From Planctomycetaceae bacterium (lineage in GTDB: Bacteria > Planctomycetota > Planctomycetia > Planctomycetales > Planctomycetaceae): a stretch of 64,000 bases of DNA. Where the stretch lies: assembly GCA_024742875.1 (NCBI GenBank), contig JANSXP010000003.1:62001-126000 (forward strand), in the 5' to 3' direction. Within the stretch, counting starts at the first letter, position 1. Every line of letters begins with the position of its first letter. Both the position numbers and the translations under genes were made by a program. The notes beneath the pieces were generated by a model. It made no database searches and had not been told where the DNA came from. It was given only the letters and a program-made list of their open reading frames with translations. This document shows positions 1 through 64,000 of this stretch, piece by piece.

Positions 1-1329
1 TGGCTGGCGACCGTGCACTGGACGTGCGTAGCCATTGCCGTCATGTTCTGCCTGGGAATCGGCACGCGGGTGACAGCCATCCTCGCGTGGGCCATTACGA
101 TTTCGTACTCACAGCGCGTCCCGGTGGCCAACTTCGGTCTGGATCAGATTCTCGGTCTGCTGTGCATGTATCTGGCGATTGGTCCCTCGGGAGACTCCCT
201 GTCGGTTGATGCGTGGCTGCGTCATCGCCGCGTGCCTCTGCTGCCGCGGCCCCCAAAAGCGTCCGCGCAGATGACGCTGCGGTTGATTCAGATCCACGTA
301 TGCGTGATCTACTTCTGGGCGGGCTTTGCCAAACTCAAAGGCGATTCGTGGTGGACGGGCGAAGCAATGTGGCAGGTGCTCGCCAATCAGGAATATCAGA
401 CAATGGATCTGACGTGGATGGCGTCGGTCCCGTGGCTCCCTTACCTGATCGCGCATATTACCGTCGCGTGGGAAGTGTTCTTCTGCGTTCTGATATGGGT
501 GCCCGCACTGCGTCCGCTGATGCTGCTGATGGGCACACTCATGCATGTGGGCATCGGCGCCTTCATGGGCATGTGGACGTTCGGGCTGATCATGACGTTC
601 GCGTATTTCTCTTTCAGTGCCCCCGAAAAATGGCGCCGCTGGATGCATCGCTCGCCCGGCCGGGCCACCGCTTTGGAAAACTCGTTACGTGACGTGACGA
701 CATTAACTCCTGCGTCTGCAGCCGGCACCTCAGCGACAGCCGCGTCTGCCGCTGTTATGTCAGCGGCACCAGCCTCCCACCCTGTCACGCCTCAGCCTGT
801 GTCACCTGATCGTGCGTGCGAAGTGGTTGCCCCGCTGCCAACGCCAGCACGGGCGTCCGTACTGATCGTGTCTGTTGACGCCGAAGAACGGCATTCGCTG
901 CGGCGTTATCTGCGCGACCATGACATCCCCTGTCGGGCCACCATGAGCGCGGAACTTGCTCTGACGCTGATCCTGCAGGAGCGACCTGCCATCATTCTGC
1001 TGTCGGGCACGCGATTAACGGGAACGCAGATCCAGCAGATGGTCGGCGATCTGCTGGATGGCACAGACTCGCCGATCATAGCCATGACGACCGAGCGACA
1101 GCAGAGTCGCCTGACAGCCATGAAAGCTAACGTCACATTCCTGAAATATCCCGTGTCTTTACGAGAGATCCGACAGGCACTGACCGACGCCGTGTTTGGC
1201 GCTGTGGTCGCAGCGCCAAACACTGAGTATTCGCAAACGACCGCAACGAAATCCCTCGCTGTCGAATCCCTGCCAGCGGCGACCTCCGCCTCCAACGATT
1301 CTGACCACCCCACACGAACCGAATCATGA
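1..1329 (+). CDS. HTTM-domain membrane protein with C-terminal receiver-like domain (5' partial)
   Basis: The frame is open back to base 1, so the 5' end is outside the window; a GTG at 13 is only the first start-like codon inside it. The first two thirds are strongly hydrophobic with several membrane segments and resemble the HTTM (horizontally transferred transmembrane) family related to vitamin K-dependent gamma-carboxylase. After an Ala/Pro/Ser-rich linker, about 110 residues look like a CheY-type receiver (core strand SVLIVSVDA, later LKYPVSLREI in the position of the conserved Lys). At the usual phosphoacceptor strand the sequence is ILLSGTRL, so the Asp appears to be Ser. The stop overlaps the next ATG by four bases (ATGA), so the two genes are probably cotranslated. 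Family assignment is from sequence pattern; function is unknown. Confidence 0.75.
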   Translation, partial: WLATVHWTCVAIAVMFCLGIGTRVTAILAWAITISYSQRVPVANFGLDQILGLLCMYLAIGPSGDSLSVDAWLRHRRVPLLPRPPKASAQMTLRLIQIHVCVIYFWAGFAKLKGDSWWTGEAMWQVLANQEYQTMDLTWMASVPWLPYLIAHITVAWEVFFCVLIWVPALRPLMLLMGTLMHVGIGAFMGMWTFGLIMTFAYFSFSAPEKWRRWMHRSPGRATALENSLRDVTTLTPASAAGTSATAASAAVMSAAPASHPVTPQPVSPDRACEVVAPLPTPARASVLIVSVDAEERHSLRRYLRDHDIPCRATMSAELALTLILQERPAIILLSGTRLTGTQIQQMVGDLLDGTDSPIIAMTTERQQSRLTAMKANVTFLKYPVSLREIRQALTDAVFGAVVAAPNTEYSQTTATKSLAVESLPAATSASNDSDHPTRTES

Positions 1330-2456
1330 ACTGCACGCACGCCATTTTTCGACTCGCTCCACTGCTGCTGATCGCCTGCGTGATCGGCTGCTCGGCCAGC
1401 ACGGACTCGCCGCAGGTCACGCTCGAAAAGGCGCACATTCAAAAAGAGCGTGGCAACTTTGAAGAGGCCATCCCGCTGTACGATGCCGCCATCACACTGC
1501 TGCCCGAAAGCACGGATGCGTACTACAGCCGGGGCGACTGCTATCGACAGCTGGGTCTGTTCGATCAGGCGGTAGCAGACTTTGACGACTGTCTGCAGCT
1601 CGATCCACAGTCACACGGAGCCCGCAACGACAAGGGGATTTGCCTTGCCGAGTCAGGGCAGTTTGCCGCGGCCGTCGGCGTGTTCACCGAAGTGATCCGT
1701 CAGGATCCGGCCGACGCTCAGGCGTATCGCAACCGCGCGCTGAGTCTTTATCATCAGCAGCAGTTTGAAGCCGCGATCGCGGACTACGATCAGTCACTTC
1801 AGCGAAACGCTGATGATCCGGAAACGTGGTTTCAGAAGGGCAACGCCGTGCGGGCACTCAGCCGCCTGCCGGAAGCGGTCGAGTGCTACACAGAAGCCAT
1901 CAACCGTGCCCCAAACTTCGCTTACGCCTGGATGAACCGCGGGGTGGCCCGCTACCAGCTGGGCGAACGTAAAGAAGGTTTGGCAGAACTGGCCCATGCC
2001 AGTGAACTGAACGGTGACATTGTGGTTCCGGGCATCAACTGGCTGGATGCCAGTGCCGCGAACGGCGACGCAAAAAATGGTGACGTCCACACCGTCGCCA
2101 AACCCGTCACACCTGTGGTGGATGCCTGGTCGCTGGTTCTCGCGGCCGCCCAGGAGCATCTGCAGTCCCTGGACTACACCGACATCCAGCAGACATCGAC
2201 GTTTGACGCACAGCAGTGTGCCGTGCTGACCGCCACACTTGATGGCCGGCCCGTCCAGGTCTGTCTGGCCGCAGCGACGACAGGCCGTGCCACGATCCGC
2301 GTGCCGGCACCGGGCAGCGACACCGCCGCCCTGCTGATCATGGCTCCGGAGGCAGGGGCCGCCAAAACGGAAGACGTGGGTGTGCTGCACTTTGATCCCG
2401 CATGGCAACCAGACGCAAACTCAACACCCGTGCTGCTGGACGTGCTGCTGCCGTAA
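1326..2456 (+). CDS. TPR-repeat lipoprotein
   Basis: The N-terminus has a hydrophobic signal ending in a lipobox (VIGC), so the mature protein should be anchored by lipidated Cys22. Residues about 35-240 hold five to six tetratricopeptide repeats with the usual spacing (for example AYYSRGDCYRQLG, AYRNRALSLYHQQ, AWMNRGVARYQLG). The last 120 residues are a small alpha/beta region with no recognised family. TPR proteins mediate protein-protein contacts; the partner here may be the membrane protein upstream, with which it shares an ATGA overlap. The fold and lipoprotein nature are well supported, the role is not. Confidence 0.88.
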   Translation: MNCTHAIFRLAPLLLIACVIGCSASTDSPQVTLEKAHIQKERGNFEEAIPLYDAAITLLPESTDAYYSRGDCYRQLGLFDQAVADFDDCLQLDPQSHGARNDKGICLAESGQFAAAVGVFTEVIRQDPADAQAYRNRALSLYHQQQFEAAIADYDQSLQRNADDPETWFQKGNAVRALSRLPEAVECYTEAINRAPNFAYAWMNRGVARYQLGERKEGLAELAHASELNGDIVVPGINWLDASAANGDAKNGDVHTVAKPVTPVVDAWSLVLAAAQEHLQSLDYTDIQQTSTFDAQQCAVLTATLDGRPVQVCLAAATTGRATIRVPAPGSDTAALLIMAPEAGAAKTEDVGVLHFDPAWQPDANSTPVLLDVLLP

Positions 2457-2490
2457 CGTCGGGATCCGCTCGTCCGAGGGAGTCGGCAGG

Positions 2491-5400
2491 TCAGGGCTTT
2501 GCGGGAGTGGCTCGCCTGTCGCCCCCCTGACTGTTCGCGGTGGAACGCTCTGCAGAAAACACGTTGCCTGTGGGCCGCGGGGGGAGCGTTTTTTGCCAGG
2601 ACCGAATCTGCTCGGCCAGGCGATCCGCGGTGGCCGTCTCCGCTTCTGCCAGGTTGGTCTGTTCCAGCGGGTCGGCCGCTGTGTTGTACAGTTCGCGATA
2701 GCTGCCGTCGCGATTGGTCATCAGCTTCCACTGATCCGACACCACAGCCCAGCTGACCCAGTGGAATGGCCGCGACTCGCGAATGGGCCAGGCGGACTGC
2801 ATTTTCCAGAACAGCGGCTTGCTCCGTCGAGGGGCGGGCTGCCCCAGCAGTGTCTGCAGCTGACTGACGCCATCCGGCTGGTAGTCGGCAGGAAGCGGGG
2901 CTCCCGCCGCCTCACAGAACGTGGGCAGCAGATCCACGGCAGAAATCAGCGATGTGCGGTCCACTTTGCCGGCGGCGATTTTCCCCGGCCAGCGGGCAAT
3001 AAACGGCACACCAATGCCACCTTCAAACAGCGCCGACTTATGCCCCTTGCGACCACCCGTGATGCCGCGGGAGGCGGCTACGTTGAAGCCGGCGCCGGTG
3101 GCCGTATCGTGCATCAACTGCAGTTCTGCCTTGCCAACCGCGCGAGCCGGACCGTTGTCTGAGCTGAACACCACCAGCGTGTTGTCCGTCAAATCAAGGC
3201 GATCCAGCGCATCGAGTACTTCGCCAATGCGATCGTCCGCGTGCGACAGCACGGACGCATAAATGTTGTCTCGCTCTTGCAGCTCACGAAATCGCCAGCG
3301 GTATTTGGGCACCGTGTGAAAGGGCGTATGCGGCTCATGCATCCAGAGATTGATGAAGAAGGGTTTGCCGGCCGCATGACTGGACTCGATAAACTCCACA
3401 GCATGATCCGCATCTTCATGCACGGGCATCTGCTCGCCTGCGCAATTGAACGCTCCATAGGCGTCATAGCCATAAGCGGAGGGCAGGGGGGAATCCGGAA
3501 TCATGTTGTTGGCCAGATGCCACTTGCCAAAATGCGCGGTGGCGTAACCCGCTCTTTGCAGCATACGAGGCAGGGTGGGGGCCTGCACATCCAGCCAGTC
3601 CGGCATGTTGCGACGCGCGTTGCTGGGCACCCACGCAAAATGCCCATCGATGTTGTAACGAGCCGGAAAGTGGCCCGTCATCACGGCCGTGCGACTGGGC
3701 GAACACACGCCACTGGCCACCGTGAAGCGGTGGAAGTCGGTCCCCTCTCGAGCCAGTCGATCGATGTTGGGTGTCTTTACATAGGGATGACCGTGACAGC
3801 TAAGATCGCCCCAGCCCCAGTCATCGGCGAAGATGAACACAATGTTCGGCGCCGCGGAGCGAGATGAGCGAGCGGGCACTGCGGCTGATCGCCAGCCGGC
3901 AGGTGGCAGCACGGCAGCCACGTCGGCCGTCGGTTCCCAGCGGAGACTGCGAAACGTCGGCGGCTTACCTTTCCAAACGGCCCCCACGCGTTTTTGTGAA
4001 CCTGGTCGACCGGGACCGGACCGCAGCGTTTCTGACGCACACAGTTTCAGCTGACGAATGTCGTTCCAGGACTTCGGTGATTCTCCTTCCACATTTGTAA
4101 ACGCCGATCGCATCAGCGTGACCGTCTGCCACCCTTTGCCTCCCACGGGCACCTGAGCGGCGTAGTCATCGAGCTTCACCACGAGGGTGTTGGCCTGCTC
4201 CGCCCGCATTTCGATAACCAGATGTGAGGTGGCGGGAGCATCCCACAAATCGCTGTTGAGTTTGTTGGTGGTCCGCGCCCATTCGGCCGGTCGATACGTG
4301 AACCACTCTTTCTCCCAGTCCCCTTCAAAATTCTCAATCGTGGTCGAGGGCTGCAGAGTGGGCGTGACGCCCGCTGCAGCCACCTGCTGTGCTGATCTGG
4401 TAGTGACGAGTGACGACAGGTTGAACGTCGACGTATCGTAATCGCCGTAGTAGTAGCCCACGCCCGCGACGCTTTCGTCCAGTTCATAGCGAACGTTGGC
4501 GAAGACCCACAACGGTCTGTCAGTGTGTGCCAGTGGCAGAGCGGCCGTCCATGTGTCGCCGCTGTGCTGCGCAGCGGCGTAGTGCCAGAACTGATGCATG
4601 GTGTCCAGTCGCCGTTCCGGCCCGGCTCCCAAATGCCCCTGATCGGTATAGTAGACTTCCACTGAGACAATCTTACGCGACGTATCGGGCCGCACATGGA
4701 ACACAGGAGTGCCCGAGGGCGTTTTCAACTGCAGGTCTGTCTTCGGCGTTTCCGGCAGTGGCATGCCGCCTTTGAGGTAATGATCAAACCACAGCAGGGT
4801 GGCCACCTCAAAATCGTCGTTGTCCTGATGATTGTGATGCGGAGAACACGTTACCCGCCAGTCGCTGCTGTGGATCTCGTCAATCGCAGCGGGCAGATCA
4901 CCCAGCCGACCGTGGAAGTCGTTGGCCGGACTCAAAAAGATGATCGGGCAGGAAATCTGCCGCAGACTCACGTCGTCGCCGATCGTGGCATTGAACAGTG
5001 CGCTTTTATTGTAACGGTCAGAAATTCCGCCACACGAAGGGGCGGCCGCTTTGACGCGTTCGTCCACCGACGTCATCACTGTCAGTTTGCCACCCATCGA
5101 ATGTCCGTACACCCCCAAACGCTGCGGATCAATTTCCGGCTGCTGCTCCAAAAACGTGAGCGCACGTCGAGCCGCCAGCGCACACAAAAACCAGCCACTG
5201 TTGCGGGGGGATTCCACAGCATCCAGCGTCCACGGGGCCGGCTGGGCACTGGGAAACTGATTGCCCGCGTTGCGACCGGGCGCGTGGTAGCCGTCCACCG
5301 CTCCCCAGTCTGTGGTGACTCGGTAAGCAGGGTCATCCGTTTTGCCATCCCAGAACAGCTGCACCTCGGCGGGAGACACTCGATAATCGGGCGCAGAAAT

Positions 5401-5838
5401 TCGGCCCGCCCAGGCAATTGACAGGGTGGCGTAACCCCGCTTCGCATTGGCCACACACGCTTTGTGATCGGCGTATTGCCCGCCACCGTGGATCTGCAGC
5501 AGGCCCGGCAGTGCGTCTGTGCGGCCCACCGCCGATTGGGGAAGCCCATAGACGCCAGCCAGCATGGCCTTCTTCCCTTTGAAGACGCCAATGCGCAGCC
5601 GCACAATTCGCAGCGAAACGCCATCCTGTTCCCACTCGTGCAGCGTCTCCACTTCCAGCGGTTCGGCGCGGGGATCAAAGCCCTCCCACATGGCGGCGAA
5701 GTCTGACGGCCCGGTTGTGCCTGTCAGCGGTGGCAGTGTGTCTGACTCCTGAGCGGCGGCTCTGGAGACGACCAGGCAGAACGCGGCGATCACGATGAAC
5801 GACCGCAACTGCTGCAGGAAGGATCTACGGCTTGCCAT
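2491..5838 (-). CDS. Secreted fusion of alpha/beta-hydrolase esterase and sulfatase
   Basis: The protein is 1115 residues from the ATG at 5838, chosen because it is followed at once by a signal peptide (MASRRSFLQQL, then a hydrophobic run ending RAAAQ); longer starts lie inside the upstream gene. Residues about 60-420 are an acetylxylan-esterase-like alpha/beta hydrolase with nucleophile elbow GHSMGGK (Ser247) and a His-rich HHNHQD segment expected to carry the catalytic His. Residues about 520-650 look like a carbohydrate-binding jelly-roll region. From about 680 onward is a type I sulfatase: IVFIFADDWGWGD metal site, CSPSR (Cys712, the formylglycine Cys in C-x-P-x-R), HFGKWH and FSSDNG. It should deacylate and desulfate a polysaccharide in the periplasm or outside. 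It follows the FecR-like gene, overlapping by 14 bases. Confidence 0.9.
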   Translation of the reverse strand: MASRRSFLQQLRSFIVIAAFCLVVSRAAAQESDTLPPLTGTTGPSDFAAMWEGFDPRAEPLEVETLHEWEQDGVSLRIVRLRIGVFKGKKAMLAGVYGLPQSAVGRTDALPGLLQIHGGGQYADHKACVANAKRGYATLSIAWAGRISAPDYRVSPAEVQLFWDGKTDDPAYRVTTDWGAVDGYHAPGRNAGNQFPSAQPAPWTLDAVESPRNSGWFLCALAARRALTFLEQQPEIDPQRLGVYGHSMGGKLTVMTSVDERVKAAAPSCGGISDRYNKSALFNATIGDDVSLRQISCPIIFLSPANDFHGRLGDLPAAIDEIHSSDWRVTCSPHHNHQDNDDFEVATLLWFDHYLKGGMPLPETPKTDLQLKTPSGTPVFHVRPDTSRKIVSVEVYYTDQGHLGAGPERRLDTMHQFWHYAAAQHSGDTWTAALPLAHTDRPLWVFANVRYELDESVAGVGYYYGDYDTSTFNLSSLVTTRSAQQVAAAGVTPTLQPSTTIENFEGDWEKEWFTYRPAEWARTTNKLNSDLWDAPATSHLVIEMRAEQANTLVVKLDDYAAQVPVGGKGWQTVTLMRSAFTNVEGESPKSWNDIRQLKLCASETLRSGPGRPGSQKRVGAVWKGKPPTFRSLRWEPTADVAAVLPPAGWRSAAVPARSSRSAAPNIVFIFADDWGWGDLSCHGHPYVKTPNIDRLAREGTDFHRFTVASGVCSPSRTAVMTGHFPARYNIDGHFAWVPSNARRNMPDWLDVQAPTLPRMLQRAGYATAHFGKWHLANNMIPDSPLPSAYGYDAYGAFNCAGEQMPVHEDADHAVEFIESSHAAGKPFFINLWMHEPHTPFHTVPKYRWRFRELQERDNIYASVLSHADDRIGEVLDALDRLDLTDNTLVVFSSDNGPARAVGKAELQLMHDTATGAGFNVAASRGITGGRKGHKSALFEGGIGVPFIARWPGKIAAGKVDRTSLISAVDLLPTFCEAAGAPLPADYQPDGVSQLQTLLGQPAPRRSKPLFWKMQSAWPIRESRPFHWVSWAVVSDQWKLMTNRDGSYRELYNTAADPLEQTNLAEAETATADRLAEQIRSWQKTLPPRPTGNVFSAERSTANSQGGDRRATPAKP

Positions 5839-7528
5839 ATTCGAAGTGTTCCCTGAGAGTGTCCTCATCGAGCGCCGCCTGCCACAGTGATAACTGGTCA
5901 ATGCGACCCACAAAATTGCGAATCACGTCCGGTTCTGCAATGGGACGTCCAAAATTTCCGATTGCCGCCAGCCCCAGCTTCAGGGCATGGTCGTAATCCA
6001 CAAGAGCCGTGGAAACGCGTTTGCCATCAACAAAATGGCTCACACGTCGCTGCTCACGATCGTACACGGTCGCCAGATGCGTCCACTTGCCGATCGACCG
6101 CGTCGTGAAGATGGGTTTGGTGCCATGCCCCGTCCATTCCGGTTTTGGGCGAGGCACCGCCGTCATATCAAGCGGATGTCGCAAACCAAGGAACAGTTCT
6201 CCACCGGGCGTGAGCTGCCAGTGCAGTCGCAGCTGCGGATTGGCATCGGTGAGCAGCAACGTCTGATCACGGGCGGGCAGCGCATCAATACGCACCCACG
6301 CCGTGAACGTGATGGCATCATAACTCCCCGGCAGATCCACACGAATCCGGTCACTGGGCCGCAGAAATTCGAGCGCTGGCTGGGATGACCATCGCCCTGG
6401 CACTTCACCGCAGCCGACGACGGATGCCGCCGAGTCAGCCAGCTGCCCCACCACTTCCAGCCCGTTCTCGGCCGAGTAACGGTAGCGAACCAGCAGTCGC
6501 GGATCGGCATCCTGCAGCGCCGTCCAGTCCTGCCACGCAAGAAACCGGCGGTGGGCTGCGTCACGCGACTGCTCGCGAAGCATTTCAAAAGAGGCGAAGC
6601 GTTCCGGCTCCGGCGGAATGGAGTTCAGCACGTCACCGGACTCCCAGGCCACCGCTTCCCCTTCTGTGACGCGCCGCTCCACCGCTGGCTGAGTCTTTCC
6701 GGAACGGTGCAGTTCGACTTCGCCGTCAAATACGTGCACCTTACTCTGTCCGTCACTGCTGACTTCCATGCCGAATTCGGTTCCCAGATCAACCACATCG
6801 AAGTCGGCCGAAGCAATGCGAAAACCGCGGGCATGTGGCGGCACCTGAGCCCGCAGACGGCCCTGATGGCAGGTGGCCTCGTCGGCAGACACCACAGTCA
6901 AATCGGCGCTGCCTTCCAGAATGACCTGCGCGCCGCTGTAAAACTCAATCTGCGCCAATCCACTGGTGAGCACGAGCCGGCCTGGCGACAGAATGTCACC
7001 CGGCTGCCAGGACACGTCGGACTCCCACTGGGCGTCGACAGAGCGTACCAGAATGGCAACACCATCATCGCGAAACTGACCAGCGGGCAACTCGACCGCT
7101 GGCAGTGCGCCGTTCGGGAGATTCGCCCCGGCCTGACCGTTGGCCACGGGCGGATCGCGTCTCAGCAAAGCCACCAGCAACAGCACGGCCACCAGGCTGG
7201 CGGACAGTCCGACATTGCGCCACCAGACTTCGCTCGAAGTGGACAGCGAAGAGAACAGAGCAGGGCGGCCGGCCGGCGACACGTTCTCATCCAGGGCCGC
7301 CATAACCCGCTGCTCGAGATCCGACTCTTCCAGAGCAAACGTGAGCCGCTCCCACTCAGGCGTCTGTGCCTGAGCGACGCGCGTCAGACCGATCATCGAG
7401 AGCTCGTCCATAAACTGTCGTCGAAACTCGGCGTCCTGCTCCAGACGCTGCACGGCCGGCTCCAGCGCGTCATGATCCACATCGTCATTCAGCCAGGCCT
7501 GCAGCAGCAACCGCAAATCGGCATCCAT
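5825..7528 (-). CDS. FecR-domain / LamG-domain transmembrane anti-sigma-like protein
   Basis: I start the gene at the ATG at 7528, which forms a TGATG overlap with the sigma factor stop; an ORF start eight codons upstream would lie inside that gene. The N-terminal 100 residues are cytoplasmic and anti-sigma-like, followed by one membrane helix (SASLVAVLLLVALL). The periplasmic part has a FecR-type region (ILVRSVDAQWESD to DLGTEFGMEVS) and, at residues about 390-560, a LamG/concanavalin-like beta-sandwich (TFTAWVRID, GKWTHLATVYD). In planctomycetes such proteins sit directly after ECF sigma genes and are thought to couple an extracellular glycan signal to sigma activity; here the downstream esterase-sulfatase is the plausible regulated partner. 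Confidence 0.85.
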   Translation of the reverse strand: MDADLRLLLQAWLNDDVDHDALEPAVQRLEQDAEFRRQFMDELSMIGLTRVAQAQTPEWERLTFALEESDLEQRVMAALDENVSPAGRPALFSSLSTSSEVWWRNVGLSASLVAVLLLVALLRRDPPVANGQAGANLPNGALPAVELPAGQFRDDGVAILVRSVDAQWESDVSWQPGDILSPGRLVLTSGLAQIEFYSGAQVILEGSADLTVVSADEATCHQGRLRAQVPPHARGFRIASADFDVVDLGTEFGMEVSSDGQSKVHVFDGEVELHRSGKTQPAVERRVTEGEAVAWESGDVLNSIPPEPERFASFEMLREQSRDAAHRRFLAWQDWTALQDADPRLLVRYRYSAENGLEVVGQLADSAASVVGCGEVPGRWSSQPALEFLRPSDRIRVDLPGSYDAITFTAWVRIDALPARDQTLLLTDANPQLRLHWQLTPGGELFLGLRHPLDMTAVPRPKPEWTGHGTKPIFTTRSIGKWTHLATVYDREQRRVSHFVDGKRVSTALVDYDHALKLGLAAIGNFGRPIAEPDVIRNFVGRIDQLSLWQAALDEDTLREHFEYGKP

Positions 7529-8091
7529 CAGTCCGTCTCCTGATCCAGACACTCCCGCAGCAGACCGTTGGCCCGATACTGCAGGTTGTACACGGCCCCC
7601 ACACTGGTATTCATGGAGGACGCCAGCGCGGACGCTTTGGCACCTTCCAGACCGTGGCGGACAACCTGTTTCATGCGTTCGGGAAGTCGCTCGATACAGG
7701 TCCGCAGGCGGTCCACCAGTCGCGAGGAGAATTGGTCGGCCGCTCGTTCATAGTCCGGTACCATCGCCTGCTGCAGCCGCTGACGAAATCTCCCCAGTGC
7801 CGAATCCCGCCGCGCGGCGGTCCGCATATGCATCAGCACTTCGTTGCGGGCAATCGCACGCAGCCAGGCCCCAAAGTCGCCCTCACGAAATCGGTCCAGT
7901 TTGCGATAAGCGGTTATGAAAACGTCCTGTGCAATGTCGTCCACGTCTTCCATGTGCCGCAGCTGGCACGCCAGATACCCGCGAAGGCTGGCGGAATAAC
8001 GTCTGACAATGCCACGAAATGCGTCCCGATCGCCGCTGTGCACGCGGTCAATCAGCTCCTCTACAGATTCCCGCTCATCGGATGTCGGCAT
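7528..8091 (-). CDS. ECF-family RNA polymerase sigma factor
   Basis: This 187-residue protein has the two helical domains of a group 4 sigma factor: region 2 around residues 25-75 (YLACQLRHMEDVDDIAQDVF, then FGAWLRAIARNEVL) and a region 4 helix-turn-helix near the C-terminus (KASALASSMNTSVGAVYNL). The length is normal for the planctomycete ECF class paired with FecR/LamG proteins. It is the first gene of a three-gene minus-strand operon with the FecR-like membrane protein (TGATG overlap) and the esterase-sulfatase. The 218-base region upstream to the divergent PEP-CTERM gene should hold its promoter; no motif was recognised there. Confidence 0.92.
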   Translation of the reverse strand: MPTSDERESVEELIDRVHSGDRDAFRGIVRRYSASLRGYLACQLRHMEDVDDIAQDVFITAYRKLDRFREGDFGAWLRAIARNEVLMHMRTAARRDSALGRFRQRLQQAMVPDYERAADQFSSRLVDRLRTCIERLPERMKQVVRHGLEGAKASALASSMNTSVGAVYNLQYRANGLLRECLDQETD

Positions 8092-8309
8092 GCTGGCTCT
8101 TTTTCAAACAGTGTGGCTCGCCTCTGGGTAACTGCCGTGGCCCGCCCTTTTTTCACAGCCGAACACCAGTTTGACGGATTTCGCGGGAAATCGGAAATCG
8201 ACTGTGAGGGTGGGTAAACCAGCGGCAGTTTGTCCATCAGTTCAGTATTTCCGCTGTGACATGCCGTACAGAACCAACCGCCGGGCCAGCGAAAAGTGGG
8301 AGACCGACC

Positions 8310-9119
8310 GTGCTGAGACTATTTTTCCTGACGCTGACGGGGATCTGCCTGTCCTCCTGTGCCACCGCTGAAGTGCTTCTCAGCGACGATTTTGGCAGCG
8401 GCACGGTGACGACCACCTTCCGCGCATACGAAAGCACGATCGATACCGGCTGGCGCAAGGCGCCCGGATACGGCTCCGTGGTCGAATCTGCCTGGCAGAT
8501 CTCTGGCGGACGAGTGCAGAATGACAGCACGGTGTCCGGTACGGGCTATCCCACCACACAGCCGTCTGAATCTCCGTTGATGTCATTCATCAGTGGGGGC
8601 GGAACCACAGAGACTCTGCTGCGGTTCGAATTCGACTATTCCGTCGCGGCCGGTGACAGCCTCTACGCTCATCTGTGGGGCTATACGGGCACCGCCAGCA
8701 CATCCGGAGGGTTCGTTTCCAATATTGAAGGATCACACAGCGGTCACATGAACGTGTCGGAAAACGCGGCTGGCAGCACACTCGACGGATTCAACCTGAC
8801 CACGGGGGCCACTTCCGGATATGGCAATCGCAGCCAGGCAATTTCCGGCGAACTGACAGGGACGGGCACGTTCTCCACCACGTTTCGCCTGTCTGATCTG
8901 GGCATTTCAGGCGTGAACACGGCCGGCGACCTGGACTATTACCTGATTCAATTCGGAAAAGACGAAGACGGACTGGCTGGCACGACATGGATCGACAACG
9001 TGCGACTGACGGCGACGGTTCCGGAACCCTCATCGATTGCATTTCTGATCGTCTGTCTGGTGGTGGGCGTCGCTTTGCGGCGTCGTCGCCAACATCAGGC
9101 ACAGCTCTCAAACGATTAG
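8310..9119 (+). CDS. PEP-CTERM sorting-signal secreted protein
   Basis: I place the start at the GTG at 8310: it follows a GGGAG ribosome-binding site by eight bases and begins directly with a signal peptide (hydrophobic LRLFFLTLTGICLSS). An ATG 18 codons upstream would put a charged extension in front of the signal. The body (residues about 25-240) is Ser/Gly/Thr-rich and predicted all-beta, with no family I recognise. The C-terminus has the tripartite exosortase signal: VPEPSS, a hydrophobic helix and an RRRR cluster. The protein should therefore be cut and anchored by an exosortase/PEP-CTERM system, encoded elsewhere. Confidence 0.88.
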   Translation: MLRLFFLTLTGICLSSCATAEVLLSDDFGSGTVTTTFRAYESTIDTGWRKAPGYGSVVESAWQISGGRVQNDSTVSGTGYPTTQPSESPLMSFISGGGTTETLLRFEFDYSVAAGDSLYAHLWGYTGTASTSGGFVSNIEGSHSGHMNVSENAAGSTLDGFNLTTGATSGYGNRSQAISGELTGTGTFSTTFRLSDLGISGVNTAGDLDYYLIQFGKDEDGLAGTTWIDNVRLTATVPEPSSIAFLIVCLVVGVALRRRRQHQAQLSND

Positions 9120-9289
9120 ACTTCGGCGACAGCAGGCCAGCGATAGGATGCGGTGGCTGCGTGCACCTTCCGCCACGTGATCGTCTGTGTCAGACTACAG
9201 CGGGGCGTTCAAACGCCGTCCGATAGACCGTCCGTTCGATGGCGGCACAAACCATGTCACAGGTCAGTGGCGGGGCGCGTTTGCCAGCG

Positions 9290-9709
9290 TCAGTCCGCGG
9301 GCAGCAGATCCGAATCGGACAGAGCCTTCACGTCGTTTTGCGATGGGGCTTCCTGAGTGACAGCCTGCACCATGTCAGTGGCCCCTTCGGGCACCATGGA
9401 ACCGCCCGTCGACAGCTGCGGATCCGGCCCCAGATACACCGTGTAGATGGCACCGGAGAAGGAGATTTCATCGCCCGGCAGCAGGGCCCCGCGAATCACC
9501 CGCTGTCCGTTGACGCGAGTGCCGTTGGTGCTGCCCAAATCACGCATGTAGATCAAGCCGTCCGTTTTCACAAGAATACAGTGCATCTTGGAAACACTGC
9601 TGTGATCAACAGCCAGATCGCACATACGCGAACTGCGGCCGACCACGGTGATCGGATTGGTGAGCGTAATGGGCGGCCCCCCGCCGGATGGAATCAGCTG
9701 TGCGAGCAT
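9290..9709 (-). CDS. FHA-domain protein
   Basis: This 139-residue soluble protein is nearly all one forkhead-associated domain: VGRSSRMCDL (the GR..S phosphothreonine-binding loop), DHSSVSKMHC (the SxxH motif), then LGSTNGTRVNG and a closing LLPGDEISF strand. FHA domains bind phosphothreonine peptides, so this is a plausible reader for the Ser/Thr kinases at 10118 and 15586. It is transcribed away from the kinase gene, with about 400 bases between the two starts. The last 35 residues are acidic and unstructured. Confidence 0.92.
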   Translation of the reverse strand: MLAQLIPSGGGPPITLTNPITVVGRSSRMCDLAVDHSSVSKMHCILVKTDGLIYMRDLGSTNGTRVNGQRVIRGALLPGDEISFSGAIYTVYLGPDPQLSTGGSMVPEGATDMVQAVTQEAPSQNDVKALSDSDLLPAD

Positions 9710-10117
9710 AACGCAGAAACAGAATGGACAAATGGTTGCGAATCAGCTGCAGGATGGCTGCAGGATGGCCCGAAATCACGGGGATGAGGACCGCACAATT
9801 CCCCCGCCAGACATCGGGAGGACAAAAACAGACGGACCGGTTTCCCTGCTTACAGTCTCGGGAGAATTCGGGCAAAAAGTCAAGGTTCTCCCGGAACGGC
9901 CGATCGTTTGGAGCGGAAAACGGCTGACTACACGGCCTTCTATGATGAATCCGTCCAATTATTCGCGCCAACCGTCACCCTGACTACGTTCGGACCACAG
10001 ACTCCGTGGGACATTGCATGTGAATCTGAGCTGGAAACAACAAAGGCAGAACGTTGTCTCGGCCGGTTTTCTCTGTCAAACTGGGACAAAACCACGGCAC
10101 TGTTCTCGGAACCAAAG

Positions 10118-11821
10118 ATGGCGGAAAGAAAGATAGGTCCCTTCGTAGTTGGCCGGCAGATCGGTGTCGGAGGAATGGGGATTGTCTATTCCGCCGTCTA
10201 CCCCAGGAACAACAAAAAAGTGGCATTGAAGGTGCTCTCGCCGGGGCTGATGCAGGACCCCCGGCTGCTGAAGCGATTTGAACGCGAGATCGAAATTCTC
10301 AAACGGCTGGACCACCCCAACATCGTCAAGTACTACGGTGGCGGCACGGTCAAAAATCAGCGCTACTACGCGATGGAGTTCATCGACGGCGCGCCGCTCG
10401 ATCAGGTCCTCAAAAAACGCAAACGCCTGTCGTGGGAACACGCCATCCAGATTGGTCGACAGGTGTCCGGTGCGCTGGAGCACGCTCACAATGCGGGCAT
10501 CATCCATCGTGACTTAAAGCCGGCCAACCTGTTCATCTCTCGCAAGGGCAAGGTGAAACTGGGGGACTTCGGCATCGCGCGGGACACCGAAGCCACCGCC
10601 CTCACAGCGGCCGGCAAGACGCTCGGCACGTACGCGTATATGGCCCCGGAGCAGATTCAGGTCAGCGATCCGATCTCCCGAAAAACGGATCTGTACGCGC
10701 TGGGGTGCGTGCTCTACCAGGTGATTGTGGGGGAGACGCCGTTTCAGTCGGACAACCCCATGGATCTGCTGATGCAGCACCTGAAAGACGATCCCTACAA
10801 CGTCATGGAAAAGGTGCCCGAGTGTCCGGTGTGGCTGGACAAACTCATTGAACGGATGCTGGCCAAGAATCCCGATGACCGCCCTTTTGACGCGCTGGCT
10901 GTGCACACCGAGCTGGGAGAAATTCGACGGCGCGCCGAAGCGGGCAGCAGTGTGTCACTGGCAGAAACGGTGGAAGCCACCCGACTGCCCACCGACGCCG
11001 CCGACGCGGTTGCCACTCGACAGCGGAAAAAGAAGAAGAAGAAAAAGAAGAACGTGCCCATCCAGGAGCAGACCTGGTTTCTGGCACTGTGCCTGGCCGG
11101 ACTGATTGGCGCCACCACGTGGCTGCTGTGGCCCAAAGGCGAAGACTGGTACGCCGAACAGTGGCGGGCCGCTCTGGCAGCGGACACCGATGAATACGCC
11201 CAGCGACAGACGCTGGATGACCATCTGGACAAGTATCTGGAGCTGTTTCCTGAGGGCAGGCACGTCGATGAGGCGCGGGAAAAGTCGGACCAGATTCACG
11301 TGTACGAACTCGAGAGTCAGATCCAGACCCTCGGCCGTCTGAACAAAACCATCGAACCTCCGTTCAAAGATGCGTGCGTGAAAGCGGCCACTCAGGACAA
11401 GGAGGACGGTCTCGCTTTCTACACGCCCTGGGATGGCGAAAAGTATGCGAACGCAGAGTTGACCGTCAATCCGCTGACAGCCATGCAGCGATGGAAGAAA
11501 CTGGTCGAGTCCGGCGATTCCATCGACCCACAGACGGATGAAATTCGCTGGCTGACACGCCTGTCACAGGATCGCCACGACTGGTACAAGCAGGCGCTGA
11601 TCACCAGCCCGGAATGTGTGACGTTTGTTCACAACTATCTGCAGGATGCCCTCAGCGCGGCTGATGGGCAGACATCCAGTCGCCTGGAAGCCGCCTGCTG
11701 GTACGTGTACGACGAACTGAAAAATGTGGACCCGCTGCGGGACTATGTTGAGTTCGCACGCCTGCGTTACAACGGCTCCAACGCCCCTCTGCCCGAACTC
11801 ACGCCAGCGGAATCAGAGTAG
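10118..11821 (+). CDS. PknB-type transmembrane serine/threonine protein kinase
   Basis: I start at the ATG at 10118 because the kinase fold begins within ten residues (IGPFVVGRQIGVGGMGIVY); an in-frame start at 9908 would add 70 residues with no kinase similarity. The domain is complete: Gly loop GVGGMG, VALKVL with the ATP-anchoring Lys, catalytic HRDLKPAN, DFG and APE. After it comes a run of eight Lys residues and then a membrane helix (LALCLAGLIGATTWLLW), so the kinase is cytoplasmic and the tail extracytoplasmic. The 200-residue tail is helical with no recognised sensor family. Confidence 0.9.
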   Translation: MAERKIGPFVVGRQIGVGGMGIVYSAVYPRNNKKVALKVLSPGLMQDPRLLKRFEREIEILKRLDHPNIVKYYGGGTVKNQRYYAMEFIDGAPLDQVLKKRKRLSWEHAIQIGRQVSGALEHAHNAGIIHRDLKPANLFISRKGKVKLGDFGIARDTEATALTAAGKTLGTYAYMAPEQIQVSDPISRKTDLYALGCVLYQVIVGETPFQSDNPMDLLMQHLKDDPYNVMEKVPECPVWLDKLIERMLAKNPDDRPFDALAVHTELGEIRRRAEAGSSVSLAETVEATRLPTDAADAVATRQRKKKKKKKKNVPIQEQTWFLALCLAGLIGATTWLLWPKGEDWYAEQWRAALAADTDEYAQRQTLDDHLDKYLELFPEGRHVDEAREKSDQIHVYELESQIQTLGRLNKTIEPPFKDACVKAATQDKEDGLAFYTPWDGEKYANAELTVNPLTAMQRWKKLVESGDSIDPQTDEIRWLTRLSQDRHDWYKQALITSPECVTFVHNYLQDALSAADGQTSSRLEAACWYVYDELKNVDPLRDYVEFARLRYNGSNAPLPELTPAESE

Positions 11822-11867
11822 CCACAGCACGAGGCCAGCACACGACACTCGTCGCAGGCATCGAGGT

Positions 11868-11899
11868 GTCGCCGTACGGAGTCGCCGTACGGAGTCGCC
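11868..11899 (+). repeat. Short tandem repeat, 13-base unit, about 2.4 copies
   Basis: The unit GTCGCCGTACGGA is repeated exactly at 11868-11880 and 11881-11893, with a partial third copy. It lies in the 283-base gap between the kinase and LRR genes, which otherwise shows no convincing gene, hairpin terminator or promoter to me. Confidence 0.7.
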
Positions 11900-12104
11900 A
11901 TGTGGGTCAATGACGCCAGCTTGTCGGGCCTAACGCAGTCAGCAAAAGGCGGCAGCAGCGGTGGATGTCCGCCCGTTCTCAGTGCGCCACAGACACACCA
12001 TCAACGCTGCACAAGAGCCAGCCCCAAAGCGGGAACACCCAAAAGCGAGGCTTATCAGAACGTGTCGGGTCAACCTGTGTGAACCCACCTTCGATCCGAA
12101 AAAA

Positions 12105-13016
12105 CTAGTCTTCCGTTCGACAGTGCTTCAACGCGGTCCGCAGTGAACGCAGCCCTTCGGGCGTGATGCGGGTGTCCGTCAGACATAAGGTGGTCAGGCT
12201 CTTCAGCTTTTTCAGCTTGGGCACACCTTTGTCAGTGATGTGGCAGTTCCGCAGGCTCAGGCTATCCAGATATTGAAATCCGGCCAGGTGCGCGAGGCCC
12301 TTGTCGGTGATCTCAGTTTCGTTGAGCTCCAGCCATTGCATGTCGACCATTTTTTCCAGGTACGACAGGCCCTCATCCGTCACCTTGGTGCCACGCAGCC
12401 AGAGACGGCACATAAACTTGAGGGTACGGATATTTTTCAGGCCGGCATCTGTGATGGCCGTATCCCGCAGCAGCAGGACTTCCATCTTCTTCAGCTTCTT
12501 AACGTCCTTCAGACCTTCGTCCGTGATTTCGGTGCCCGTCAGCCCGAGGGTATTCAGCTTGGTCAGTTCGGACACGTGCGCAAGTCCGGCATCCGTGACC
12601 GAGGTGTTCGCCAGATACAGTTCACGCAGGTTGGAAAGTTTGCGGATGTGCGACAGGCCCGTGTCTGTGACCTTGCTTTTGGAGAGCACGAGGATTTCGA
12701 GGTTGGTGCAGTTTTTCAGATGCGCGATGCCTGCATCCGTCACTGCTGTGCCCGTAAGTGTCAGATGCCGCAGCAGCTTGATCTTTTTCAGATCCTTCAT
12801 GCCGGCATCCGTCACCTTGGTGCCGTTGAGATTCAGCTCTCGCAGGTCGGCCAGTTCCTGGAGGTGGGCCATTTCGGGGTCACCAAATTTGGTTCCCGTG
12901 AAGGACGCCTTGGTGATGGCACCGCCATAGGTCGTTCCGAGCGAGGCGCCGGCTTCTTTCAACGCCGAAATTGCACTGACTGCATTCTTGTCCTCTGTTT
13001 CCGCCTCGTCGCTCAT
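12105..13016 (-). CDS. Leucine-rich-repeat protein
   Basis: I use the ATG at 13016 (303 residues); an in-frame TTG 13 codons upstream is less likely. From about residue 45 to the end there are nine to ten LRRs of 24 residues, each with the pattern LxxLxLxxTxVTDxGL, the type common in planctomycete cytoplasmic or secreted LRR proteins. No signal peptide or membrane helix is visible from this start. LRRs form a curved protein-binding surface; the ligand is unknown. It stands alone, convergent with the kinase gene. Confidence 0.88.
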   Translation of the reverse strand: MSDEAETEDKNAVSAISALKEAGASLGTTYGGAITKASFTGTKFGDPEMAHLQELADLRELNLNGTKVTDAGMKDLKKIKLLRHLTLTGTAVTDAGIAHLKNCTNLEILVLSKSKVTDTGLSHIRKLSNLRELYLANTSVTDAGLAHVSELTKLNTLGLTGTEITDEGLKDVKKLKKMEVLLLRDTAITDAGLKNIRTLKFMCRLWLRGTKVTDEGLSYLEKMVDMQWLELNETEITDKGLAHLAGFQYLDSLSLRNCHITDKGVPKLKKLKSLTTLCLTDTRITPEGLRSLRTALKHCRTED

Positions 13017-13213
13017 TTCTCGCTTCCCGGTCCAGAAAAAGCCCAGTTTCCCCAATCCTAAGGACTTGAGACGGAATTCTCAAACGGGTGGCAGAGTCCA
13101 CCCGGGTTTTGCAGCCATCTACGCGGCAGGGCGGAATGCAGCGAGGTTTGGTGGTGACCGCCGAACACCACATACCGCGTGTCTGTTCCAGGCCGGATTG
13201 CCCCCCAACATGC

Positions 13214-14290
13214 TTACTGGCTGCGTCCCGTCTTGCGACGGGTGGTCTCATGCAGCTCCACGGGAACAGCCTCCAGCAGCTGATCAATCACATCGTCCGT
13301 GGTGATGCCGCGGCTGTCCGCCTGGAAGGTGGTCATGATTCTGTGACGCAGCACAGGCTTGGCAACATAGCGAATGTCCTCGGTGGTCACGTGAAAGCGG
13401 CCCTCCAGCAGAGCGCGGGCGCGTGCGCCCAAAATCAAATACTGCCCGGCACGCGGACCGGCTCCCCAGCTGACCAGCTCTTTGACAAACGAGGCCGCGT
13501 CTTCTTCGCCCGGGCGGGTGGCCCGCACCAGATCCCGCGCATAGATGAACGCGTGTTCCGCACACGGCACTTTGCGAACCACCTCCTGCAGCGCCTGAAT
13601 CTGTTTGCCCGTCAGCACGGGCGTCAATTCCGGTTTGTCGCTGCCGGTGGTCTGCTTCAGGATCCGCAGTTCTTCGGCCGCCGTTGGATAGCGGACCTGC
13701 ACATTGAACATGAAGCGGTCCAGCTGGGCTTCCGGCAGCGGATAGGTGCCTTCCTGCTCGATGGGATTCTGCGTCGCCAAAGTGAAGAAAGGATCCGGCA
13801 GCCGGTAAGTGGTGGCCCCAACCGTCACGTGCCGTTCCTGCATGGCTTCCAGCAGTGCGGCCTGCGTCTTCGGGGGCGTGCGGTTGATCTCATCAGCCAG
13901 CAGCACGTTGGTGAACAGTGGCCCCTGGATAAACTGAAACGTCTTGCGACCGGTTTCCGCATCGTCCTGCAGCACGTCGGTTCCCGTGATGTCGGACGGC
14001 ATCAGGTCGGGCGTGAATTGAATGCGGCGAAACGCGAGCTGCAGAATCGAAGAGATGGTGCTGCACAGCAGTGTCTTGGCCAGCCCCGGCACGCCCACCA
14101 GCAAACAGTGCCCGCGGCAGAACATGGCGATCAGCAGCTGGTCGACCACTTCATCCTGCCCAATGATCACTTTGCCGATTTCCTGCCGCATACGGCGGTA
14201 GGCGGCCGTCAGTCCGCGAATGGCCTGCTCTTCCAGTTCCTGCGGGGGGGATTCATCGGAACTGCGGCGCGGCTCAGATTGGTCACTCAT
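13214..14290 (-). CDS. MoxR-family AAA+ ATPase
   Basis: This 358-residue AAA_3 ATPase has Walker A GVPGLAKT and Walker [16 protein letters not shown], sensor [22 protein letters not shown], and the C-terminal lid domain. MoxR proteins act as chaperones, usually with von Willebrand factor type A partners encoded next door. Here no such partner follows in the window: the next minus-strand gene is the LRR protein. Length and motifs are typical. Confidence 0.93.
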
Positions 14291-14480
14291 TACAAACTCA
14301 AAACAGGCGCGAACTGGAGGAATGCGGTTGTCACAGTTAGTATTGGAGCGTCAACCGCACGTGATTGCGAGCGTAACTGCGCCGCCTGACAGTTCGCGTT
14401 CGACGGATCGACCAGATGAACGGCAGCGCCCCGCCGCTGACTGCGTTCTGTTTTCAGCAGACGGCCGAGGGAGATGCATC

Positions 14481-15560
14481 ATGAGCGACGTGGAGCACCT
14501 CATTTTTGACGTGGAAGCGGTCGGCAACGGTCACCTCATTCAGCGCGTCCGCTATCCGGAAGAAGAACTCACACCGGAAGAAGCCATTGAGCGTTACCGC
14601 GCCGATTTGCTGGAGCAGACCGGACGGGACGTGCTGCCGGCCACTTTCGTGGACCCCATTTCCGTGGCCGTGGCCAAGGTCACCAAAGACTTCCGCCTGA
14701 CCGGCCTGACGGTGCTGGATCCGCCACACTATCGGCCGGAGCAGATTATCCGCCGCTTCTGGCAGGGCTGGGAACATTACGAGCGGCCCACTCTGGTGAC
14801 CTTCAACGGTCGCGGGTACGACATGCCCGTGCTGGAATTCGGCGCGTTCCGACACGGCATCAGCCTGCCCGCGTGGTTCAATGTGGAATCCCGTTCGTTT
14901 GAACAGTCACGCAACCGCTACAACATCGATCGTCATATTGACCTGCAGGATTTCTTCTCCAACTTCAGTGCCGTGCGTGTCAATGGGGGGCTGAACCTGA
15001 TCTCCAACCTGATCTACAAGCCAGGCAAGTCGGGAATCGACGGATCTCAGGTGCAGGGCCTGTACTTTGAGGGGCAGGCCGAAAAGATCAATGACTACTG
15101 TCGCTGCGATGTGCTCGACACTTACTTTGTGTTTCTGCGGACCCGCGTGCTGATTGGCCGGATCTCTCTGGAAGACGAACGAGAGCGAACCGAGGACGTC
15201 CGTGTCATGCTTGAAGAACAGGCCGACGACATTCCTGCATACGCGCATTATCTGGAGTTCTGGGATCGTCGTCTCGAACAGCAGGCGCAGGAAGCCGACT
15301 GGCTGGCACACGCCGGCTTCCATGAGCCGCCGTCAGCTGACGACGCCCCGTCAGCCGACGCCCCGTCGGCCGGTGCGGAGGACGATGACGCGAATTCGAC
15401 ATCCGGCACGCGAGCCCCCGTCGATCCAGCCCTCGCGAAAGACAGGGCAGAAAAGGAGGTTGTCGTGCCTCCGGTGAACAGCCCGAGCGGCGACTGTGAG
15501 ACGGTCGAGCTGACCGGCCGTCAGGAAGTTTCGCCGGAACCTGGTCAGCCACCTGAATGA
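14481..15560 (+). CDS. Predicted 3'-5' exonuclease, DNA polymerase B exonuclease-like
   Basis: The start at 14481 follows a GAGGGAGA ribosome-binding site; longer starts run into the MoxR gene on the other strand. The protein (359 residues) has the DEDD-type exonuclease motifs: Exo I IFDVEAVG near the N-terminus, Exo [15 protein letters not shown], and Exo III with [13 protein letters not shown]. This matches the stand-alone 'exonuclease related to PolB' family. From about residue 285 on it is a low-complexity Asp/Ala/Ser/Pro tail, unusual for the family and likely disordered. It should degrade single-stranded DNA or RNA ends in the cytoplasm. Confidence 0.88.
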
Positions 15561-15585
15561 ATTTCATGGAGGCAGCCGCGCCCCA

Positions 15586-16878
15586 TCAGCCAGCATCCGC
15601 TGGCGGCTGATCGCCCAGCTCAAAGTCCGAATCCTGGTCCACCGGTTCCTCGTTTTGCGGATTCATGGGCAGAATCTGAGTGGGAGGTTCTTCCGGTGGC
15701 ACCATTCGGGTTGTGCCACCAGGCACCGAACCGTCTGACAACACGTCGCGTGTGACTGCGTCCGACTCCATTTCGGCAATCCACTGTCGCAGCTCGCTTG
15801 TGTATTCGTGCGACAGTTCGCTGAGCACCAGCTGTTTCAAAAACTCGGCCGCTCCTTCCGCAGACAGTTCAGCATCCGCGGCCGTAGAGAATCTCTGATC
15901 CGGATCCGGGTGCAGCAGCTTTTGCATCAGCACAATCAACGATTCGCTGTAGGGAAAGGTGTCGGCCGGCAGCATTGTGGGCAGGTCATGCACAATGGAC
16001 TGTTTTCGTGCCACCAGTTCGGCGTAGTTGAGTCCAGCAAAGGGTTTGGATCCGGTCAGCATCTCCAGCAGCATATAACCCAGACTCGCCAGGTCAGACT
16101 GCGGCGTCGCGCGGGCTCCCGCCAGCACCTCAGGCGCCGCATATTCCAGCGTGCACGGCTGTCCTTCCGGCGGTCGTCCCTCCCAAAAGGCAGAACCGAT
16201 ATCAATCAGCTTCACCTGCCCCGTGCGTTTGACCATCACGTTGGACGGTTTCAGGTCACAGTGAATGATGCCACGTTCGTGCAGCGCGGCCACCCCCGTG
16301 AGACATTCCCGCAAAATGGCGACCGCCATACCCGGCTGCAGGCGACAGTCCACTTCCCCGGCCGTCACGATTTCCTGATTCAGATGCTTCCAGCGCCGCA
16401 GGGTGACAGCGTCCTGGACAATCTCCAGAGTGTCACGACGCAGAATGTGGAGCAGGTCAAAGCCGTCAATCCACTCCATTTCCAGATAGAAGATGCCGTT
16501 GTTTTCAATGAAACTGTGAACGTCGACCAGGTGGTCTTCCTGGATGCGGGCCACCATGGACGCGACTTCTGTCAGTCGCAGCATTTCCGCCTCGTATTTG
16601 GCGACCGAACCAAACTGCAAAGGCGAAAAGAACTTCAGCGCGACGGGCATCCGAAAACTGCCCGCTCCTTTGCGTTCGGTCAGCAGCACTGTTCCCTGAC
16701 CACCGACACCCAGCGTCTTCACGAACGGCCGTTCTGTGTGCCAGGCAATGCTGCCTCGCTCAAGAAATCCGTTGTAAACCTGGAGCCGCTGCCCCACATC
16801 GGCGGGGACGCTGGGGGGACTCGGTTGGTCGGCTGAAGAACTCAAACGCGGAAACCTGAAACGAAACGGCAGTGGCAA
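15586..16878 (-). CDS. Serine/threonine protein kinase
   Basis: The kinase domain spans about residues 50-340: Gly loop GVGGQGTV, VALKFF, HCDLKPSN in the catalytic loop (HCD rather than HRD), and DIG in place of DFG, then APE. HCD is seen in other active bacterial kinases; DIG is a known rarer variant. There is no membrane helix, so it should be cytoplasmic. The C-terminal 90 residues are acidic and Pro-rich. The start is a TTG at 16878 and is uncertain. It is convergent with the exonuclease gene, 25 bases apart. Confidence 0.88.
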   Translation of the reverse strand: MPLPFRFRFPRLSSSADQPSPPSVPADVGQRLQVYNGFLERGSIAWHTERPFVKTLGVGGQGTVLLTERKGAGSFRMPVALKFFSPLQFGSVAKYEAEMLRLTEVASMVARIQEDHLVDVHSFIENNGIFYLEMEWIDGFDLLHILRRDTLEIVQDAVTLRRWKHLNQEIVTAGEVDCRLQPGMAVAILRECLTGVAALHERGIIHCDLKPSNVMVKRTGQVKLIDIGSAFWEGRPPEGQPCTLEYAAPEVLAGARATPQSDLASLGYMLLEMLTGSKPFAGLNYAELVARKQSIVHDLPTMLPADTFPYSESLIVLMQKLLHPDPDQRFSTAADAELSAEGAAEFLKQLVLSELSHEYTSELRQWIAEMESDAVTRDVLSDGSVPGGTTRMVPPEEPPTQILPMNPQNEEPVDQDSDFELGDQPPADAG

Positions 16879-17223
16879 AACAGACGCACCATGCGACGCT
16901 TTTCGCCGCGGAAGTCTAGCGAATCCACGGCCTGCACTCCTATGCCGGAGCGGCTTTCCCGAATTCTCGTTCAGAATGCCGCGGGGTCAGCGATAATCTG
17001 CTCGAATCCCTCTCAAACCCGGAAATAGGATTGCCGGAAACCTATGCACCAGTTCGCATTAGGTGGAAACACGAGCATTGTTAGGAACGCGTTGGCATTA
17101 CCGTCACAGACTGCCCACAATGCCTGAGCCTCCCTCGCTTTGCCGCCAAAATTGGCTCGCTGCCCCATTCCCGCGGTAAGAATGACCACGAGACATTTCC
17201 ACAACCCTAATCTCCCATTCACC
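16879..17223. other. Intergenic region, 345 bases
   Basis: This gap separates the divergent kinase (minus) and coiled-coil protein (plus) genes. I see no convincing ORF, RNA gene or repeat in it. It presumably holds both promoters, but no clear -35/-10 pair was identified. Confidence 0.5.
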
Positions 17224-18036
17224 ATGAAAACGCTCACCCACCTGGCTGCCCTGGGCCTGTTGATTTGTTCAGCGACAGCATCGGCCGGAAAAAAAGCCTG
17301 CTGCAATCCCTGCAAGAACGCCTGCCAGCCTGGCGGCTCTGTCGTTCGCTCTTCCAGCTACGGCCCCACGACGAAGTATTTTAAGGCCAAAGACGGAACC
17401 ATCCGAGAAGTGATGACGCACTGGGAGGCCCTGCATCGCGCGGTGGAAGCCGACAACTATGAGATTGAGCTGCGGGAAACCTCGGCCGCTTTGGAAGCCA
17501 CGCAGACCGAACTGGCCGAAGTCAAAGCCAGCTCAGAAGCTCGCATGGCGGAAATGGAAGCGATGATTGCCAAACTGCAGCAGGAAGTGGCAGCCTCCAC
17601 AGCTGTGGCGGAGCAGCAAAAACAACGGGCCGCCAAAGCCGAAGCAGCACTGGCAAAGACAGAGAAGTCGCTGAATAAAGCGGAAGGCCAGCAGGCGGAA
17701 ACTCAGAAAATGCTGGCCGCAAAGACGGCGGCTCACGACAAGCTGCAACAGGCCAACGCCGATCTGAAGGACGAAATCGCGTCGATCAAAGAAGCGCGTC
17801 AAAAGGCTCAGAAGCAGCTCGTGGAAGCCCGCAAACGCATCGACATCATGAAGCAGGAAGCCATGGCGTCTAAGAAAGCGGGCGTGGAAGACAAGAAGAA
17901 CGGCAAGAAGAAGAAGAAGAAAAACAAGAAGCCGGAAGATGCGTCTGAGTCGGCGGAAAGTGCTGTGGAAGAAACCACAGAAGCCGAGCAGGTCGCCGAA
18001 GACAGCAGTGAAGAAAACGCTGACGCTGTGAACTAA
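17224..18036 (+). CDS. Secreted coiled-coil protein, Lys/Glu/Ala-rich
   Basis: The ATG at 17224 is chosen because it is followed directly by a signal peptide (MKTLTHLAALGLLICSATASA). The mature N-terminus has a CCNPCKNAC cysteine cluster. Residues about 80-215 are a long uninterrupted coiled coil rich in Ala, Glu, Lys and Gln. It ends with a Lys-rich patch (GKKKKKKNKK) and a strongly acidic Glu/Ser/Ala tail. No family is recognised. The protein probably acts as a rod or tether in the periplasm. A strong terminator follows 30 bases after the stop. Confidence 0.82.
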   Translation: MKTLTHLAALGLLICSATASAGKKACCNPCKNACQPGGSVVRSSSYGPTTKYFKAKDGTIREVMTHWEALHRAVEADNYEIELRETSAALEATQTELAEVKASSEARMAEMEAMIAKLQQEVAASTAVAEQQKQRAAKAEAALAKTEKSLNKAEGQQAETQKMLAAKTAAHDKLQQANADLKDEIASIKEARQKAQKQLVEARKRIDIMKQEAMASKKAGVEDKKNGKKKKKKNKKPEDASESAESAVEETTEAEQVAEDSSEENADAVN

Positions 18037-18066
18037 CCCCACAGCCGCAGCAGACGTTTTTTAAAA

Positions 18067-18096
18067 GGTGGGCAGCCCTTGCTGCCCGCCTTTTTT
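18067..18096 (+). terminator. Rho-independent terminator
   Basis: A ten-base-pair stem (GGTGGGCAGC / GCTGCCCGCC, with one G-U pair) around a CCTT loop is followed by six T. It lies 30 bases after the coiled-coil gene and before the convergent dus gene. Confidence 0.92.
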
Positions 18097-18153
18097 CGTG
18101 CGCATCCTGCACCGGGACGACACACGAATCACCGTCACCTCACTGAGTCAGCG

Positions 18154-19224
18154 TTACCACTTTTCCACCGGCCCGTTGGGCACGCGAATCAGTGCGGTGG
18201 GCACTGTCGACTCGCGTTCACCGTGTCGTTTGGCAATGTCCCCAACCAGTTCATCAAATTCGGCCGCCGATTCAAATCGCCTAAGACGGTCTTCCAGGTC
18301 TTCCGGAATCCCCAGTCGGGCGCCGTACCACGCGGCGAACTTGCGAAACATCAGACAACTGTAATCGCCGTGCTGTTTGCGCATCTCATGGAAGTGCCCA
18401 GAGAGGAATGTGATCTGTTCATCGGCGGTGGGCTCAGCAGGTGTGCGGCCACATTCCAGATCGGCAATCCGACGGAACAGCCACGGATCAAGCATCGCGC
18501 CGCGGCCGATCGCCACCGCCGCGCAGCCCGTTTCTTCGATCATGGACAAAGCTTCGGCCGCCGTGCGGACATCGCCATTGCCGACAATCGGCATGCTTTT
18601 CACCGCATCCACGGTGGCCTTGATCCCTTCGCGATTCACGCTGCCATGAAACCCCTGCTGCCGCGTGCGCCCATGCACCGTCACGGCTGCCACGCCAATG
18701 TTCTCAAAGGCGGCCGCCAGTTGGGGCGCCGTCTGATTATCGCGATCCCAGCCGAGCCGCATCTTCACGGTCACCGGCAGTCGCACCGCGTCAATGACCC
18801 GGCCCACCAGATCGGTCGCACCGGATGTATCGCACATCAAACGAGCACCGCCTCCCTGACCATTCACCTTGGCCATGGGGCAGCCCATGTTGATATCAAT
18901 CGCTTCGTAGCCGTTGTCTTCCAGCCAGCGCGCTGCGGCAATCAGCTGTTCAGGAACTCCGCTGTAAATCTGCACCGACAGCGGGTTATCTTCCGGCGAG
19001 GTGGCCACCAGTTCGAGTGACTTGCGGGTCTGCGACACCAGCATCTGCGCCTGCACAAGATCGGTCGTACAAAGACCAACACCGCCGATGCGGCGGATCA
19101 CCACGCGAAACGCCAGATGCGTGTAGCCGGCCAGAGGTGCCAGAAAGAAACGACTTGCCAGCTCACGGCCGCCGATCGTAATACTCTGCGGCTTCGTTGA
19201 GGCTGTGGAAGAATCCGCTGACAT
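18154..19224 (-). CDS. dus: tRNA-dihydrouridine synthase
   Basis: This 356-residue FMN enzyme reduces uridine to dihydrouridine in the D-loop of tRNA. It has the Dus signature GCPMAKVNGQGGGARL with the catalytic Cys, the flavin-site IVGNGDV segment, and HGRTRQQGF. The start used is the ATG at 19224, which forms a TGATG overlap with the maf stop; a GTG one codon upstream is also possible. It cannot be assigned to DusA, B or C from this reading alone, though it lies nearest the general bacterial DusB-like type. Confidence 0.93.
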   Translation of the reverse strand: MSADSSTASTKPQSITIGGRELASRFFLAPLAGYTHLAFRVVIRRIGGVGLCTTDLVQAQMLVSQTRKSLELVATSPEDNPLSVQIYSGVPEQLIAAARWLEDNGYEAIDINMGCPMAKVNGQGGGARLMCDTSGATDLVGRVIDAVRLPVTVKMRLGWDRDNQTAPQLAAAFENIGVAAVTVHGRTRQQGFHGSVNREGIKATVDAVKSMPIVGNGDVRTAAEALSMIEETGCAAVAIGRGAMLDPWLFRRIADLECGRTPAEPTADEQITFLSGHFHEMRKQHGDYSCLMFRKFAAWYGARLGIPEDLEDRLRRFESAAEFDELVGDIAKRHGERESTVPTALIRVPNGPVEKW

Positions 19225-19925
19225 CACTGCCGGTCTCCGTCAGTCAGCAGGCTGACTTCGCGCAGCACGGCCACCAGTTCCATCATCGGCAGGCCGATGA
19301 CGTTCGTCAGACTGCCCTCAACAGACTGCACCAGATGGGCGGCCAGTCCCTGAATACCGTAGCCGCCCGCTTTGCCGACAGGCTCATCGGTCGACAGATA
19401 CCAGTCGATCCACCAGTCATCGATCGCTCCCAGGGTGACCGACGTGCGCACCGTCTGCAGTTGACGGCGTGAGCCGTTTGCCACGCCGAAGCACGTCCAG
19501 ACTTCGTGCGGTCCGTTGGCATAGTAACGCTGAAACCAGTCCCGCACGACAGGCTGCCAGTGGGACACTGGCGGCTTGCCCAGAACGCGGGCCGGGCGTT
19601 CGGAATCGCTGCCAGGTTCACGAACCACGACAATCGTGTCGGCGCAGACAACGGTGAACGCAGCGGGGCCATCTGCGACCTCGGCCCCGGTGTCCACCTG
19701 AGCTTTGACATCGTCCAGTTTCGCCCCGGTAATCTCCTGAATGCGCGCTTCGATCTGCGCTTCGGTGTCGCAGTCATCGAACCCGGCCTCAGCCGCATTC
19801 TGCGGGGGCAGCACGATGAGTTGTTCGCTGGGGATTACCGACTGCATCAGTTCGCGGCGTCGCGGGGACTGCGAGCCCAGCACGACCGTGTGTTTGCCTG
19901 GATTGTCGGCAAATGGTGATAACAC
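19224..19925 (-). CDS. maf: Maf-family nucleoside triphosphate pyrophosphatase
   Basis: Maf proteins hydrolyse dTTP/UTP or modified nucleotides as house-cleaning enzymes. The family start motif LGSQSPRRRELM is present, and CADTIVVV carries the catalytic Asp. I favour the GTG at 19925 (233 residues), which has an AGGAG site ten bases upstream and leaves the usual short lead before the motif; a TTG at 19955 is the alternative. A segment around residues 50-85 (DCDTEAQIEARIQEITGAK) is somewhat longer than in typical members. It is cotranscribed with dus. Confidence 0.88.
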   Translation of the reverse strand: MLSPFADNPGKHTVVLGSQSPRRRELMQSVIPSEQLIVLPPQNAAEAGFDDCDTEAQIEARIQEITGAKLDDVKAQVDTGAEVADGPAAFTVVCADTIVVVREPGSDSERPARVLGKPPVSHWQPVVRDWFQRYYANGPHEVWTCFGVANGSRRQLQTVRTSVTLGAIDDWWIDWYLSTDEPVGKAGGYGIQGLAAHLVQSVEGSLTNVIGLPMMELVAVLREVSLLTDGDRQ

Positions 19926-20252
19926 GGCGAAGAGACTCCTGAGGGCACGATCCAAAAAGCAGACAATTTCTCAGGCCAGACGACGAACAGAGGGCAACCA
20001 CGCCTGTCGGTCACAGTGGAGGATCCTCGTGCGGCCCAGCATTATCGGCGGTGGAATGTGTCAGGATAGGCGCAATCGGCAGGATTTTCACACCCGCGTC
20101 GTCGATTCGCGGAATCTGCCGCAGGTGGGAAATCGCCTGTGATTTGAATGCAGGATAAGGGTAAAACTGGGTTGAACTGGAGGTTGTCTGACGATAACTT
20201 TCTCGCTTCCCGCTTCGCCGCATTCCGATGCGATTCACGCGAACGGTCACAT
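19926..20252. other. Intergenic region before the tRNA gene
   Basis: About 330 bases between the minus-strand maf start and the plus-strand tRNA. No ORF, hairpin or repeat stood out. It should hold the promoters of both flanking units. Confidence 0.5.
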
Positions 20253-20328
<76 letters not shown>

Positions 20329-20352
20329 TCGGACGGCTGTGCGAACATTGAA

Positions 20353-20387
20353 CCCTCGGTCACATACATTTTGTGGCCGAGGGTTTT
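20353..20387 (+). terminator. Rho-independent terminator after tRNA-Asn
   Basis: A twelve-pair stem (CCCTCGGTCACA / TGTGGCCGAGGG, one T-G pair) around a seven-base loop is followed by TTTT. It lies 27 bases after the tRNA and 70 bases before the next gene. Confidence 0.88.
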
Positions 20388-20457
20388 GTCGTTAGCCGCC
20401 TGAGATTTCCTGAATTTCGACAGAATCTTGTCCCCATTCTGACGCCGAGCGACAGTA

Positions 20458-21036
20458 TTGAGTGTTCGATTGATAGAAGCACTCGGTTTGTCGGATCATA
20501 AAGCACAGTTGGCGTTTGAGATTATCGCACGCGAAAACTCGCGGATGCTGACGGCGTATCTACGTACGCTGGTTGACGACGAGTCCGTAGTTGACGATCT
20601 GTTTCAGGAGTCGATGCTCGTTGCGTGGCGGAGACTCGACGAATGTGACCTCTCGCGACCGTTCGGACCATGGTTACGGGGGATTGCTGGACGGCTGGTA
20701 CTGGCACATTACCGGAAACGAAATGCGTTGCCGGTCTTTCTGAATGAGGCCCTGCTCACACATGTGGACCAGCAGTTTGAGTCCATCTCAACACGGCCCG
20801 GAGACACCTGGGACGAGAAGGTCGTGGCGATTCAAGAATGCATCGCTGCCTTGTCACCGTCGTACCGAGCTGCGATTGAGGGACGATACTTCGATGAACT
20901 GAAAACATCGGCACTCGCAGTACATCTCAACATTTCATTCGAGGCTTGCAAGAAGCGTCTGGTACGTGCTCGGGGCCTGCTGGCCGAGTGTCTCACACGT
21001 AAAGGGATTCTGGTCCCGTCGGAGGCCAGACCATGA
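20458..21036 (+). CDS. ECF-family RNA polymerase sigma factor
   Basis: This protein of about 192 residues has region 2 (YLRTLVDDESVVDDLFQES, then FGPWLRGIAGRLVL) and a region 4 helix-turn-helix (TSALAVHLNISFEACKKRL). It is of the planctomycete/Rhodopirellula ECF type. The start is uncertain: TTG at 20458, with another TTG four codons on. It is the first gene of a seven-gene plus-strand cluster and overlaps the following membrane gene by four bases (ATGA), the normal layout for a sigma and its membrane partner. Confidence 0.9.
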   Translation: MSVRLIEALGLSDHKAQLAFEIIARENSRMLTAYLRTLVDDESVVDDLFQESMLVAWRRLDECDLSRPFGPWLRGIAGRLVLAHYRKRNALPVFLNEALLTHVDQQFESISTRPGDTWDEKVVAIQECIAALSPSYRAAIEGRYFDELKTSALAVHLNISFEACKKRLVRARGLLAECLTRKGILVPSEARP

Positions 21037-22082
21037 GTGGTGAAAAACACGAACATGGTTCGTTATCAGACTGGCTGGATGCCGACCAGCGCGTTCAAAG
21101 TGAACACCATGAGCGCTTTGACGACCTCGACCACACTGCGGACGCACTTGTCGTGCATGGACTCCTGCGCGATATGTCGCGACACGACGATGCAGTTGAA
21201 GAACGTCGCATCACACAACTGTTGTCGCAGATCGAGCAGCATGAAGAGTCCCAAGAGGATCAACAGGGGGAATCTCAAAGCACTCGCCGCAGGACTTATC
21301 AGGAGGGTCACGGATTAGGTCTGAGATCTTTGGCCCTTGCAGCTGGTGCAGGTCTAGCAGCATGTCTCGTGATCGCATTCTTTGTCACCCGTCCAAGCAC
21401 TCTGAGTGCTGCGGAAGCTCTGGAGAGGATGATTGCGTCCGCAACACAGTCTGTTGATCGGGCCTACGAGATCCATGTGCTGGAAGAATACCGGCAGCGA
21501 AGAAAACCAGACAACCTGTCGGAACAACAGTGGCTTGCCGAGTCCAGCGAGAATGTAGACGGTGCCATGCTGTATGTCGGCGGTACAGACCGGCACGTTT
21601 TTGTTCGCACGTTGGCAGATGGTCGCGAGAAGAAGAGCGGCTGTGACGGAACCGAAAGCTGGGCGTTTCGGGAAGATGGTCCCGTTCACGTAAGCGACGA
21701 TCTGACACGATTTCGCGGGAAAGTCCCGGGACAACAGCAGAGCATTGCGTTTACCGACCTGTATTCTCAACTCACGTCGCTCCGTGATGGCTACAACGTT
21801 GAGTTGAGTGAGCCCACCGATCGAGAAAGTCACTACGGACGGCTTGTTGGGCATCGCAAGTCCCGCGAAGTCCGTGGCCCCAAGTCGATCGAGATTCTCT
21901 TTGACCGAGACGATGGGACGATTCATCGGATGATTCTGGACGGCCTTCCTCGTGGCCACGGGGGACCGAAGAAAGTCGAACTCGTGTTGGTGTCGCAGGA
22001 ATCGCTCGACGATGCGTTTTACTCTCACGTCTTTCACCACGACGGTGGGCGAAAGATCAAACGCGAGGACGCAAAGCCATGA
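21033..22082 (+). CDS. Membrane-anchored anti-sigma-like protein
   Basis: The first 100 residues are acidic, His-rich and soluble, followed by one membrane helix (LALAAGAGLAACLVIAFFV). The outer part begins with TLSAAEALERMIASA, a helix typical of planctomycete proteins next to ECF sigma factors, and continues as a beta-rich domain of about 200 residues resembling LolA/RseB-like folds. The position directly after the sigma factor and the one-pass topology make an anti-sigma or sigma-regulating role likely, but no zinc-binding anti-sigma motif is present. It overlaps the next gene by ATGA. Confidence 0.72.
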   Translation: MSGEKHEHGSLSDWLDADQRVQSEHHERFDDLDHTADALVVHGLLRDMSRHDDAVEERRITQLLSQIEQHEESQEDQQGESQSTRRRTYQEGHGLGLRSLALAAGAGLAACLVIAFFVTRPSTLSAAEALERMIASATQSVDRAYEIHVLEEYRQRRKPDNLSEQQWLAESSENVDGAMLYVGGTDRHVFVRTLADGREKKSGCDGTESWAFREDGPVHVSDDLTRFRGKVPGQQQSIAFTDLYSQLTSLRDGYNVELSEPTDRESHYGRLVGHRKSREVRGPKSIEILFDRDDGTIHRMILDGLPRGHGGPKKVELVLVSQESLDDAFYSHVFHHDGGRKIKREDAKP

Positions 22083-23659
22083 TGAATCTCAGACAGAAGA
22101 TCACGGCATGCGTTTTGGCTTTGCTGTGTCCGATTTCCCTGCCGGCACAACAACCAAAGACCGATGCGGTGCTCTCCGCAATAGATCGAAATTCCGATGG
22201 GAGTCTGTCGGAAAGTGAGGTCAAAGCTGCACCTGCTTCGATTCGCGGGCTTGATACTAACGGCGATGGATTTGTTTCCCGCGAAGAAGTCCAGGGACGC
22301 AATCGGCGTTCAGCGGGGGGAAGCCGCCTGGGAGGTTACGAAACTCCACCGCCAGCCAACAGAGTACCAGAACACGACTACAACATTGTTGTGGGACGCC
22401 TCACGGACCAGAGTGCGACGATTCGCGTGTTGCTGCACATTGATGCCAGGGTCTCGCTGTCGTACGGAACAGTGAGCGGTGAGCACACAAACGACCTTGC
22501 AGTAAGAAGCGTGACCAGCGGCAGACCGGTCGACTTCGTACTTGAGGAGCTGTCACCGAACGTTCGGTACTTCTACCAGTTGCATTATGAGTCGCGTGAT
22601 CGGGAAAAGCGTAGCGAAGAATACACGTTTCATACTCAGCGGGACGCGAGCAGTCCGTTTGTCTTCACCGTGCAGGCAGATTCGCACCTTGATGAAAACA
22701 CGAGTGGTGATGTTTACCTTCGCACGCTCGGCAATGCTCTGGCCGATCAGCCTGACTTCCATTTCGCCCTGGGCGACACATTTATGACGGGGAAGTACGT
22801 GGAGCCGGAGTTGTCCGAACCGCAGTACTTAGCTCAACGGTACTACCTTGGTCAGTTGTGCCATTCCGCCGCTTTGTACTTCGCTCTGGGTAATCATGAC
22901 GGCGAATCCGGTAATCGCGGGTCGAACGTGTGGGCGACCGAGACTCGCAAGCGTTACATTCCAAATCCGTTTCCGAACGAATTCTTCACGGGCAATGAAC
23001 AACGTGAACGCGAAGTTGGGCTGCCGGAGAACTATTACCAGTTCGAGTGGGGCGACTGTCAGTTCATTGTGCTCGATCCGTTTCGCCACACGAGAACCCG
23101 CGGTCGCGGCGGATCAGGCGATAACTGGCACTGGACGCTTGGAGAACATCAGTATCAGTGGTTGAAACGCTCGCTCGAACAATGTGACGCGAAATTGCGA
23201 TTCGTGTTTCTGCATCACCTCGTGGGCGGCAGCGATCGCAACCAGCGAGGTGGGGCGGAAGCGGCTGCATTCTGGGAATGGGGTGGCAAAGGCTTATCGG
23301 GAGAAATCGAGTTCGAACGCCATCGGCCCGGCTGGGGTAAGCCGATTCATCAACTGCTTGTTGAGCATGGCGTGAACATCGTCTTTCATGGCCACGACCA
23401 CATGTTCATTAAGCAGGATCTTGATGGCGTCGTTTATCAGTTAGTGCCGCAGCCCGGGCATCCTCGATCAGGAACAAAGAGCGCAAAAGAGTATGGCTAT
23501 CTGAGCGGAGAAGTTCAGGGCAGCAGTGGCCATGTCCGAGTTCGCGTCAACGGGGACTCTGCTCGCGTCGACTATGTCCGAGCGTACCTCCCGGCAGCAG
23601 AAGGCGGAAACCGACGGAACGGTGACGTGAGTTACTCGTACATGCTCTCCGAAAAATAA
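22079..23659 (+). CDS. Secreted metallophosphoesterase with N-terminal EF-hands
   Basis: A signal peptide (ITACVLALLCPISLPAQ) is followed by two EF-hand loops (DRNSDGSLSESE, DTNGDGFVSREE). Residues about 100-190 look like the fibronectin-like domain seen before purple-acid-phosphatase-type enzymes. The catalytic domain has the full metal-binding set: QADSH, LGDTF, GNHD, HHLVGG and GHDH. It should be a calcium-responsive extracytoplasmic phosphatase or phosphodiesterase; the substrate is unknown. It is the third gene of the sigma-led cluster. Confidence 0.88.
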   Translation: MMNLRQKITACVLALLCPISLPAQQPKTDAVLSAIDRNSDGSLSESEVKAAPASIRGLDTNGDGFVSREEVQGRNRRSAGGSRLGGYETPPPANRVPEHDYNIVVGRLTDQSATIRVLLHIDARVSLSYGTVSGEHTNDLAVRSVTSGRPVDFVLEELSPNVRYFYQLHYESRDREKRSEEYTFHTQRDASSPFVFTVQADSHLDENTSGDVYLRTLGNALADQPDFHFALGDTFMTGKYVEPELSEPQYLAQRYYLGQLCHSAALYFALGNHDGESGNRGSNVWATETRKRYIPNPFPNEFFTGNEQREREVGLPENYYQFEWGDCQFIVLDPFRHTRTRGRGGSGDNWHWTLGEHQYQWLKRSLEQCDAKLRFVFLHHLVGGSDRNQRGGAEAAAFWEWGGKGLSGEIEFERHRPGWGKPIHQLLVEHGVNIVFHGHDHMFIKQDLDGVVYQLVPQPGHPRSGTKSAKEYGYLSGEVQGSSGHVRVRVNGDSARVDYVRAYLPAAEGGNRRNGDVSYSYMLSEK

Positions 23660-23690
23660 TCAGAAACCTCAAGCGCCAAAGAAATACGTC

Positions 23691-24107
23691 ATGAAGCAAT
23701 TGTTGAAAGTCACAGTAGCATTCGCGTTGCTGGCTATCTCTGTTCCTGCTTTTGCTCAACAGAGTAGCAAAGGCCAAAGTAAGAGGTTGCAGGGACAGCG
23801 AGAAGATCGCGGAGAAACACCACTTCGCGGTCAGCAGCGCGGGCGCGGTATGCAGCGTCGTGATCGCGGCGGGCAAAGCGAAGGAGGCTTGTTTCGACTG
23901 CTGGATGTCGACCGTAACGGAAAGCTGTCTGCAAGAGAGATCGATGGTGCGGTCGCTGCGTTGATGAAGCTGGATGCGAACAAAGACGGCACTCTTGATG
24001 CTGACGAACTGGTTATTCGTGGCGGACGTCGTCAGGTCCGAAGCGCGAACTCAGGCAGGAACAAATCACGTGAAGACGCACCGACGAAACGAGGGCAGAA
24101 GCAATGA
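23691..24107 (+). CDS. Small secreted EF-hand protein
   Basis: This 138-residue protein has a signal peptide (LLKVTVAFALLAISVPAFAQ), an Arg/Gly/Gln-rich basic stretch, and a pair of EF-hand loops (DVDRNGKLSAREI, DANKDGTLDADEL). The C-terminus is basic. It is likely a small calcium-binding periplasmic protein working with the neighbouring phosphatase or sulfatase. It overlaps the sulfatase start by ATGA. Confidence 0.85.
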   Translation: MKQLLKVTVAFALLAISVPAFAQQSSKGQSKRLQGQREDRGETPLRGQQRGRGMQRRDRGGQSEGGLFRLLDVDRNGKLSAREIDGAVAALMKLDANKDGTLDADELVIRGGRRQVRSANSGRNKSREDAPTKRGQKQ

Positions 24108-25585
24108 GTCGAATAGCTGTTCGTAGATTTCTTCGTTCAAAAGAATCTCTCGCCACTCTGTTGATCTTATTGGTGCCTGTCGGATCAGCCTGCGCCGCGG
24201 ATCGTCCCAACATTGTGTTCATGATGTCGGACGACCAGGCGTGGAATGGACTCTCCGTGCCAATGCATCCTGATCTGGATTGGTCAAAGAGTTCCATCGT
24301 GGAGACACCGAACCTTGAAAAGCTGGCGGCTCAGGGAATGCGATTCACAGCCGCCTATGCGCCTGCGTCGGTATGTGCGCCCACACGGATCAGTCTTCAA
24401 ACCGGAAAGAGCCCCGCAGCGGTTCACTGGACTAAAGCCTCTCGTAGTGTGACCGCGGTAGACGGTTACAAGATGATCGGTCCTCGCAACGTCCGCCAGA
24501 TTGACCGAAACGAAACCACGATCGGGAAACTGCTACGAGACGCTGGTTATCGAACGGCACACTTTGGCAAATGGCATATCAACGGTGGAGGCCCAGCCGC
24601 ACACGGATATGACGAGAGCGACGGCGACATCGGCAATGAGTACGCATTCCAATACCGCGATCCAAACCCGGCTGACATCTTCGGCATGGCGAAGCGGGCG
24701 GCTGCCTTTATGGAGCAGAGCAAAAAGGCCAACAAGCCATTCTTCCTTCAGATGTCGTGGCATGCACTGCACGCACCGCAGAATGCTCTGACGACGACGC
24801 TCGCCAAATACGCTCAGCGTATGAATAGCAGTGTTGACGAAAAACGCGTCGGCAGTGCAGCGATCGCTGAGAACCTCGATACGGGAGTTGGGATGGTCGT
24901 CGATGCAATCGATCGACTTGATCTGGCCGACAACACCTTTGTGATTTACATGTCGGACAACGGAAGTGGCGGCGGCGGTGGAAGAAGACGCGGTGGCGGG
25001 CTGTCTGGAGGAAAGGGCAGCGTGTGGGAAGGCGGTATTCGCAGCCCCTTCATCATTCGTGGTCCGGGCATTCCGGGCAATTCATGGTGTCATGAACGAA
25101 TCGTCGGCTACGACTTGTTCCCAACGTACTGCGAATGGGCGGGGATTGCATCGTCGAAACTGCCTCCGCAGATCGAAGGCGGCAGCATCGTCAATCTGCT
25201 TGATGACGGAAAAGGATTGGTGAAGCGCCCTCGCGAAGAAATGGTGTTTCACTTTCCTCACTACCAGAGCGGCGATGGTCCTCATTCAGCCTTGTTTCTT
25301 GGCAATTACAAGCTGATGAAGTTCTACGAAACCGAACGGCTCGCGTTGTTCGACATCGCAGCAGATATCTCAGAGCAAAACGACCTGTCGACTCAGCAGC
25401 CCCAGAAGGTCAAGGAACTCGACAAATTGCTGGAGCAGTATCTGCAGGAGGTTGACGCCCAAATGGCCGTTTCCAATCCACAGTACGATCCGGCCAAGCC
25501 ACCCGTATCACGCAAAGCCAGGGGCGGTAGAGGCAAGACAAAGAAGACTAGAAAACCTGGAACGAATAAGAGAGCCAACCAATGA
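24104..25585 (+). CDS. Secreted sulfatase (type I, formylglycine-dependent)
   Basis: This 493-residue enzyme has a signal peptide followed by IVFMMSDDQAWNG (metal-binding Asp pair), VCAPTR with Cys91 as the expected formylglycine residue, HFGKWHING, and MSDNGSG. These are all the core motifs of an arylsulfatase-family hydrolase. A loop rich in Gly and Arg follows the SDNG motif, and the C-terminus is a basic Lys/Arg tail that may bind anionic glycans. The substrate cannot be told from sequence. ATGA overlaps link it to both neighbours, so it is clearly part of the sigma-led operon. Confidence 0.92.
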   Translation: MSRIAVRRFLRSKESLATLLILLVPVGSACAADRPNIVFMMSDDQAWNGLSVPMHPDLDWSKSSIVETPNLEKLAAQGMRFTAAYAPASVCAPTRISLQTGKSPAAVHWTKASRSVTAVDGYKMIGPRNVRQIDRNETTIGKLLRDAGYRTAHFGKWHINGGGPAAHGYDESDGDIGNEYAFQYRDPNPADIFGMAKRAAAFMEQSKKANKPFFLQMSWHALHAPQNALTTTLAKYAQRMNSSVDEKRVGSAAIAENLDTGVGMVVDAIDRLDLADNTFVIYMSDNGSGGGGGRRRGGGLSGGKGSVWEGGIRSPFIIRGPGIPGNSWCHERIVGYDLFPTYCEWAGIASSKLPPQIEGGSIVNLLDDGKGLVKRPREEMVFHFPHYQSGDGPHSALFLGNYKLMKFYETERLALFDIAADISEQNDLSTQQPQKVKELDKLLEQYLQEVDAQMAVSNPQYDPAKPPVSRKARGGRGKTKKTRKPGTNKRANQ

Positions 25586-26295
25586 TCCAGATCAGATATG
25601 TGCTGACGCTCGGCGCGCTGTTGGTCGCCAGCATTCAGAGTGCAGTTGCTCAGCAGCCACTTCGCAAGCCTCGCATCGAAGACACCATCAAGGCGAATGT
25701 CTACGCGGACAACTCATTCAGGCTGTACATCAACGGTGAACTTGTTGCGGTCGATTCGATTGCATTCGTTCCGCACAACGTTGTTTCGGTGGATGTGCTT
25801 CCTGCGTACCCCATGACGATCGCCGTAATGGCTATCGACAATGCTGATCCGAAAACGGGCATGGAATACGCCAACACAAACATTGGCGATGGCGGCTTCA
25901 TTCTGAAACTGGGCGACGGCACGGTAACGAACGCCAATTGGAAAGCAAGGAAATTCTCGTGGGGACCGGTTGGCGGTGACGCAAAGAACCCGCGAGTCGT
26001 GAACATTCCAATTCCCAAAGACTGGTACGCGGTCGACTTCGACGACAGCAAATGGCCCAACGCGAAGGAATTCACGGAAGAGGAAATTGGCCCAAAATCA
26101 CCGTTCTTCGAACATGACTTCGAAGGAGCGAAGTTCATCTGGTCGGACGACGTAAAACTCGACAACGTTGTGTTGTTCCGAACGGTCGTGAAATCACCGC
26201 CCGACGGCAAGGATCGCCCTGACTTTCGCGGTCTGACAGACGTTGTCCCGCAACGACCACAACGAGGCGGACGTCGTCGCCCAAACGACAGGTAA
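25582..26295 (+). CDS. Secreted beta-sandwich protein, probable carbohydrate-binding module
   Basis: A signal peptide (LGALLVASIQSAVAQ) is followed by a region with the pattern of galactose-binding-like modules: ADNSFRLYINGELVA near the start and later WYAVDFDDSKW, then FIWSDDVKLDNVVLFRTVV. Such modules are often fused to glycoside hydrolases but here stand alone. The C-terminus is an Arg/Gly-rich tail. It overlaps the sulfatase stop by four bases. A glycan-binding role is inferred from the fold pattern only. Confidence 0.7.
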   Translation: MIQIRYVLTLGALLVASIQSAVAQQPLRKPRIEDTIKANVYADNSFRLYINGELVAVDSIAFVPHNVVSVDVLPAYPMTIAVMAIDNADPKTGMEYANTNIGDGGFILKLGDGTVTNANWKARKFSWGPVGGDAKNPRVVNIPIPKDWYAVDFDDSKWPNAKEFTEEEIGPKSPFFEHDFEGAKFIWSDDVKLDNVVLFRTVVKSPPDGKDRPDFRGLTDVVPQRPQRGGRRRPNDR

Positions 26296-26338
26296 ACGCC
26301 CACACAAGCAGAATCGAAAACACTCCCGAGTATTCCTC

Positions 26339-28006
26339 ATGAATCGACTCCTCTCACTGACGTTTTTTTTGACGTTGTCTCCGCATTTCGCAATGGCTCA
26401 TGAGGGACACTCCCATGCGCCTTCCCCTCAAGCCCAGAAGAAGATCATTCGGCTCAACACGGAGCCACCAAAGGTTCACTTTGTTGTGCAGCGTCGAGCC
26501 GAAGAACCAGAACGCCCGGAACTAACAAAACTGTTCGATCCCTTTGCGGAAAAGGTGAAGGTTCGGTTTGACCGAGAATTCCTGTACGTTGAGTCGGACG
26601 GTATGCCCGGCCATCCGATGATGATCGGCATCACAGCATGGCAACAGCAAGTCCCGCTGCCTCAACCATACGCCGGCAATAACGCATGGAGGATTCCACT
26701 GCACCCAGTTCCCGCGAAGAACCCATTGTCCGCCAAAACGAACTTCTTTCGCGGTGCCATCGCTCTTGCTGCCAACGGCGTCCCGATATTCAACCCGATC
26801 AAAAACGACGGCAAGACGGATACATTTCTGGCAGGCGAGTTGGATCAATGGGGCGGGCACTGCGGTCGAGCGGACGATTATCACTATCACGTCGCACCAG
26901 TGCATCTTGAGAAGGTTGTTGGCATCGACAAACCAATCGCCGTGGCTCTCGATGGGTATCCGATTTATGGATACAACGACCCCGGCGGCAAACCGCCAAC
27001 AGATCTGGATTTGCTGAATGGTCACAAAGGACCGGACGGGGCGTATCACTACCACGCAACAAAGACGTATCCATACTTAAACGGTGGATTCTACGGCGAA
27101 GTGGTCGAACGAGGCGGTCAGGTTGATCCACAACCACGAGCACAAGGTGTGCGTCCCGCGTTGCGTGGCCTGCGGGGAGCGAAGATCACGGGATTTGAGA
27201 ATCCGAAGCCGGATAGCTACGTGGTGCGCTATGATGTCTTCGGGGAAAAGCGATCGGTTGAGTACACGGTTGCGGAGGATGGATCAGCGACTTTCACATT
27301 TGTTTCGCCGCAAGGCACGACCACGGAAAACTACAATCCGCGTCAACGTGGCGGTGACGGAGGAAACCGTCGTCGAAATACAGATCCGCCTCCGCGCCGG
27401 AATCAGTTGCAAAGGGATCCGAGTGCGACAGATCAACGTGGCGGACCGCCTAAGGGCGACCGAGACGCCGTCGTGCGAGCGCTCGATACGAACGCTGACG
27501 GCACGATTGACAAGGCCGAGTTGCAAAAAGCGGCCATCGCCCTTCGTACCCTCGACAAGAACAACGATGGGAGCATCACGCGAGAAGAACTTGCCGCAAG
27601 TCCAGGGCGATTCAATCCAACCGACCGGGCAGGCGGCCCTCGTGGCCCGCAACCCGGGGAAGGTCCCCGACAGCCGTGGATTCTGGTTCACAGGGATGAG
27701 ATCGATCTTGATAAGAACAACGTTATCAGCCGTGACGAGATTGTCGGCGAAGCAAAGAAGGCATTCGCAGGCTACGACTCGAATAAGGACGGTAAGCTGA
27801 CTGCCAGCGAGTTGTCCAAACGCAGTGGTTCACGCGGTGCGATGGCTGGATTCCTGAAAGGGCACTCCAATGAGATCGACCGCGATGGCGACGGCATCCT
27901 GACTCAAGCCGAAGCGGTCGGAAATGCCGAGCGAATGTTCAACAAGATGGACCGCGATAACAACGGAGAGATCAGCCCAGAGGAGATGAACGCATCACGC
28001 CGCTAG
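26339..28006 (+). CDS. Secreted YHYH-domain protein with six EF-hand loops
   Basis: The ATG at 26339 starts a signal peptide (MNRLLSLTFFLTLSPHFAMA); a longer ORF start lies inside the previous gene. Residues about 75-285 are a YHYH domain with two signature copies, DYHYHVAP and AYHYHATKTYPY. After a basic Pro/Arg linker, the C-terminal third has six EF-hand-like loops (for example DTNADGTIDKAEL, DKNNDGSITREEL, DRDGDGILTQAEA, DRDNNGEISPEEM). The YHYH family is secreted and of unknown function; the His-rich motifs suggest metal binding. It is the last gene of the cluster. Confidence 0.88.
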   Translation: MNRLLSLTFFLTLSPHFAMAHEGHSHAPSPQAQKKIIRLNTEPPKVHFVVQRRAEEPERPELTKLFDPFAEKVKVRFDREFLYVESDGMPGHPMMIGITAWQQQVPLPQPYAGNNAWRIPLHPVPAKNPLSAKTNFFRGAIALAANGVPIFNPIKNDGKTDTFLAGELDQWGGHCGRADDYHYHVAPVHLEKVVGIDKPIAVALDGYPIYGYNDPGGKPPTDLDLLNGHKGPDGAYHYHATKTYPYLNGGFYGEVVERGGQVDPQPRAQGVRPALRGLRGAKITGFENPKPDSYVVRYDVFGEKRSVEYTVAEDGSATFTFVSPQGTTTENYNPRQRGGDGGNRRRNTDPPPRRNQLQRDPSATDQRGGPPKGDRDAVVRALDTNADGTIDKAELQKAAIALRTLDKNNDGSITREELAASPGRFNPTDRAGGPRGPQPGEGPRQPWILVHRDEIDLDKNNVISRDEIVGEAKKAFAGYDSNKDGKLTASELSKRSGSRGAMAGFLKGHSNEIDRDGDGILTQAEAVGNAERMFNKMDRDNNGEISPEEMNASRR

Positions 28007-28019
28007 CCTGCCAGTCTCC

Positions 28020-28331
28020 TCAACCCGTTTTCAACCGATTCAACACCTGAGTCACGCGAGCCCGGCTCACCCCCAGATAACGGGCCAATTCAGCCCGCGT
28101 CTCGACCTCGCCGGAATCCAGAAGCGACTGGTAATATCGAGCCCGCTCCATGCCATCATGGCGAGGCTTCTTATGTTCGCATTTGGGATGCGGAATGGCC
28201 GAAATGGGGTTCCACGGGTAGAACTCGACTTTCGGCGATCGACGTAAGTTGTTGATATGAAAGGCCCCCAGCTCAACGAGCCCATGTTCGCATAGAGTAC
28301 GACTCGGGGAGCTTTTCCGACGGTCATACAA
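28020..28331 (-). CDS. Small helix-turn-helix ORF overlapping the recombinase 3' end
   Basis: This 103-residue frame overlaps the last 265 bases of the recombinase frame. Its C-terminal half is convincing protein, with a clear helix-turn-helix (AELARYLGVSRARVTQVL), while the recombinase frame over the same bases looks random. The real start may be internal (an ATG at the MERARYYQSL segment). Either it is a separate DNA-binding protein, or it is the true C-terminus of the recombinase that has been put out of frame. HTH segments of this kind are often found with planctomycete serine recombinases. Confidence 0.5.
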   Translation of the reverse strand: MYDRRKSSPSRTLCEHGLVELGAFHINNLRRSPKVEFYPWNPISAIPHPKCEHKKPRHDGMERARYYQSLLDSGEVETRAELARYLGVSRARVTQVLNRLKTG

Positions 28332-30001
28332 ACCAAACCGTCTTCAGTTAACACATCGGGATCATTGTCAGATTTGGCTGTGGTCCCGTTTTTCGTTGGC
28401 TCCTGCGGCAGATTGCCGTTCGAGCGGCGTTCCTGCCAGTCGAAGCCACGATCCGGCCGGACTTCTGGGAACAGCTTCAAGACGTACGTTCCTTTGAGCC
28501 CCTTGTCCTCTTCTGATGGGTGCAGCTCCAGAACCTCGACGTAGTGCCTCAGCACCTGTGCCTGCTCGTCGGGGGTGGCAGCGTCCAAGATCGCTCCAAC
28601 GTCTTCCCACGCTTCCACAAATGCCTTCGCGTCGGCACTGATCTGCTCTGCAGGGGCTTGGCTCTCCTGAATCTCCTTCAAACGCCTCTTGAGTTCTTTG
28701 CGGTCTTTCTCAAGCTGTCGAAGCTCCGATTCAACGCTCTCCAGTCCGTTGGCACCGAGACTCTTCAGGACGTCCACTAAGCGTTTGATGTCCGCCTGCG
28801 TCTGCTGCTGCTGGCGACGGACGATCTCTTCTTCCTGCTTCAGACGGTCACCCTCGCCGGCGAGGCATTCAATGGCCCGGTCCACGATCTTCTCACGAGC
28901 CTCGACGTGCTGCCCGATGTCGCGGATTCGCCCGATCACAGCTTCTTCAAGGGCCTTCGCAGGAATGCGAGGGGCATTGCAACTTGTCTTGCCAGCTTCG
29001 TGGCTCTGCCGAGTGCACTGGTAGTAGAAGTAGACCTTGTTCCGGCCGTGCGTTGAGTAGCCCACCATGTGAGCTCCGCAAGAACACCGCAACAGGCCGG
29101 AAAGCAGATACTGACGGCCTCGTGGCTTCTTGTTGTTCGTCCGTCGTTTCGTCGAAGTCCCGATCTTGGATTGAACTCGATTGAATTGCTCCTTTGAGAT
29201 CAGAGGCTGGTGGCAATCGTCGACTTCCGATTCACCCCAACACACTTTGCCGATGTAAACGGGATTGCGAAGAATCCCGATGATCTTCTGTTTATTGAAG
29301 AGATTGCCGCCTCGAACTTTGTCCGTACGCGTTTTGTAAACGGGATACCGAACCCCGTTTTCGCCGAGTCGCCGTGTGATGGCTCCTGCGGAGCCAAGTT
29401 CTTCGAATCCGTCGAAGATGGAACGAACAACTGCGGCTCCTTCGTCTTCGACAATCAGTTTGCCGTCCACGCAGGTGTATCCAAGAACGTGACCACCGTT
29501 CCACAAGCCTCGTTCGGCCCGATCTCGCATGATGGCCACAGTTCGCTCAGCTGTCATCTTTCGTTCAAGCTGGGCGAAAACCATGATCAACTGGACCATG
29601 GCTTCGCCCGTTGGCATCGAAGTATCAAACTTCTCGCGAACAGAGATCACGTCAACGTCGTGATCCGCGAACAGCTCCCACAAATCTACGAAGTCTTTCA
29701 GGCTTCGCGTGATGCGATCCAGCTTGAAGCAGATGACAACGTCAACTTTCCCGTTAGAAATGTCGCGTTTCAGCCTCTTCAATTGTGGCCGATTCTGATT
29801 CTTGGCAGAACGTCCGGCATCGACGTAGAACTCGATCGAATCGACTTCCCATCCTTCACGCCGAGATCGAAAAGCGACTTCCTGCTCGATTTCGTTCTGC
29901 TGAGCGACAAGGCTGTCACCTTCGGTCGCCTGACGCTGAGACGAGACCCAAACATAACCGGCGATTCGCAACGGATTTGTCTTTGCGTTCTTTCTTCGCA
30001 T
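28067..30001 (-). CDS. Large serine recombinase (site-specific), probably catalytically altered
   Basis: This 644-residue protein has the large serine recombinase layout: an N-terminal resolvase domain (YVWVSSQRQ with catalytic Ser at 20 or 21, FKLDRITRS, VFAQLERKMTAERT), a recombinase domain (GYTCVDGKL to GILRNPVYIGKV), a zinc ribbon (LLRCSCGAHMVG, YQCTR, SC), and a long coiled coil at about 385-460. The family motif is Y-x-R-V-S; here the Arg is Trp18 (codon 29948-29950), which removes an active-site residue. The last 65 residues look like chance translation, and part of that stretch resembles antisense tRNA. Two small genes directly upstream are probably cotranscribed. Confidence 0.88.
   Translation of the reverse strand: MRRKNAKTNPLRIAGYVWVSSQRQATEGDSLVAQQNEIEQEVAFRSRREGWEVDSIEFYVDAGRSAKNQNRPQLKRLKRDISNGKVDVVICFKLDRITRSLKDFVDLWELFADHDVDVISVREKFDTSMPTGEAMVQLIMVFAQLERKMTAERTVAIMRDRAERGLWNGGHVLGYTCVDGKLIVEDEGAAVVRSIFDGFEELGSAGAITRRLGENGVRYPVYKTRTDKVRGGNLFNKQKIIGILRNPVYIGKVCWGESEVDDCHQPLISKEQFNRVQSKIGTSTKRRTNNKKPRGRQYLLSGLLRCSCGAHMVGYSTHGRNKVYFYYQCTRQSHEAGKTSCNAPRIPAKALEEAVIGRIRDIGQHVEAREKIVDRAIECLAGEGDRLKQEEEIVRRQQQQTQADIKRLVDVLKSLGANGLESVESELRQLEKDRKELKRRLKEIQESQAPAEQISADAKAFVEAWEDVGAILDAATPDEQAQVLRHYVEVLELHPSEEDKGLKGTYVLKLFPEVRPDRGFDWQERRSNGNLPQEPTKNGTTAKSDNDPDVLTEDGLVCMTVGKAPRVVLYANMGSLSWGPFISTTYVDRRKSSSTRGTPFRPFRIPNANIRSLAMMAWSGLDITSRFWIPARSRRGLNWPVIWG
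28262..28323 (+). other. tRNA-like remnant, possible attachment site
   Basis: On the plus strand this stretch reads like a shortened, degraded tRNA: CCCC-AGCTCAACGAGC resembles a 5' acceptor plus D-arm, and CGGGGAGCTTTTCCGACGG resembles the 3' acceptor of the tRNA-Asn and its downstream bases (20318-20337), with two one-base indels and one substitution. The repeats are in the same orientation. The recombinase reads through it on the other strand as GKAPRVVLYA. This fits an old integration at a tRNA gene, but the match is short and could be chance. Confidence 0.4.
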
Positions 30002-30030
30002 TGAGGCTCTCCTCGCTTGGTCTTGCTGCG

Positions 30031-30243
30031 CTACCGGATTGTAACGATCGAACCCTGATCGGATTCGCCTGCTCTGGCAAGCCGGGCCAGGATAGCACCA
30101 ATCACGGTCTGACGCTGCCTTGGACGTCGTTCGGAATCAACTTCGAACAGAGGATGTTGCTCGTTCGGCTCAACCATTCCATCAGTGAGAAGCACTGTTG
30201 GCTGCATGGAAAGCCTGCTCTTCCGTTTTCTCGGCCGGTTCAT
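30031..30243 (-). CDS. Small basic hypothetical protein upstream of recombinase
   Basis: This 70-residue basic protein sits 29 bases before the recombinase and overlaps the preceding small gene by ATGA, which is the main reason to believe in it. I recognise no family. The N-terminus is Arg/Lys-rich and could bind DNA. It may be a recombination directionality or accessory factor, by position only. Confidence 0.5.
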   Translation of the reverse strand: MNRPRKRKSRLSMQPTVLLTDGMVEPNEQHPLFEVDSERRPRQRQTVIGAILARLARAGESDQGSIVTIR

Positions 30244-30620
30244 TTCTGCCCCCCATCCGCTTCTCTATGGAGTAGCTCATACCGGATCGATCCGTCTTCG
30301 TTGACAGTGATCGCATCGACGTTTGCCGTCTCTCCGATCTGTTTGACGGTTTCTTCCCAGTGTTTGATTGTTTTCATCTGCTCGCGCGCGGCCTCAACGA
30401 CATTGCGAGCCTTTTCGTATTTCTTGCGTGTGATTCGCAGTACTGCCACGATCAACTCCTTATTGACGATTGCATTTCGAAGAAGTGCGGTGAGTCGAGG
30501 AGATGGCTCGAACACCGGGCGGAAATACGATCTGTGGAGAGATCGGCGATTCATGAGTGACTTGCTGCTGCTCCTTTGGAGACCATCAGCATTCAACTCA
30601 GGCGTCTTCAAGGAAGACAA
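30240..30620 (-). CDS. Small helical hypothetical protein upstream of recombinase
   Basis: This ORF of up to 126 residues contains a helical, coiled-coil-like centre (KKYEKARNVVEAAREQMKTI) and ends in a short alpha/beta stretch. The true start may be an internal ATG at the MNRRSLHRS segment. It is the first of three closely packed genes ending in the recombinase, joined by an ATGA overlap. No family is recognised. Confidence 0.55.
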   Translation of the reverse strand: MSSLKTPELNADGLQRSSSKSLMNRRSLHRSYFRPVFEPSPRLTALLRNAIVNKELIVAVLRITRKKYEKARNVVEAAREQMKTIKHWEETVKQIGETANVDAITVNEDGSIRYELLHREADGGQK

Positions 30621-30652
30621 TCGGGGCAGTTATGGTTGCCCCGGATGAAATT

Positions 30653-31093
30653 CTACGACTCAGCGATTAACCGTTGGTGTGCTCGATGAATCGATCTAAG
30701 GTCGTTCGCCAACTCGGCAACTTCAGGCTCTTTTACGCAGAGCACCGTTCGGTTGGATTCAGAGTCGACGATGACGAGAGACAAATCTGCTTTGGATGCG
30801 AGATATGTGACGTAAACACGGAATCGGTCGAAACTCTCGATTGGAAACGAGCCAAAGGCAGCTTCAAGCGAAGTTGCCGCCGCCCAATCGTCCAGTTTCA
30901 GCGTTTCTTCTCCACGATTGACCGCATCTGCAAGATCGCCGAAGCATCTCGTAGGGAAGAAAGAAGACGATGCACCGTCGCACGAAACGCGGAATGCGCC
31001 TCCGCAGCGCGGCCAGTCGCAGGAATAGTCAAAGATCTCGATCGTCCAGCATGGCTTTTTACACCGGTAGATTGGTTTGTGAATGTTCTCCAT
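30653..31093 (-). CDS. Hypothetical protein, 146 residues
   Basis: The minus frame is preferred over an opposite-strand ORF of similar size because it has normal residue use and predicted helices (LDDWAAATSLEAAFG, EPEVAELANDLRSI). The N-terminal 40 residues have five Cys. The size and the position at the edge of the immunity-type island suggest an immunity or anti-toxin-like protein, but there is no recognised family. Confidence 0.6.
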   Translation of the reverse strand: MENIHKPIYRCKKPCWTIEIFDYSCDWPRCGGAFRVSCDGASSSFFPTRCFGDLADAVNRGEETLKLDDWAAATSLEAAFGSFPIESFDRFRVYVTYLASKADLSLVIVDSESNRTVLCVKEPEVAELANDLRSIHRAHQRLIAES

Positions 31094-31306
31094 AAATAAG
31101 GGGGAAAGAAGATTTGCCCGTCCACAGCGGACAGACTGAGTTCCATGTCAGCTAGCGAGTTCCATAAACGCGGACGTAGTCATGACCTTTCGACGCAAGT
31201 CACCAACTGATGATGATGTGAGAAGTGTTCTGCGGCAAATCGACGCATCGATTCAGGCCTCTACGTCGGCTGAAGGTCCCCAATAAGTCTGCGTCGTTCG
31301 CATGAT

Positions 31307-31753
31307 TTACGAAGAGAGCAACTCCATACAGCGAACGTCGCCGCGATCTGTGGCATAGTCGAACGCCGTCCTGCCACTCTGATCCATGATCGCCTTGTCT
31401 GCGCCATGGGTCAGCAGGAGTTTGACCCGAGCAAAGGTCTCCGTCTTTCGATAGTGACTGATAAACATCCACATGATCGCCGTGTGACCATTAGCGTCCG
31501 TTGCGTTTGGATCAGCCCCGAGTTCAAGAAGACGCTTCGCGGCCGCCTTCTTGCCCGCCAACATCAAGGGAGTAACAAGCAAGTCTCCGATCCGACAATC
31601 TACCGCCACCCCAGCGCCAACAAGGCGATCAACATGATGTAGTAGGGTCCACCGAGCCGCCTCGCCTAACGCCACTTCCCTGCCGTGGGAGATCTCGAAC
31701 TGCGGAATCAGAGAATCCATAACACGGTCGTTGTGCTCTTTCATCGATGCCAT
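31307..31753 (-). CDS. Ankyrin-repeat protein
   Basis: I start at the ATG at 31753, eight bases after a GGAG site; a GTG five codons upstream is the alternative. The protein (148 residues) has about three ankyrin repeats: TPLMLAGKKAAAKRLLELGADPNATD, HTAIMWMF... with a longer loop, and LLLTHGADKAIMDQ. It should be a small soluble protein-binding module. Ankyrin proteins of this kind are common in poly-immunity loci. Confidence 0.85.
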   Translation of the reverse strand: MASMKEHNDRVMDSLIPQFEISHGREVALGEAARWTLLHHVDRLVGAGVAVDCRIGDLLVTPLMLAGKKAAAKRLLELGADPNATDANGHTAIMWMFISHYRKTETFARVKLLLTHGADKAIMDQSGRTAFDYATDRGDVRCMELLSS

Positions 31754-31882
31754 TTGCTTCTGCTCCACGGCTCCAAGTAACTCAGCAAGCGTCGTAGCAT
31801 GTCGACCGCGAATCTGAATAGCTTGACGTTGAGTGTATCATCGCAACTCCGATCCGCTCGTGGCCAGCTAAGACGTTCCGAT

Positions 31883-34030
31883 TCACGTTTCGAATCCATC
31901 ATCGATAGCTCGAAATCGGAGCCACGCTATTCCGAGACTTGCCTGTAACGAGGCATTCCACTGCTGATAGACGCTCTGGCAGATCCCGAGTGTGTCTCGT
32001 TCTGAAGAGTTCTTGAGAGCTGACCTTTCGGACGCCTCAACTGCCAATGAGACGAGATCGAGATCGAATGCTGTTGCGACAAGCCGTGCGAGGAACTCAG
32101 TTGGTCTAACGCGGGACCATGCAAGGACTGCTTCTGTCGACATCAGCAAACCAGGCTCGTCGAACTGATCGCCCCGTTCGTTGGAGCGTAGCCAGATCGC
32201 TGGCAACCATGGATTCGTTTCGAGATCGGTGAATACGTCGAGCCATCCCATGTCGACCGCGAGCTGTATTTTTCGCTGATCGATTGGAGAGAATTGATGC
32301 GTCTCGCGAGCCCATTCCTTGAGTTGCTGGCGAATCTGGTCGGTGAAATCTGTCGGCATCTGCCGAAGCTGGTCAGGGGTCAGTTCATCTTCCTCGACTT
32401 CCTGCAGGGATCGATTCTCCGCCTCAACCTGACGGATTGAAACGGGGTCTCCGAGCTTCACCAGTCGATCGTAATAACAACTCCGGTAGGCATTCGGCCC
32501 AAACCACGCCCTCGCAATCTCCGGAAACTCGTGCCGATATTTCCAGATGAGTTCGATAAGGTCATCAGATGACTCGTGGTGCGGTTCGGTCGAGGATGCA
32601 ACGAGCGATCTGGCAACAGATTCTGCGTGCTGATCGCCATGGTCCAGCAGGATGGTTGCGGCTACCGCGGTCCATTGTCGATCGTCGATATGCTTGCGAG
32701 CGAGTTCAGTCCACCTCGACGAATCCAGCCAGTGATCCGATTTGCCAATGAAATTCGGTTCGCCATAGCGATACATGACGTTCGGCGTTCGGAACAGATG
32801 CTCGATAGCTTCAGTCGCAAGCTTGTCTGTACGTTCAATGACCGATGTCGTCAGTTCAACCAAAGGAGGTGGATCAGGCATCTCCAACGGCAAAAGACTG
32901 GCAAATTGCAGTGCCCCATCCAGCTTGCTGGATGCAGTGGCGAACGCGGTTTTACACTTGGCAGCAAAATCCGGGTGTTCCTCAAACGTCTTATCGAAAA
33001 CATCGTCGCTGGCCAGATTCTTCAATCGCATCGTTAGCCGACGGCCTGCATCGAACGTTATGTCTCGTGTTACCGACCCGATGAAGTACGCCTCGCTGCC
33101 GCCAAAGAAGCAATAGTTCAGACGCTCAACTTTCTGCCCCGTGTTCGCGGCAGTGAACCAGATAGCGTTGACGGCTCTTGCTCGTAATGAGTCCAGCCGA
33201 AGATATTCGTCGGCGACTTGCCTTGCGACAGTATCGGCACCTTCAGTCTTCAGTCGTTTCTCGAACGCTGAATTAATGCGCAACGAATAATCATCCAGTT
33301 CGTCGCTGAAATCCAATAGCAAGCGATCGTCTCGACACAGATCAACCGAAGCCTTTGCATTCGGAAGCAATTCTCCGAGTTGTTTGAAGAAGTCCGTCAA
33401 CTCAGTCGCCGTCGACTGACGCCCAGCGGTCAGGCGAGCTTTCAATTCTTCATCGCTGAGTGTGGAGAGTTCCTTGAGTCCACTGCATAGGCTTAACCAC
33501 GCCGCGGCACCGACGATTCCGGTTTCCTCGTCATCATCATCGTCGATTGGTTCGGGCGGATTGGGAGGAGGAGGCTCCTTCAGCCAACGGGCGATCGTCT
33601 TTTTGTTGGGCGGGTCTTTGAGCCACTGAGCTTCGCACCAAGCATGGAATGCCTCGATGAACGAGCCGTGCTCAAGCACGATGGCAGTCAGCGCTTCACC
33701 GACATCGAAAGAGGCGTCGACGTATTTCGACGAGTATCCCCAATCGCCGTCGAAAGATTCAATCAGATGATACCCCTTGTCGGCACAGTAATACCGAATC
33801 AGGTGGATGGCCTTCGATCGGTACTTGTTGACTCGCTCAAAGATCGAAGTCAGGTCAACGGGATTGACCTCGTCATCAGACGCGATAGGCACCGTCGAGC
33901 CGGGCTCACGGGGGAGGATCCAAAATACATCGCAGCCGTCCTCGTATTCCAGGCCGATGCCGGCCACATCAACAATCGGTTTGCAGGCATTTGACTCAGC
34001 ATACTCAAGAATTCTGGCTCGCCAGTTCAT
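31883..34030 (-). CDS. Large hypothetical protein, 715 residues
   Basis: The ATG at 34030 follows a GGGAGAT ribosome-binding site and is preferred to an upstream ORF start. The protein is soluble. The first 190 residues are alpha/beta and end in a PPPPNPPEPIDDDDDEE linker; the rest is almost all helical and may form HEAT-like repeats. No domain is recognised. Nothing similar lies next to it, and it ends about 115 bases before the ankyrin gene, so the two may share a transcript. Confidence 0.8.
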   Translation of the reverse strand: MNWRARILEYAESNACKPIVDVAGIGLEYEDGCDVFWILPREPGSTVPIASDDEVNPVDLTSIFERVNKYRSKAIHLIRYYCADKGYHLIESFDGDWGYSSKYVDASFDVGEALTAIVLEHGSFIEAFHAWCEAQWLKDPPNKKTIARWLKEPPPPNPPEPIDDDDDEETGIVGAAAWLSLCSGLKELSTLSDEELKARLTAGRQSTATELTDFFKQLGELLPNAKASVDLCRDDRLLLDFSDELDDYSLRINSAFEKRLKTEGADTVARQVADEYLRLDSLRARAVNAIWFTAANTGQKVERLNYCFFGGSEAYFIGSVTRDITFDAGRRLTMRLKNLASDDVFDKTFEEHPDFAAKCKTAFATASSKLDGALQFASLLPLEMPDPPPLVELTTSVIERTDKLATEAIEHLFRTPNVMYRYGEPNFIGKSDHWLDSSRWTELARKHIDDRQWTAVAATILLDHGDQHAESVARSLVASSTEPHHESSDDLIELIWKYRHEFPEIARAWFGPNAYRSCYYDRLVKLGDPVSIRQVEAENRSLQEVEEDELTPDQLRQMPTDFTDQIRQQLKEWARETHQFSPIDQRKIQLAVDMGWLDVFTDLETNPWLPAIWLRSNERGDQFDEPGLLMSTEAVLAWSRVRPTEFLARLVATAFDLDLVSLAVEASERSALKNSSERDTLGICQSVYQQWNASLQASLGIAWLRFRAIDDGFET

Positions 34031-34122
34031 AGATCTCCCTCTCCAATGCCTTAGGCACGACAACGTTCGACCGGAAATGTTCGGGAGCGTTGACTCGTTC
34101 TATTCGAGTTTGTAGTTCTGGT

Positions 34123-34683
34123 TCAATCGATCCAGTGAAACAGAGCATCGAAGATTGTGTAAGGAGCTTCTCGCAGAATGGTAGGAGGGTGAATACCTGG
34201 TGAGAGCGGGACGGCTGCTGTCGCGTGATCGAGGATATGAAAATCGTTTCGAGCGAGAACATTTGAGATCTCTTGAACGAAGTCGCCCGAAACTGACTCT
34301 GGCACCGTGCCAACAAGTTCAGGACTGAGAAAGTCGTAGCTGGATGCTTCGGGGGATCGGAACTTTTGCAACGCGCCGGACATAGCGACAGGAGTTAACC
34401 GGCTGAGGTAGATTGTGATTCCGTTTGTGATAACACCGGTGCCGTGCTTCGTCTGTGAGGAACCGTCTGATGGATAGCAAAAGAGATCAACGAAGGACGC
34501 GTATCCGCTGCCATAGTGGTCGAACTCAGATTCAATCGTGGTGTTTGCCAAAGAAGCCAACTGGCCCGCCACGGATCTGAGGAACTTTTCTATAACTTCT
34601 GGCTGCTCGTCGTATTGCCAAAGGGAAGCAATCGCTTCGTAACCCGAGTCTCGAAGGATTGATCGGAGTGTAAGCGAATCCAT
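34123..34683 (-). CDS. Hypothetical protein, probable immunity-type, 186 residues
   Basis: I start at the ATG at 34683 (MDSLTLRSILRD); the longer ORF start adds an unlikely basic leader. The protein is soluble alpha/beta, with a region rich in Tyr, Asp and Ser (EFDHYGSGYASFVDLF). No family is recognised. It is divergent from the ankyrin-SUKH gene at 34811, with a 127-base gap that should hold both promoters. Confidence 0.7.
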   Translation of the reverse strand: MDSLTLRSILRDSGYEAIASLWQYDEQPEVIEKFLRSVAGQLASLANTTIESEFDHYGSGYASFVDLFCYPSDGSSQTKHGTGVITNGITIYLSRLTPVAMSGALQKFRSPEASSYDFLSPELVGTVPESVSGDFVQEISNVLARNDFHILDHATAAVPLSPGIHPPTILREAPYTIFDALFHWID

Positions 34684-34810
34684 TTGGTTCTTTCGTCGCA
34701 ATTCACATCCCTGCGAGATCCCTGGTTTGCCTGCATGTTGCACAGGTTACAATCGTGGATTCGCAAGTGCGACGAAGGTTCGGAGTGAACAGCTATCTTT
34801 GGGATAGGTC

Positions 34811-36220
34811 ATGATGGATCAACATGCCGACATACTATCGTACGCCGCTGAAGATGCGGACCAGTTGTCAGCTGCGCTCGCGAGCATCGTCGACTTAGAA
34901 CGCATCCACGACAGTCTTGGCCGCGGGCTTTTACACCACGCGGCTGAGGCGGGTAATGCGAAGTCCGTTGAGGTTTTGTTGGCTGCGGGACTTTCTCCCA
35001 ATCTTCACGATACTCACTGTCAGCACACACCATTGCACGAAGCCGCTTCAAGTGATTCAGCAGCGTGCGTTGCGCTTTTGCTTGAAGCAGGGGGCGCCCC
35101 AAACCTGCATAACGAACGTGACGAGACGCCGATCTTTGATGCTCGTTCAATCGAAGTTCTGGCGCTTCTGCTTGATGCCGGTGCGAAAGTCGATTTGAGG
35201 AACCGTAGTGGCCAGTCGTTGCTGAGATACACCGTCTTGCGAGTTGTGTCTCCGGAAGTGCTTGAGTTTTGGCTCGACCGCGACATGTCTGTCGACGATG
35301 TTGACGATCAGCATCGGACGGCGATTCACGGAATCTTTGAGTTCGGTTTTGACAACGTACGCATCGCGCACGCTGATCGAATGAAGTGCCTTAAACAATT
35401 GCTGGCGGCCGGGGCCGACGCCAATCACGCAGATGTAGGTGGCAGAACGCCGCTGCACCACGCAGCATGGCACAGCCACGATCACACGGATTACCTTGAG
35501 CGACTGCTGGCTGCGGGCGCCGATCCGAACTGTGTGGACAAGTCAGGCACAACGCCTCTGATGATGGCGGCATCGAAAGATCTGCTGCGTGTAGTCGATA
35601 TCCTGCTGGCGCACGGAGCCGACCCAAACGCCTTCGATACTTATCACAAGTACGCGGTGGATCTGTGTTCGAGCAAGTCAGAAGCAAAGCTGAGACTGCA
35701 GCAGGTCACGGAGAAAATCCCCAAGCCTGCAGTGAGAATGGCGGACATCGTAAAACGCGCCTTGGCGATACCTCGTTACTCAGAACAATCAGATTTCCAC
35801 AGTTCGGCAGGCTGCACTGCAGATGAAATCTCGACACTCGAATCGATCATTAGTACTACACTGCCAGATTCATACAGGCTGTTTCTCAGTAAGCTGGGGC
35901 ATGGACTGGGTGATTTTCTGACATGCGATCACATGACATTCCAGTATGAGTTCGTTCTCGAATCGGCTCGCAGTGACGCCGCTTCATTCAGGGAATTCGC
36001 GAACCTGCCAGAGGATGCCGTCATCATCATGACTCGGATGGGCGATTGGACGGCGTTTTACCGATATAACGCGCAATCGAAGGATCCTGCTGTTTACGCT
36101 GTGGAGCCAAACCCTGAGGACGCATTGGCAAAACCCAAGCGGATCGCTCGAAGTATCTCCGACTTCTTCGACGACGTGGTGCGCGACCACGAGCTGTGGT
36201 TTGGAACGGGTGAAACCTGA
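34811..36220 (+). CDS. Ankyrin-repeat protein with C-terminal SMI1/KNR4 (SUKH) domain
   Basis: Residues about 35-300 contain seven or so ankyrin repeats (GLLHHAAEAGNAKSVEVLL, TPLHEAASSDSAACVALLL, TPLHHAAWHSHDHTDYLERL, TPLMMAASKDLLRVVDILL). Residues about 325-465 match the SUKH/SMI1-KNR4 pattern: helix SAGCTADEISTLESII, LPDSYRLFLSKLGHGLGDFL, and a closing ISDFFDDVV helix. SUKH domains are immunity proteins against diverse nuclease and deaminase toxins. Fusion to ankyrin repeats is known but not common. The start has a second ATG directly after the first. Confidence 0.88.
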   Translation: MMDQHADILSYAAEDADQLSAALASIVDLERIHDSLGRGLLHHAAEAGNAKSVEVLLAAGLSPNLHDTHCQHTPLHEAASSDSAACVALLLEAGGAPNLHNERDETPIFDARSIEVLALLLDAGAKVDLRNRSGQSLLRYTVLRVVSPEVLEFWLDRDMSVDDVDDQHRTAIHGIFEFGFDNVRIAHADRMKCLKQLLAAGADANHADVGGRTPLHHAAWHSHDHTDYLERLLAAGADPNCVDKSGTTPLMMAASKDLLRVVDILLAHGADPNAFDTYHKYAVDLCSSKSEAKLRLQQVTEKIPKPAVRMADIVKRALAIPRYSEQSDFHSSAGCTADEISTLESIISTTLPDSYRLFLSKLGHGLGDFLTCDHMTFQYEFVLESARSDAASFREFANLPEDAVIIMTRMGDWTAFYRYNAQSKDPAVYAVEPNPEDALAKPKRIARSISDFFDDVVRDHELWFGTGET

Positions 36221-36238
36221 GTTGCGATGCGTGTTCAG

Positions 36239-36772
36239 TTAGTGCTCGATGACGATCCAGATGTATTTTCGAGTCAGCCTGGCGAGCGCCTTTTCGATGC
36301 GAGAACAGAAGTCGTAGCACGAAGCCGCGCGAGTGAAATTCACGAAAAGCGTTCCTCGGTCAACCAGATGGCTGTCGCCCATTATTGGAATCCATTGGTC
36401 GATTCCGTCGATGGTCATTTTGATTCCGGCGTCTCCACGATCAACACGAGCAATCACCATCTCACCTCCGACACGAAGCGTCATCCCACCCGCCGGTCCG
36501 CGAATCAGTTCGCCGTCGGCATTGCGTATTTCGACAGATTTTGCAGACCGCTCCTTCGGGTCTTCGGTTGCGGTTGCCAGAAAATTCTGAACGCCCTGCA
36601 GGAGATCGCCAACAGCTATGCGGACCATGTTCTCTTCGCCGTCGTCTTTCGCAAACAGCAACTCATAGGTTTGAGGCGACAACTCTACCAGTTCGCCCAG
36701 TTTCCGACTGGATGGAACACGCAACGCCAGAAAAAACGGAGCCGATTTGGTGGTGTGAAATAGCACTCTCAT
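36239..36772 (-). CDS. Hypothetical protein, 177 residues
   Basis: The minus frame is preferred to an ORF of nearly equal size on the other strand because it has regular beta-rich structure (TLRVGGEMVIARVDRGDAGIKMTIDG) and normal residue use. It is soluble, with no signal peptide and no recognised domain. Its stop is only 18 bases from the end of the convergent ankyrin-SUKH gene. An immunity role is guessed from context. Confidence 0.65.
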   Translation of the reverse strand: MRVLFHTTKSAPFFLALRVPSSRKLGELVELSPQTYELLFAKDDGEENMVRIAVGDLLQGVQNFLATATEDPKERSAKSVEIRNADGELIRGPAGGMTLRVGGEMVIARVDRGDAGIKMTIDGIDQWIPIMGDSHLVDRGTLFVNFTRAASCYDFCSRIEKALARLTRKYIWIVIEH

Positions 36773-36952
36773 CTCAGAATCCTAAAGACAGTCCCTGCGC
36801 CGCTTGCACGCGATGCTCTACCTTCGTCGCCGATCACTCAGTATCGTGACCGGATTGGAAGAACGCGATCCCCGTGGGCTGAGATAGCGACGAAACCACG
36901 ATAAGATCAACGTGCGGTTCTCACTGTCTCCTGATCTTTCAAGGCCGTGGTT

Positions 36953-37648
36953 GTGGCACGCACTTCCACGATTGGCTTTATCTCGAAAACAAAACTCGAC
37001 GAGTTGTCTCGACAGCGAGATCGCCTCATCGAAAAGTATCAGACGCTCGTTAACGCGGCGCAGGCGGCGGTGGGGACGGAGCGGCTGCGAATCCTTCGCG
37101 ATGGCCTTGCTGATTTTGGCGGCTTGAACCCCATTCGTCCGACGGTGCTTCATCGCGACCTGCCCAATCTTGAAGCTCTTGTCGCGTCACAGAGTTGCTC
37201 TGATGACCTGTTGCAGTTCTGGGAAAACGAACTCCATTTGGTCGTCGATCGTGGCAAAAGACGTGCGGAAACCGTCTACGTATTCGGAGCGCTGCTGGTT
37301 GAATGGGACGATGCGGCGGATGCCGAACGCATCGCTCAGGAACATGCGGCTCACCAACGCCTTTTGAGCGAGGTCTGTTCGCCGTCGGCCGAGACTCCGA
37401 TGGAGATCCTCGACGCGATCCTTGCGAATTTCGCGGAGCATCGGCAGGCGATTCAGCGGGACATTTCAAACAGAATGGCTAAGTCCGAACACGGGGCAAC
37501 TGGCGGCTGGTACAGCTTGCAAGACAACCCACATGTGCCCAGTCACGTTCGTCAGGAAGCCCATCGATTCAGCAGCGATACTGTGCTCGAGAATCAATTC
37601 AACGATGCATTGAGTGCGGCGACGCGTGATCCGTCAGCATGGAATTGA
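36953..37648 (+). CDS. Upstream part of a divergent reverse transcriptase locus, ended by an in-frame TGA
   Basis: The start is a GTG at 36953 (AAGG nine bases before it) or the GTG at 36947. The protein, about 231 residues, is helical with an early coiled coil (LDELSRQRDRLIEKYQTLV). It shows no domain by itself. The stop at 37646-37648 is followed by 68 stop-free codons in the same frame leading straight into the reverse transcriptase ORF, so this is probably the N-terminal half of one protein of about 800 residues. It could also be a separate helper subunit. Confidence 0.7.
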   Translation: MARTSTIGFISKTKLDELSRQRDRLIEKYQTLVNAAQAAVGTERLRILRDGLADFGGLNPIRPTVLHRDLPNLEALVASQSCSDDLLQFWENELHLVVDRGKRRAETVYVFGALLVEWDDAADAERIAQEHAAHQRLLSEVCSPSAETPMEILDAILANFAEHRQAIQRDISNRMAKSEHGATGGWYSLQDNPHVPSHVRQEAHRFSSDTVLENQFNDALSAATRDPSAWN

Positions 37649-37852
37649 CCCGAAGAGGGAGTCGCATCACGTGCGATTTGGACTCGCAACAAGTGGCGGC
37701 TTTACCCGGATCTGTCATTTGTCGAATACGCGCTAACGGATTGTTGTTCGGAGCAATGGACCCGTGCGATCGACGACAACTTCAGTTCCATCGCTCTCAT
37801 CATCACCAGACAGGGTCGCATCAACCAACTTCGAGATCTTAATTCTCCGGAA

Positions 37853-39361
37853 GTGATTTGTCAGAACGAAATCCGAATGCTGAAGAAGGCACAGGATTCA
37901 GCGAACCTTGGCTGGTATGAGGAAATCGACCCCTGGACCGGTCGGCCGACTCTTGATGGAGACAACATCGGCGGCATCGTGTCGTTCCGCGCCGGTAAGC
38001 AGGCGGATTTGCGAAACAGCGGAGCCCGCGGCTACTACGACGAAGCCGTGAACCCAATGGTGCAGCTCGTGCATGCCGAGTTGCAGGTTCTTCTCGCCGC
38101 GTTTCCAGACCAGCCCATTCATGTCGCGAAACTCGACATACGCAACTACTTCACGAAAGTCTCGCACGACGTTCTCAAGAGCATGATGTCGGGCCTCGGA
38201 ATGACGGGCGACGGTCTGAATTTTCTTCAGCGGTTCATGAATGTTCCATGGCTTGTGAATGGACAGCCCCAGCCTGCGCAGCGGGGTGTTCCGATGGAAC
38301 AGCAGATGTCGCACTGGCTATGTGAAACTCTGCTGCGGCTGCTGGAACGACACGTTCACGAGAATTCACACGTACGGATCATTCGACAGATTGATGACAT
38401 TTGCCTGTTGGCTCCGGACGCTGGCGAAATCACAAAAGCGTGGAATGCCGTTGCCAATTTTCTGGCGGACGTCGGTTTGTCTGTGAATGAATCAAAGTGT
38501 GGTTGCGTCACTCTGAACGGCGACCAAACACTTCAACTCGCGGACTCAACTCCGTCCTGGGGAATGTTGCAATTGAATGCAGACGCGACCTGGAGCATTC
38601 ATGAATCGAGCTTCGAATCTTTCCTGGAATCCACTCGCCATCAGATTGAGTCGCGTAATTCGGTGATGTCGAAGGTGCTCAGCTACAACGAGCATATGAA
38701 ATTTCTGACGACATCGGTTGGCCTCGCGATGGATCTCGGCGAGCCCCATCGAACGGCGGCCAATACGGCGTGCGTGAGATTTGAGGATCATCTCTTTGCT
38801 GACCATGGCATTACCGAACTCATCACGCGGTTGATTTCTGAACGCTATACGAAGCACGCCGTTGACCTTCCGGAAAGCTGGTTCGCGTGGCCGATTACTG
38901 CCGGCGGCCTGAGTCTGCGATTGCTGTCGATTGTTCGCGGGCAGTATCAGCTTGCGTTCGACGAACGCAGTAAGACGCGCAAGACCGTTCCGGAAGAACA
39001 GCCCGATGACTGGCAATGGAAAAGCCAGCAGTGGACGGAGTTCTACGAGGACCATCTTGTTGCTCTTGAACGGGCAAAATGCCGCGACTCGGCCCGCATG
39101 AACCAACTTGTCGAAAGCTTCATCCGCCGAGGCAAATCACTTTCCGGCGGAAAGCAGGAAGGCCTGTCGGAATACTGGCGCTGGGTGCTCAGCATTCACG
39201 GACCTGTGATTCTCGATGCCTTCGGTACGTTTGAGTTTCTCCTTTCCGACCTTGTCCCGTTGCAGTTGATCCACGAGAAGCTGCTGCAACGTGGTGCTAT
39301 CCTAACGACGAATCAAGCATCGGCAGGCGAAGCTGATACGGCCTATTCCCAAAGCGATTGA
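37853..39361 (+). CDS. Divergent reverse transcriptase, defence-RT-like
   Basis: From a GTG at 37853 the protein has 502 residues and the palm motifs of a reverse transcriptase: motif A AKLDIRNYFTKVSHDVL (Asp95), motif B-like QRGVPMEQQMSHWL, and motif C RQIDDICLLAP (Asp181, Asp182), followed by ANFLADVGLSVNESKC as in motif D. The usual YADD is QIDD. There is no intron maturase, endonuclease or retron-type YxDD/VTG signature. After about residue 235 is a helical domain of 260 residues, a layout like the unknown-group or defence-associated RTs. The frame is open upstream to the TGA at 37646, so this ORF is likely the second half of a broken or recoded gene. Confidence 0.82.
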   Translation: MICQNEIRMLKKAQDSANLGWYEEIDPWTGRPTLDGDNIGGIVSFRAGKQADLRNSGARGYYDEAVNPMVQLVHAELQVLLAAFPDQPIHVAKLDIRNYFTKVSHDVLKSMMSGLGMTGDGLNFLQRFMNVPWLVNGQPQPAQRGVPMEQQMSHWLCETLLRLLERHVHENSHVRIIRQIDDICLLAPDAGEITKAWNAVANFLADVGLSVNESKCGCVTLNGDQTLQLADSTPSWGMLQLNADATWSIHESSFESFLESTRHQIESRNSVMSKVLSYNEHMKFLTTSVGLAMDLGEPHRTAANTACVRFEDHLFADHGITELITRLISERYTKHAVDLPESWFAWPITAGGLSLRLLSIVRGQYQLAFDERSKTRKTVPEEQPDDWQWKSQQWTEFYEDHLVALERAKCRDSARMNQLVESFIRRGKSLSGGKQEGLSEYWRWVLSIHGPVILDAFGTFEFLLSDLVPLQLIHEKLLQRGAILTTNQASAGEADTAYSQSD

Positions 39362-39559
39362 GCGTCTCGCTGGATCTCCGAATGCGGCGGTCTACGGTTG
39401 CTTGATTCAGCGGTCGGGCGAACCAGAAACTTCGGATTCCTCTGGTATTGCGAGCTACTGTTGCACATCGGCAACACGAACCGTCGGGAGCACTAGCAAA
39501 GGGTGTTCTCGGCCGCAGTTCGGTTAGTCTGAGCAATCGGTCAATGCAGGCTTGGAGAC

Positions 39560-41305
39560 ATGAAGTACGCCCTTTGGATCTTAGGCATTCTTACTGCCGT
39601 TGTGATGGCGTGCCCGCAACTGGTGGCGATCGGTTACTTCTTTTTGATTGTGCCGGGGCTGATCCTCACAATCGTACCAACCGTTTTCGTCTATCTGGCT
39701 GGCACCGCGGCGATTAGTCGTTTCATGCCGTGCAATTCAAAGACCGCTGCGAACGCCGCTGGCTTTGCAAGCATGTTGGTACTCGGTTGGGTTGTGATGC
39801 AGCCGTTTCGCGTCGCCGCTCTGAACGACTACGAAGCTTCGCTTGAGCCCGATGTCACCCCGAACGCGCCAATTCAACTTCATGGACGGGTGCTGATCGA
39901 GTCGCCCGATGCGTTCGAGGAACCTCGTTGCGATCATGTTTGTCTGGCGGTCCTCGATTCACCACAAGTCGACAGCGTGACGGTCGCGACCGGTGGACGA
40001 AAAGAGAAGCGACCACGCAAGTCGGTCGCCTATCAACTGCAACCAGCGGAAATCGATCCATCGCCGGGACTGTTTCCTTACGAGCCGGGGCGAATCGTCT
40101 ACGAACATCGCCCCCAGGTGAAGGCCGTGCAAAGTCGACAGCGCAAGGAAATGGGGAAGGCGATCGAAGCAGGCTGGGCTCTTCGGTTGGCCGACAACGA
40201 GCGACTGCGGTTAACGAATCCCGTTGCGAGTTCCGAAGCCGACTGGATCGTTCGCATTGATGACCTGAATCAGAACGCGAAGACGAAGCTGCACCGAATC
40301 ACAATCAGCGACGCGACCGGCACCGTGAGATTTCGCAAGACCTATCGCAGTCAGCCGATCCCATCATCGATGTTTCATTTCGGCTTCGAAGCCTTTTCCG
40401 GTGGCGGACCAATTTCCGGAGCTTCGTTCCACATTGGGCGAGAGATCAGGACATCCGGATCAATCTCATTGCATCCGGAATCGGAGCTTCTGGTTGCCAC
40501 AGGCTTTCAGGTACGTCAGCCTGATCTGCAAAATTTCAAACGCCTGCGTCGAGAGACCGTTGCCGTGTTGAATGATGCGAAGTCATCCGCCGCTCGGCTT
40601 GAACTGGCTCGCCGATTCCTCGGCATGTTTTTCTTCGACGCGAAAGAACCGGATTACAAACTGATCGCCAACGTCATTGCTGATGAACGTGTGCGAAACA
40701 TCGACGAACAACTGATGAATGTGTTTTCGACGAAGAACACTCCGGTCGCAATGCGAGATGCGTACGCCGAGCGAATTACGATGAACCACACATCACCGAA
40801 GCTCAGACGCTGGCTGGCGGAAGGTCTCACGGCACTTCCGGCGGGAACATTCAAGGCCCCGTCACCAACACATCTGGACATCTGGCGGAATCCGGAACGG
40901 TACAAGGATGCGGGGCCATTCTTTGAACGAACAGCGGACTTGGGCGCAACGAAGGCCCTTCCGCTACTGAGAACCGCTGTCAAAGAGGCAGTCGAAATAC
41001 GCACATGGAAAGAACGGCGATCTTTGATTGCAGGCGTTCGTGAAGCCTTAGTGGAACTCGGACCATCAGCCTCTGAAGCCGTTCCGGAACTGTGTGAGCT
41101 ATTCCTGCGTCGGCCATCGCCATTAATGAACAACTCGGGTGACGCCGACGATTGGAGATTCGCTTTGGCTCGCATGGGAATGGACGTCAATGAACTGCCA
41201 TTCTTCCCAACGCAATCGCCCGACACGGCGCGACGTATTTCAGGCAAGATTGCCAAACGGCTTCAACGGTACGAACAGGAATTCCTTGCAAAGGCAAATC
41301 GATGA
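39560..41305 (+). CDS. Membrane protein with HEAT-like C-terminus
   Basis: The first 100 residues contain three membrane helices (ALWILGILTAVVMACP, GYFFLIVPGLILTIVPTVFVYLA, GFASMLVLGWVVM). The large soluble part has a beta-rich middle, then a helical C-terminus with repeats of about 40 residues that resemble HEAT (ALPLLRTAVKEAVEIR, SASEAVPELCELFL). No family is recognised. It overlaps the next gene by ATGA, so the two form a pair. An AGG-like site precedes the ATG. Confidence 0.78.
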   Translation: MKYALWILGILTAVVMACPQLVAIGYFFLIVPGLILTIVPTVFVYLAGTAAISRFMPCNSKTAANAAGFASMLVLGWVVMQPFRVAALNDYEASLEPDVTPNAPIQLHGRVLIESPDAFEEPRCDHVCLAVLDSPQVDSVTVATGGRKEKRPRKSVAYQLQPAEIDPSPGLFPYEPGRIVYEHRPQVKAVQSRQRKEMGKAIEAGWALRLADNERLRLTNPVASSEADWIVRIDDLNQNAKTKLHRITISDATGTVRFRKTYRSQPIPSSMFHFGFEAFSGGGPISGASFHIGREIRTSGSISLHPESELLVATGFQVRQPDLQNFKRLRRETVAVLNDAKSSAARLELARRFLGMFFFDAKEPDYKLIANVIADERVRNIDEQLMNVFSTKNTPVAMRDAYAERITMNHTSPKLRRWLAEGLTALPAGTFKAPSPTHLDIWRNPERYKDAGPFFERTADLGATKALPLLRTAVKEAVEIRTWKERRSLIAGVREALVELGPSASEAVPELCELFLRRPSPLMNNSGDADDWRFALARMGMDVNELPFFPTQSPDTARRISGKIAKRLQRYEQEFLAKANR

Positions 41306-41823
41306 TGGGCGAAGTGTTTCGAATGCTGTTTGGCTTCAGCGTTTTTGTCGGGCTGATGTACGGCATCTGGAAAGCAAACGCTCGCCGCTGGACTCGCCTT
41401 GCCCGAGTCTACAAAGCGGCGAATCCAGGGGAATCCATGGACGCCGTGTCGAAACGAATGCAGACCGTCATCCTGACCGGCGGCCACCTTGGCTACAACT
41501 CGTATAAAGGCATCGCAACCGTTTCAGTGACTGGCGAAGGTTTGTTGTTCCGAATGATGCCGCTGTTTTCCATCTTCCACCCGCCGCTACTGATCCCGTT
41601 TCGAGACATCAGCATCGCTCCAAAGAAGTGGTATGTGATTGGCAAGACCTTCCAGTTTACATTTGCTGGAGTCCACAATGTGCAGATGATCGTTCATAGC
41701 GAGCTTGTCGAATGGATTGAGGCACAAACTCGCGAACTGGCATTGAACGTGCCTGATGTTGGCGTTGTTGAACGAAGAGAGTTTGAGTCTTCGGACGCTT
41801 CAGCCTGTTTGACCCGGATGTGA
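41302..41823 (+). CDS. Small membrane-anchored protein, PH-like fold
   Basis: One N-terminal membrane helix (MLFGFSVFVGLMYGIW) is followed by about 130 soluble residues whose beta pattern (ATVSVTGEGLLFRMMP, LLIPFRDISIAPKKW, QFTFAGVHNVQMIV) resembles bacterial PH-like domains. It is cotranslated with the larger membrane protein upstream, so they may form a complex. No function is known. Confidence 0.72.
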   Translation: MMGEVFRMLFGFSVFVGLMYGIWKANARRWTRLARVYKAANPGESMDAVSKRMQTVILTGGHLGYNSYKGIATVSVTGEGLLFRMMPLFSIFHPPLLIPFRDISIAPKKWYVIGKTFQFTFAGVHNVQMIVHSELVEWIEAQTRELALNVPDVGVVERREFESSDASACLTRM

Positions 41824-41849
41824 TCACGATTGAAGTTTTCCAGTTGTGA

Positions 41850-42569
41850 TCAGGCACCGTTTCGAAGCAGGTCCGCGACAAGGCAAACACGTAGCTTGTA
41901 CTCTGTTGTCCGACGAAGCTCGTCGGTTTGAAAGCCGTTGCTATCCGGATCAACCAACGCGCCGAACTTGTTGATTGCCAGCGCTGCGCACTCTTTCGCG
42001 TCTTGTAAATCGCCCTGACAGAGCATCAGGCCCGGAAATGGATCGGATTGCCCTTTGGCGGGGGCTCGCCCGGAATCGAGTTGGACAGCGAGGTATTCAA
42101 GAGTCCTTTCGTCCGAGAACTCGCGAATCAGCCGGATATATTTCGCGGCCGCATGGCGAGCCACCGCGGTCGCTTGGCTGACGGCCTCCGCATGTTGCTC
42201 GGCGAGCGTGCGAACGCGCGCTGTTGCAATCTCGGCAATACGTTTTTCCCATTCGATGGCCTCTTCGTTCGTACGAATGTCGACGGCGGCTCGTGTGGAA
42301 CCGGCTGGCGCCAGTTCTGTCAGAACGTCATCGAACCTGGGACACGGCTTGAAGTCAAACTCCTGAGCTCGCAATGGGGTCACCACCAGATCGCACCAAA
42401 CCGATTCTCCTTTCTTGCCGGCACTTTCTACCCGCACGTGCTCAAAGACACCGTCAGCCTCGCTTGTCCGGCAATACGCGAGATGAAGCTGACGACTGAG
42501 TTGGTAAACCCAGACGATTTCGAACCCATTTGGTTTGAGCAGCGTTTCCAGTCGTTTGGAATCGATCAC
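41850..42569 (-). CDS. Hypothetical protein, 239 residues
   Basis: This soluble protein starts with GTG at 42569. The N-terminal 100 residues are beta-rich and the centre is a long helix rich in Ala, Arg and Glu (IAEIATARVRTLAEQHAEAV). No family is recognised. It is convergent with the membrane pair at 39560-41823. An immunity-type role is possible by location only. Confidence 0.7.
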   Translation of the reverse strand: MIDSKRLETLLKPNGFEIVWVYQLSRQLHLAYCRTSEADGVFEHVRVESAGKKGESVWCDLVVTPLRAQEFDFKPCPRFDDVLTELAPAGSTRAAVDIRTNEEAIEWEKRIAEIATARVRTLAEQHAEAVSQATAVARHAAAKYIRLIREFSDERTLEYLAVQLDSGRAPAKGQSDPFPGLMLCQGDLQDAKECAALAINKFGALVDPDSNGFQTDELRRTTEYKLRVCLVADLLRNGA

Positions 42570-42656
42570 GGTTTACTCACTTTCATCGAAAGTCAAAATC
42601 GTCGCTTCCATGCGGTCTTTACCAACGGCAAGTGGCTGTTGTTTCGTCTCTCAATC

Positions 42657-43172
42657 TCAACCGCTATCGCCGACCCATGCATGAAACGCAACGAAGTGAT
42701 CATCGTACTCTGCTATGTACGCTCCCCGAAGAATGTTACCAATCAATGCCTGAAACAGCACCCGCGTTGCTCGACGGAAGCCATCATGTTCAACAAGAAA
42801 ATCAGGCGCAGTCCTCTTCAATGAGGCAGAAAATCCATCAACCATGAAGAAGTACTCGCTTTGAGACATTTCGTCACAGACTGCTTCCCTTGCGTATGGG
42901 CGAACGTCATCGTCGGGATGAACGACATGTTGCAGCGACCAGAGCCAGAACAGTAGCGCATCTGGGCAGTCCTCTTTATGGACGCGATGTGCTACTGCAT
43001 AGCCGCTTCCGGGTAGCTCAAAGTGCCGCGAATCGAACTCAGCGACGTAAATCAGTGGCAGCTCGTCAGCCGGTGGGAACTGCGTATATGACTGGAGTGT
43101 TCGCGAGTGAAAATGGGATTGAAGATTGACGCCTCTGCTCTTTCTCATCCAATGAATTCTTCGCGATGCCAT
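42657..43172 (-). CDS. Hypothetical protein, up to 171 residues
   Basis: The frame has regular residue use from about residue 25 on, with an aromatic and acidic core (LIYVAEFDSRHFELPG, LLFWLWSLQHVVHPDDDV). The start may be the ATG at 43148 rather than 43172. There is no recognised family, signal peptide or membrane helix. It is likely one of the small immunity-type genes of the island. Confidence 0.6.
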   Translation of the reverse strand: MASRRIHWMRKSRGVNLQSHFHSRTLQSYTQFPPADELPLIYVAEFDSRHFELPGSGYAVAHRVHKEDCPDALLFWLWSLQHVVHPDDDVRPYAREAVCDEMSQSEYFFMVDGFSASLKRTAPDFLVEHDGFRRATRVLFQALIGNILRGAYIAEYDDHFVAFHAWVGDSG

Positions 43173-43250
43173 TCTGACATCATGGGTGCTCTGGTGTTGG
43201 CCTATCGAAAGGCCACCATACTTCTGTTGTCATCCCGTGGGGTCCTCGTC

Positions 43251-43634
43251 CTATTCGATTCTCGGCGTCGCCACCATCACGACGCTCTGGTCACCATTGA
43301 ACATGACTAATCGCCCATCGGTCGTCGTCGCCGCATGATACGCCGCCCCACTCAGCGAAATCGAACCGTTTCGAGGTACTCGCCAGGTCTCGCGAGTTGT
43401 GTCCTCGCTGCCTTCCAGGAGCACGGTCATTTCCAACTCGGAATCACCGATGAAACGATACGTGTACGCAGGGACTTGAGACCCAAACATGTCGAACGCG
43501 ACATCCCATTGACCTTCAAACTTCGCGGTGTCTTCCAGCGGAGTGAGCTCCGCACCGACTCGGAGAGAAACGGCATTCCATACATGCTGGCGGTATTCTG
43601 CGGAATCGTCTTTGTGATCAACGGGATCGTGCAT
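43251..43634 (-). CDS. Small beta-rich hypothetical protein
   Basis: The ATG at 43634 is set by a perfect AAAGGAGG ribosome-binding site (43641-43648), the strongest seen in the window; the ORF continues 12 codons further upstream. The 127-residue protein is almost all beta (EGQWDVAFDMFG, YTYRFIGDSELEMTVLL, TRETWRVPRNGSISL) and resembles lipocalin-like or small beta-barrel proteins. No family is assigned. Confidence 0.75.
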   Translation of the reverse strand: MHDPVDHKDDSAEYRQHVWNAVSLRVGAELTPLEDTAKFEGQWDVAFDMFGSQVPAYTYRFIGDSELEMTVLLEGSEDTTRETWRVPRNGSISLSGAAYHAATTTDGRLVMFNGDQSVVMVATPRIE

Positions 43635-43702
43635 GAGGAACCTCCTTTGAGTTATCACTTCTGGCCGCATCGTTTACTAACGCTTTTTTGTTCCCGCGAT
43701 CG

Positions 43703-44320
43703 TCAGCGTTCCATCCATCCCCAATTCTTGTCGAAGACGAATCGACCGTCCCGGTAGCCATCGCGGATCATCGTAAGAAACGTAGAGAGATCCGAGGCAA
43801 TGACCGCGATTTCGAACGGTTGTGTTCTGACCATAACAACCTGCCCAACGTTCCCGCCGGGTTCCGGATCGAGATCGATCACGAGGCTGTCGGAATTCTC
43901 AGTTGTCGTGAATCCGAGAACACGATCGTGGTACCTTGCAGGCCCGAGGATTTCGAAATCGTCAACGCACTCTGCCAGATCATCGAACTCCTGCCGCAAA
44001 CAATTGGTGATGCTGATAAGCTCACTGACGCTGTTGAACCACGTTGGGGAAGTTCGAGACATGATGTCATCGTCGTTCGCGTGTGTTTTCGGTTCGCCTC
44101 GAAACCGAATGGCTGGAAACAATGGGTCGGTCGACTGCGCCAGAAAATCTTGACCGTTCGCGGCGGCGTAGAACTGTTTCAAGTCATCCGGAAATTGCAG
44201 ACCCAGTTCGGTTTCGGCCGCCGCGATTTCTTCGGCCCTTACTGGCGGCAGGAAGTTTGGCGAGAGCGCCGGCCGAAGATCGCCGAGGATTTCAACGAGA
44301 TCGTTTATCAGTGCTTTCAT
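43703..44320 (-). CDS. SMI1/KNR4 (SUKH) family protein
   Basis: The protein has the SUKH pattern across its length: helix VRAEEIAAAETELGLQFPDDLKQFYAAANGQ, then a variable loop region, EILGPARYHDRVLGF, and a closing helix FEIAVIASDLSTFLTMIRDG. SUKH proteins bind and neutralise contact-dependent and polymorphic toxins. No toxin is adjacent. The length of 205 residues is normal for the family. Confidence 0.88.
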   Translation of the reverse strand: MKALINDLVEILGDLRPALSPNFLPPVRAEEIAAAETELGLQFPDDLKQFYAAANGQDFLAQSTDPLFPAIRFRGEPKTHANDDDIMSRTSPTWFNSVSELISITNCLRQEFDDLAECVDDFEILGPARYHDRVLGFTTTENSDSLVIDLDPEPGGNVGQVVMVRTQPFEIAVIASDLSTFLTMIRDGYRDGRFVFDKNWGWMER

Positions 44321-44437
44321 AATCGCTTGCCATACGTTCGACGAGTCTGCTGCCTACTCAGTTGCAGAAGTTCAAATATCCGGGTGAGATATTATCAATG
44401 CAGTGGAACGATCTTGATCTTTGATGAGGTGACCCGC

Positions 44438-44830
44438 ATGACAGCCGTGCTGATGAGAGACGAGGAAATGACGGGGAAGTCGCTTTGCGAATTCTCAATT
44501 GACATTCTGACGGAAACCATCACCGTTCGCGAGCTGTTGCGGAGCCGGGTGCACCAGCAAATCAAGGATCACAACATGCGGCGGCTTGGCGCGTTTCAGG
44601 GGATCATTGAACGCGGTGAAACCGAAGCGGCGCTCAATGCAGATCGACTACGCAAAAAGACAGTTATGGACTGGAAGCCGTACTTCGAACGCGCGGCAGA
44701 AGCGTACCAACGAAACCAAATTCTGGTCCTTGTTGGCGATCGCCAGACGGAGTCGCTCGAAGAGCAGGTTCAGATTCAGCCGGGAACAGAAATTGTCTTT
44801 ATGAGGTTGACGCCACTGGTCGGCGGATAA
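44438..44830 (+). CDS. Hypothetical protein, about 130 residues
   Basis: I start at the ATG at 44438, preceded by GATGAGGTGA; the upstream part of the open frame lies opposite the SUKH gene and is a shadow. The protein has a helix-rich region with ITVRELLRSRVHQQI, then a coil, and ends in a beta segment (LEEQVQIQPGTEIVFMRLTPLVGG). No family is known to me. It precedes the WGR-DUF4132 gene by 35 bases and may be cotranscribed with it. Confidence 0.72.
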   Translation: MTAVLMRDEEMTGKSLCEFSIDILTETITVRELLRSRVHQQIKDHNMRRLGAFQGIIERGETEAALNADRLRKKTVMDWKPYFERAAEAYQRNQILVLVGDRQTESLEEQVQIQPGTEIVFMRLTPLVGG

Positions 44831-44865
44831 TCGGGCTCCCACTCAAAACCTTCATTGAACAGGCA

Positions 44866-47800
44866 ATGACGATGGCCGACAACAAGACCGTTCGGATGTT
44901 TGAATTCGAAGACGACAAGTCCAGCAAGTTCTGGGAAGTCACAGTCGACGGCGTATCTGTGACAACTCGCTGGGGAAAGATCGGGGCGAACGGCCAGACC
45001 AAATCCAAAGATTACGATTCGCCAGCGGCCGCTGTGACTGCAGCCAATAAGGCTGTCTCACAGAAGACGAAGAAGGGCTACATCGAAGTCGGTGACAGCG
45101 GAGATCAAGATTCGACAAACGAGATTCCGTTCGAAAAAATCGAAGCTGCATTTCAAGATGAGCTTGGCAGCGTCATTGGCGAACTTCAGGGAGCGATCGG
45201 AGAGGCGCTGCTGGAACCGACGGCGTCAGGACGTATGAAGCGGACTCGTGTGCAGAGTGGAGTTCCCGATTCGATCACTGTGGAACCGGCGCTCGCAGAC
45301 TATCCTCAGGGGAGTCTGCCCTTAACTGTGGCCGAAGCCGTCGTTGAACAACTTGAAGGCTTTGAAATGCCGGGCGACTTTGTCATCCCGCAGGTGGGAG
45401 TCAAGTTTCGCAGCTTCTTCAGAGGTCCAAACCTATGGACCGTTGCCTATATGCTGGGCGAGATTGAATGGCTGGACGTCCGCCTGAGCTACGAAAGCGA
45501 GGAACATTCATTCGAAAACTTCACATGGACCAACGTGCCACAGCACGACGGCCTAACGCCTCCGTGGGAAACTCTATTTCATTTGCCCGACGCTTCACCG
45601 GCAGATCTGCTTCAGTTGGCCAGGGAATTTGAAGCCGAAGTGGACGGCGACCGCGTTCCGCAGAAGTTTGACATCTTCACCTTTGCACAGACTTTCGAGG
45701 ACGCTTACAGACGCGATATGGACTGGCGCAACGGCGTCTTCGCGGAGGCTGATAGCAACGTTCCCACGTTGGATGCGCGTGGGGAGATCGACCGAATTGC
45801 CGATGAACTACTTCAGCGCGCGCTGGGCGATCGCTATGACCACGCCGACATCCTGTGCGAAGACATGCTCGATCGGATTGGAGAACATGCAAAGCGGTTC
45901 GAGATCTCCGACGACGCCAAAGACACACTGCGGGCGGCTCGTGATTCTGTAGATCCGTGTCCCCATTTCAATTTCGATCAGACGCCCCGGCGTTTGCAGA
46001 TCGACAAAATCGTAGGTGACGACACTTCGCGGTTTCCGGTTGAAGCTGGCGAGGTATGGGCGAACCGAGCGATTACCGATGTCGCGGAACTTCCCGACGA
46101 ACAGCAGAGACTTGCCTGGTGCAATCTGGGTGCGCACTGCCTGACGGCGACGTCTTCGAAACCATCAGCGAAGTGGAAAAAGACGGCCACGCCATTCATC
46201 AAACAGATTGGTGCAGACAGGCTGCGCGATCTGGTCGGCACATGGCTTCCGCTTATCAACACGGGCAAGCCGCCTGTTGAATCCCGATGGGTGAGCGCCC
46301 ATCCGCTTTACCTCAGCGAACTCAACCAGACCGCTCTTCGAGGACTCATCTGGTGCTATAGCTTTGTGCCCGATGATCGTATGGCTCAACTGATGGCCAC
46401 GGTTGGTATCAGTGCTTACCGGAAGATTCCGCAAGTCGGCGCACGAGCGGTGAAGGTTGGCAACGCGTGTGTTTTCGCCATTTCCACCTTGGATGGAAGT
46501 GATGCGGTCGCTCAGCTTGCCCTGATGAAACTGAAAGTGAAGACCGGTTCGGCGCGGAATCTCATTGAAAAACAACTTGAGAAGGCCGCTAAGAAGCAAG
46601 GCATCTCGCGAGCCGAACTGGAAGAGATCTCGGTTCCGACATACGGCATGGAAGAGGTTGGTGAGCTTCGGGAACCACTGGGCGACTTCACGGCCAAAGC
46701 CACCATCGGAGCAAAGAAGGTGCAACTGACGTGGCTAAGACAGGACGGCAAAGAACAAAAATCAGTCCCTGCTGCCGTGAAAGCCGAATTTGCCGACGAT
46801 CTCAAAGAGCTGAAGGCCAACATCAAGGACATGGAAAAGATGCTGTCCGCACAACGTGGTCGCATCGAAAGTCAGTACCTGGAGCCCGCATCATGGCCCT
46901 TCGCAACCTGGAAAGAGCGCTACCTTGATCACCCTGTCGTGGGCACGATCGCCAGACGGCTGCTTTGGAAGTTCTCTTCAGCGGACGGTGATATCACGGC
47001 TCTCTACGGGGACGGCCAGTTCATTGGAGCCGATGGTGAAGGCGTTTCCTTCGCAGACGATGCGACGGTTCAACTCTGGCATCCACTCAACGAGCCTGCC
47101 GAGTCGGTTCTTGCATGGCGAGTGCTCCTTGAAGAACGTGGAATCTGCCAGCCATTCAAACAGGCTCACCGCGAAGTCTATCTGGTGACGGCTGCCGAGT
47201 TGACCACGCAAACGTATTCCAACCGTCAGGCCGCCCACATTCTCAGTCAGGCACAATACCGATCGCTCGCTCAGTCGCGACGATGGAAAGTGAACTTCCT
47301 TGGGGCATGGGATGGTGGCGACGAAGGGCTTGCAGAGATCAAGCTGAATCACTTCGGCATGCGAGCCGAGTTCCACGTCAATGCGGCTTATGAAGAAGAC
47401 GAATATGAAGTCCGTTACGTTTCAACGGATCAGGTTCGTTTCTTTCAACCGGCCGACGACAATCAGCCCATAAGCCTTGTCGATGTACCACCGATCGTGT
47501 TTTCCGAAATCATGCGGGACGTCGACCTGTTTGTTGGCGTCGCAAGCGTTGGCAACGATCCCAATTGGCAAGATGGCGGACCGGAAGGTACTTACCGCGA
47601 CTATTGGCACAATTACGCATTCGGCGACCTCACAGAAACCGCAGCCACGCGCAAGGAGGTGCTGCAGCGGCTGATTCCTCGGCTGAAAATCGCTGACAAA
47701 TGCCGAATCGACGGTCGGTTTCTTGAAGTGCAGGGTCAACTCCGCACTTATCGAATTCATCTTGGCAGCAGCAACATCCTGATGGCTCCTAACGACCAGT

Positions 47801-47964
47801 ACCTCTGCATCGTCCCCGCTCGCACGGGTTCAAAAGTTGACCGCATCAGTCTGCCGTTTGAAGGCGACAGCACACTGAGTGTCATTCTCAGCAAAGCCTT
47901 CCTTCTGGTGGATGACCACAAGATCAAAGACCCGTCGATCATTAGCCAGATTCAGGGTGGATAG
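44866..47964 (+). CDS. WGR-domain / DUF4132 protein
   Basis: Residues about 8-75 are a WGR domain (RMFEFEDDKSSKFWEV, VTTRWGKIGANGQT), a fold that binds nucleic acid or protein. The remaining 950 residues match the MolR/DUF4132 pattern: helical repeats, AVKVGNACVFAI, EKAAKKQGISRAELEE, VPTYGME and a closing beta region (RISLPFEGDSTLSVILSKAFLL). The molecular function of DUF4132 is not established; WGR-DUF4132 fusions occur widely. Two ATG codons (44866, 44872) are possible starts. Confidence 0.88.
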   Translation: MTMADNKTVRMFEFEDDKSSKFWEVTVDGVSVTTRWGKIGANGQTKSKDYDSPAAAVTAANKAVSQKTKKGYIEVGDSGDQDSTNEIPFEKIEAAFQDELGSVIGELQGAIGEALLEPTASGRMKRTRVQSGVPDSITVEPALADYPQGSLPLTVAEAVVEQLEGFEMPGDFVIPQVGVKFRSFFRGPNLWTVAYMLGEIEWLDVRLSYESEEHSFENFTWTNVPQHDGLTPPWETLFHLPDASPADLLQLAREFEAEVDGDRVPQKFDIFTFAQTFEDAYRRDMDWRNGVFAEADSNVPTLDARGEIDRIADELLQRALGDRYDHADILCEDMLDRIGEHAKRFEISDDAKDTLRAARDSVDPCPHFNFDQTPRRLQIDKIVGDDTSRFPVEAGEVWANRAITDVAELPDEQQRLAWCNLGAHCLTATSSKPSAKWKKTATPFIKQIGADRLRDLVGTWLPLINTGKPPVESRWVSAHPLYLSELNQTALRGLIWCYSFVPDDRMAQLMATVGISAYRKIPQVGARAVKVGNACVFAISTLDGSDAVAQLALMKLKVKTGSARNLIEKQLEKAAKKQGISRAELEEISVPTYGMEEVGELREPLGDFTAKATIGAKKVQLTWLRQDGKEQKSVPAAVKAEFADDLKELKANIKDMEKMLSAQRGRIESQYLEPASWPFATWKERYLDHPVVGTIARRLLWKFSSADGDITALYGDGQFIGADGEGVSFADDATVQLWHPLNEPAESVLAWRVLLEERGICQPFKQAHREVYLVTAAELTTQTYSNRQAAHILSQAQYRSLAQSRRWKVNFLGAWDGGDEGLAEIKLNHFGMRAEFHVNAAYEEDEYEVRYVSTDQVRFFQPADDNQPISLVDVPPIVFSEIMRDVDLFVGVASVGNDPNWQDGGPEGTYRDYWHNYAFGDLTETAATRKEVLQRLIPRLKIADKCRIDGRFLEVQGQLRTYRIHLGSSNILMAPNDQYLCIVPARTGSKVDRISLPFEGDSTLSVILSKAFLLVDDHKIKDPSIISQIQGG

Positions 47965-47966
47965 CG

Positions 47967-48623
47967 ATGGAAACTGCTCGACCGCTTGATCACGAGACGA
48001 TTGCCGCGATTGATGAAGGCCGGTTATCGATCGACCTGCCAGACGACTTTGTCATGCCGCCGGAACTGGCTGGTGTTGCACCACGGCGGATTCCCGAAGA
48101 ATTCTACCGCAGTCGCCAGGTGCGACGGCCGACGATCATTGGCTGGGTGTTGATTGTGATTGGGGTGATCGCTCTTGTCGCGGGAGCGAAGCCCTGGGGA
48201 GGCCCGTGGCAGCAGATTGGCTTTTATGTTGGAGTCGTTCCGGGCTTGATGGGTTTCGTCGTGATTGTCATGAGCCGACGCGACCTGAAGTACATTCAGG
48301 ACGCGGTTGTCGGATCGGGGAGAATCCTGAAGCAAACCCTGGTGCCGGCGGCGGATTACAACGGCGAAACCATCGCTCTCAAGCATGTCCTGCTGCTGGG
48401 TATGGAACTGAGTGACGGCGCCGTGACACACAAAGAGTTCTCCGGGCTGCAGGTCGAGACGAAAGGTGGGCCTCGGGCGGAATTTCGAATTGGCGATGTC
48501 CTGCCATTGGTTTGGTTTCCGGGTCGTTTCGAGAAAACTGTCACTCCCTACCCATTTCTCAACTTCCGACGCGACTACGTTCTGGTCCGCAACACTGGAG
48601 CAGCAGTTGGCTCAGGAAGTTAG
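47967..48623 (+). CDS. Membrane protein, two predicted helices
   Basis: This 218-residue protein starts two bases after the DUF4132 stop, so it is surely cotranslated. It has an N-terminal soluble segment, two membrane helices (IIGWVLIVIGVIALVAG, GFYVGVVPGLMGFVVIV) and a beta-rich C-terminal domain. It resembles the DUF3592-type layout only loosely. Function unknown. Confidence 0.75.
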   Translation: METARPLDHETIAAIDEGRLSIDLPDDFVMPPELAGVAPRRIPEEFYRSRQVRRPTIIGWVLIVIGVIALVAGAKPWGGPWQQIGFYVGVVPGLMGFVVIVMSRRDLKYIQDAVVGSGRILKQTLVPAADYNGETIALKHVLLLGMELSDGAVTHKEFSGLQVETKGGPRAEFRIGDVLPLVWFPGRFEKTVTPYPFLNFRRDYVLVRNTGAAVGSGS

Positions 48624-48637
48624 GTACTGTCGTATCT

Positions 48638-49237
48638 GTGATCGCGATCTTTGCCGTCCTGGTTGGCAACTTGTTTCTGCTGATGCGGTGCGTACCCGTC
48701 GGAATGAACGTTCCCGTCGTTGTCGCGATTGGCGTCACAGGAGCCATTATCCCTGGTGGAGCGACATTCTGGTCGATTATTTGGGAATGTCGTCGCTCCG
48801 AACGACGCCGACAGGAACGCAACAAAACCGCAATGTTCGAGCACTTTGCTCCCGAATTCGGCACCAGCCACGCGCTGCTCACAAACACACTGAGAGGCTG
48901 GATGTATCGCATCATCGTCGGGGCCGGCAGTCTGCTGATAGGAAGCCTGTCGCTCGTGCTCTGGTCTTTTGGTGCGAACCAGTACTTCGATCAATCGCCG
49001 CCCCGGAATCGTGCGATTGAAATACTGGGTGTCCGAACATCGAAGGGAAATTCGCGTCGCACGAAAGTGACCTTCCGACCGATTGATGAACCCAACGCCA
49101 AATATTCAAGAGAATACGTACCCCGCGATCTGCCAAAGTTTCCACTCATCAAGGGCCAGAAAGCACAGGCGGAATGGCATGAGGGAGCCTTCGGCTGGCC
49201 GTGGATCTACGACTTAAGCCCCGTGCCTCGCAAGTAG
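48638..49237 (+). CDS. Membrane protein, three predicted helices
   Basis: The open frame extends back into the previous gene, but I take the GTG at 48638, just after that gene ends, giving 199 residues; the start is uncertain. There are three hydrophobic helices (VIAIFAVLVGNLFLL, VVVAIGVTGAIIPGGATFW, IIVGAGSLLIGSLSLVLW) and a soluble C-terminus (FRPIDEPNAKYSREY). It probably pairs with the membrane protein at 47967. Confidence 0.68.
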   Translation: MIAIFAVLVGNLFLLMRCVPVGMNVPVVVAIGVTGAIIPGGATFWSIIWECRRSERRRQERNKTAMFEHFAPEFGTSHALLTNTLRGWMYRIIVGAGSLLIGSLSLVLWSFGANQYFDQSPPRNRAIEILGVRTSKGNSRRTKVTFRPIDEPNAKYSREYVPRDLPKFPLIKGQKAQAEWHEGAFGWPWIYDLSPVPRK

Positions 49238-49276
49238 TTTTGTCCAACCATAGAAACCAATCGGGAACATGAATTA

Positions 49277-49816
49277 ATGACTCCGGGGGACGTTAACACA
49301 ATTCAGGAAACCGCAACGTGGTGTTTGAATTCGTTTCACAAGCCAGAATCACCGTGGGCAAAGGACTGGACACCGAGTTGTCTTGTTGGGATTCCGGAAA
49401 CAGACAGGCTGGCTCGCTTTGTGAATTCCAATTGGCGTGAGGCAATCACTCACGTCGCTGAGTCGCGTCGCGCATCGATTGTTGATCTACCCAAGCCTGT
49501 TCTGTCGCGAGATCCCGATAGTTTGACCGACTTCCGATACTGCCTGCTCGGCGGCCGGTTTTTCCAGGTATTCCTAAACCGGATGCCGCGGTCCTCAGAC
49601 TGTCAGCGAGCGAACGAAGTCTCTTCCGGGTTCTTCGATCTGTCGGGGCTGCCTGTGTGGGACACGTGGGCCATGGCAAGAACGTCGTCAACTTCTGGCG
49701 ACGTCTTGATTGGCTGGATCCCAAACTCGCTAACGGTTCCGGTCGGCGATGCGATGTATTGGTTTAAGGATAACTTCGCGGAGTGGGTGACATTTTCTGA
49801 GCTGGCCGCAGGCTGA
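49277..49816 (+). CDS. Hypothetical protein, 179 residues, immunity-type
   Basis: The soluble protein is rich in Trp and Phe (TWCLNSFHKPESPWAKDW, AMYWFKDNFAEWVTF) with an alpha/beta pattern, typical in look of small immunity proteins, but no family is recognised. It sits between two membrane genes and a SUKH-like gene in the same direction. Confidence 0.7.
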   Translation: MTPGDVNTIQETATWCLNSFHKPESPWAKDWTPSCLVGIPETDRLARFVNSNWREAITHVAESRRASIVDLPKPVLSRDPDSLTDFRYCLLGGRFFQVFLNRMPRSSDCQRANEVSSGFFDLSGLPVWDTWAMARTSSTSGDVLIGWIPNSLTVPVGDAMYWFKDNFAEWVTFSELAAG

Positions 49817-49932
49817 AGATTCTCAGACTGCGTGAATACGACTTGATGAAATGACCGCTGGGAATGTGATCTAATGGGCGTGACCGCTTACAAATTGTTC
49901 TGGCAATTTGAGCACAACAGACAGGGCTACTT

Positions 49933-50631
49933 ATGACCAACACACTTTTGAAACAGTTGACTGACGCTGGCTGCAAGCCCGGAAAACCTGCAGCCAAGGC
50001 ATCCGTTGACGATGCATTCCGCCAATTCGGTTTCACAGCGTCCAAGCCCTTAAGCGATCTTTTCAACACCGCCAATGGAGGAAGACTCAAACGGTTGAAT
50101 TCACGCTTCTTCACTCTGAAGGAAGCTGTGCACATTTGGGATGTTGGCTACTCGGATATGGAATGGCGATTTTTCCCGATCTTCGCTGACGTTGAACATG
50201 AATCCGATCCGGTCCTCATCAGTCTTGACCGGCCGCTACAGGGTTATGTCGTTCACGCTCAACACGGCAGTGACTGGCGTGTGCTTGCTCCCAGCCTCGC
50301 AGCGTTCCTGAAAGCTTTGAAGAAGTTCCCTGATGAGAAGCGATTCTTCGTCGAAGATCACCCGTTCGTTTATCCCAGAAAGCTTTCGGAAGCAGACGAG
50401 TTCGCGGCCAAGGGACTCGTCGATCTGTCGTACACCTCGAAAGCCCAATTGATGGAACGATCGACGTTTACCGAATTTGCCCTCAGTATGGTCCGCGACG
50501 ACGAACTGTTGAAAGTGCTTCGCATGGAAGCTCATCCGGATCCCAATTCCCGCTTTCTGATCAAACGCAGATTAAACGCAATCACTGGTGCTGCCGCAAA
50601 GAAGGCGATGTCGAAGATCTGTCCGAAGTAA
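49933..50631 (+). CDS. SMI1/KNR4 (SUKH)-like protein
   Basis: Residues about 20-140 follow the SUKH pattern: SVDDAFRQFGFTASKPLSDLFNTANGGR, a loop, FFPIFADVEHESDPVLISL, and GSDWRVLAPSLAAFLKALKK. The C-terminal 90 residues are an added helical region. It is an immunity-type protein by family. The stop overlaps the next start (TAATG), so the two are cotranslated. Confidence 0.78.
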   Translation: MTNTLLKQLTDAGCKPGKPAAKASVDDAFRQFGFTASKPLSDLFNTANGGRLKRLNSRFFTLKEAVHIWDVGYSDMEWRFFPIFADVEHESDPVLISLDRPLQGYVVHAQHGSDWRVLAPSLAAFLKALKKFPDEKRFFVEDHPFVYPRKLSEADEFAAKGLVDLSYTSKAQLMERSTFTEFALSMVRDDELLKVLRMEAHPDPNSRFLIKRRLNAITGAAAKKAMSKICPK

Positions 50632-51059
50632 TGGCCTGCCAAATCACATTCAAAGACCGCCACGTTCAGCTCAACAACGCTCAGTTTTCGCGTTTGATTG
50701 ACTGGGCTATTGAAGTCGCCGAACGAGCCGCGAGCGATAACGATCAATTGATCGTGGATCGCATGAAACAACTGCGCAACGAATGTTTCTGGCCGGGCCG
50801 AGGCATCGATATCGAAGAAGATTTTCCTGAGTTACCCGAACTCAAGTTTTGGTGCCGAATCTTCTACGAAACATCCCGAGAGATCTTCTGTCGAACGATT
50901 GGGAATCATGATTATTTGTTCTGGCAGGCCCAGGCCATTCATCAGGCGTACTCAACCGGACAACTCTTCGAGTACGCCGTTCGAGACACGGAACCGCGTT
51001 GGTCGGCGGACACGATCGACCGCCGGGAATTCGACAAGGTCGTCAATCGACCGAACTGA
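50631..51059 (+). CDS. Hypothetical protein, 142 residues
   Basis: This small, mostly helical, acidic protein (FSRLIDWAIEVAERAASDNDQL, LKFWCRIFYETSREIF) overlaps the SUKH-like gene by one base and is likely a second immunity-type product of the same transcript. No family is recognised. Confidence 0.72.
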   Translation: MACQITFKDRHVQLNNAQFSRLIDWAIEVAERAASDNDQLIVDRMKQLRNECFWPGRGIDIEEDFPELPELKFWCRIFYETSREIFCRTIGNHDYLFWQAQAIHQAYSTGQLFEYAVRDTEPRWSADTIDRREFDKVVNRPN

Positions 51060-51112
51060 AGATCATTTCAATTCCACGCACTGTTACTTCACTCTGACAA
51101 TGGGGAAAAACA

Positions 51113-51766
51113 ATGCCCGAAACAGAACACACATGGCTGCGGCACTGGCACAACATTCTCGACGCGGAAGTTGGGCCGGATCCAAATTTCGATTTCGAGG
51201 AAGCCTGCGAGGAACCCGACGAGGACTTCCGAATGCACTTCGTGACCTGGGAACTTTCGGACGATGGATTGCGGCAGTGTTTTGAAGTCCTGCCACACGG
51301 ACCTCAACTGGCCGACCGTGCCATCGAAATGCGGAGTCTCCATCGTGCGGAGAGTCAGCCTCTATCCGAAGAAGACGCCCGCGAATTATTTCGCACCGGC
51401 ATCGAGGCGGTTGGCCGATTCAGCGATGACGCCGATTTGGCGAAATCAATTCGAACGATGCGAGTCTCTAAGGAAGACCTCAGCACTGCGACGTCCACCT
51501 GCGATCGCGTGGCCGTTGTACTCGAAGACGTCAACTGGAATGCCGCTCCCGAGAACAAAACGGCCAGCTCATTCCTCAACGAAACTCTGTATCAACTCGC
51601 GCAGTCGTACGACGTCGCCGACCATGTTGCCTGGCCACTTTTCGGAGACCCGGAATCCGTGGAACTGTATCTGCCCTTCGCGACGCTTGCGTTGTCCGGA
51701 ATTTACTTCCCGTTGCTGGATGAAGATGGCCCGGTACTGTTCATCATGGCCAACGAAGAAGAGTGA
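51113..51766 (+). CDS. Hypothetical acidic protein, 217 residues
   Basis: The ATG at 51113 has GGGG-A-rich sequence upstream. The protein is soluble and very acidic (DFEEACEEPDEDFRMHF), mostly helical, ending in a hydrophobic alpha/beta stretch (LALSGIYFPLLDEDGPVLFIM). No domain is recognised. It is convergent with the Imm49-like gene, seven bases apart. Confidence 0.72.
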   Translation: MPETEHTWLRHWHNILDAEVGPDPNFDFEEACEEPDEDFRMHFVTWELSDDGLRQCFEVLPHGPQLADRAIEMRSLHRAESQPLSEEDARELFRTGIEAVGRFSDDADLAKSIRTMRVSKEDLSTATSTCDRVAVVLEDVNWNAAPENKTASSFLNETLYQLAQSYDVADHVAWPLFGDPESVELYLPFATLALSGIYFPLLDEDGPVLFIMANEEE

Positions 51767-51773
51767 ATTCCGA

Positions 51774-52700
51774 CTACTCCCAGTCGTGTCTCAAGCGATC
51801 GTAAATTGGCAGCTCGACGAGCCACCTCTGCAACGTCGGCGATAGCGAAGTCACATCGTGAAACGGTTGCTCGTCAGTCGACGACGCAACCCATTCGCAC
51901 AACTGTCGATCCCACGGCAGGCCCTGTGTGTGATCGAAGGCAACGATTAGCTCGGGTGAGTACCAGCGGCACAGTTCGTAGATTCCGTGGGCTTCCAGAC
52001 TGATCGCCTTCAAAATCTTTTCGTCTTGGTGGAGCTTGCGGCTGGCTTTAAGAAATGAGCTGATGCCTTCGGCGACAAGTGTTGCGTCCCTGTTGAGTAA
52101 GCCAGTGAGTGCGGTGTAGAAGCAGGAGAGATACTTTTTCGGTTTACTCCAGCGCGAGGATTCTTCGATAGCCATCGCCAATTGTGCATCATCACGATTG
52201 ATGGCCGCGATGACACCATTGTGCAGAACACGAGAATCCCACGCACCTTCCTGGGCCAGGTTCGGAACGATCGCCGCGAATTTCTGAATGACGTACGTAT
52301 CACCGGCTGACAAGGCTCGCAACATGTCGTGTGAAAAATTGAGATAGTTATTGCACTCGTCGCGCGTTCCCCACCACAGCTCAAGTCGAGCGTAAAGACT
52401 GGCGGAACGAGCAAGCTCAGCAGGGTCATCATTAGCGATGCGTCTCGAGATTCCGCACCACAGCAGCTCCTCACCACTCAGCAGATGCCTCATACCTGCC
52501 GCGACGACTTGTTCTTCGGTCCAGTCCGGATTGTCTTGACTGGTCTTTGGGAGCAGCGAAGAGAAGTGCTTATCTCGTTGTGCCTGCGCGTGGTCATACA
52601 GAGAAACGTCGGCTCCGTATTCCCGCATGAAGAAATCCACTTCATCAAGAATGTCGGAGCCCACGCACTCCAGCAGCGTCGGTTCATCGTCCGGAGTCAT
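51774..52700 (-). CDS. Imm49-like immunity protein
   Basis: I start at the ATG at 52700 after a GAGGATTGACG site; a TTG two codons upstream is possible. The 308-residue protein is almost all helical, with a layout like the Imm49 family of toxin-immunity proteins (LWWGTRDECNNYLNFSHDML, VIAAINRDDAQLAMAIEES, LCEWVASSTDEQPFHDV). The family call is tentative. The start region lies in a 16-base duplication, described separately. Confidence 0.65.
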   Translation of the reverse strand: MTPDDEPTLLECVGSDILDEVDFFMREYGADVSLYDHAQAQRDKHFSSLLPKTSQDNPDWTEEQVVAAGMRHLLSGEELLWCGISRRIANDDPAELARSASLYARLELWWGTRDECNNYLNFSHDMLRALSAGDTYVIQKFAAIVPNLAQEGAWDSRVLHNGVIAAINRDDAQLAMAIEESSRWSKPKKYLSCFYTALTGLLNRDATLVAEGISSFLKASRKLHQDEKILKAISLEAHGIYELCRWYSPELIVAFDHTQGLPWDRQLCEWVASSTDEQPFHDVTSLSPTLQRWLVELPIYDRLRHDWE

Positions 52701-52727
52701 CGTCAATCCTCGTCATCGTCAATCCTC
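52696..52727 (-). repeat. Exact 16-base tandem duplication covering a start site
   Basis: The unit GTCATCGTCAATCCTC (plus strand) is present twice, at 52696-52711 and 52712-52727. On the minus strand each copy carries GAGG and ATG, so the ribosome-binding site and start codon of the Imm49-like gene are duplicated. The upstream ATG opens a different frame of ten codons that ends in TGA just inside the gene. Confidence 0.85.
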
Positions 52728-52749
52728 AAGTCGCTTTGCACGGCTTCGC

Positions 52750-53307
52750 TCAATCCGGATTGGGAATAAATTCAACATCATCCATCGCCTTGAGAGCAGC
52801 AAACAGAGTTTCATCGGTTGGATACAGGCGGTCGTAGTATCGCTGATCCAGCGCTTCGAAGGGGTCGAAGAAATCTTCACCCTTTGCGGTGCCGTCCAAC
52901 TGCTCAAGCTGCAGCTCCCGTTCCTCGCGATCAATCGCAGGCGCGGAATTTGGGAAGTGAGCAAGGACTTCCCGAAAGTGCGCTTCTCCGGCAGCATCTC
53001 GGCTCAACTGAAGAAGTTTCAACAAGTCCGGCCAGAAATCGCCTGACGAATTCGCGAAGTACTGATGAAATCCACCATTCTGAACGTCAGCTCGAGCTCC
53101 GGAGCATGCAGCGATCAGTCGGTCTGCTTCGAGCAGCGAATCGCAATATCGCTCACGCCAGTCGACAACCCGGTTCAGGATCAACCACAACTCGTCGTTT
53201 AGCTCACTAAAGGACGACAACACTGAATGCAGCGAGCCACCGCTGGTCGCCCGCAATTCGCGAAACTGTGTTTTGTACATTTGCAGAACGGGTTCAGGTA
53301 GATTCAT
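52750..53307 (-). CDS. DUF4375 (DMP19-like) protein
   Basis: The family core is clear: DRLIAACSGARADVQNGG then FHQYFANSSGDFWPDLL, the NGGF-QYF-NSSGD signature of DUF4375, followed by helices and an acidic tail. This family is frequent in polymorphic-toxin immunity loci; one plant-virus-unrelated relative, DMP19, binds nucleoid or histone-like proteins. It shares a TAATG overlap with the gene upstream. Confidence 0.88.
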   Translation of the reverse strand: MNLPEPVLQMYKTQFRELRATSGGSLHSVLSSFSELNDELWLILNRVVDWRERYCDSLLEADRLIAACSGARADVQNGGFHQYFANSSGDFWPDLLKLLQLSRDAAGEAHFREVLAHFPNSAPAIDREERELQLEQLDGTAKGEDFFDPFEALDQRYYDRLYPTDETLFAALKAMDDVEFIPNPD

Positions 53308-53756
53308 TAGTAAGTATCGAGTTCTTCAGAGAATGTCATAGTCGCTGGTGGGGAACCGTGAACAACGAAGTGGCCCATGACATCCCATGCCGTTCCGCGG
53401 TCGAACGTAAATGCCTCGAGAATCATCTGTGGCTGCGTGTTGTCCAGCAGAAACTCGATGTACTCAGAGCTGTCTGCTCGAGTGGGATTCATCGCGTGTG
53501 TATCGACGGACTCCGAATCCGGCCAATAGGTAATCCATGAATGACGTTCACTGATGGCAATCCAAATCGCGCCGCCTGAAATCGCTTCCCGCGTCAGCGA
53601 TAACCACAGCCGGTTGTCTCGCTTAACCGATCGCAGTGCCTCATTCAGTGCCCTGCGTGTTTGAAGGCTTATCTCGCTCACTTCGCGTTCGTAGAGCGCC
53701 GAACTTTGGGTCTTTACAAATCGAATGATCTTTAGGGTGAAAACCGAGCGAGTCAT
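53307..53756 (-). CDS. Hypothetical protein, 149 residues, immunity-type
   Basis: This soluble alpha/beta protein starts at an ATG at 53756 and shares its stop with the DUF4375 start (TAATG). It has a central stretch GGAIWIAISERHSWITYW and an acidic C-terminus. No family is recognised. It is likely a toxin-immunity protein by context. Confidence 0.7.
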   Translation of the reverse strand: MTRSVFTLKIIRFVKTQSSALYEREVSEISLQTRRALNEALRSVKRDNRLWLSLTREAISGGAIWIAISERHSWITYWPDSESVDTHAMNPTRADSSEYIEFLLDNTQPQMILEAFTFDRGTAWDVMGHFVVHGSPPATMTFSEELDTY

Positions 53757-53843
53757 TGACCAGTTTCAGTTGAAGAAAAGGAAACGTCTGCGGAAAACCA
53801 AATTGCGTAGCGGACGTGCCACCTTGAATTCGGCCAAAGGCCA

Positions 53844-54193
53844 TCATTCCGTTACACCAACCATCAACAGCATTGGTGCTCCACGATCCTCATAAGCTAT
53901 CGCCAGGAAGAAACTACCGCCTGGAGAATCCCACACGGCGAACTCACACAGACCGCTCAATGGAATCGCATCATCTTCACTGTCGCACCCCGAACGGGTT
54001 GGCTGACCGTACTCTTCGGTCAGAATTACGACTGCGGATTCAAAGTCGGCCTTAAATGATTCCAGCAGTTCAGCGACGGCCACATCGTCATGCTCGTCGC
54101 CATCAAGTTCGAATTCATGGACCGGACGGCTTCCAATTCGCCTTCCGTAAGCGCCACCGCAACTGCGGAAAGAAGTTCGTCAGTTTCGATCAT
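53844..54193 (-). pseudogene. Immunity-type gene with a one-base frameshift
   Basis: The ATG at 54193 forms a TGATG overlap with the gene upstream and follows AAGGGAG. From there the frame reads MIETDELLSAVAVALTEGEL as good protein for about 25 codons, then turns to poor sequence. A second frame, open from about 54120, continues as good protein (VHEFELDGDEHDDVAVAELL) to the stop at 53844, with a C-terminus like WDSPGGSFFLAIAYED. Losing one base near 54118-54127 (the CGGTCC stretch) explains this. The repaired product would be about 117 residues. It is either a pseudogene or a sequencing error. Confidence 0.7.
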
Positions 54194-54675
54194 CACGTAT
54201 CTCCCTTCTGTTGCGACAAATCGGAGCTCTGAAGCTGTCGCTCAATCGCTCCCGAGATCCAATTTGAAAATCGGACAGGCTCGTAATCGAACGGTTTGGC
54301 GAACGCACCCCAGTTGATTGTGGGAGTCGAATCGACGTTCACGGCACACACGCAGTCTCCATGGACGAAGTATCCCACGACCACATGCCGATCTCCTTCC
54401 CATGTCACAAGTGGCGGAAATGCCTCGCCAATGTTATCCAGATCTTCGAGAAACGCATCGACTTCCCAATAAGAATACAGAAAACACGACGCCCAAACGG
54501 ATGCATAGTATTCAAGTATCTCAGGCGGAAGTTCGATGCCGTTTTCGGACTGAAAACTCGCGATGCCATTTTCAGTGCCGAGCGAAATGAGCCAGTCGGG
54601 TTTCCTGCCTTGGGCGTGCATCAGCTTCGGTAATCGCCAAAGGTTCGATTCGAGAACGTGATCGTATACGGATAT
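54193..54675 (-). CDS. SUKH-like hypothetical protein with an unusual start
   Basis: The open frame runs back to 54831, but its first 50 residues overlap the upstream gene and look random. The upstream gene ends at 54707, and an AAGGAG site (54683-54688) follows; seven bases later is an ATA codon (54673-54675) with no ATG, GTG or TTG near. From there the protein (about 160 residues) has a SUKH-like stretch: SENGIELPPEILEYYASVWA and a VNVDSTPTINW strand. The next ATG (54621) would remove part of the domain. Its stop overlaps the next gene as TGATG. Confidence 0.6.
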   Translation of the reverse strand: MSVYDHVLESNLWRLPKLMHAQGRKPDWLISLGTENGIASFQSENGIELPPEILEYYASVWASCFLYSYWEVDAFLEDLDNIGEAFPPLVTWEGDRHVVVGYFVHGDCVCAVNVDSTPTINWGAFAKPFDYEPVRFSNWISGAIERQLQSSDLSQQKGDT

Positions 54676-54706
54676 TGAAAGACTCCTTCTTCTGAGGGAA
54701 ATGTTG

Positions 54707-55327
54707 TTAGTCGTTTGTCTGCTGACCCAGCGGTGGCAACTTCCACACATGAACCAGCGAGACCCCGGAGTTGTCTGATGCTTGGAATTGAAATTCACCA
54801 TCGGGCAAATCGACGTAACAGGGAGCGACAAGATCCCAGGTCGACTTGCCGATCTGGTAGCGGCACGACCCGGTCAGAACATAGAGACGCTGTGCTCGCG
54901 CTGAACCGCTGAATTCAGCTCCGGTTTCGTAATTGTGTTTGGTGATTCGAAATTGATTCGGCGGCACATGCAGCGACTGTATGTGTTTGAGCGTCAGTTC
55001 TTGAGGCTCGTCCCACACGCGGACAGATGAATCCATAAGAAGTGGCGCGATTTGTTCGCTAAGCCAACGATAGTCTGCAATCAATGGCCCAACCATCGCC
55101 CAGCCGCCGTCCGTAAATGTTTCCGCAAAACCTCGAGCCAGGTCGTCAATGCGGTTCTCGGTGGTGTCGGGTTTATTCTTGTTGCGGCGGGGATACGAAT
55201 TCCACCGACGGCGAGCCATCGCGGCCATTTTGGCCGACGATGTGGCGTCGCGGGTCGCTACCGGGCACCCGTTCTGCCATGACCAGAGAATCCTTGCTGC
55301 CAGTCGATCATTCGTATCGGGATCCAT
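54707..55327 (-). CDS. Cupin-like hypothetical protein
   Basis: The N-terminal 75 residues are helical and basic; the C-terminal 130 residues have the beta pattern of a cupin (FSGSARAQRLYVLTGSCRYQI, CYVDLPDGEFQFQASD, VSLVHVWKLP). The metal-binding His residues of enzymatic cupins are not evident. It heads a run of at least three genes joined by short gaps or overlaps. Confidence 0.7.
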   Translation of the reverse strand: MDPDTNDRLAARILWSWQNGCPVATRDATSSAKMAAMARRRWNSYPRRNKNKPDTTENRIDDLARGFAETFTDGGWAMVGPLIADYRWLSEQIAPLLMDSSVRVWDEPQELTLKHIQSLHVPPNQFRITKHNYETGAEFSGSARAQRLYVLTGSCRYQIGKSTWDLVAPCYVDLPDGEFQFQASDNSGVSLVHVWKLPPLGQQTND

Positions 55328-55360
55328 AGCCGGTATCTCGCGCTTTGTCAGCAGCGAGGC

Positions 55361-55945
55361 TCAAGCCTCGCCCGCATACCCCAGATTCAGCACCTGCTTA
55401 CCATCCGTCAGCACACTGACACCGTGTTCTTCTTCGAACTCGGCTCCAAGGCTGATCAGAGTGCACGGAAGGTCGTTCGCTCCCGGCATGTCCAGATGAA
55501 TCTCAATGCTCGGTTCGTAAAGAACGACCAACAGGTCATCCGGTATCCAGATTCGGTCCTGCTTCAATCGCTTCTGCAGAACATCGCGGCAGCTCAGGGC
55601 GACGGCGACGGGATCGCGGCTCCACCACATGCCAAAGCCAACGCCTTCCTTTGGCCATTCCTGATAACCCTGCTGATGCAGGTCATCAAAGAACGTCTGA
55701 CAAATGCTTTTCACAAGGCGTTTTTGTGACGTCTTGATCTTTGACAGCATCTTCATCGCCGACTTGGATGGTGGCTCTTCGCTGTAGATTGAAACCTCAA
55801 CCTTCTTCGACCTTCGAGCCTTCCCGTTTCCCGAATACTTGAACGCTGAAAACGCTGGGAGCTCGATCTCACCCTCCCAACAGTACTCATCAAAATCGTT
55901 GTGCCGAGCGAACGCGCCGAAGGTCTTGTGTTGGAACTTATCCAT
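55361..55945 (-). CDS. DUF6985-like protein
   Basis: I start at the ATG at 55945, just after the upstream gene ends; the longer frame overlaps that gene. The 194-residue protein begins MDKFQHKTFGAFARHNDFD then YCWEGEIELPAFSAF, the pattern of DUF6985, a family of small proteins often near toxin-immunity genes. It ends in GVSVLTDGKQVLNLGYAGEA. The family match is from memory of the pattern and is tentative. Confidence 0.68.
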   Translation of the reverse strand: MDKFQHKTFGAFARHNDFDEYCWEGEIELPAFSAFKYSGNGKARRSKKVEVSIYSEEPPSKSAMKMLSKIKTSQKRLVKSICQTFFDDLHQQGYQEWPKEGVGFGMWWSRDPVAVALSCRDVLQKRLKQDRIWIPDDLLVVLYEPSIEIHLDMPGANDLPCTLISLGAEFEEEHGVSVLTDGKQVLNLGYAGEA

Positions 55946-55965
55946 TTCCTGAGCTTTCGTGTGCT

Positions 55966-56949
55966 TCAACTGATTCGTTCCGTGACAGTGTATCCTCGTC
56001 CGACTTTGAAGACTTCCAGCCAAGGTTCGCTGTCCCGATATGTTCTTGCTATCAGGTGCTTTCTCAGTTGCTCTCCTGATGACTCCTCCGACCACGAAAT
56101 CGGAAAACCACCGAGTTGGGCGTAAACCGTTGCACCGGCCAGTATTACGTCTGGCTTGGCCTCGGCCCACCACTGCGACTCGTAGACGTCGCACGCGTCA
56201 GGGCTCTCATCCATCGCTTCACGGTCTTTCTTCCGCGCGATCTGTTTCAGAACTTCCAATTCCGGGTAATCCCAGTCCGGCTGGCCGTAAAGTAGCTTCT
56301 CTCCTGACTCAGTTTTCAGCACCTGATTTCGATGGAACTTCGCTGTGGATTTTTCTTCGTGAAGAAACGTGACAACCAGGACTCCGTCGGCACTTAACCT
56401 GGAGTTCGGATGAAGCCGCATGTCAATCTTCAACCAGACGCCCTCCTTTTGTCTTGACGACAGGCGAGAATTCCACGTCGCAACCGGTGTGCTTAAGCAT
56501 GATTTGGATCGTCGTGTTTTCAGGTGCAGCACTTCGCATGCTTTTTGATCCGCCAGCTCCCAAAGCTGCTCGTCACTGATGATTTCGCTCGAAGATGCTT
56601 CTTCGTCGGAATACATCAACGCCACAACTGCCTGGTGGTCCTCCGGAGTAACGTTGCCGGTTGCTTTAAACCAGACGTCGGCCTGGTGGTCATATGGATC
56701 ACCGTCCGGGTCGAGCTTAACCTTGAGAATCTCGGCCAGTTTCCTGATGCACTTCCGTGGCAGTTCCTTTCCTTCAGGATCGAGCGCGAACAGAAGGTAC
56801 GCGTCGCCCTGTTTCGCCCACCACTCAGCGCGGTCTTCGTGGCTCTTGCCCTCAGGAGTGACAGCACCATCAACGAATTCTGCCTTCTTGATGAACGCTG
56901 CGGGCAATGCTTCGTAAATCTGCTTGCGGATTTTCCGGGTGAGCTTCAT
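55966..56949 (-). CDS. Hypothetical protein, 327 residues
   Basis: This soluble protein has an N-terminal helical part rich in Trp, Asp and Lys (EDRAEWWAKQGDAYLLFAL), a middle basic region (HLKTRRSKSCLSTPVATW), and a beta-rich C-terminus. The C-terminal half contains SQWWAEAKPDVILAGATVYAQLGGFPISW, a pattern of DUF1963-like or SUKH-associated modules, not firmly assigned. It precedes the DUF6985-like gene by 20 bases. Confidence 0.72.
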   Translation of the reverse strand: MKLTRKIRKQIYEALPAAFIKKAEFVDGAVTPEGKSHEDRAEWWAKQGDAYLLFALDPEGKELPRKCIRKLAEILKVKLDPDGDPYDHQADVWFKATGNVTPEDHQAVVALMYSDEEASSSEIISDEQLWELADQKACEVLHLKTRRSKSCLSTPVATWNSRLSSRQKEGVWLKIDMRLHPNSRLSADGVLVVTFLHEEKSTAKFHRNQVLKTESGEKLLYGQPDWDYPELEVLKQIARKKDREAMDESPDACDVYESQWWAEAKPDVILAGATVYAQLGGFPISWSEESSGEQLRKHLIARTYRDSEPWLEVFKVGRGYTVTERIS

Positions 56950-57005
56950 TCGGTTGAGGCCTTTGCGATGGCGTGAGATTCACTGAGCCGAGGTTTAAAT
57001 ATTTC

Positions 57006-58262
57006 CTAAAGACAAGCGTCGACCAATTGGTCGTAAAGCAGTTTGGCTCGCAAGTATCTGGTTTCTCGATCGTCTTTACCCATTTCGGTTCGCACAAACA
57101 CCATGCCTTCTTCCCACGGTTGCTGGTTCGTTTCCGAGCTCACGACCACCACGAAGAAACGGCGTTCCGCTTTATCGTCTGCTTCGCTTCCAACAATACT
57201 CTCTTCGATGCGGCAGCTGGCGATTGCCGACACGGGCATCGTCCAGCGACTCTTATTTCCTTCATACTTGAGAATGCCGGATGTCCGATCGACACGCAGG
57301 AAGCCGTAGTCCGTTGACTGGCTGACGACCGATGTCCACGACTCGCGGTCAAAGATTTCAATTGGTAGAAGGTCGTCTTCCGTGCCCGAAAAATAGGCCG
57401 AGGTGCGAGTCTGCATGCGGGCCAAGCCTCGACTGATGCCATACCGAGCCGAAATAAACTGGCCGATTCTCATCAGATACATGAATGACAGGACGACTGC
57501 CGCAAACGCTCCACCCAAAAGCAGGCAAACATCGACTGTGCTCAGCGTGTCCCATCTTTGATACGTGATAACACCGATGACGATTGAACCAATCAGGGAT
57601 AGCAAAAGCGGGCCGGCCGCGATGACAGCAGTCAACGCCATTTGCAGACCGGTCATCAGCCGTGGTTCAGTTTCAGTGATATCAGTGATTTCAATATTCC
57701 CACGCAGTCGTTCGGGATCCATGGTCACTTCGTTACGGACCGCGATCCGCGTATCCGAGTCACTGGGAGTCCATCCTGTGAGTCCCACCGTCAGTTCCAG
57801 ACGATGAAGAATGTCGGCCAGAGTTTCCAGGCGAACTTTTGAAGCGATCGCCGTCATGAAGCCTTCGTTTTCCAGTTCCAATATCATGACCGGCCACTTG
57901 TAAGCTCCTTCGCCCACGCGCAGGATTTCTACCGCTTCGATGTCTGCGAACTTGAACGTGTCGAAGCGACCTCGGCCGCCTGTGCTGCCAACGATGATGC
58001 AATCGTCTTTCACTGTCACATCACGCTGCATGTAGGGCAACTCCATCGAGGCGACAAGAAGGAACCCCAATGCCAACGCAAGCCCGATTTGAACTGGCAG
58101 TGCTTGAGGAGCATTCGGGAAGAAGAACATCACCGCGAACATGATTCCGGCGATGACAAGTGCAAGTGCTAGCCGTTTCAGCCAGCCAGATCGTTCGCGG
58201 ATTCGCTGCAGGAAAAACCAAGGTTCGGACCACGAGATTTGTGTGCTCGAGAAGAACTTCAT
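57006..58262 (-). CDS. Membrane protein with PH-like domains
   Basis: There are four membrane helices in two pairs (LALALVIAGIMFAVMFFFP with IGLALALGFLLVASM; GLQMALTAVIAAGPLLLSLIG with VCLLLGGAFAAVVLSFMYL). The soluble parts are beta-rich and resemble bacterial PH domains (DDCIIVGSTGGRGRFDTF, TSGILKYEGNKSRWTMPVSA). No family is recognised. The start ATG at 58262 is clear. Confidence 0.75.
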   Translation of the reverse strand: MKFFSSTQISWSEPWFFLQRIRERSGWLKRLALALVIAGIMFAVMFFFPNAPQALPVQIGLALALGFLLVASMELPYMQRDVTVKDDCIIVGSTGGRGRFDTFKFADIEAVEILRVGEGAYKWPVMILELENEGFMTAIASKVRLETLADILHRLELTVGLTGWTPSDSDTRIAVRNEVTMDPERLRGNIEITDITETEPRLMTGLQMALTAVIAAGPLLLSLIGSIVIGVITYQRWDTLSTVDVCLLLGGAFAAVVLSFMYLMRIGQFISARYGISRGLARMQTRTSAYFSGTEDDLLPIEIFDRESWTSVVSQSTDYGFLRVDRTSGILKYEGNKSRWTMPVSAIASCRIEESIVGSEADDKAERRFFVVVVSSETNQQPWEEGMVFVRTEMGKDDRETRYLRAKLLYDQLVDACL

Positions 58263-58437
58263 GCGACCCCCATCGGCGTGAGCAAACGTGCGCAGCTATC
58301 GGCCAGTTTTCAAGCGCCGAAAGCCGCACGTTGAGACTTGGAATCTGAAAATCGTACCGAGACCGAACGTCGAATTCTGTGTCTCGCTTGAGAATTCGGT
58401 TCGCTGGGTAACATTCGGACGTGCTGCCGAAGGCAAG

Positions 58438-58923
58438 TCACGCCAGGCTCAAAACCCAATCCACGATTTGTTCCGGCGTTGGGTCGTACTCACCGATCGG
58501 TCGGCCACCATCCCAGGTATTTGAAGCCTCATCATAATCCGGTGGTTCGAAAATCAGATTCGACGCACCTTTGCGCGGGACATTGGCATCGAAGATGGCC
58601 ATATAAACTTCTGCCTGCGCATCGCCGTTCTGAGGCATCGCCCTGCGGACGACTTCGATAAGTTCATCGCGAGTTACGTTGCTGGCTGGTTGAATCTCAC
58701 GTGAGCAGATCAGTCGACGAACCCAATCAATGTGTTCTTCCGCCCCGTAAATCCCCTGGAAGTGCTCGAATGGGACTGCTGTGCCGGCCAGTCGATTGAA
58801 TTCTTCAAGCAATTCATCCCACTCACCGGGGCATGCTCCATCGATTCTTGCCGCGAGGTCTGCAAGGCGTTGCATGAAGCTCTCGTCGAGCTGGGGCGGA
58901 CAGAGTTCTTGACGTAATTCCAC
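58438..58923 (-). CDS. Hypothetical immunity-type protein, 161 residues
   Basis: I start at the GTG at 58923, five bases after an AGAGAGG site; a TTG at 58965 is the alternative. The protein is acidic and helical with a distinctive segment VPFEHFQGIYGAEEHIDWVRRLI, seen in small proteins that neighbour SUKH and WGR genes. No named family is assigned. Confidence 0.75.
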   Translation of the reverse strand: MELRQELCPPQLDESFMQRLADLAARIDGACPGEWDELLEEFNRLAGTAVPFEHFQGIYGAEEHIDWVRRLICSREIQPASNVTRDELIEVVRRAMPQNGDAQAEVYMAIFDANVPRKGASNLIFEPPDYDEASNTWDGGRPIGEYDPTPEQIVDWVLSLA

Positions 58924-58975
58924 GATAGCCTCTCTTTCGAACGGGAGACCTGATTTCCGGGTCAATGCGAAGTCG

Positions 58976-61246
58976 TCAGAACAGAGAATTCACTTCACCG
59001 TCGGTTGGCTCCGCATTGGCATCAAAGAATACACTGAATGAATGATCGCAAAGTCGGTTGTCTTCCCCGCCGCTCAGTTCGAATGACAAGGCGCCTTCGC
59101 CATCGGCATAAACTGTAATAGAAAAGGGGCTGTTGAGAATCTTGCGAAGTTGCCCCTGAGTCAATTGGGGCGGGGCGTCTTCGCCACAGTCGAGGAAGCC
59201 GTTCAGTGTTTCGAGGAGATTCTCTACTGAGTATTCACGAAACGCTTTGAAATGGCGAACACGTTGCTTCCACACTGACTCCGCGAACGTGACGAGGTGT
59301 TCGAGCCATTCGGAAGACTCACACACCAGTCGCAATGCGATCGATGTGTCTTTGTGCTCCATTTTCGTTGAGCACTCTTCGAGCTTTCGGTCGAATTTCA
59401 ATTCCCCGAGCGTGTTCGATTCAATAGTGCCCTGGGAAGATTTTTTCGGTGACACCTTCTTCGACTTTGGTTGCTTTTGCTTCCACTTCTGACGAGCAGA
59501 CTCGATGAACGCCGTCATCTCTTCGTCCATGTTCAGCAAGACCTGAGCGAATTGAGAAAACTCACGCGTCGGATCCGCCCCCGCGTCGAGTAAGGCCTGT
59601 ACGCAGTCCTGTTCCCCCTGATAACTGGCGAGCATCAGTGGTGTTTCGCCGTCTTCGTTCGGTTGGTCGATCTTCGCGCCGGCTTTCACCAGTTGTTTGA
59701 TGCAATCCGGGTGAGAAACACACTGTCGCAGCAGCGTATTACCGGACTTTGTTGTGATGTTGGGATTGAGCCCCGCTGTCAGAAGAACGCCGAGCAAATG
59801 TGGATCTTCGAACTTATCAAGCTCCGCCCACTGACCTTTCTTCAGTTTCTTCAGGCTGCCAAGGCCAGCGATGATTTCTTCCAGGCCTTGAATGTGCTCG
59901 CCTTCCTGAATCCAGTCGTGAGGTTTCAGCAGTTTCAGAAGCTGGTTGAGCGTCGGCTTCGGCCCCTTCTTCACTGCTTTTTTCTTTGGCGTCGACTTCG
60001 CCTTGCGCGATGCTGGTGAATTCTTCCACTTCTCACGAATCTGCTTCACAGCGGCGGCAAGTTTCTTATTGTACTTCAGTCGGTCCTCAACGTGACTCGG
60101 CGGTCGCCAGACCGGGTTCGCTCCGTGTTTAGCCAATCGTCTTACCGCCGGTATGCCCTCCAGGAACATCGCCCGCATGAAAGCAGTTTCACCATCTCCG
60201 CCACTGCGCCGATCGAGATCGACCCCACGTTTGGCCAGCAAGTCGATGCACTCAGGGCAGGCCGCACATTGATACAGCAACGTGTGACGATCTTCGTCAA
60301 TAATCTCCGGACTCAGCCCGGCGTCGAGCAAACACTTCAGCAGGGACGCATCATTAAGATTGATAAACGGCCACTTGCCGTCCTCGATGCCACTCAGGTC
60401 ACCAACGTCTTTGATGAGCCGCTTAATCTCCTTCACCTTCGCCGGCGTGTGAGTATGCTTGATGGTGCTAATGAGCTTTCTGACGGAAGGCTTTGATGAC
60501 TTTTTCTTCGCAGTCGATTTCGCGGTCTTCTTTGTTTCAGGAACAATTTCTTCAGCCTCGAACACACGAGAAATCCGAGTCAGGAATTCGTTGAACGAAC
60601 CTGCAAGAAGATGTCCGGCGGATTCCAGGAAGTTTCCATCGTCATCAAGTTCCTCTGACTCATGAAACCACCAATGGACTGCTCCGTACGTTTTGGACTT
60701 GAGCGAAAGCGTAAACAGGTCTGACCCTCCGGCGATCGGCAGATATCCATCAGGAAGCAACACCGACGTACGTTCAATTTCGTAGTTCAGTTCTTCGATT
60801 CCGGGCTTGGACGGCCTCAGGTGGAATATGCTTCCAGCATCGACGTTCTCGATGTCATCTCGCGCTGGAATCCTCACGTAACCGGGGTTCGCGCGGCCGC
60901 CGTTGGTATTCACCAGGAAGTCGCGATACTCGCCTGGTAACTTCACCCCAAGTTGCTTCTCAAACTGAGTGACCTGACTCCTGGTCGCCTTACGCAGACC
61001 TCTCGGACGAACAAATTGAAGCCGAGTAGCATCGATCTCAACATAACCATCGCGCAGCTTTTTCGAAGTCAGTTTTTCCGCATCCGCGCGAGCTGCTGCC
61101 GCTGACTCAAATGTCTTCTTCGACTCACGCAGAGCCCCTGTCAAGCGGCCATACTTAACGGTGTGCGACTTGCCCTTCGTGGCAATCTGCCATCGTTTGC
61201 GCGACTTGCCATCGTCAAAGTAAAACTGCCTGGGCTCTGCCATCAT
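58976..61246 (-). CDS. WGR / SMI1-KNR4 / ankyrin / DUF2262-like multidomain protein
   Basis: The ATG at 61246 (or 61243) starts the WGR domain at once (RQFYFDDGKSRKRWQIATKG, VKYGRLTGALRESKKTF), so I reject a longer frame. Residues about 80-235 are SUKH (ATRSQVTQFEKQLGVKLPGE, YRDFLVNTNGGRAN). Two blocks of ankyrin-type repeats follow (about 285-400 and 430-580; HTLLYQCAACPECIDLL, NTLLRQCVSHPDCIKQL, TPLMLASYQGEQDCVQALL), separated by Lys-rich linkers. The last 140 residues match the DUF2262 pattern. The protein is cytoplasmic, 756 residues, and looks like a composite immunity or regulatory protein. Confidence 0.85.
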   Translation of the reverse strand: MMAEPRQFYFDDGKSRKRWQIATKGKSHTVKYGRLTGALRESKKTFESAAAARADAEKLTSKKLRDGYVEIDATRLQFVRPRGLRKATRSQVTQFEKQLGVKLPGEYRDFLVNTNGGRANPGYVRIPARDDIENVDAGSIFHLRPSKPGIEELNYEIERTSVLLPDGYLPIAGGSDLFTLSLKSKTYGAVHWWFHESEELDDDGNFLESAGHLLAGSFNEFLTRISRVFEAEEIVPETKKTAKSTAKKKSSKPSVRKLISTIKHTHTPAKVKEIKRLIKDVGDLSGIEDGKWPFINLNDASLLKCLLDAGLSPEIIDEDRHTLLYQCAACPECIDLLAKRGVDLDRRSGGDGETAFMRAMFLEGIPAVRRLAKHGANPVWRPPSHVEDRLKYNKKLAAAVKQIREKWKNSPASRKAKSTPKKKAVKKGPKPTLNQLLKLLKPHDWIQEGEHIQGLEEIIAGLGSLKKLKKGQWAELDKFEDPHLLGVLLTAGLNPNITTKSGNTLLRQCVSHPDCIKQLVKAGAKIDQPNEDGETPLMLASYQGEQDCVQALLDAGADPTREFSQFAQVLLNMDEEMTAFIESARQKWKQKQPKSKKVSPKKSSQGTIESNTLGELKFDRKLEECSTKMEHKDTSIALRLVCESSEWLEHLVTFAESVWKQRVRHFKAFREYSVENLLETLNGFLDCGEDAPPQLTQGQLRKILNSPFSITVYADGEGALSFELSGGEDNRLCDHSFSVFFDANAEPTDGEVNSLF

Positions 61247-61399
61247 GTTTGCCTTTGCGTCAATTGAAACTGTCCACAAGAGTCTTCGATCCCGATCACA
61301 TTCTTTCGCCAAATTGGCCCGTTGTAAAACCTTAGGAGGACCCCGCCGATTGAGATACACTCTTCGAATTGTCTCGCGAGTGCCATCGATCAGAACGCC

Positions 61400-62884
61400 A
61401 TGAATCAACTCGTCATGATTGTCGGACTACCTCTCTGCACGGCCGCAGTGTCAGTGGGCGAGACGATTTGCGTTCCCGCAGACGCCCGGACCATCCAGGC
61501 CGCGATCGACCTCGCAAGCGACGATGATGCCGTGCTCGTATCGCCCGGCACGTACCGCGAGAGAATTGTCCTGAAGCGTGGCATTACCGTGAAAAGCGAA
61601 GGAGACGATACCGCTGGTAAGTTGGGGCTGGCACGGGCAGAAGCCACGATCATCGACGGAGCCATCACTGACAATACGACTCATGACATCCCGAAGGACC
61701 GGCCTGGGGTGACCATGGCCGAAGGGGCGGTGCTGGATGGCTTCACCGTTGTCGGCGTTGGACACTACGACGAAGCGCTTTGGAAGAAGCACGACGCAAC
61801 GCAGGGGAACCAGCAAAGCCACGAACACATCGGTGCTGCGGGAACGCCTGGAATCGCGATTGACAGCGTCAACTGCATCGTTCGGAACAACATCGTCCAC
61901 CACATCGGCTACACAGGAATTGCGATTCGAGCCACGAAGGGCCATCGATGTTCGCCGCTTGTCTGTCGAAACACCTGCTACCGAAATATGGGTGGTGGAA
62001 TCGGTTCCATGTCGAAGTCGACAGCCACAATCCGGGGCAACGTGTGCTTCGAAAATCTCTACGCCGGAATCGGAAACAACAACGCCAGTCCGCTCATTGT
62101 CGACAACTCCTGCTACCGAAACATCCGCGCCGGGATTGGCATCAGCGATGGTTCCTCACCGATTGTCCGTGGCAATAAATGCTACCAGAACCGTCGCGCC
62201 GGAATCGGTGTTCGAACCGGCTCGGCAACTCGACCCGTGATCGAAAACAACGATTGCTACAAAAACGAGATGGCTGGGATTGGTGCGGAAGAACACGCCG
62301 CCCCGACGATTTCGAAGAACCGATGTTACGAAAATAAACTGGCAGGCATTGGATGTCGCGACCACGCCCGACCAACGATCACCGAAAACAAGTGCTATCA
62401 GAATGGCACGGTGGGGATTGGTCACGAGACAGATGCCGTCACAGCCCTTGTTCGCAACCAATGCTACGACAATCGCGCGGCGGGCATTGGCTTTTCTTCA
62501 TGTCAGAACGGGCAGGCAACGCTGATCGGGAATCGAGTCACCAACAACGCAAAAGTTGCCATTGGAATTCAATCCGGCTGGAGCGTCATCGCAATGGGCA
62601 ACGAACTATCGCGTGAGGGGGGAATGCCGCCGATTGTCATGATCTTCTCCGGAGCGAAAGCCACCTTCGTAGGAAACACAATCCGTGGCGAAGGAGTCGC
62701 GGGAATCCGTGTCGCCGGTCAGCTGTCGGCGACCAACAACACGCTCATGTGCCCGAAGCCGCGCAAAAAAGGCCCCCCTTCAATTGGCATCTGGGCACTT
62801 GATGGTTCGAAGGTCACACTTTCCGAGAACACTTTTGCGGGCTGGCGATCGAATCACTCGGCGGCCGGGAGCAAATCACGATGA
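61400..62884 (+). CDS. Secreted right-handed beta-helix protein
   Basis: A signal peptide is followed by a pectate-lyase-type beta-helix that begins DARTIQAAIDLASDDDAVLVSPGTYRE. Residues about 150-400 are regular repeats of 22-24 residues of the form GIGxxxxxSPxIxxNxCYxN (for example IRAGIGISDGSSPIVRGNKC, MAGIGAEEHAAPTISKNRC). Such repeats bind or cleave polysaccharide, or act as structural scaffolds; no catalytic residues stand out. It overlaps the following gene by ATGA. It is divergent from the WGR-SUKH gene. Confidence 0.88.
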   Translation: MNQLVMIVGLPLCTAAVSVGETICVPADARTIQAAIDLASDDDAVLVSPGTYRERIVLKRGITVKSEGDDTAGKLGLARAEATIIDGAITDNTTHDIPKDRPGVTMAEGAVLDGFTVVGVGHYDEALWKKHDATQGNQQSHEHIGAAGTPGIAIDSVNCIVRNNIVHHIGYTGIAIRATKGHRCSPLVCRNTCYRNMGGGIGSMSKSTATIRGNVCFENLYAGIGNNNASPLIVDNSCYRNIRAGIGISDGSSPIVRGNKCYQNRRAGIGVRTGSATRPVIENNDCYKNEMAGIGAEEHAAPTISKNRCYENKLAGIGCRDHARPTITENKCYQNGTVGIGHETDAVTALVRNQCYDNRAAGIGFSSCQNGQATLIGNRVTNNAKVAIGIQSGWSVIAMGNELSREGGMPPIVMIFSGAKATFVGNTIRGEGVAGIRVAGQLSATNNTLMCPKPRKKGPPSIGIWALDGSKVTLSENTFAGWRSNHSAAGSKSR

Positions 62885-63846
62885 GCAAACAGTTCAACAG
62901 AAGGCAGTTCATTGGCACGAGTGCGGCTGCGACAACTGGTTTATTGTTGCCGGGATCGACAAACCTGTCTGGGGCACCCGTTGCAACACAGACCGATTCA
63001 CGCCTCATCCGCCTCGGGCTGAACGCCCTCGCTCGAGCTCCGCAGATGAAGTACTTCACCGATGGGCATCGCGGAGCCGCTCTGATTTCGGCGCACCTGA
63101 TGTGTGCGAACAATAAATTAGAAAAAGCTGCAATGAACCGCATCGTTGAACTGTTCGATCTGAACTGGGCGAAGTCGAAGCTGTGCCTGGACTTTCCGCA
63201 GGGTGATCGAATCGAGGACGCGACGGATCGGATCGGTCAAGCACTGGCAGGTGGCAAAGGCGTTCTTCGCGAAGTTGGACATGACGCGATCTTCGCAATG
63301 CACGCGATCAAGGCTTTTCGAATGATGCCGGAATTCGCAACTCGCGAACGAGTCGACGGGGTTCGCAACTTGATCAAAGCCATCAAACCGTGGCGAGACA
63401 TCAAGCCCGATCCGAGCATCAAACCACCACCATTCAAGGACCAGGTCGCAGCATCAAAGTTCATTCTCAAGGAAGCCAGCGACGCGATTGACCGCTTTGT
63501 CGGCTTCGGACAAGGCTTCGCTGGTCACATGCTGACGTTCGGCCAGTCACTGGTTGAACTGGCTGCGATGGGCGATGTCGAAGTGGCCGAAAGCTGTCGC
63601 GTAGCGTTCTGCAAATACGTCACCGTCACTCGACAAGGACCAAAACCGACCGATCGAAAGATCAAAGAGCACAAGTTCACAAAGCTCAGGCCAGACGAAG
63701 TAGAGTACTGGCAGAAGCGAGGCCACAAGACACTCGGCATCGGCCACGTCTTCAAGTACCCATACGCGTACTATGATTTGCTTGCGCGTGCGCAGGACAC
63801 CTCGCTCCAACAGCAGTTCGAGAACAAGGCCTGGAGGCTGTTCTGA
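62881..63846 (+). CDS. Tat-exported hypothetical protein
   Basis: The N-terminus is a twin-arginine signal (NRRQFIGTSAAATTGLLLPG), so the protein is exported folded. The 280-residue mature part is helical (ALARAPQMKYFTDGHRGAAL, IDRFVGFGQGFAGHMLTFGQSL) with no recognised family. Its start overlaps the beta-helix gene by four bases, so the two are cotranslated and may work together outside the cytoplasm. Confidence 0.8.
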   Translation: MSKQFNRRQFIGTSAAATTGLLLPGSTNLSGAPVATQTDSRLIRLGLNALARAPQMKYFTDGHRGAALISAHLMCANNKLEKAAMNRIVELFDLNWAKSKLCLDFPQGDRIEDATDRIGQALAGGKGVLREVGHDAIFAMHAIKAFRMMPEFATRERVDGVRNLIKAIKPWRDIKPDPSIKPPPFKDQVAASKFILKEASDAIDRFVGFGQGFAGHMLTFGQSLVELAAMGDVEVAESCRVAFCKYVTVTRQGPKPTDRKIKEHKFTKLRPDEVEYWQKRGHKTLGIGHVFKYPYAYYDLLARAQDTSLQQQFENKAWRLF

Positions 63847-63957
63847 CCTTGCTGATAACGACATTGGGTTCGCCTGCTGGCAGGGTTGGGTGTATCCCAA
63901 GGTCTTGGTTGAACCAGCCGAATTGTCTCGCAATCCCATATTCTTAGAAGACTCAAC

Positions 63958-64000
63958 ATGGCGACATTCATTCTGATTGTATCTGGCCTATTGGGCAATG
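63958..64000 (+). CDS. Start of a gene with hydrophobic N-terminus (3' partial)
   Basis: An ATG at 63958 opens a frame that stays open to the window edge (MATFILIVSGLLGN), with a hydrophobic run suggesting a signal peptide or membrane helix. An AGAAG stretch lies about ten bases upstream. Only 14 codons are visible, so nothing more can be said. Confidence 0.4.
   Translation, partial: MATFILIVSGLLGN

What the first reader, a model, noticed from the sequence alone, without database searches (positions are those of the whole stretch)
36953..39361. Highly divergent reverse transcriptase inside an immunity island
Motifs A (LDIRNYF), C (QIDD in place of YADD) and a D-like motif are clear, but the flanking domains are not those of group II introns, retrons or DGRs. 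The layout, with a long N-terminal helical part, an RT core and a long helical C-terminus, is like defence-associated or unknown-group RTs. It lies alone among immunity-type genes, with no maturase or Cas1. It could be a new DRT-like anti-phage system, possibly with a noncoding RNA in the 174-base upstream gap (36773-36946) or the 198-base downstream gap (39362-39559).
Basis: partly seen in the sequence, partly recalled or inferred. Interest (0 to 1): 0.85.

Follow-up and report, generated by a model that had tools for sequence, protein, structure and literature searches.

The report
Defence-type reverse transcriptase mimicking RNA polymerase
The gene is an interrupted copy of a rare, little-studied bacterial reverse transcriptase of a kind linked to defence against viruses, and four divergent members, this one included, carry a short hairpin closely resembling the spot on RNA polymerase where the promoter-finding sigma factor docks, which suggests, but does not show, that these enzymes bind that factor.

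Summary
The reverse transcriptase (RT) is real. Both halves match PADLOC family RT_UG37 in register (1.1e-30 and 7.5e-146), and the catalytic Asp residues are invariant in 16 aligned members. It is not a group II intron or retron RT. The gene is not one open frame: a TGA at 37646-37648 interrupts it where 15 of 15 intact relatives have a sense codon, so this copy is probably inactive or misassembled. No conserved RNA was found in the window's gaps.

The unexpected part is a 31-residue segment before the RT core (37805-37897) that matches the tip of the beta' (RpoC) clamp helices, where sigma region 2 and NusG dock. Four divergent members hit rpoC models singly at 0.00017-0.013; as a profile they hit RpoC in the PDB at 7e-9. 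Of eight published sigma-contact residues, six are identical in all four, one in three and one in two. Models show helix-loop-helix there. Two members have a degenerate segment and ten none; a whole-family profile does not find RpoC.

Best reading: a UG37 variant that binds sigma through a beta' mimic. Binding and defence are inferred. I saw no mention in the papers searched.

The parts
36947..37645 (+). N-terminal helical domain of the UG37 RT (233 aa; start GTG at 36947 or 36953)
   Evidence: PADLOC RT_UG37 profile 6-228, E 1.1e-30; the matching part is helical in the L023 model
37646..37648 (+). in-frame TGA that interrupts the gene
   Evidence: 15 of 15 full-length relatives have a sense codon in this column
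37649..39358 (+). rest of the UG37 RT (570 aa, same frame)
   Evidence: PADLOC RT_UG37 profile 231-772, E 7.5e-146
37805..37897 (+). RpoC (beta') clamp-helix-tip-like hairpin, aligned to E. coli beta' 274-304
   Evidence: rpoC NCBIfam E 0.0016 for the single protein; four-member profile vs PDB RpoC 7e-9; hhalign probability 97; helices 35-63 and 68-84 in the model
38111..38512 (+). RT core (RVT_1); catalytic Asp codons at 38135-38137, 38393-38395 and 38396-38398
   Evidence: Pfam PF00078 2.6e-10; D163, D249 and D250 invariant in A6
38513..39358 (+). C-terminal helical domain with family motifs WPITAGG and FGTFxFL..LVP
   Evidence: conserved columns of A2; helices, the last part at low confidence, in the models

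Best explanation
The locus is an interrupted copy of a single-gene UG37 (defence-class) reverse transcriptase. Intact members have an N-terminal helical domain, then in one subset a hairpin that copies the tip of the RNA polymerase beta' clamp helices, then a catalytically complete RT core and a long helical C-terminus. I propose that the hairpin binds region 2 of the host's sigma factor, as the beta' clamp helices do. Published work says that this contact raises sigma region 2's affinity for single-stranded -10 DNA, so an RT-sigma complex could hold single-stranded DNA (its own product or a phage transcription bubble) or withhold sigma from RNA polymerase during infection. Shown by computation: family, catalytic residues, interruption, sequence match and predicted hairpin. 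Inferred: sigma binding, its consequence, and defence.
For: Family. Catalytic Asp invariant in 16 rows. Clamp-helix match: single proteins hit rpoC models at the same beta' place in 4 of 10 members tested: window 0.0016, L023 0.00017, L022 0.002, L039 0.013. Profile of those four vs all PDB sequences: best 7e-9, the 60 shown of 73 all RNA polymerase chains. hhalign vs 16 RpoC segments: probability 97; column-shuffle control at most 7.6 bits in 100 against 44.7 real. In 11 UG37 genomes (the window's plus ten) this profile hit only UG37 genes and rpoC at E <= 0.1 (rpoC context checked); the window genome gave one further hit at 0.48. The sigma32 interface on beta' is R275, R278, R281, L282, L285, I291, E295, M298 (PMC10216364 passage): R275, R278, L282, L285, I291 and E295 are identical in all four UG37 segments, M298 in three, R281 in two (K in L022, Q in the window). 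At positions invariant in 11 host RpoCs, contact residues are kept in 27 of 28 cells and others in 23 of 44. Substitutions R275Q, E295K and A302D impair holoenzyme formation (PMC8321222 passage). sigmaR2 bound to beta'-CH has higher affinity for -10 ssDNA (PMC12000874 passage). In three of four members (window, L022, L023) the segment is clearly closer to RpoCs of its own phylum. Both AlphaFold models give helix-break-helix at the right place.
Against: The four rows of the profile were chosen by eye for the resemblance among the 13 rows shown, so 7e-9 overstates the case; the unselected basis is the single-protein values. A profile of all 16 members finds only RT-type chains in the PDB at E <= 0.01 (21 hits), and no Pfam RNA polymerase domain was reported for any of 10 members. 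Of 16 members with the region, 4 have the clear motif, 2 are degenerate (5 of 9 key positions) and 10 are not recognisable, so the hairpin is not needed for all UG37 function. The shared stretch is only about 31 residues; the helix parts outside it are not RpoC-like. The motif is more conserved than average within the four but 89 of 521 windows are at least as conserved. The position test is weak (Fisher one-sided p 0.025), and contact residues may be kept for helix packing. A302 is kept only in the window; L039 has Asp there, the substitution reported to impair holoenzyme formation, though the ungapped alignment is unsure past 299. L039's segment is no closer to its own RpoC than to two planctomycete ones (14 each). 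The hairpin tip has modest model confidence (pLDDT about 55-70). NusG binds the same tip. The window's own copy is interrupted.
Confidence: 0.5

Rival explanations
1. The hairpin binds NusG or a NusG-like factor (or another protein that uses the clamp-helix tip) instead of sigma, tying the RT to elongating transcription.
For: NusG uses the same clamp helices; R270, R278 and R281 are named as key (PMC12364105 abstract). R278 is invariant in the four UG37 segments.
Against: R281 is Q in the window and K in L022; R270 lies outside the shared stretch; the pattern kept fits the sigma contact list better.
Confidence: 0.15
2. The segment is a chance or decaying resemblance with no partner in the transcription machinery; UG37 works as an ordinary DRT that makes untemplated or RNA-templated DNA.
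For: 10 of 16 members lack the motif, yet the family is under purifying selection in a six-species genus without it (dN/dS 0.08-0.14 in five pairs). A whole-family profile does not find RpoC. Other DRTs act by DNA synthesis, with or without an ncRNA template (PMC12632851 passages).
Against: Four members 33-49% identical to one another share it with RpoC, each at the same beta' place; shuffled profiles do not approach the real score. Pure chance is unlikely; lack of function is not excluded.
Confidence: 0.3
3. The window copy itself is a dead remnant, so it does nothing in this organism whatever the family does.
For: In-frame TGA, no ATG/GTG/TTG start in frame until 37853. 5 of 20 UG37 loci found are broken: window TGA; L026, L041 and L043 internal deletions; L028 in two frames and at a contig end.
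Against: No second stop or frame change in the 803 codons on either side. The genome is a 168-contig assembly, so an assembly error is possible. UGA followed by C is recalled (no call) as a leaky stop context, so some read-through cannot be excluded.
Confidence: 0.6

Closest known systems
RT_UG37 (PADLOC PDLC03776, listed under DRT)
   Same: Match in register over both halves, same N and C domains, catalytic residues
   Different: Interrupted by TGA; belongs to a divergent planctomycete branch (608 bits read through, against 1200-1293 for L025, L027 and the six-species genus) that carries the RpoC-like hairpin
RNA polymerase beta' (RpoC) clamp helices / coiled coil
   Same: 31 residues, predicted helix-loop-helix, sigma-contact residues
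   Different: Only the tip; the rest of RpoC is not present; set inside an RT
DRT2 / DRT9 / DRT10 (Class 2 UG RTs)
   Same: UG-type RT core; DRT9 is among the hits of the family profile and DRT9 and DRT2 among the Foldseek hits
   Different: No ncRNA or partner gene established here; larger N-terminal part; UG37's class was not established with these tools
Group II intron RT (maturase)
   Same: RT core profile similarity (TIGR04416 3.8e-15)
   Different: 55.9 bits against a cut-off of 300; no maturase domain found

Membership tests
RT_UG37 (candidate DRT) | Full-length match to the UG37 profile in order | tested here: met
   Profile 6-228 and 231-772, E 1.1e-30 and 7.5e-146; next family for the C half UG17 1.6e-12; whole 2e-182 with 1 TGA
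RT_UG37 (candidate DRT) | Catalytic Asp of motifs A and C | tested here: met
   Invariant in 16 rows
RT_UG37 (candidate DRT) | Intact open reading frame | tested here: not met
   TGA at 37646-37648; intact copies exist in 15 relatives
DRT (functional anti-phage system) | Protects against phage | not testable with these tools
   Needs plaque assays
DRT with associated ncRNA (DRT2/9/10 type) | Conserved structured ncRNA next to the RT | tested here: inconclusive
   None found in the window gaps. A six-species genus has a conserved non-coding downstream block, not supported by covariation (term +2.28, 4 of 98 pairs with double changes, five species)
Group II intron RT | Score above group_II_RT_mat cut-off, maturase domain | tested here: not met
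   55.9 of 300 bits, no maturase Pfam hit
Retron RT | Retron RT model | tested here: not met
   retron_St85 12.5 of 235 bits
Abi RT (AbiA) | AbiA model | tested here: not met
   11 of 250 bits
DGR RT | DGR RT model, variable repeat pair | not tested
   No DGR-specific model or repeat search was run
beta' clamp-helix (sigma-binding) element | Sequence similarity to beta' 274-304 | tested here: met
   Single proteins 0.00017-0.013; 7e-9 as a four-member profile chosen for the resemblance; probability 97 by hhalign
beta' clamp-helix (sigma-binding) element | Helix-loop-helix at the same place | tested here: met
   L023 model helices 266-304 and 308-322; window model 35-63 and 68-84; modest confidence
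beta' clamp-helix (sigma-binding) element | Residues whose substitution impairs sigma binding (R275, E295, A302) | tested here: inconclusive
   R275 and E295 in 4 of 4; A302 in 1 of 4
beta' clamp-helix (sigma-binding) element | Binds sigma region 2 | not testable with these tools
   Needs a binding assay

The most novel reading that the evidence does not exclude
A branch of defence-type reverse transcriptases has taken on the RNA polymerase clamp-helix tip and uses it to capture the host's own sigma factor. The bound sigma is switched into its single-stranded -10-DNA-binding state, so that the RT becomes a sigma-programmed machine that either grips phage promoter bubbles or makes DNA that soaks up sigma, coupling reverse transcription to control of transcription initiation.
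Probability: 0.25. Interest if true: 0.9.

Novelty: new variant of a known kind. Interest (0 to 1): 0.62.

Why it matters
No function for UG37 turned up in my searches. A beta' clamp-helix mimic in an RT would be a new link between bacterial reverse transcription and the transcription machinery, and it gives a precise, cheap test (sigma binding, with substitutions at residues already mapped in beta') for an otherwise uncharacterised RT group. It would also suggest that withholding or redirecting sigma can be a host-side defence strategy.

Tried and rejected
Rejected: group II intron, retron or AbiA RT. Not supported for the window: a conserved ncRNA in the gaps. No phage or plasmid carriage in the collections searched: no match in plasmids, phages or, with pattern-limited scans, viral contigs. 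The hairpin segment of L023 matches 15 phage-collection records: 13 at 65-69% identity over the RpoC-like stretch (4 of them annotated as RNA polymerase beta'/rpoC, 9 without annotation) and 2 weak ones at E 0.4, of which one is annotated DNA helicase/polymerase and one not; the hairpin profile found nothing in viral contigs. Led nowhere: pdb_via (library absent); Foldseek of the L023 model, whose 50 shown of 730 hits are RTs, telomerases, viral RNA polymerases and spliceosome chains, mostly at low TM-score; NAR gkac467, recalled as the UG/Abi survey, is not held. Papers: 'UG37' with 'reverse transcriptase' gives 11 papers, none on bacterial RTs by title. No paper holds 'clamp helices', 'reverse transcriptase' and 'anti-phage' together (10 of 197 listed, best two terms each), none holds rpoC with all four RT-group terms (10 of 117 listed), and the 6 listed of 7 with sigma factor, mimic, phage defense, RNA polymerase and reverse transcriptase are unrelated by title. 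So 'not in print' rests on these listings only.

Counts: UG37 at E <= 1e-20 in 1 of 392 genomes of the window's phylum, 15 of 400 of the phylum of L025, 1 of 298 in the class of L024, 1 of 296 in the order of L022, 7 of 47 in the class of L023 and 8 of 158 in the class of L039. These sets overlap and several are samples; L002 came only. Other phyla were covered only by the one pattern-limited scan (7 loci) and 14 control genomes. At E <= 0.001 the family also rings in 3 of 14 control genomes, which I take for generic RT similarity, hence the stricter limit.

Full report
What is there. The finding spans two stretches in one frame, 36947-37648 and 37649-39361, divided by an in-frame TGA at 37646-37648. 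The first half matches the PADLOC family RT_UG37 at profile positions 6-228 (1.1e-30) and the second at 231-772 (7.5e-146); the next best family for the second half is UG17 at 1.6e-12. Read through by the search tool, the whole gene scores 2e-182 with one TGA. The only Pfam domain above its cut-off is RVT_1. Group II maturase, retron and AbiA models stay far below their cut-offs.

Relatives. One genome-collection scan gave seven loci, L022-L028; L002 came, and L031-L036, L038-L041 and L043 from a sample of the phylum of L025, Chloroflexota. Together with the window these are 20 distinct loci. Fifteen are intact full-length genes, and all 15 have a sense codon where the window has TGA. Five are broken: the window (TGA); L026, L041 and L043 (N-terminal part followed directly by a far C-terminal part, so internal deletions); and L028 (two frames, at a contig end). 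Of the 20, 16 are from Chloroflexota and 4 from Planctomycetota, but these two phyla are also where I looked; other phyla were covered only by the pattern-limited scan and 14 control genomes. No relative was found in the plasmid, phage or viral collections. In one set of six species (L031-L036) the gene lies in the same flanks and shows dN/dS of 0.08-0.14 in five pairs, so it is vertically inherited and under purifying selection, which is unusual for a mobile defence gene.

Catalysis. The Asp residues of motifs A and C (D420, D506, D507 in L023) are invariant in all 16 aligned members, so the family is expected to be catalytically active. Motif C is x-[IVLM]-DD rather than YADD.

The unexpected segment. 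Residues 53-83 of the second half (window 37805-37897) resemble RpoC. The window protein alone hits rpoC models at 0.0016, L023 at 0.00017, L022 at 0.002 and L039 at 0.013, around positions 254-287 of TIGR02386 or the matching place of other rpoC models; six other members tested (L024, L038, L040, L025, L031, L002) do not. A profile of the four segments (A3) searched against all PDB sequences hits RpoC at 7e-9; 73 sequences passed E 1 and the 60 shown are all RNA polymerase chains, aligned to E. coli beta' 274-304. Against 16 RpoC segments hhalign gives probability 97, and 100 column-shuffled profiles reach at most 7.6 bits against 44.7 for the real one. In the window's genome and ten other UG37 genomes the profile finds only UG37 genes and rpoC at E <= 0.1. 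Against this: the four rows were picked by eye for the resemblance from the 13 rows shown, so the profile value is flattering; a profile of all 16 members finds 21 RT-type chains and no RpoC at E <= 0.01; and Pfam reports no RNA polymerase domain in any of 10 members.

Why sigma. The published sigma32 interface on the clamp helix is R275, R278, R281, L282, L285, I291, E295 and M298 (PMC10216364, passage). R275, R278, L282, L285, I291 and E295 are identical in all four UG37 segments; M298 is M in three and L in L039; R281 is R in L023 and L039, K in L022 and Q in the window. Among positions invariant in the 11 host RpoCs, contact cells are kept 27 of 28 times and others 23 of 44; position-wise 6 of 7 against 3 of 11 (Fisher one-sided p 0.025). 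R275Q, E295K and A302D of beta' give deficient holoenzyme formation (PMC8321222, passage); of these positions A302 is kept only in the window, and L039 has Asp there, though the ungapped alignment is unsure past 299 and planctomycete RpoCs themselves have Ser. The two planctomycete segments match planctomycete RpoC best (window 15 of 26 against 12-13 for Chloroflexota; L022 18-19 against 15-17), L023 matches Chloroflexota RpoC best (16-19 against 13-14), and L039 is undecided (14-15 against 13-14; 14 with its own). NusG uses the same helices (PMC12364105, abstract), so it remains a rival.

Structure. AlphaFold with six rows gave a moderate model of L023 (pLDDT 68, pTM 0.60) with helices 266-304 and 308-322 separated by the GAP loop, and of the window's second half (pLDDT 61, pTM 0.55) with helices 35-63 and 68-84. 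This is the helix-loop-helix expected for a clamp-helix tip, at modest local confidence (about 55-70 at the tip). Foldseek finds RT folds (R2, LINE-1, group II, DRT9, DRT2) among the 50 shown of 730.

Evolution. In a tree of 14 members built without the segment, window and L022 are sisters (100/100), L024 (degenerate segment) is their neighbour (94/95), and L023 and L039 lie in an unresolved fork with them; the clear-motif label needs 3 changes and is not significantly clustered (147 of 500 shuffles as low). Gain in an ancestor followed by erosion in several lines is a simple reading; repeated gain is not excluded. L024 and L038 keep 5 of the 9 positions invariant in the four; the other ten members show no recognisable motif. 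Within the four, the segment is more conserved than average (0.55 against 0.41 mean pairwise identity) and holds the sixth-highest separate peak, but 89 of 521 windows are at least as high, which counts against very strong selection.

Mechanism. Published work states that binding of sigma region 2 to the clamp helices raises its affinity for -10 single-stranded DNA (PMC12000874, passage; a 2001 Cell paper titled on a beta' coiled coil inducing non-template strand binding by sigma70 was seen only in reference lists). A clamp-helix mimic on an RT could therefore hold sigma in a DNA-binding state or keep it from RNA polymerase. Sigma binding, its effect and phage defence are inferences; I put sigma binding at about one half.

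ncRNA. The window's upstream gap folds like its shuffles (z -0.24) and the downstream gap mildly better (z -1.78, 9 of 200 shuffles as good). Neither matches an Rfam family, and neither shares sequence with the flanks of the 15 relatives compared (up to 600 bases each side, 103 upstream for L024 and 442 downstream for L038). In the six-species set the roughly 395-base downstream gap holds blocks of 90-95% invariance across five species (L034 left out because of an insertion) against about 60% identity at four-fold sites between the two subgroups. It was found once in each of those six genomes and in none of nine others, without covariation support and without an Rfam match: RNA or regulatory DNA, undecided.

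Verdict. An interrupted member of a known but uncharacterised RT group, with an RNA polymerase clamp-helix mimic shared by a divergent subset that I found in no paper searched. The locus alone would be ordinary; the mimic makes it worth testing.

Noticed in passing
L032:3940-4110 and the matching place in L031, L033, L035, L036: Strongly conserved single-copy non-coding blocks downstream of the UG37 gene in a six-species set, including a near-invariant hairpin; could be an ncRNA or the next gene's control region.
   Followed up: partly
L026:5529-6870, L041:1501-2417, L043:1377-1800: UG37 remnants in three genomes in which the N-terminal part runs straight into the far C-terminal part, with three different junctions: internal deletions that keep the gene ends.
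   Followed up: partly
L031-L036: UG37 gene in the same place across six species, starting 14-29 bases behind what looks by eye like hisG (seen in L032); a gene that looks by eye like hisS/hisZ lies upstream of the UG37 gene in L022 as well. Neither name was tested.
   Followed up: no
L023:3665-5197: TIR-domain protein ending 77 bases upstream of the intact CH-bearing UG37 gene (PADLOC TIR models, best 1.3e-12).
   Followed up: partly
window 28067-30001 (-): Large serine recombinase (Resolvase, Recombinase, Zn_ribbon_recom), perhaps marking one end of an integrated island that holds the RT.
   Followed up: no
window 34811-36220, 43703-44320, 44866-47964: Ankyrin-SUKH fusion, a second SUKH protein and a WGR-DUF4132-DUF7737 protein around the RT: immunity-type rather than clear phage-defence neighbours.
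   Followed up: partly
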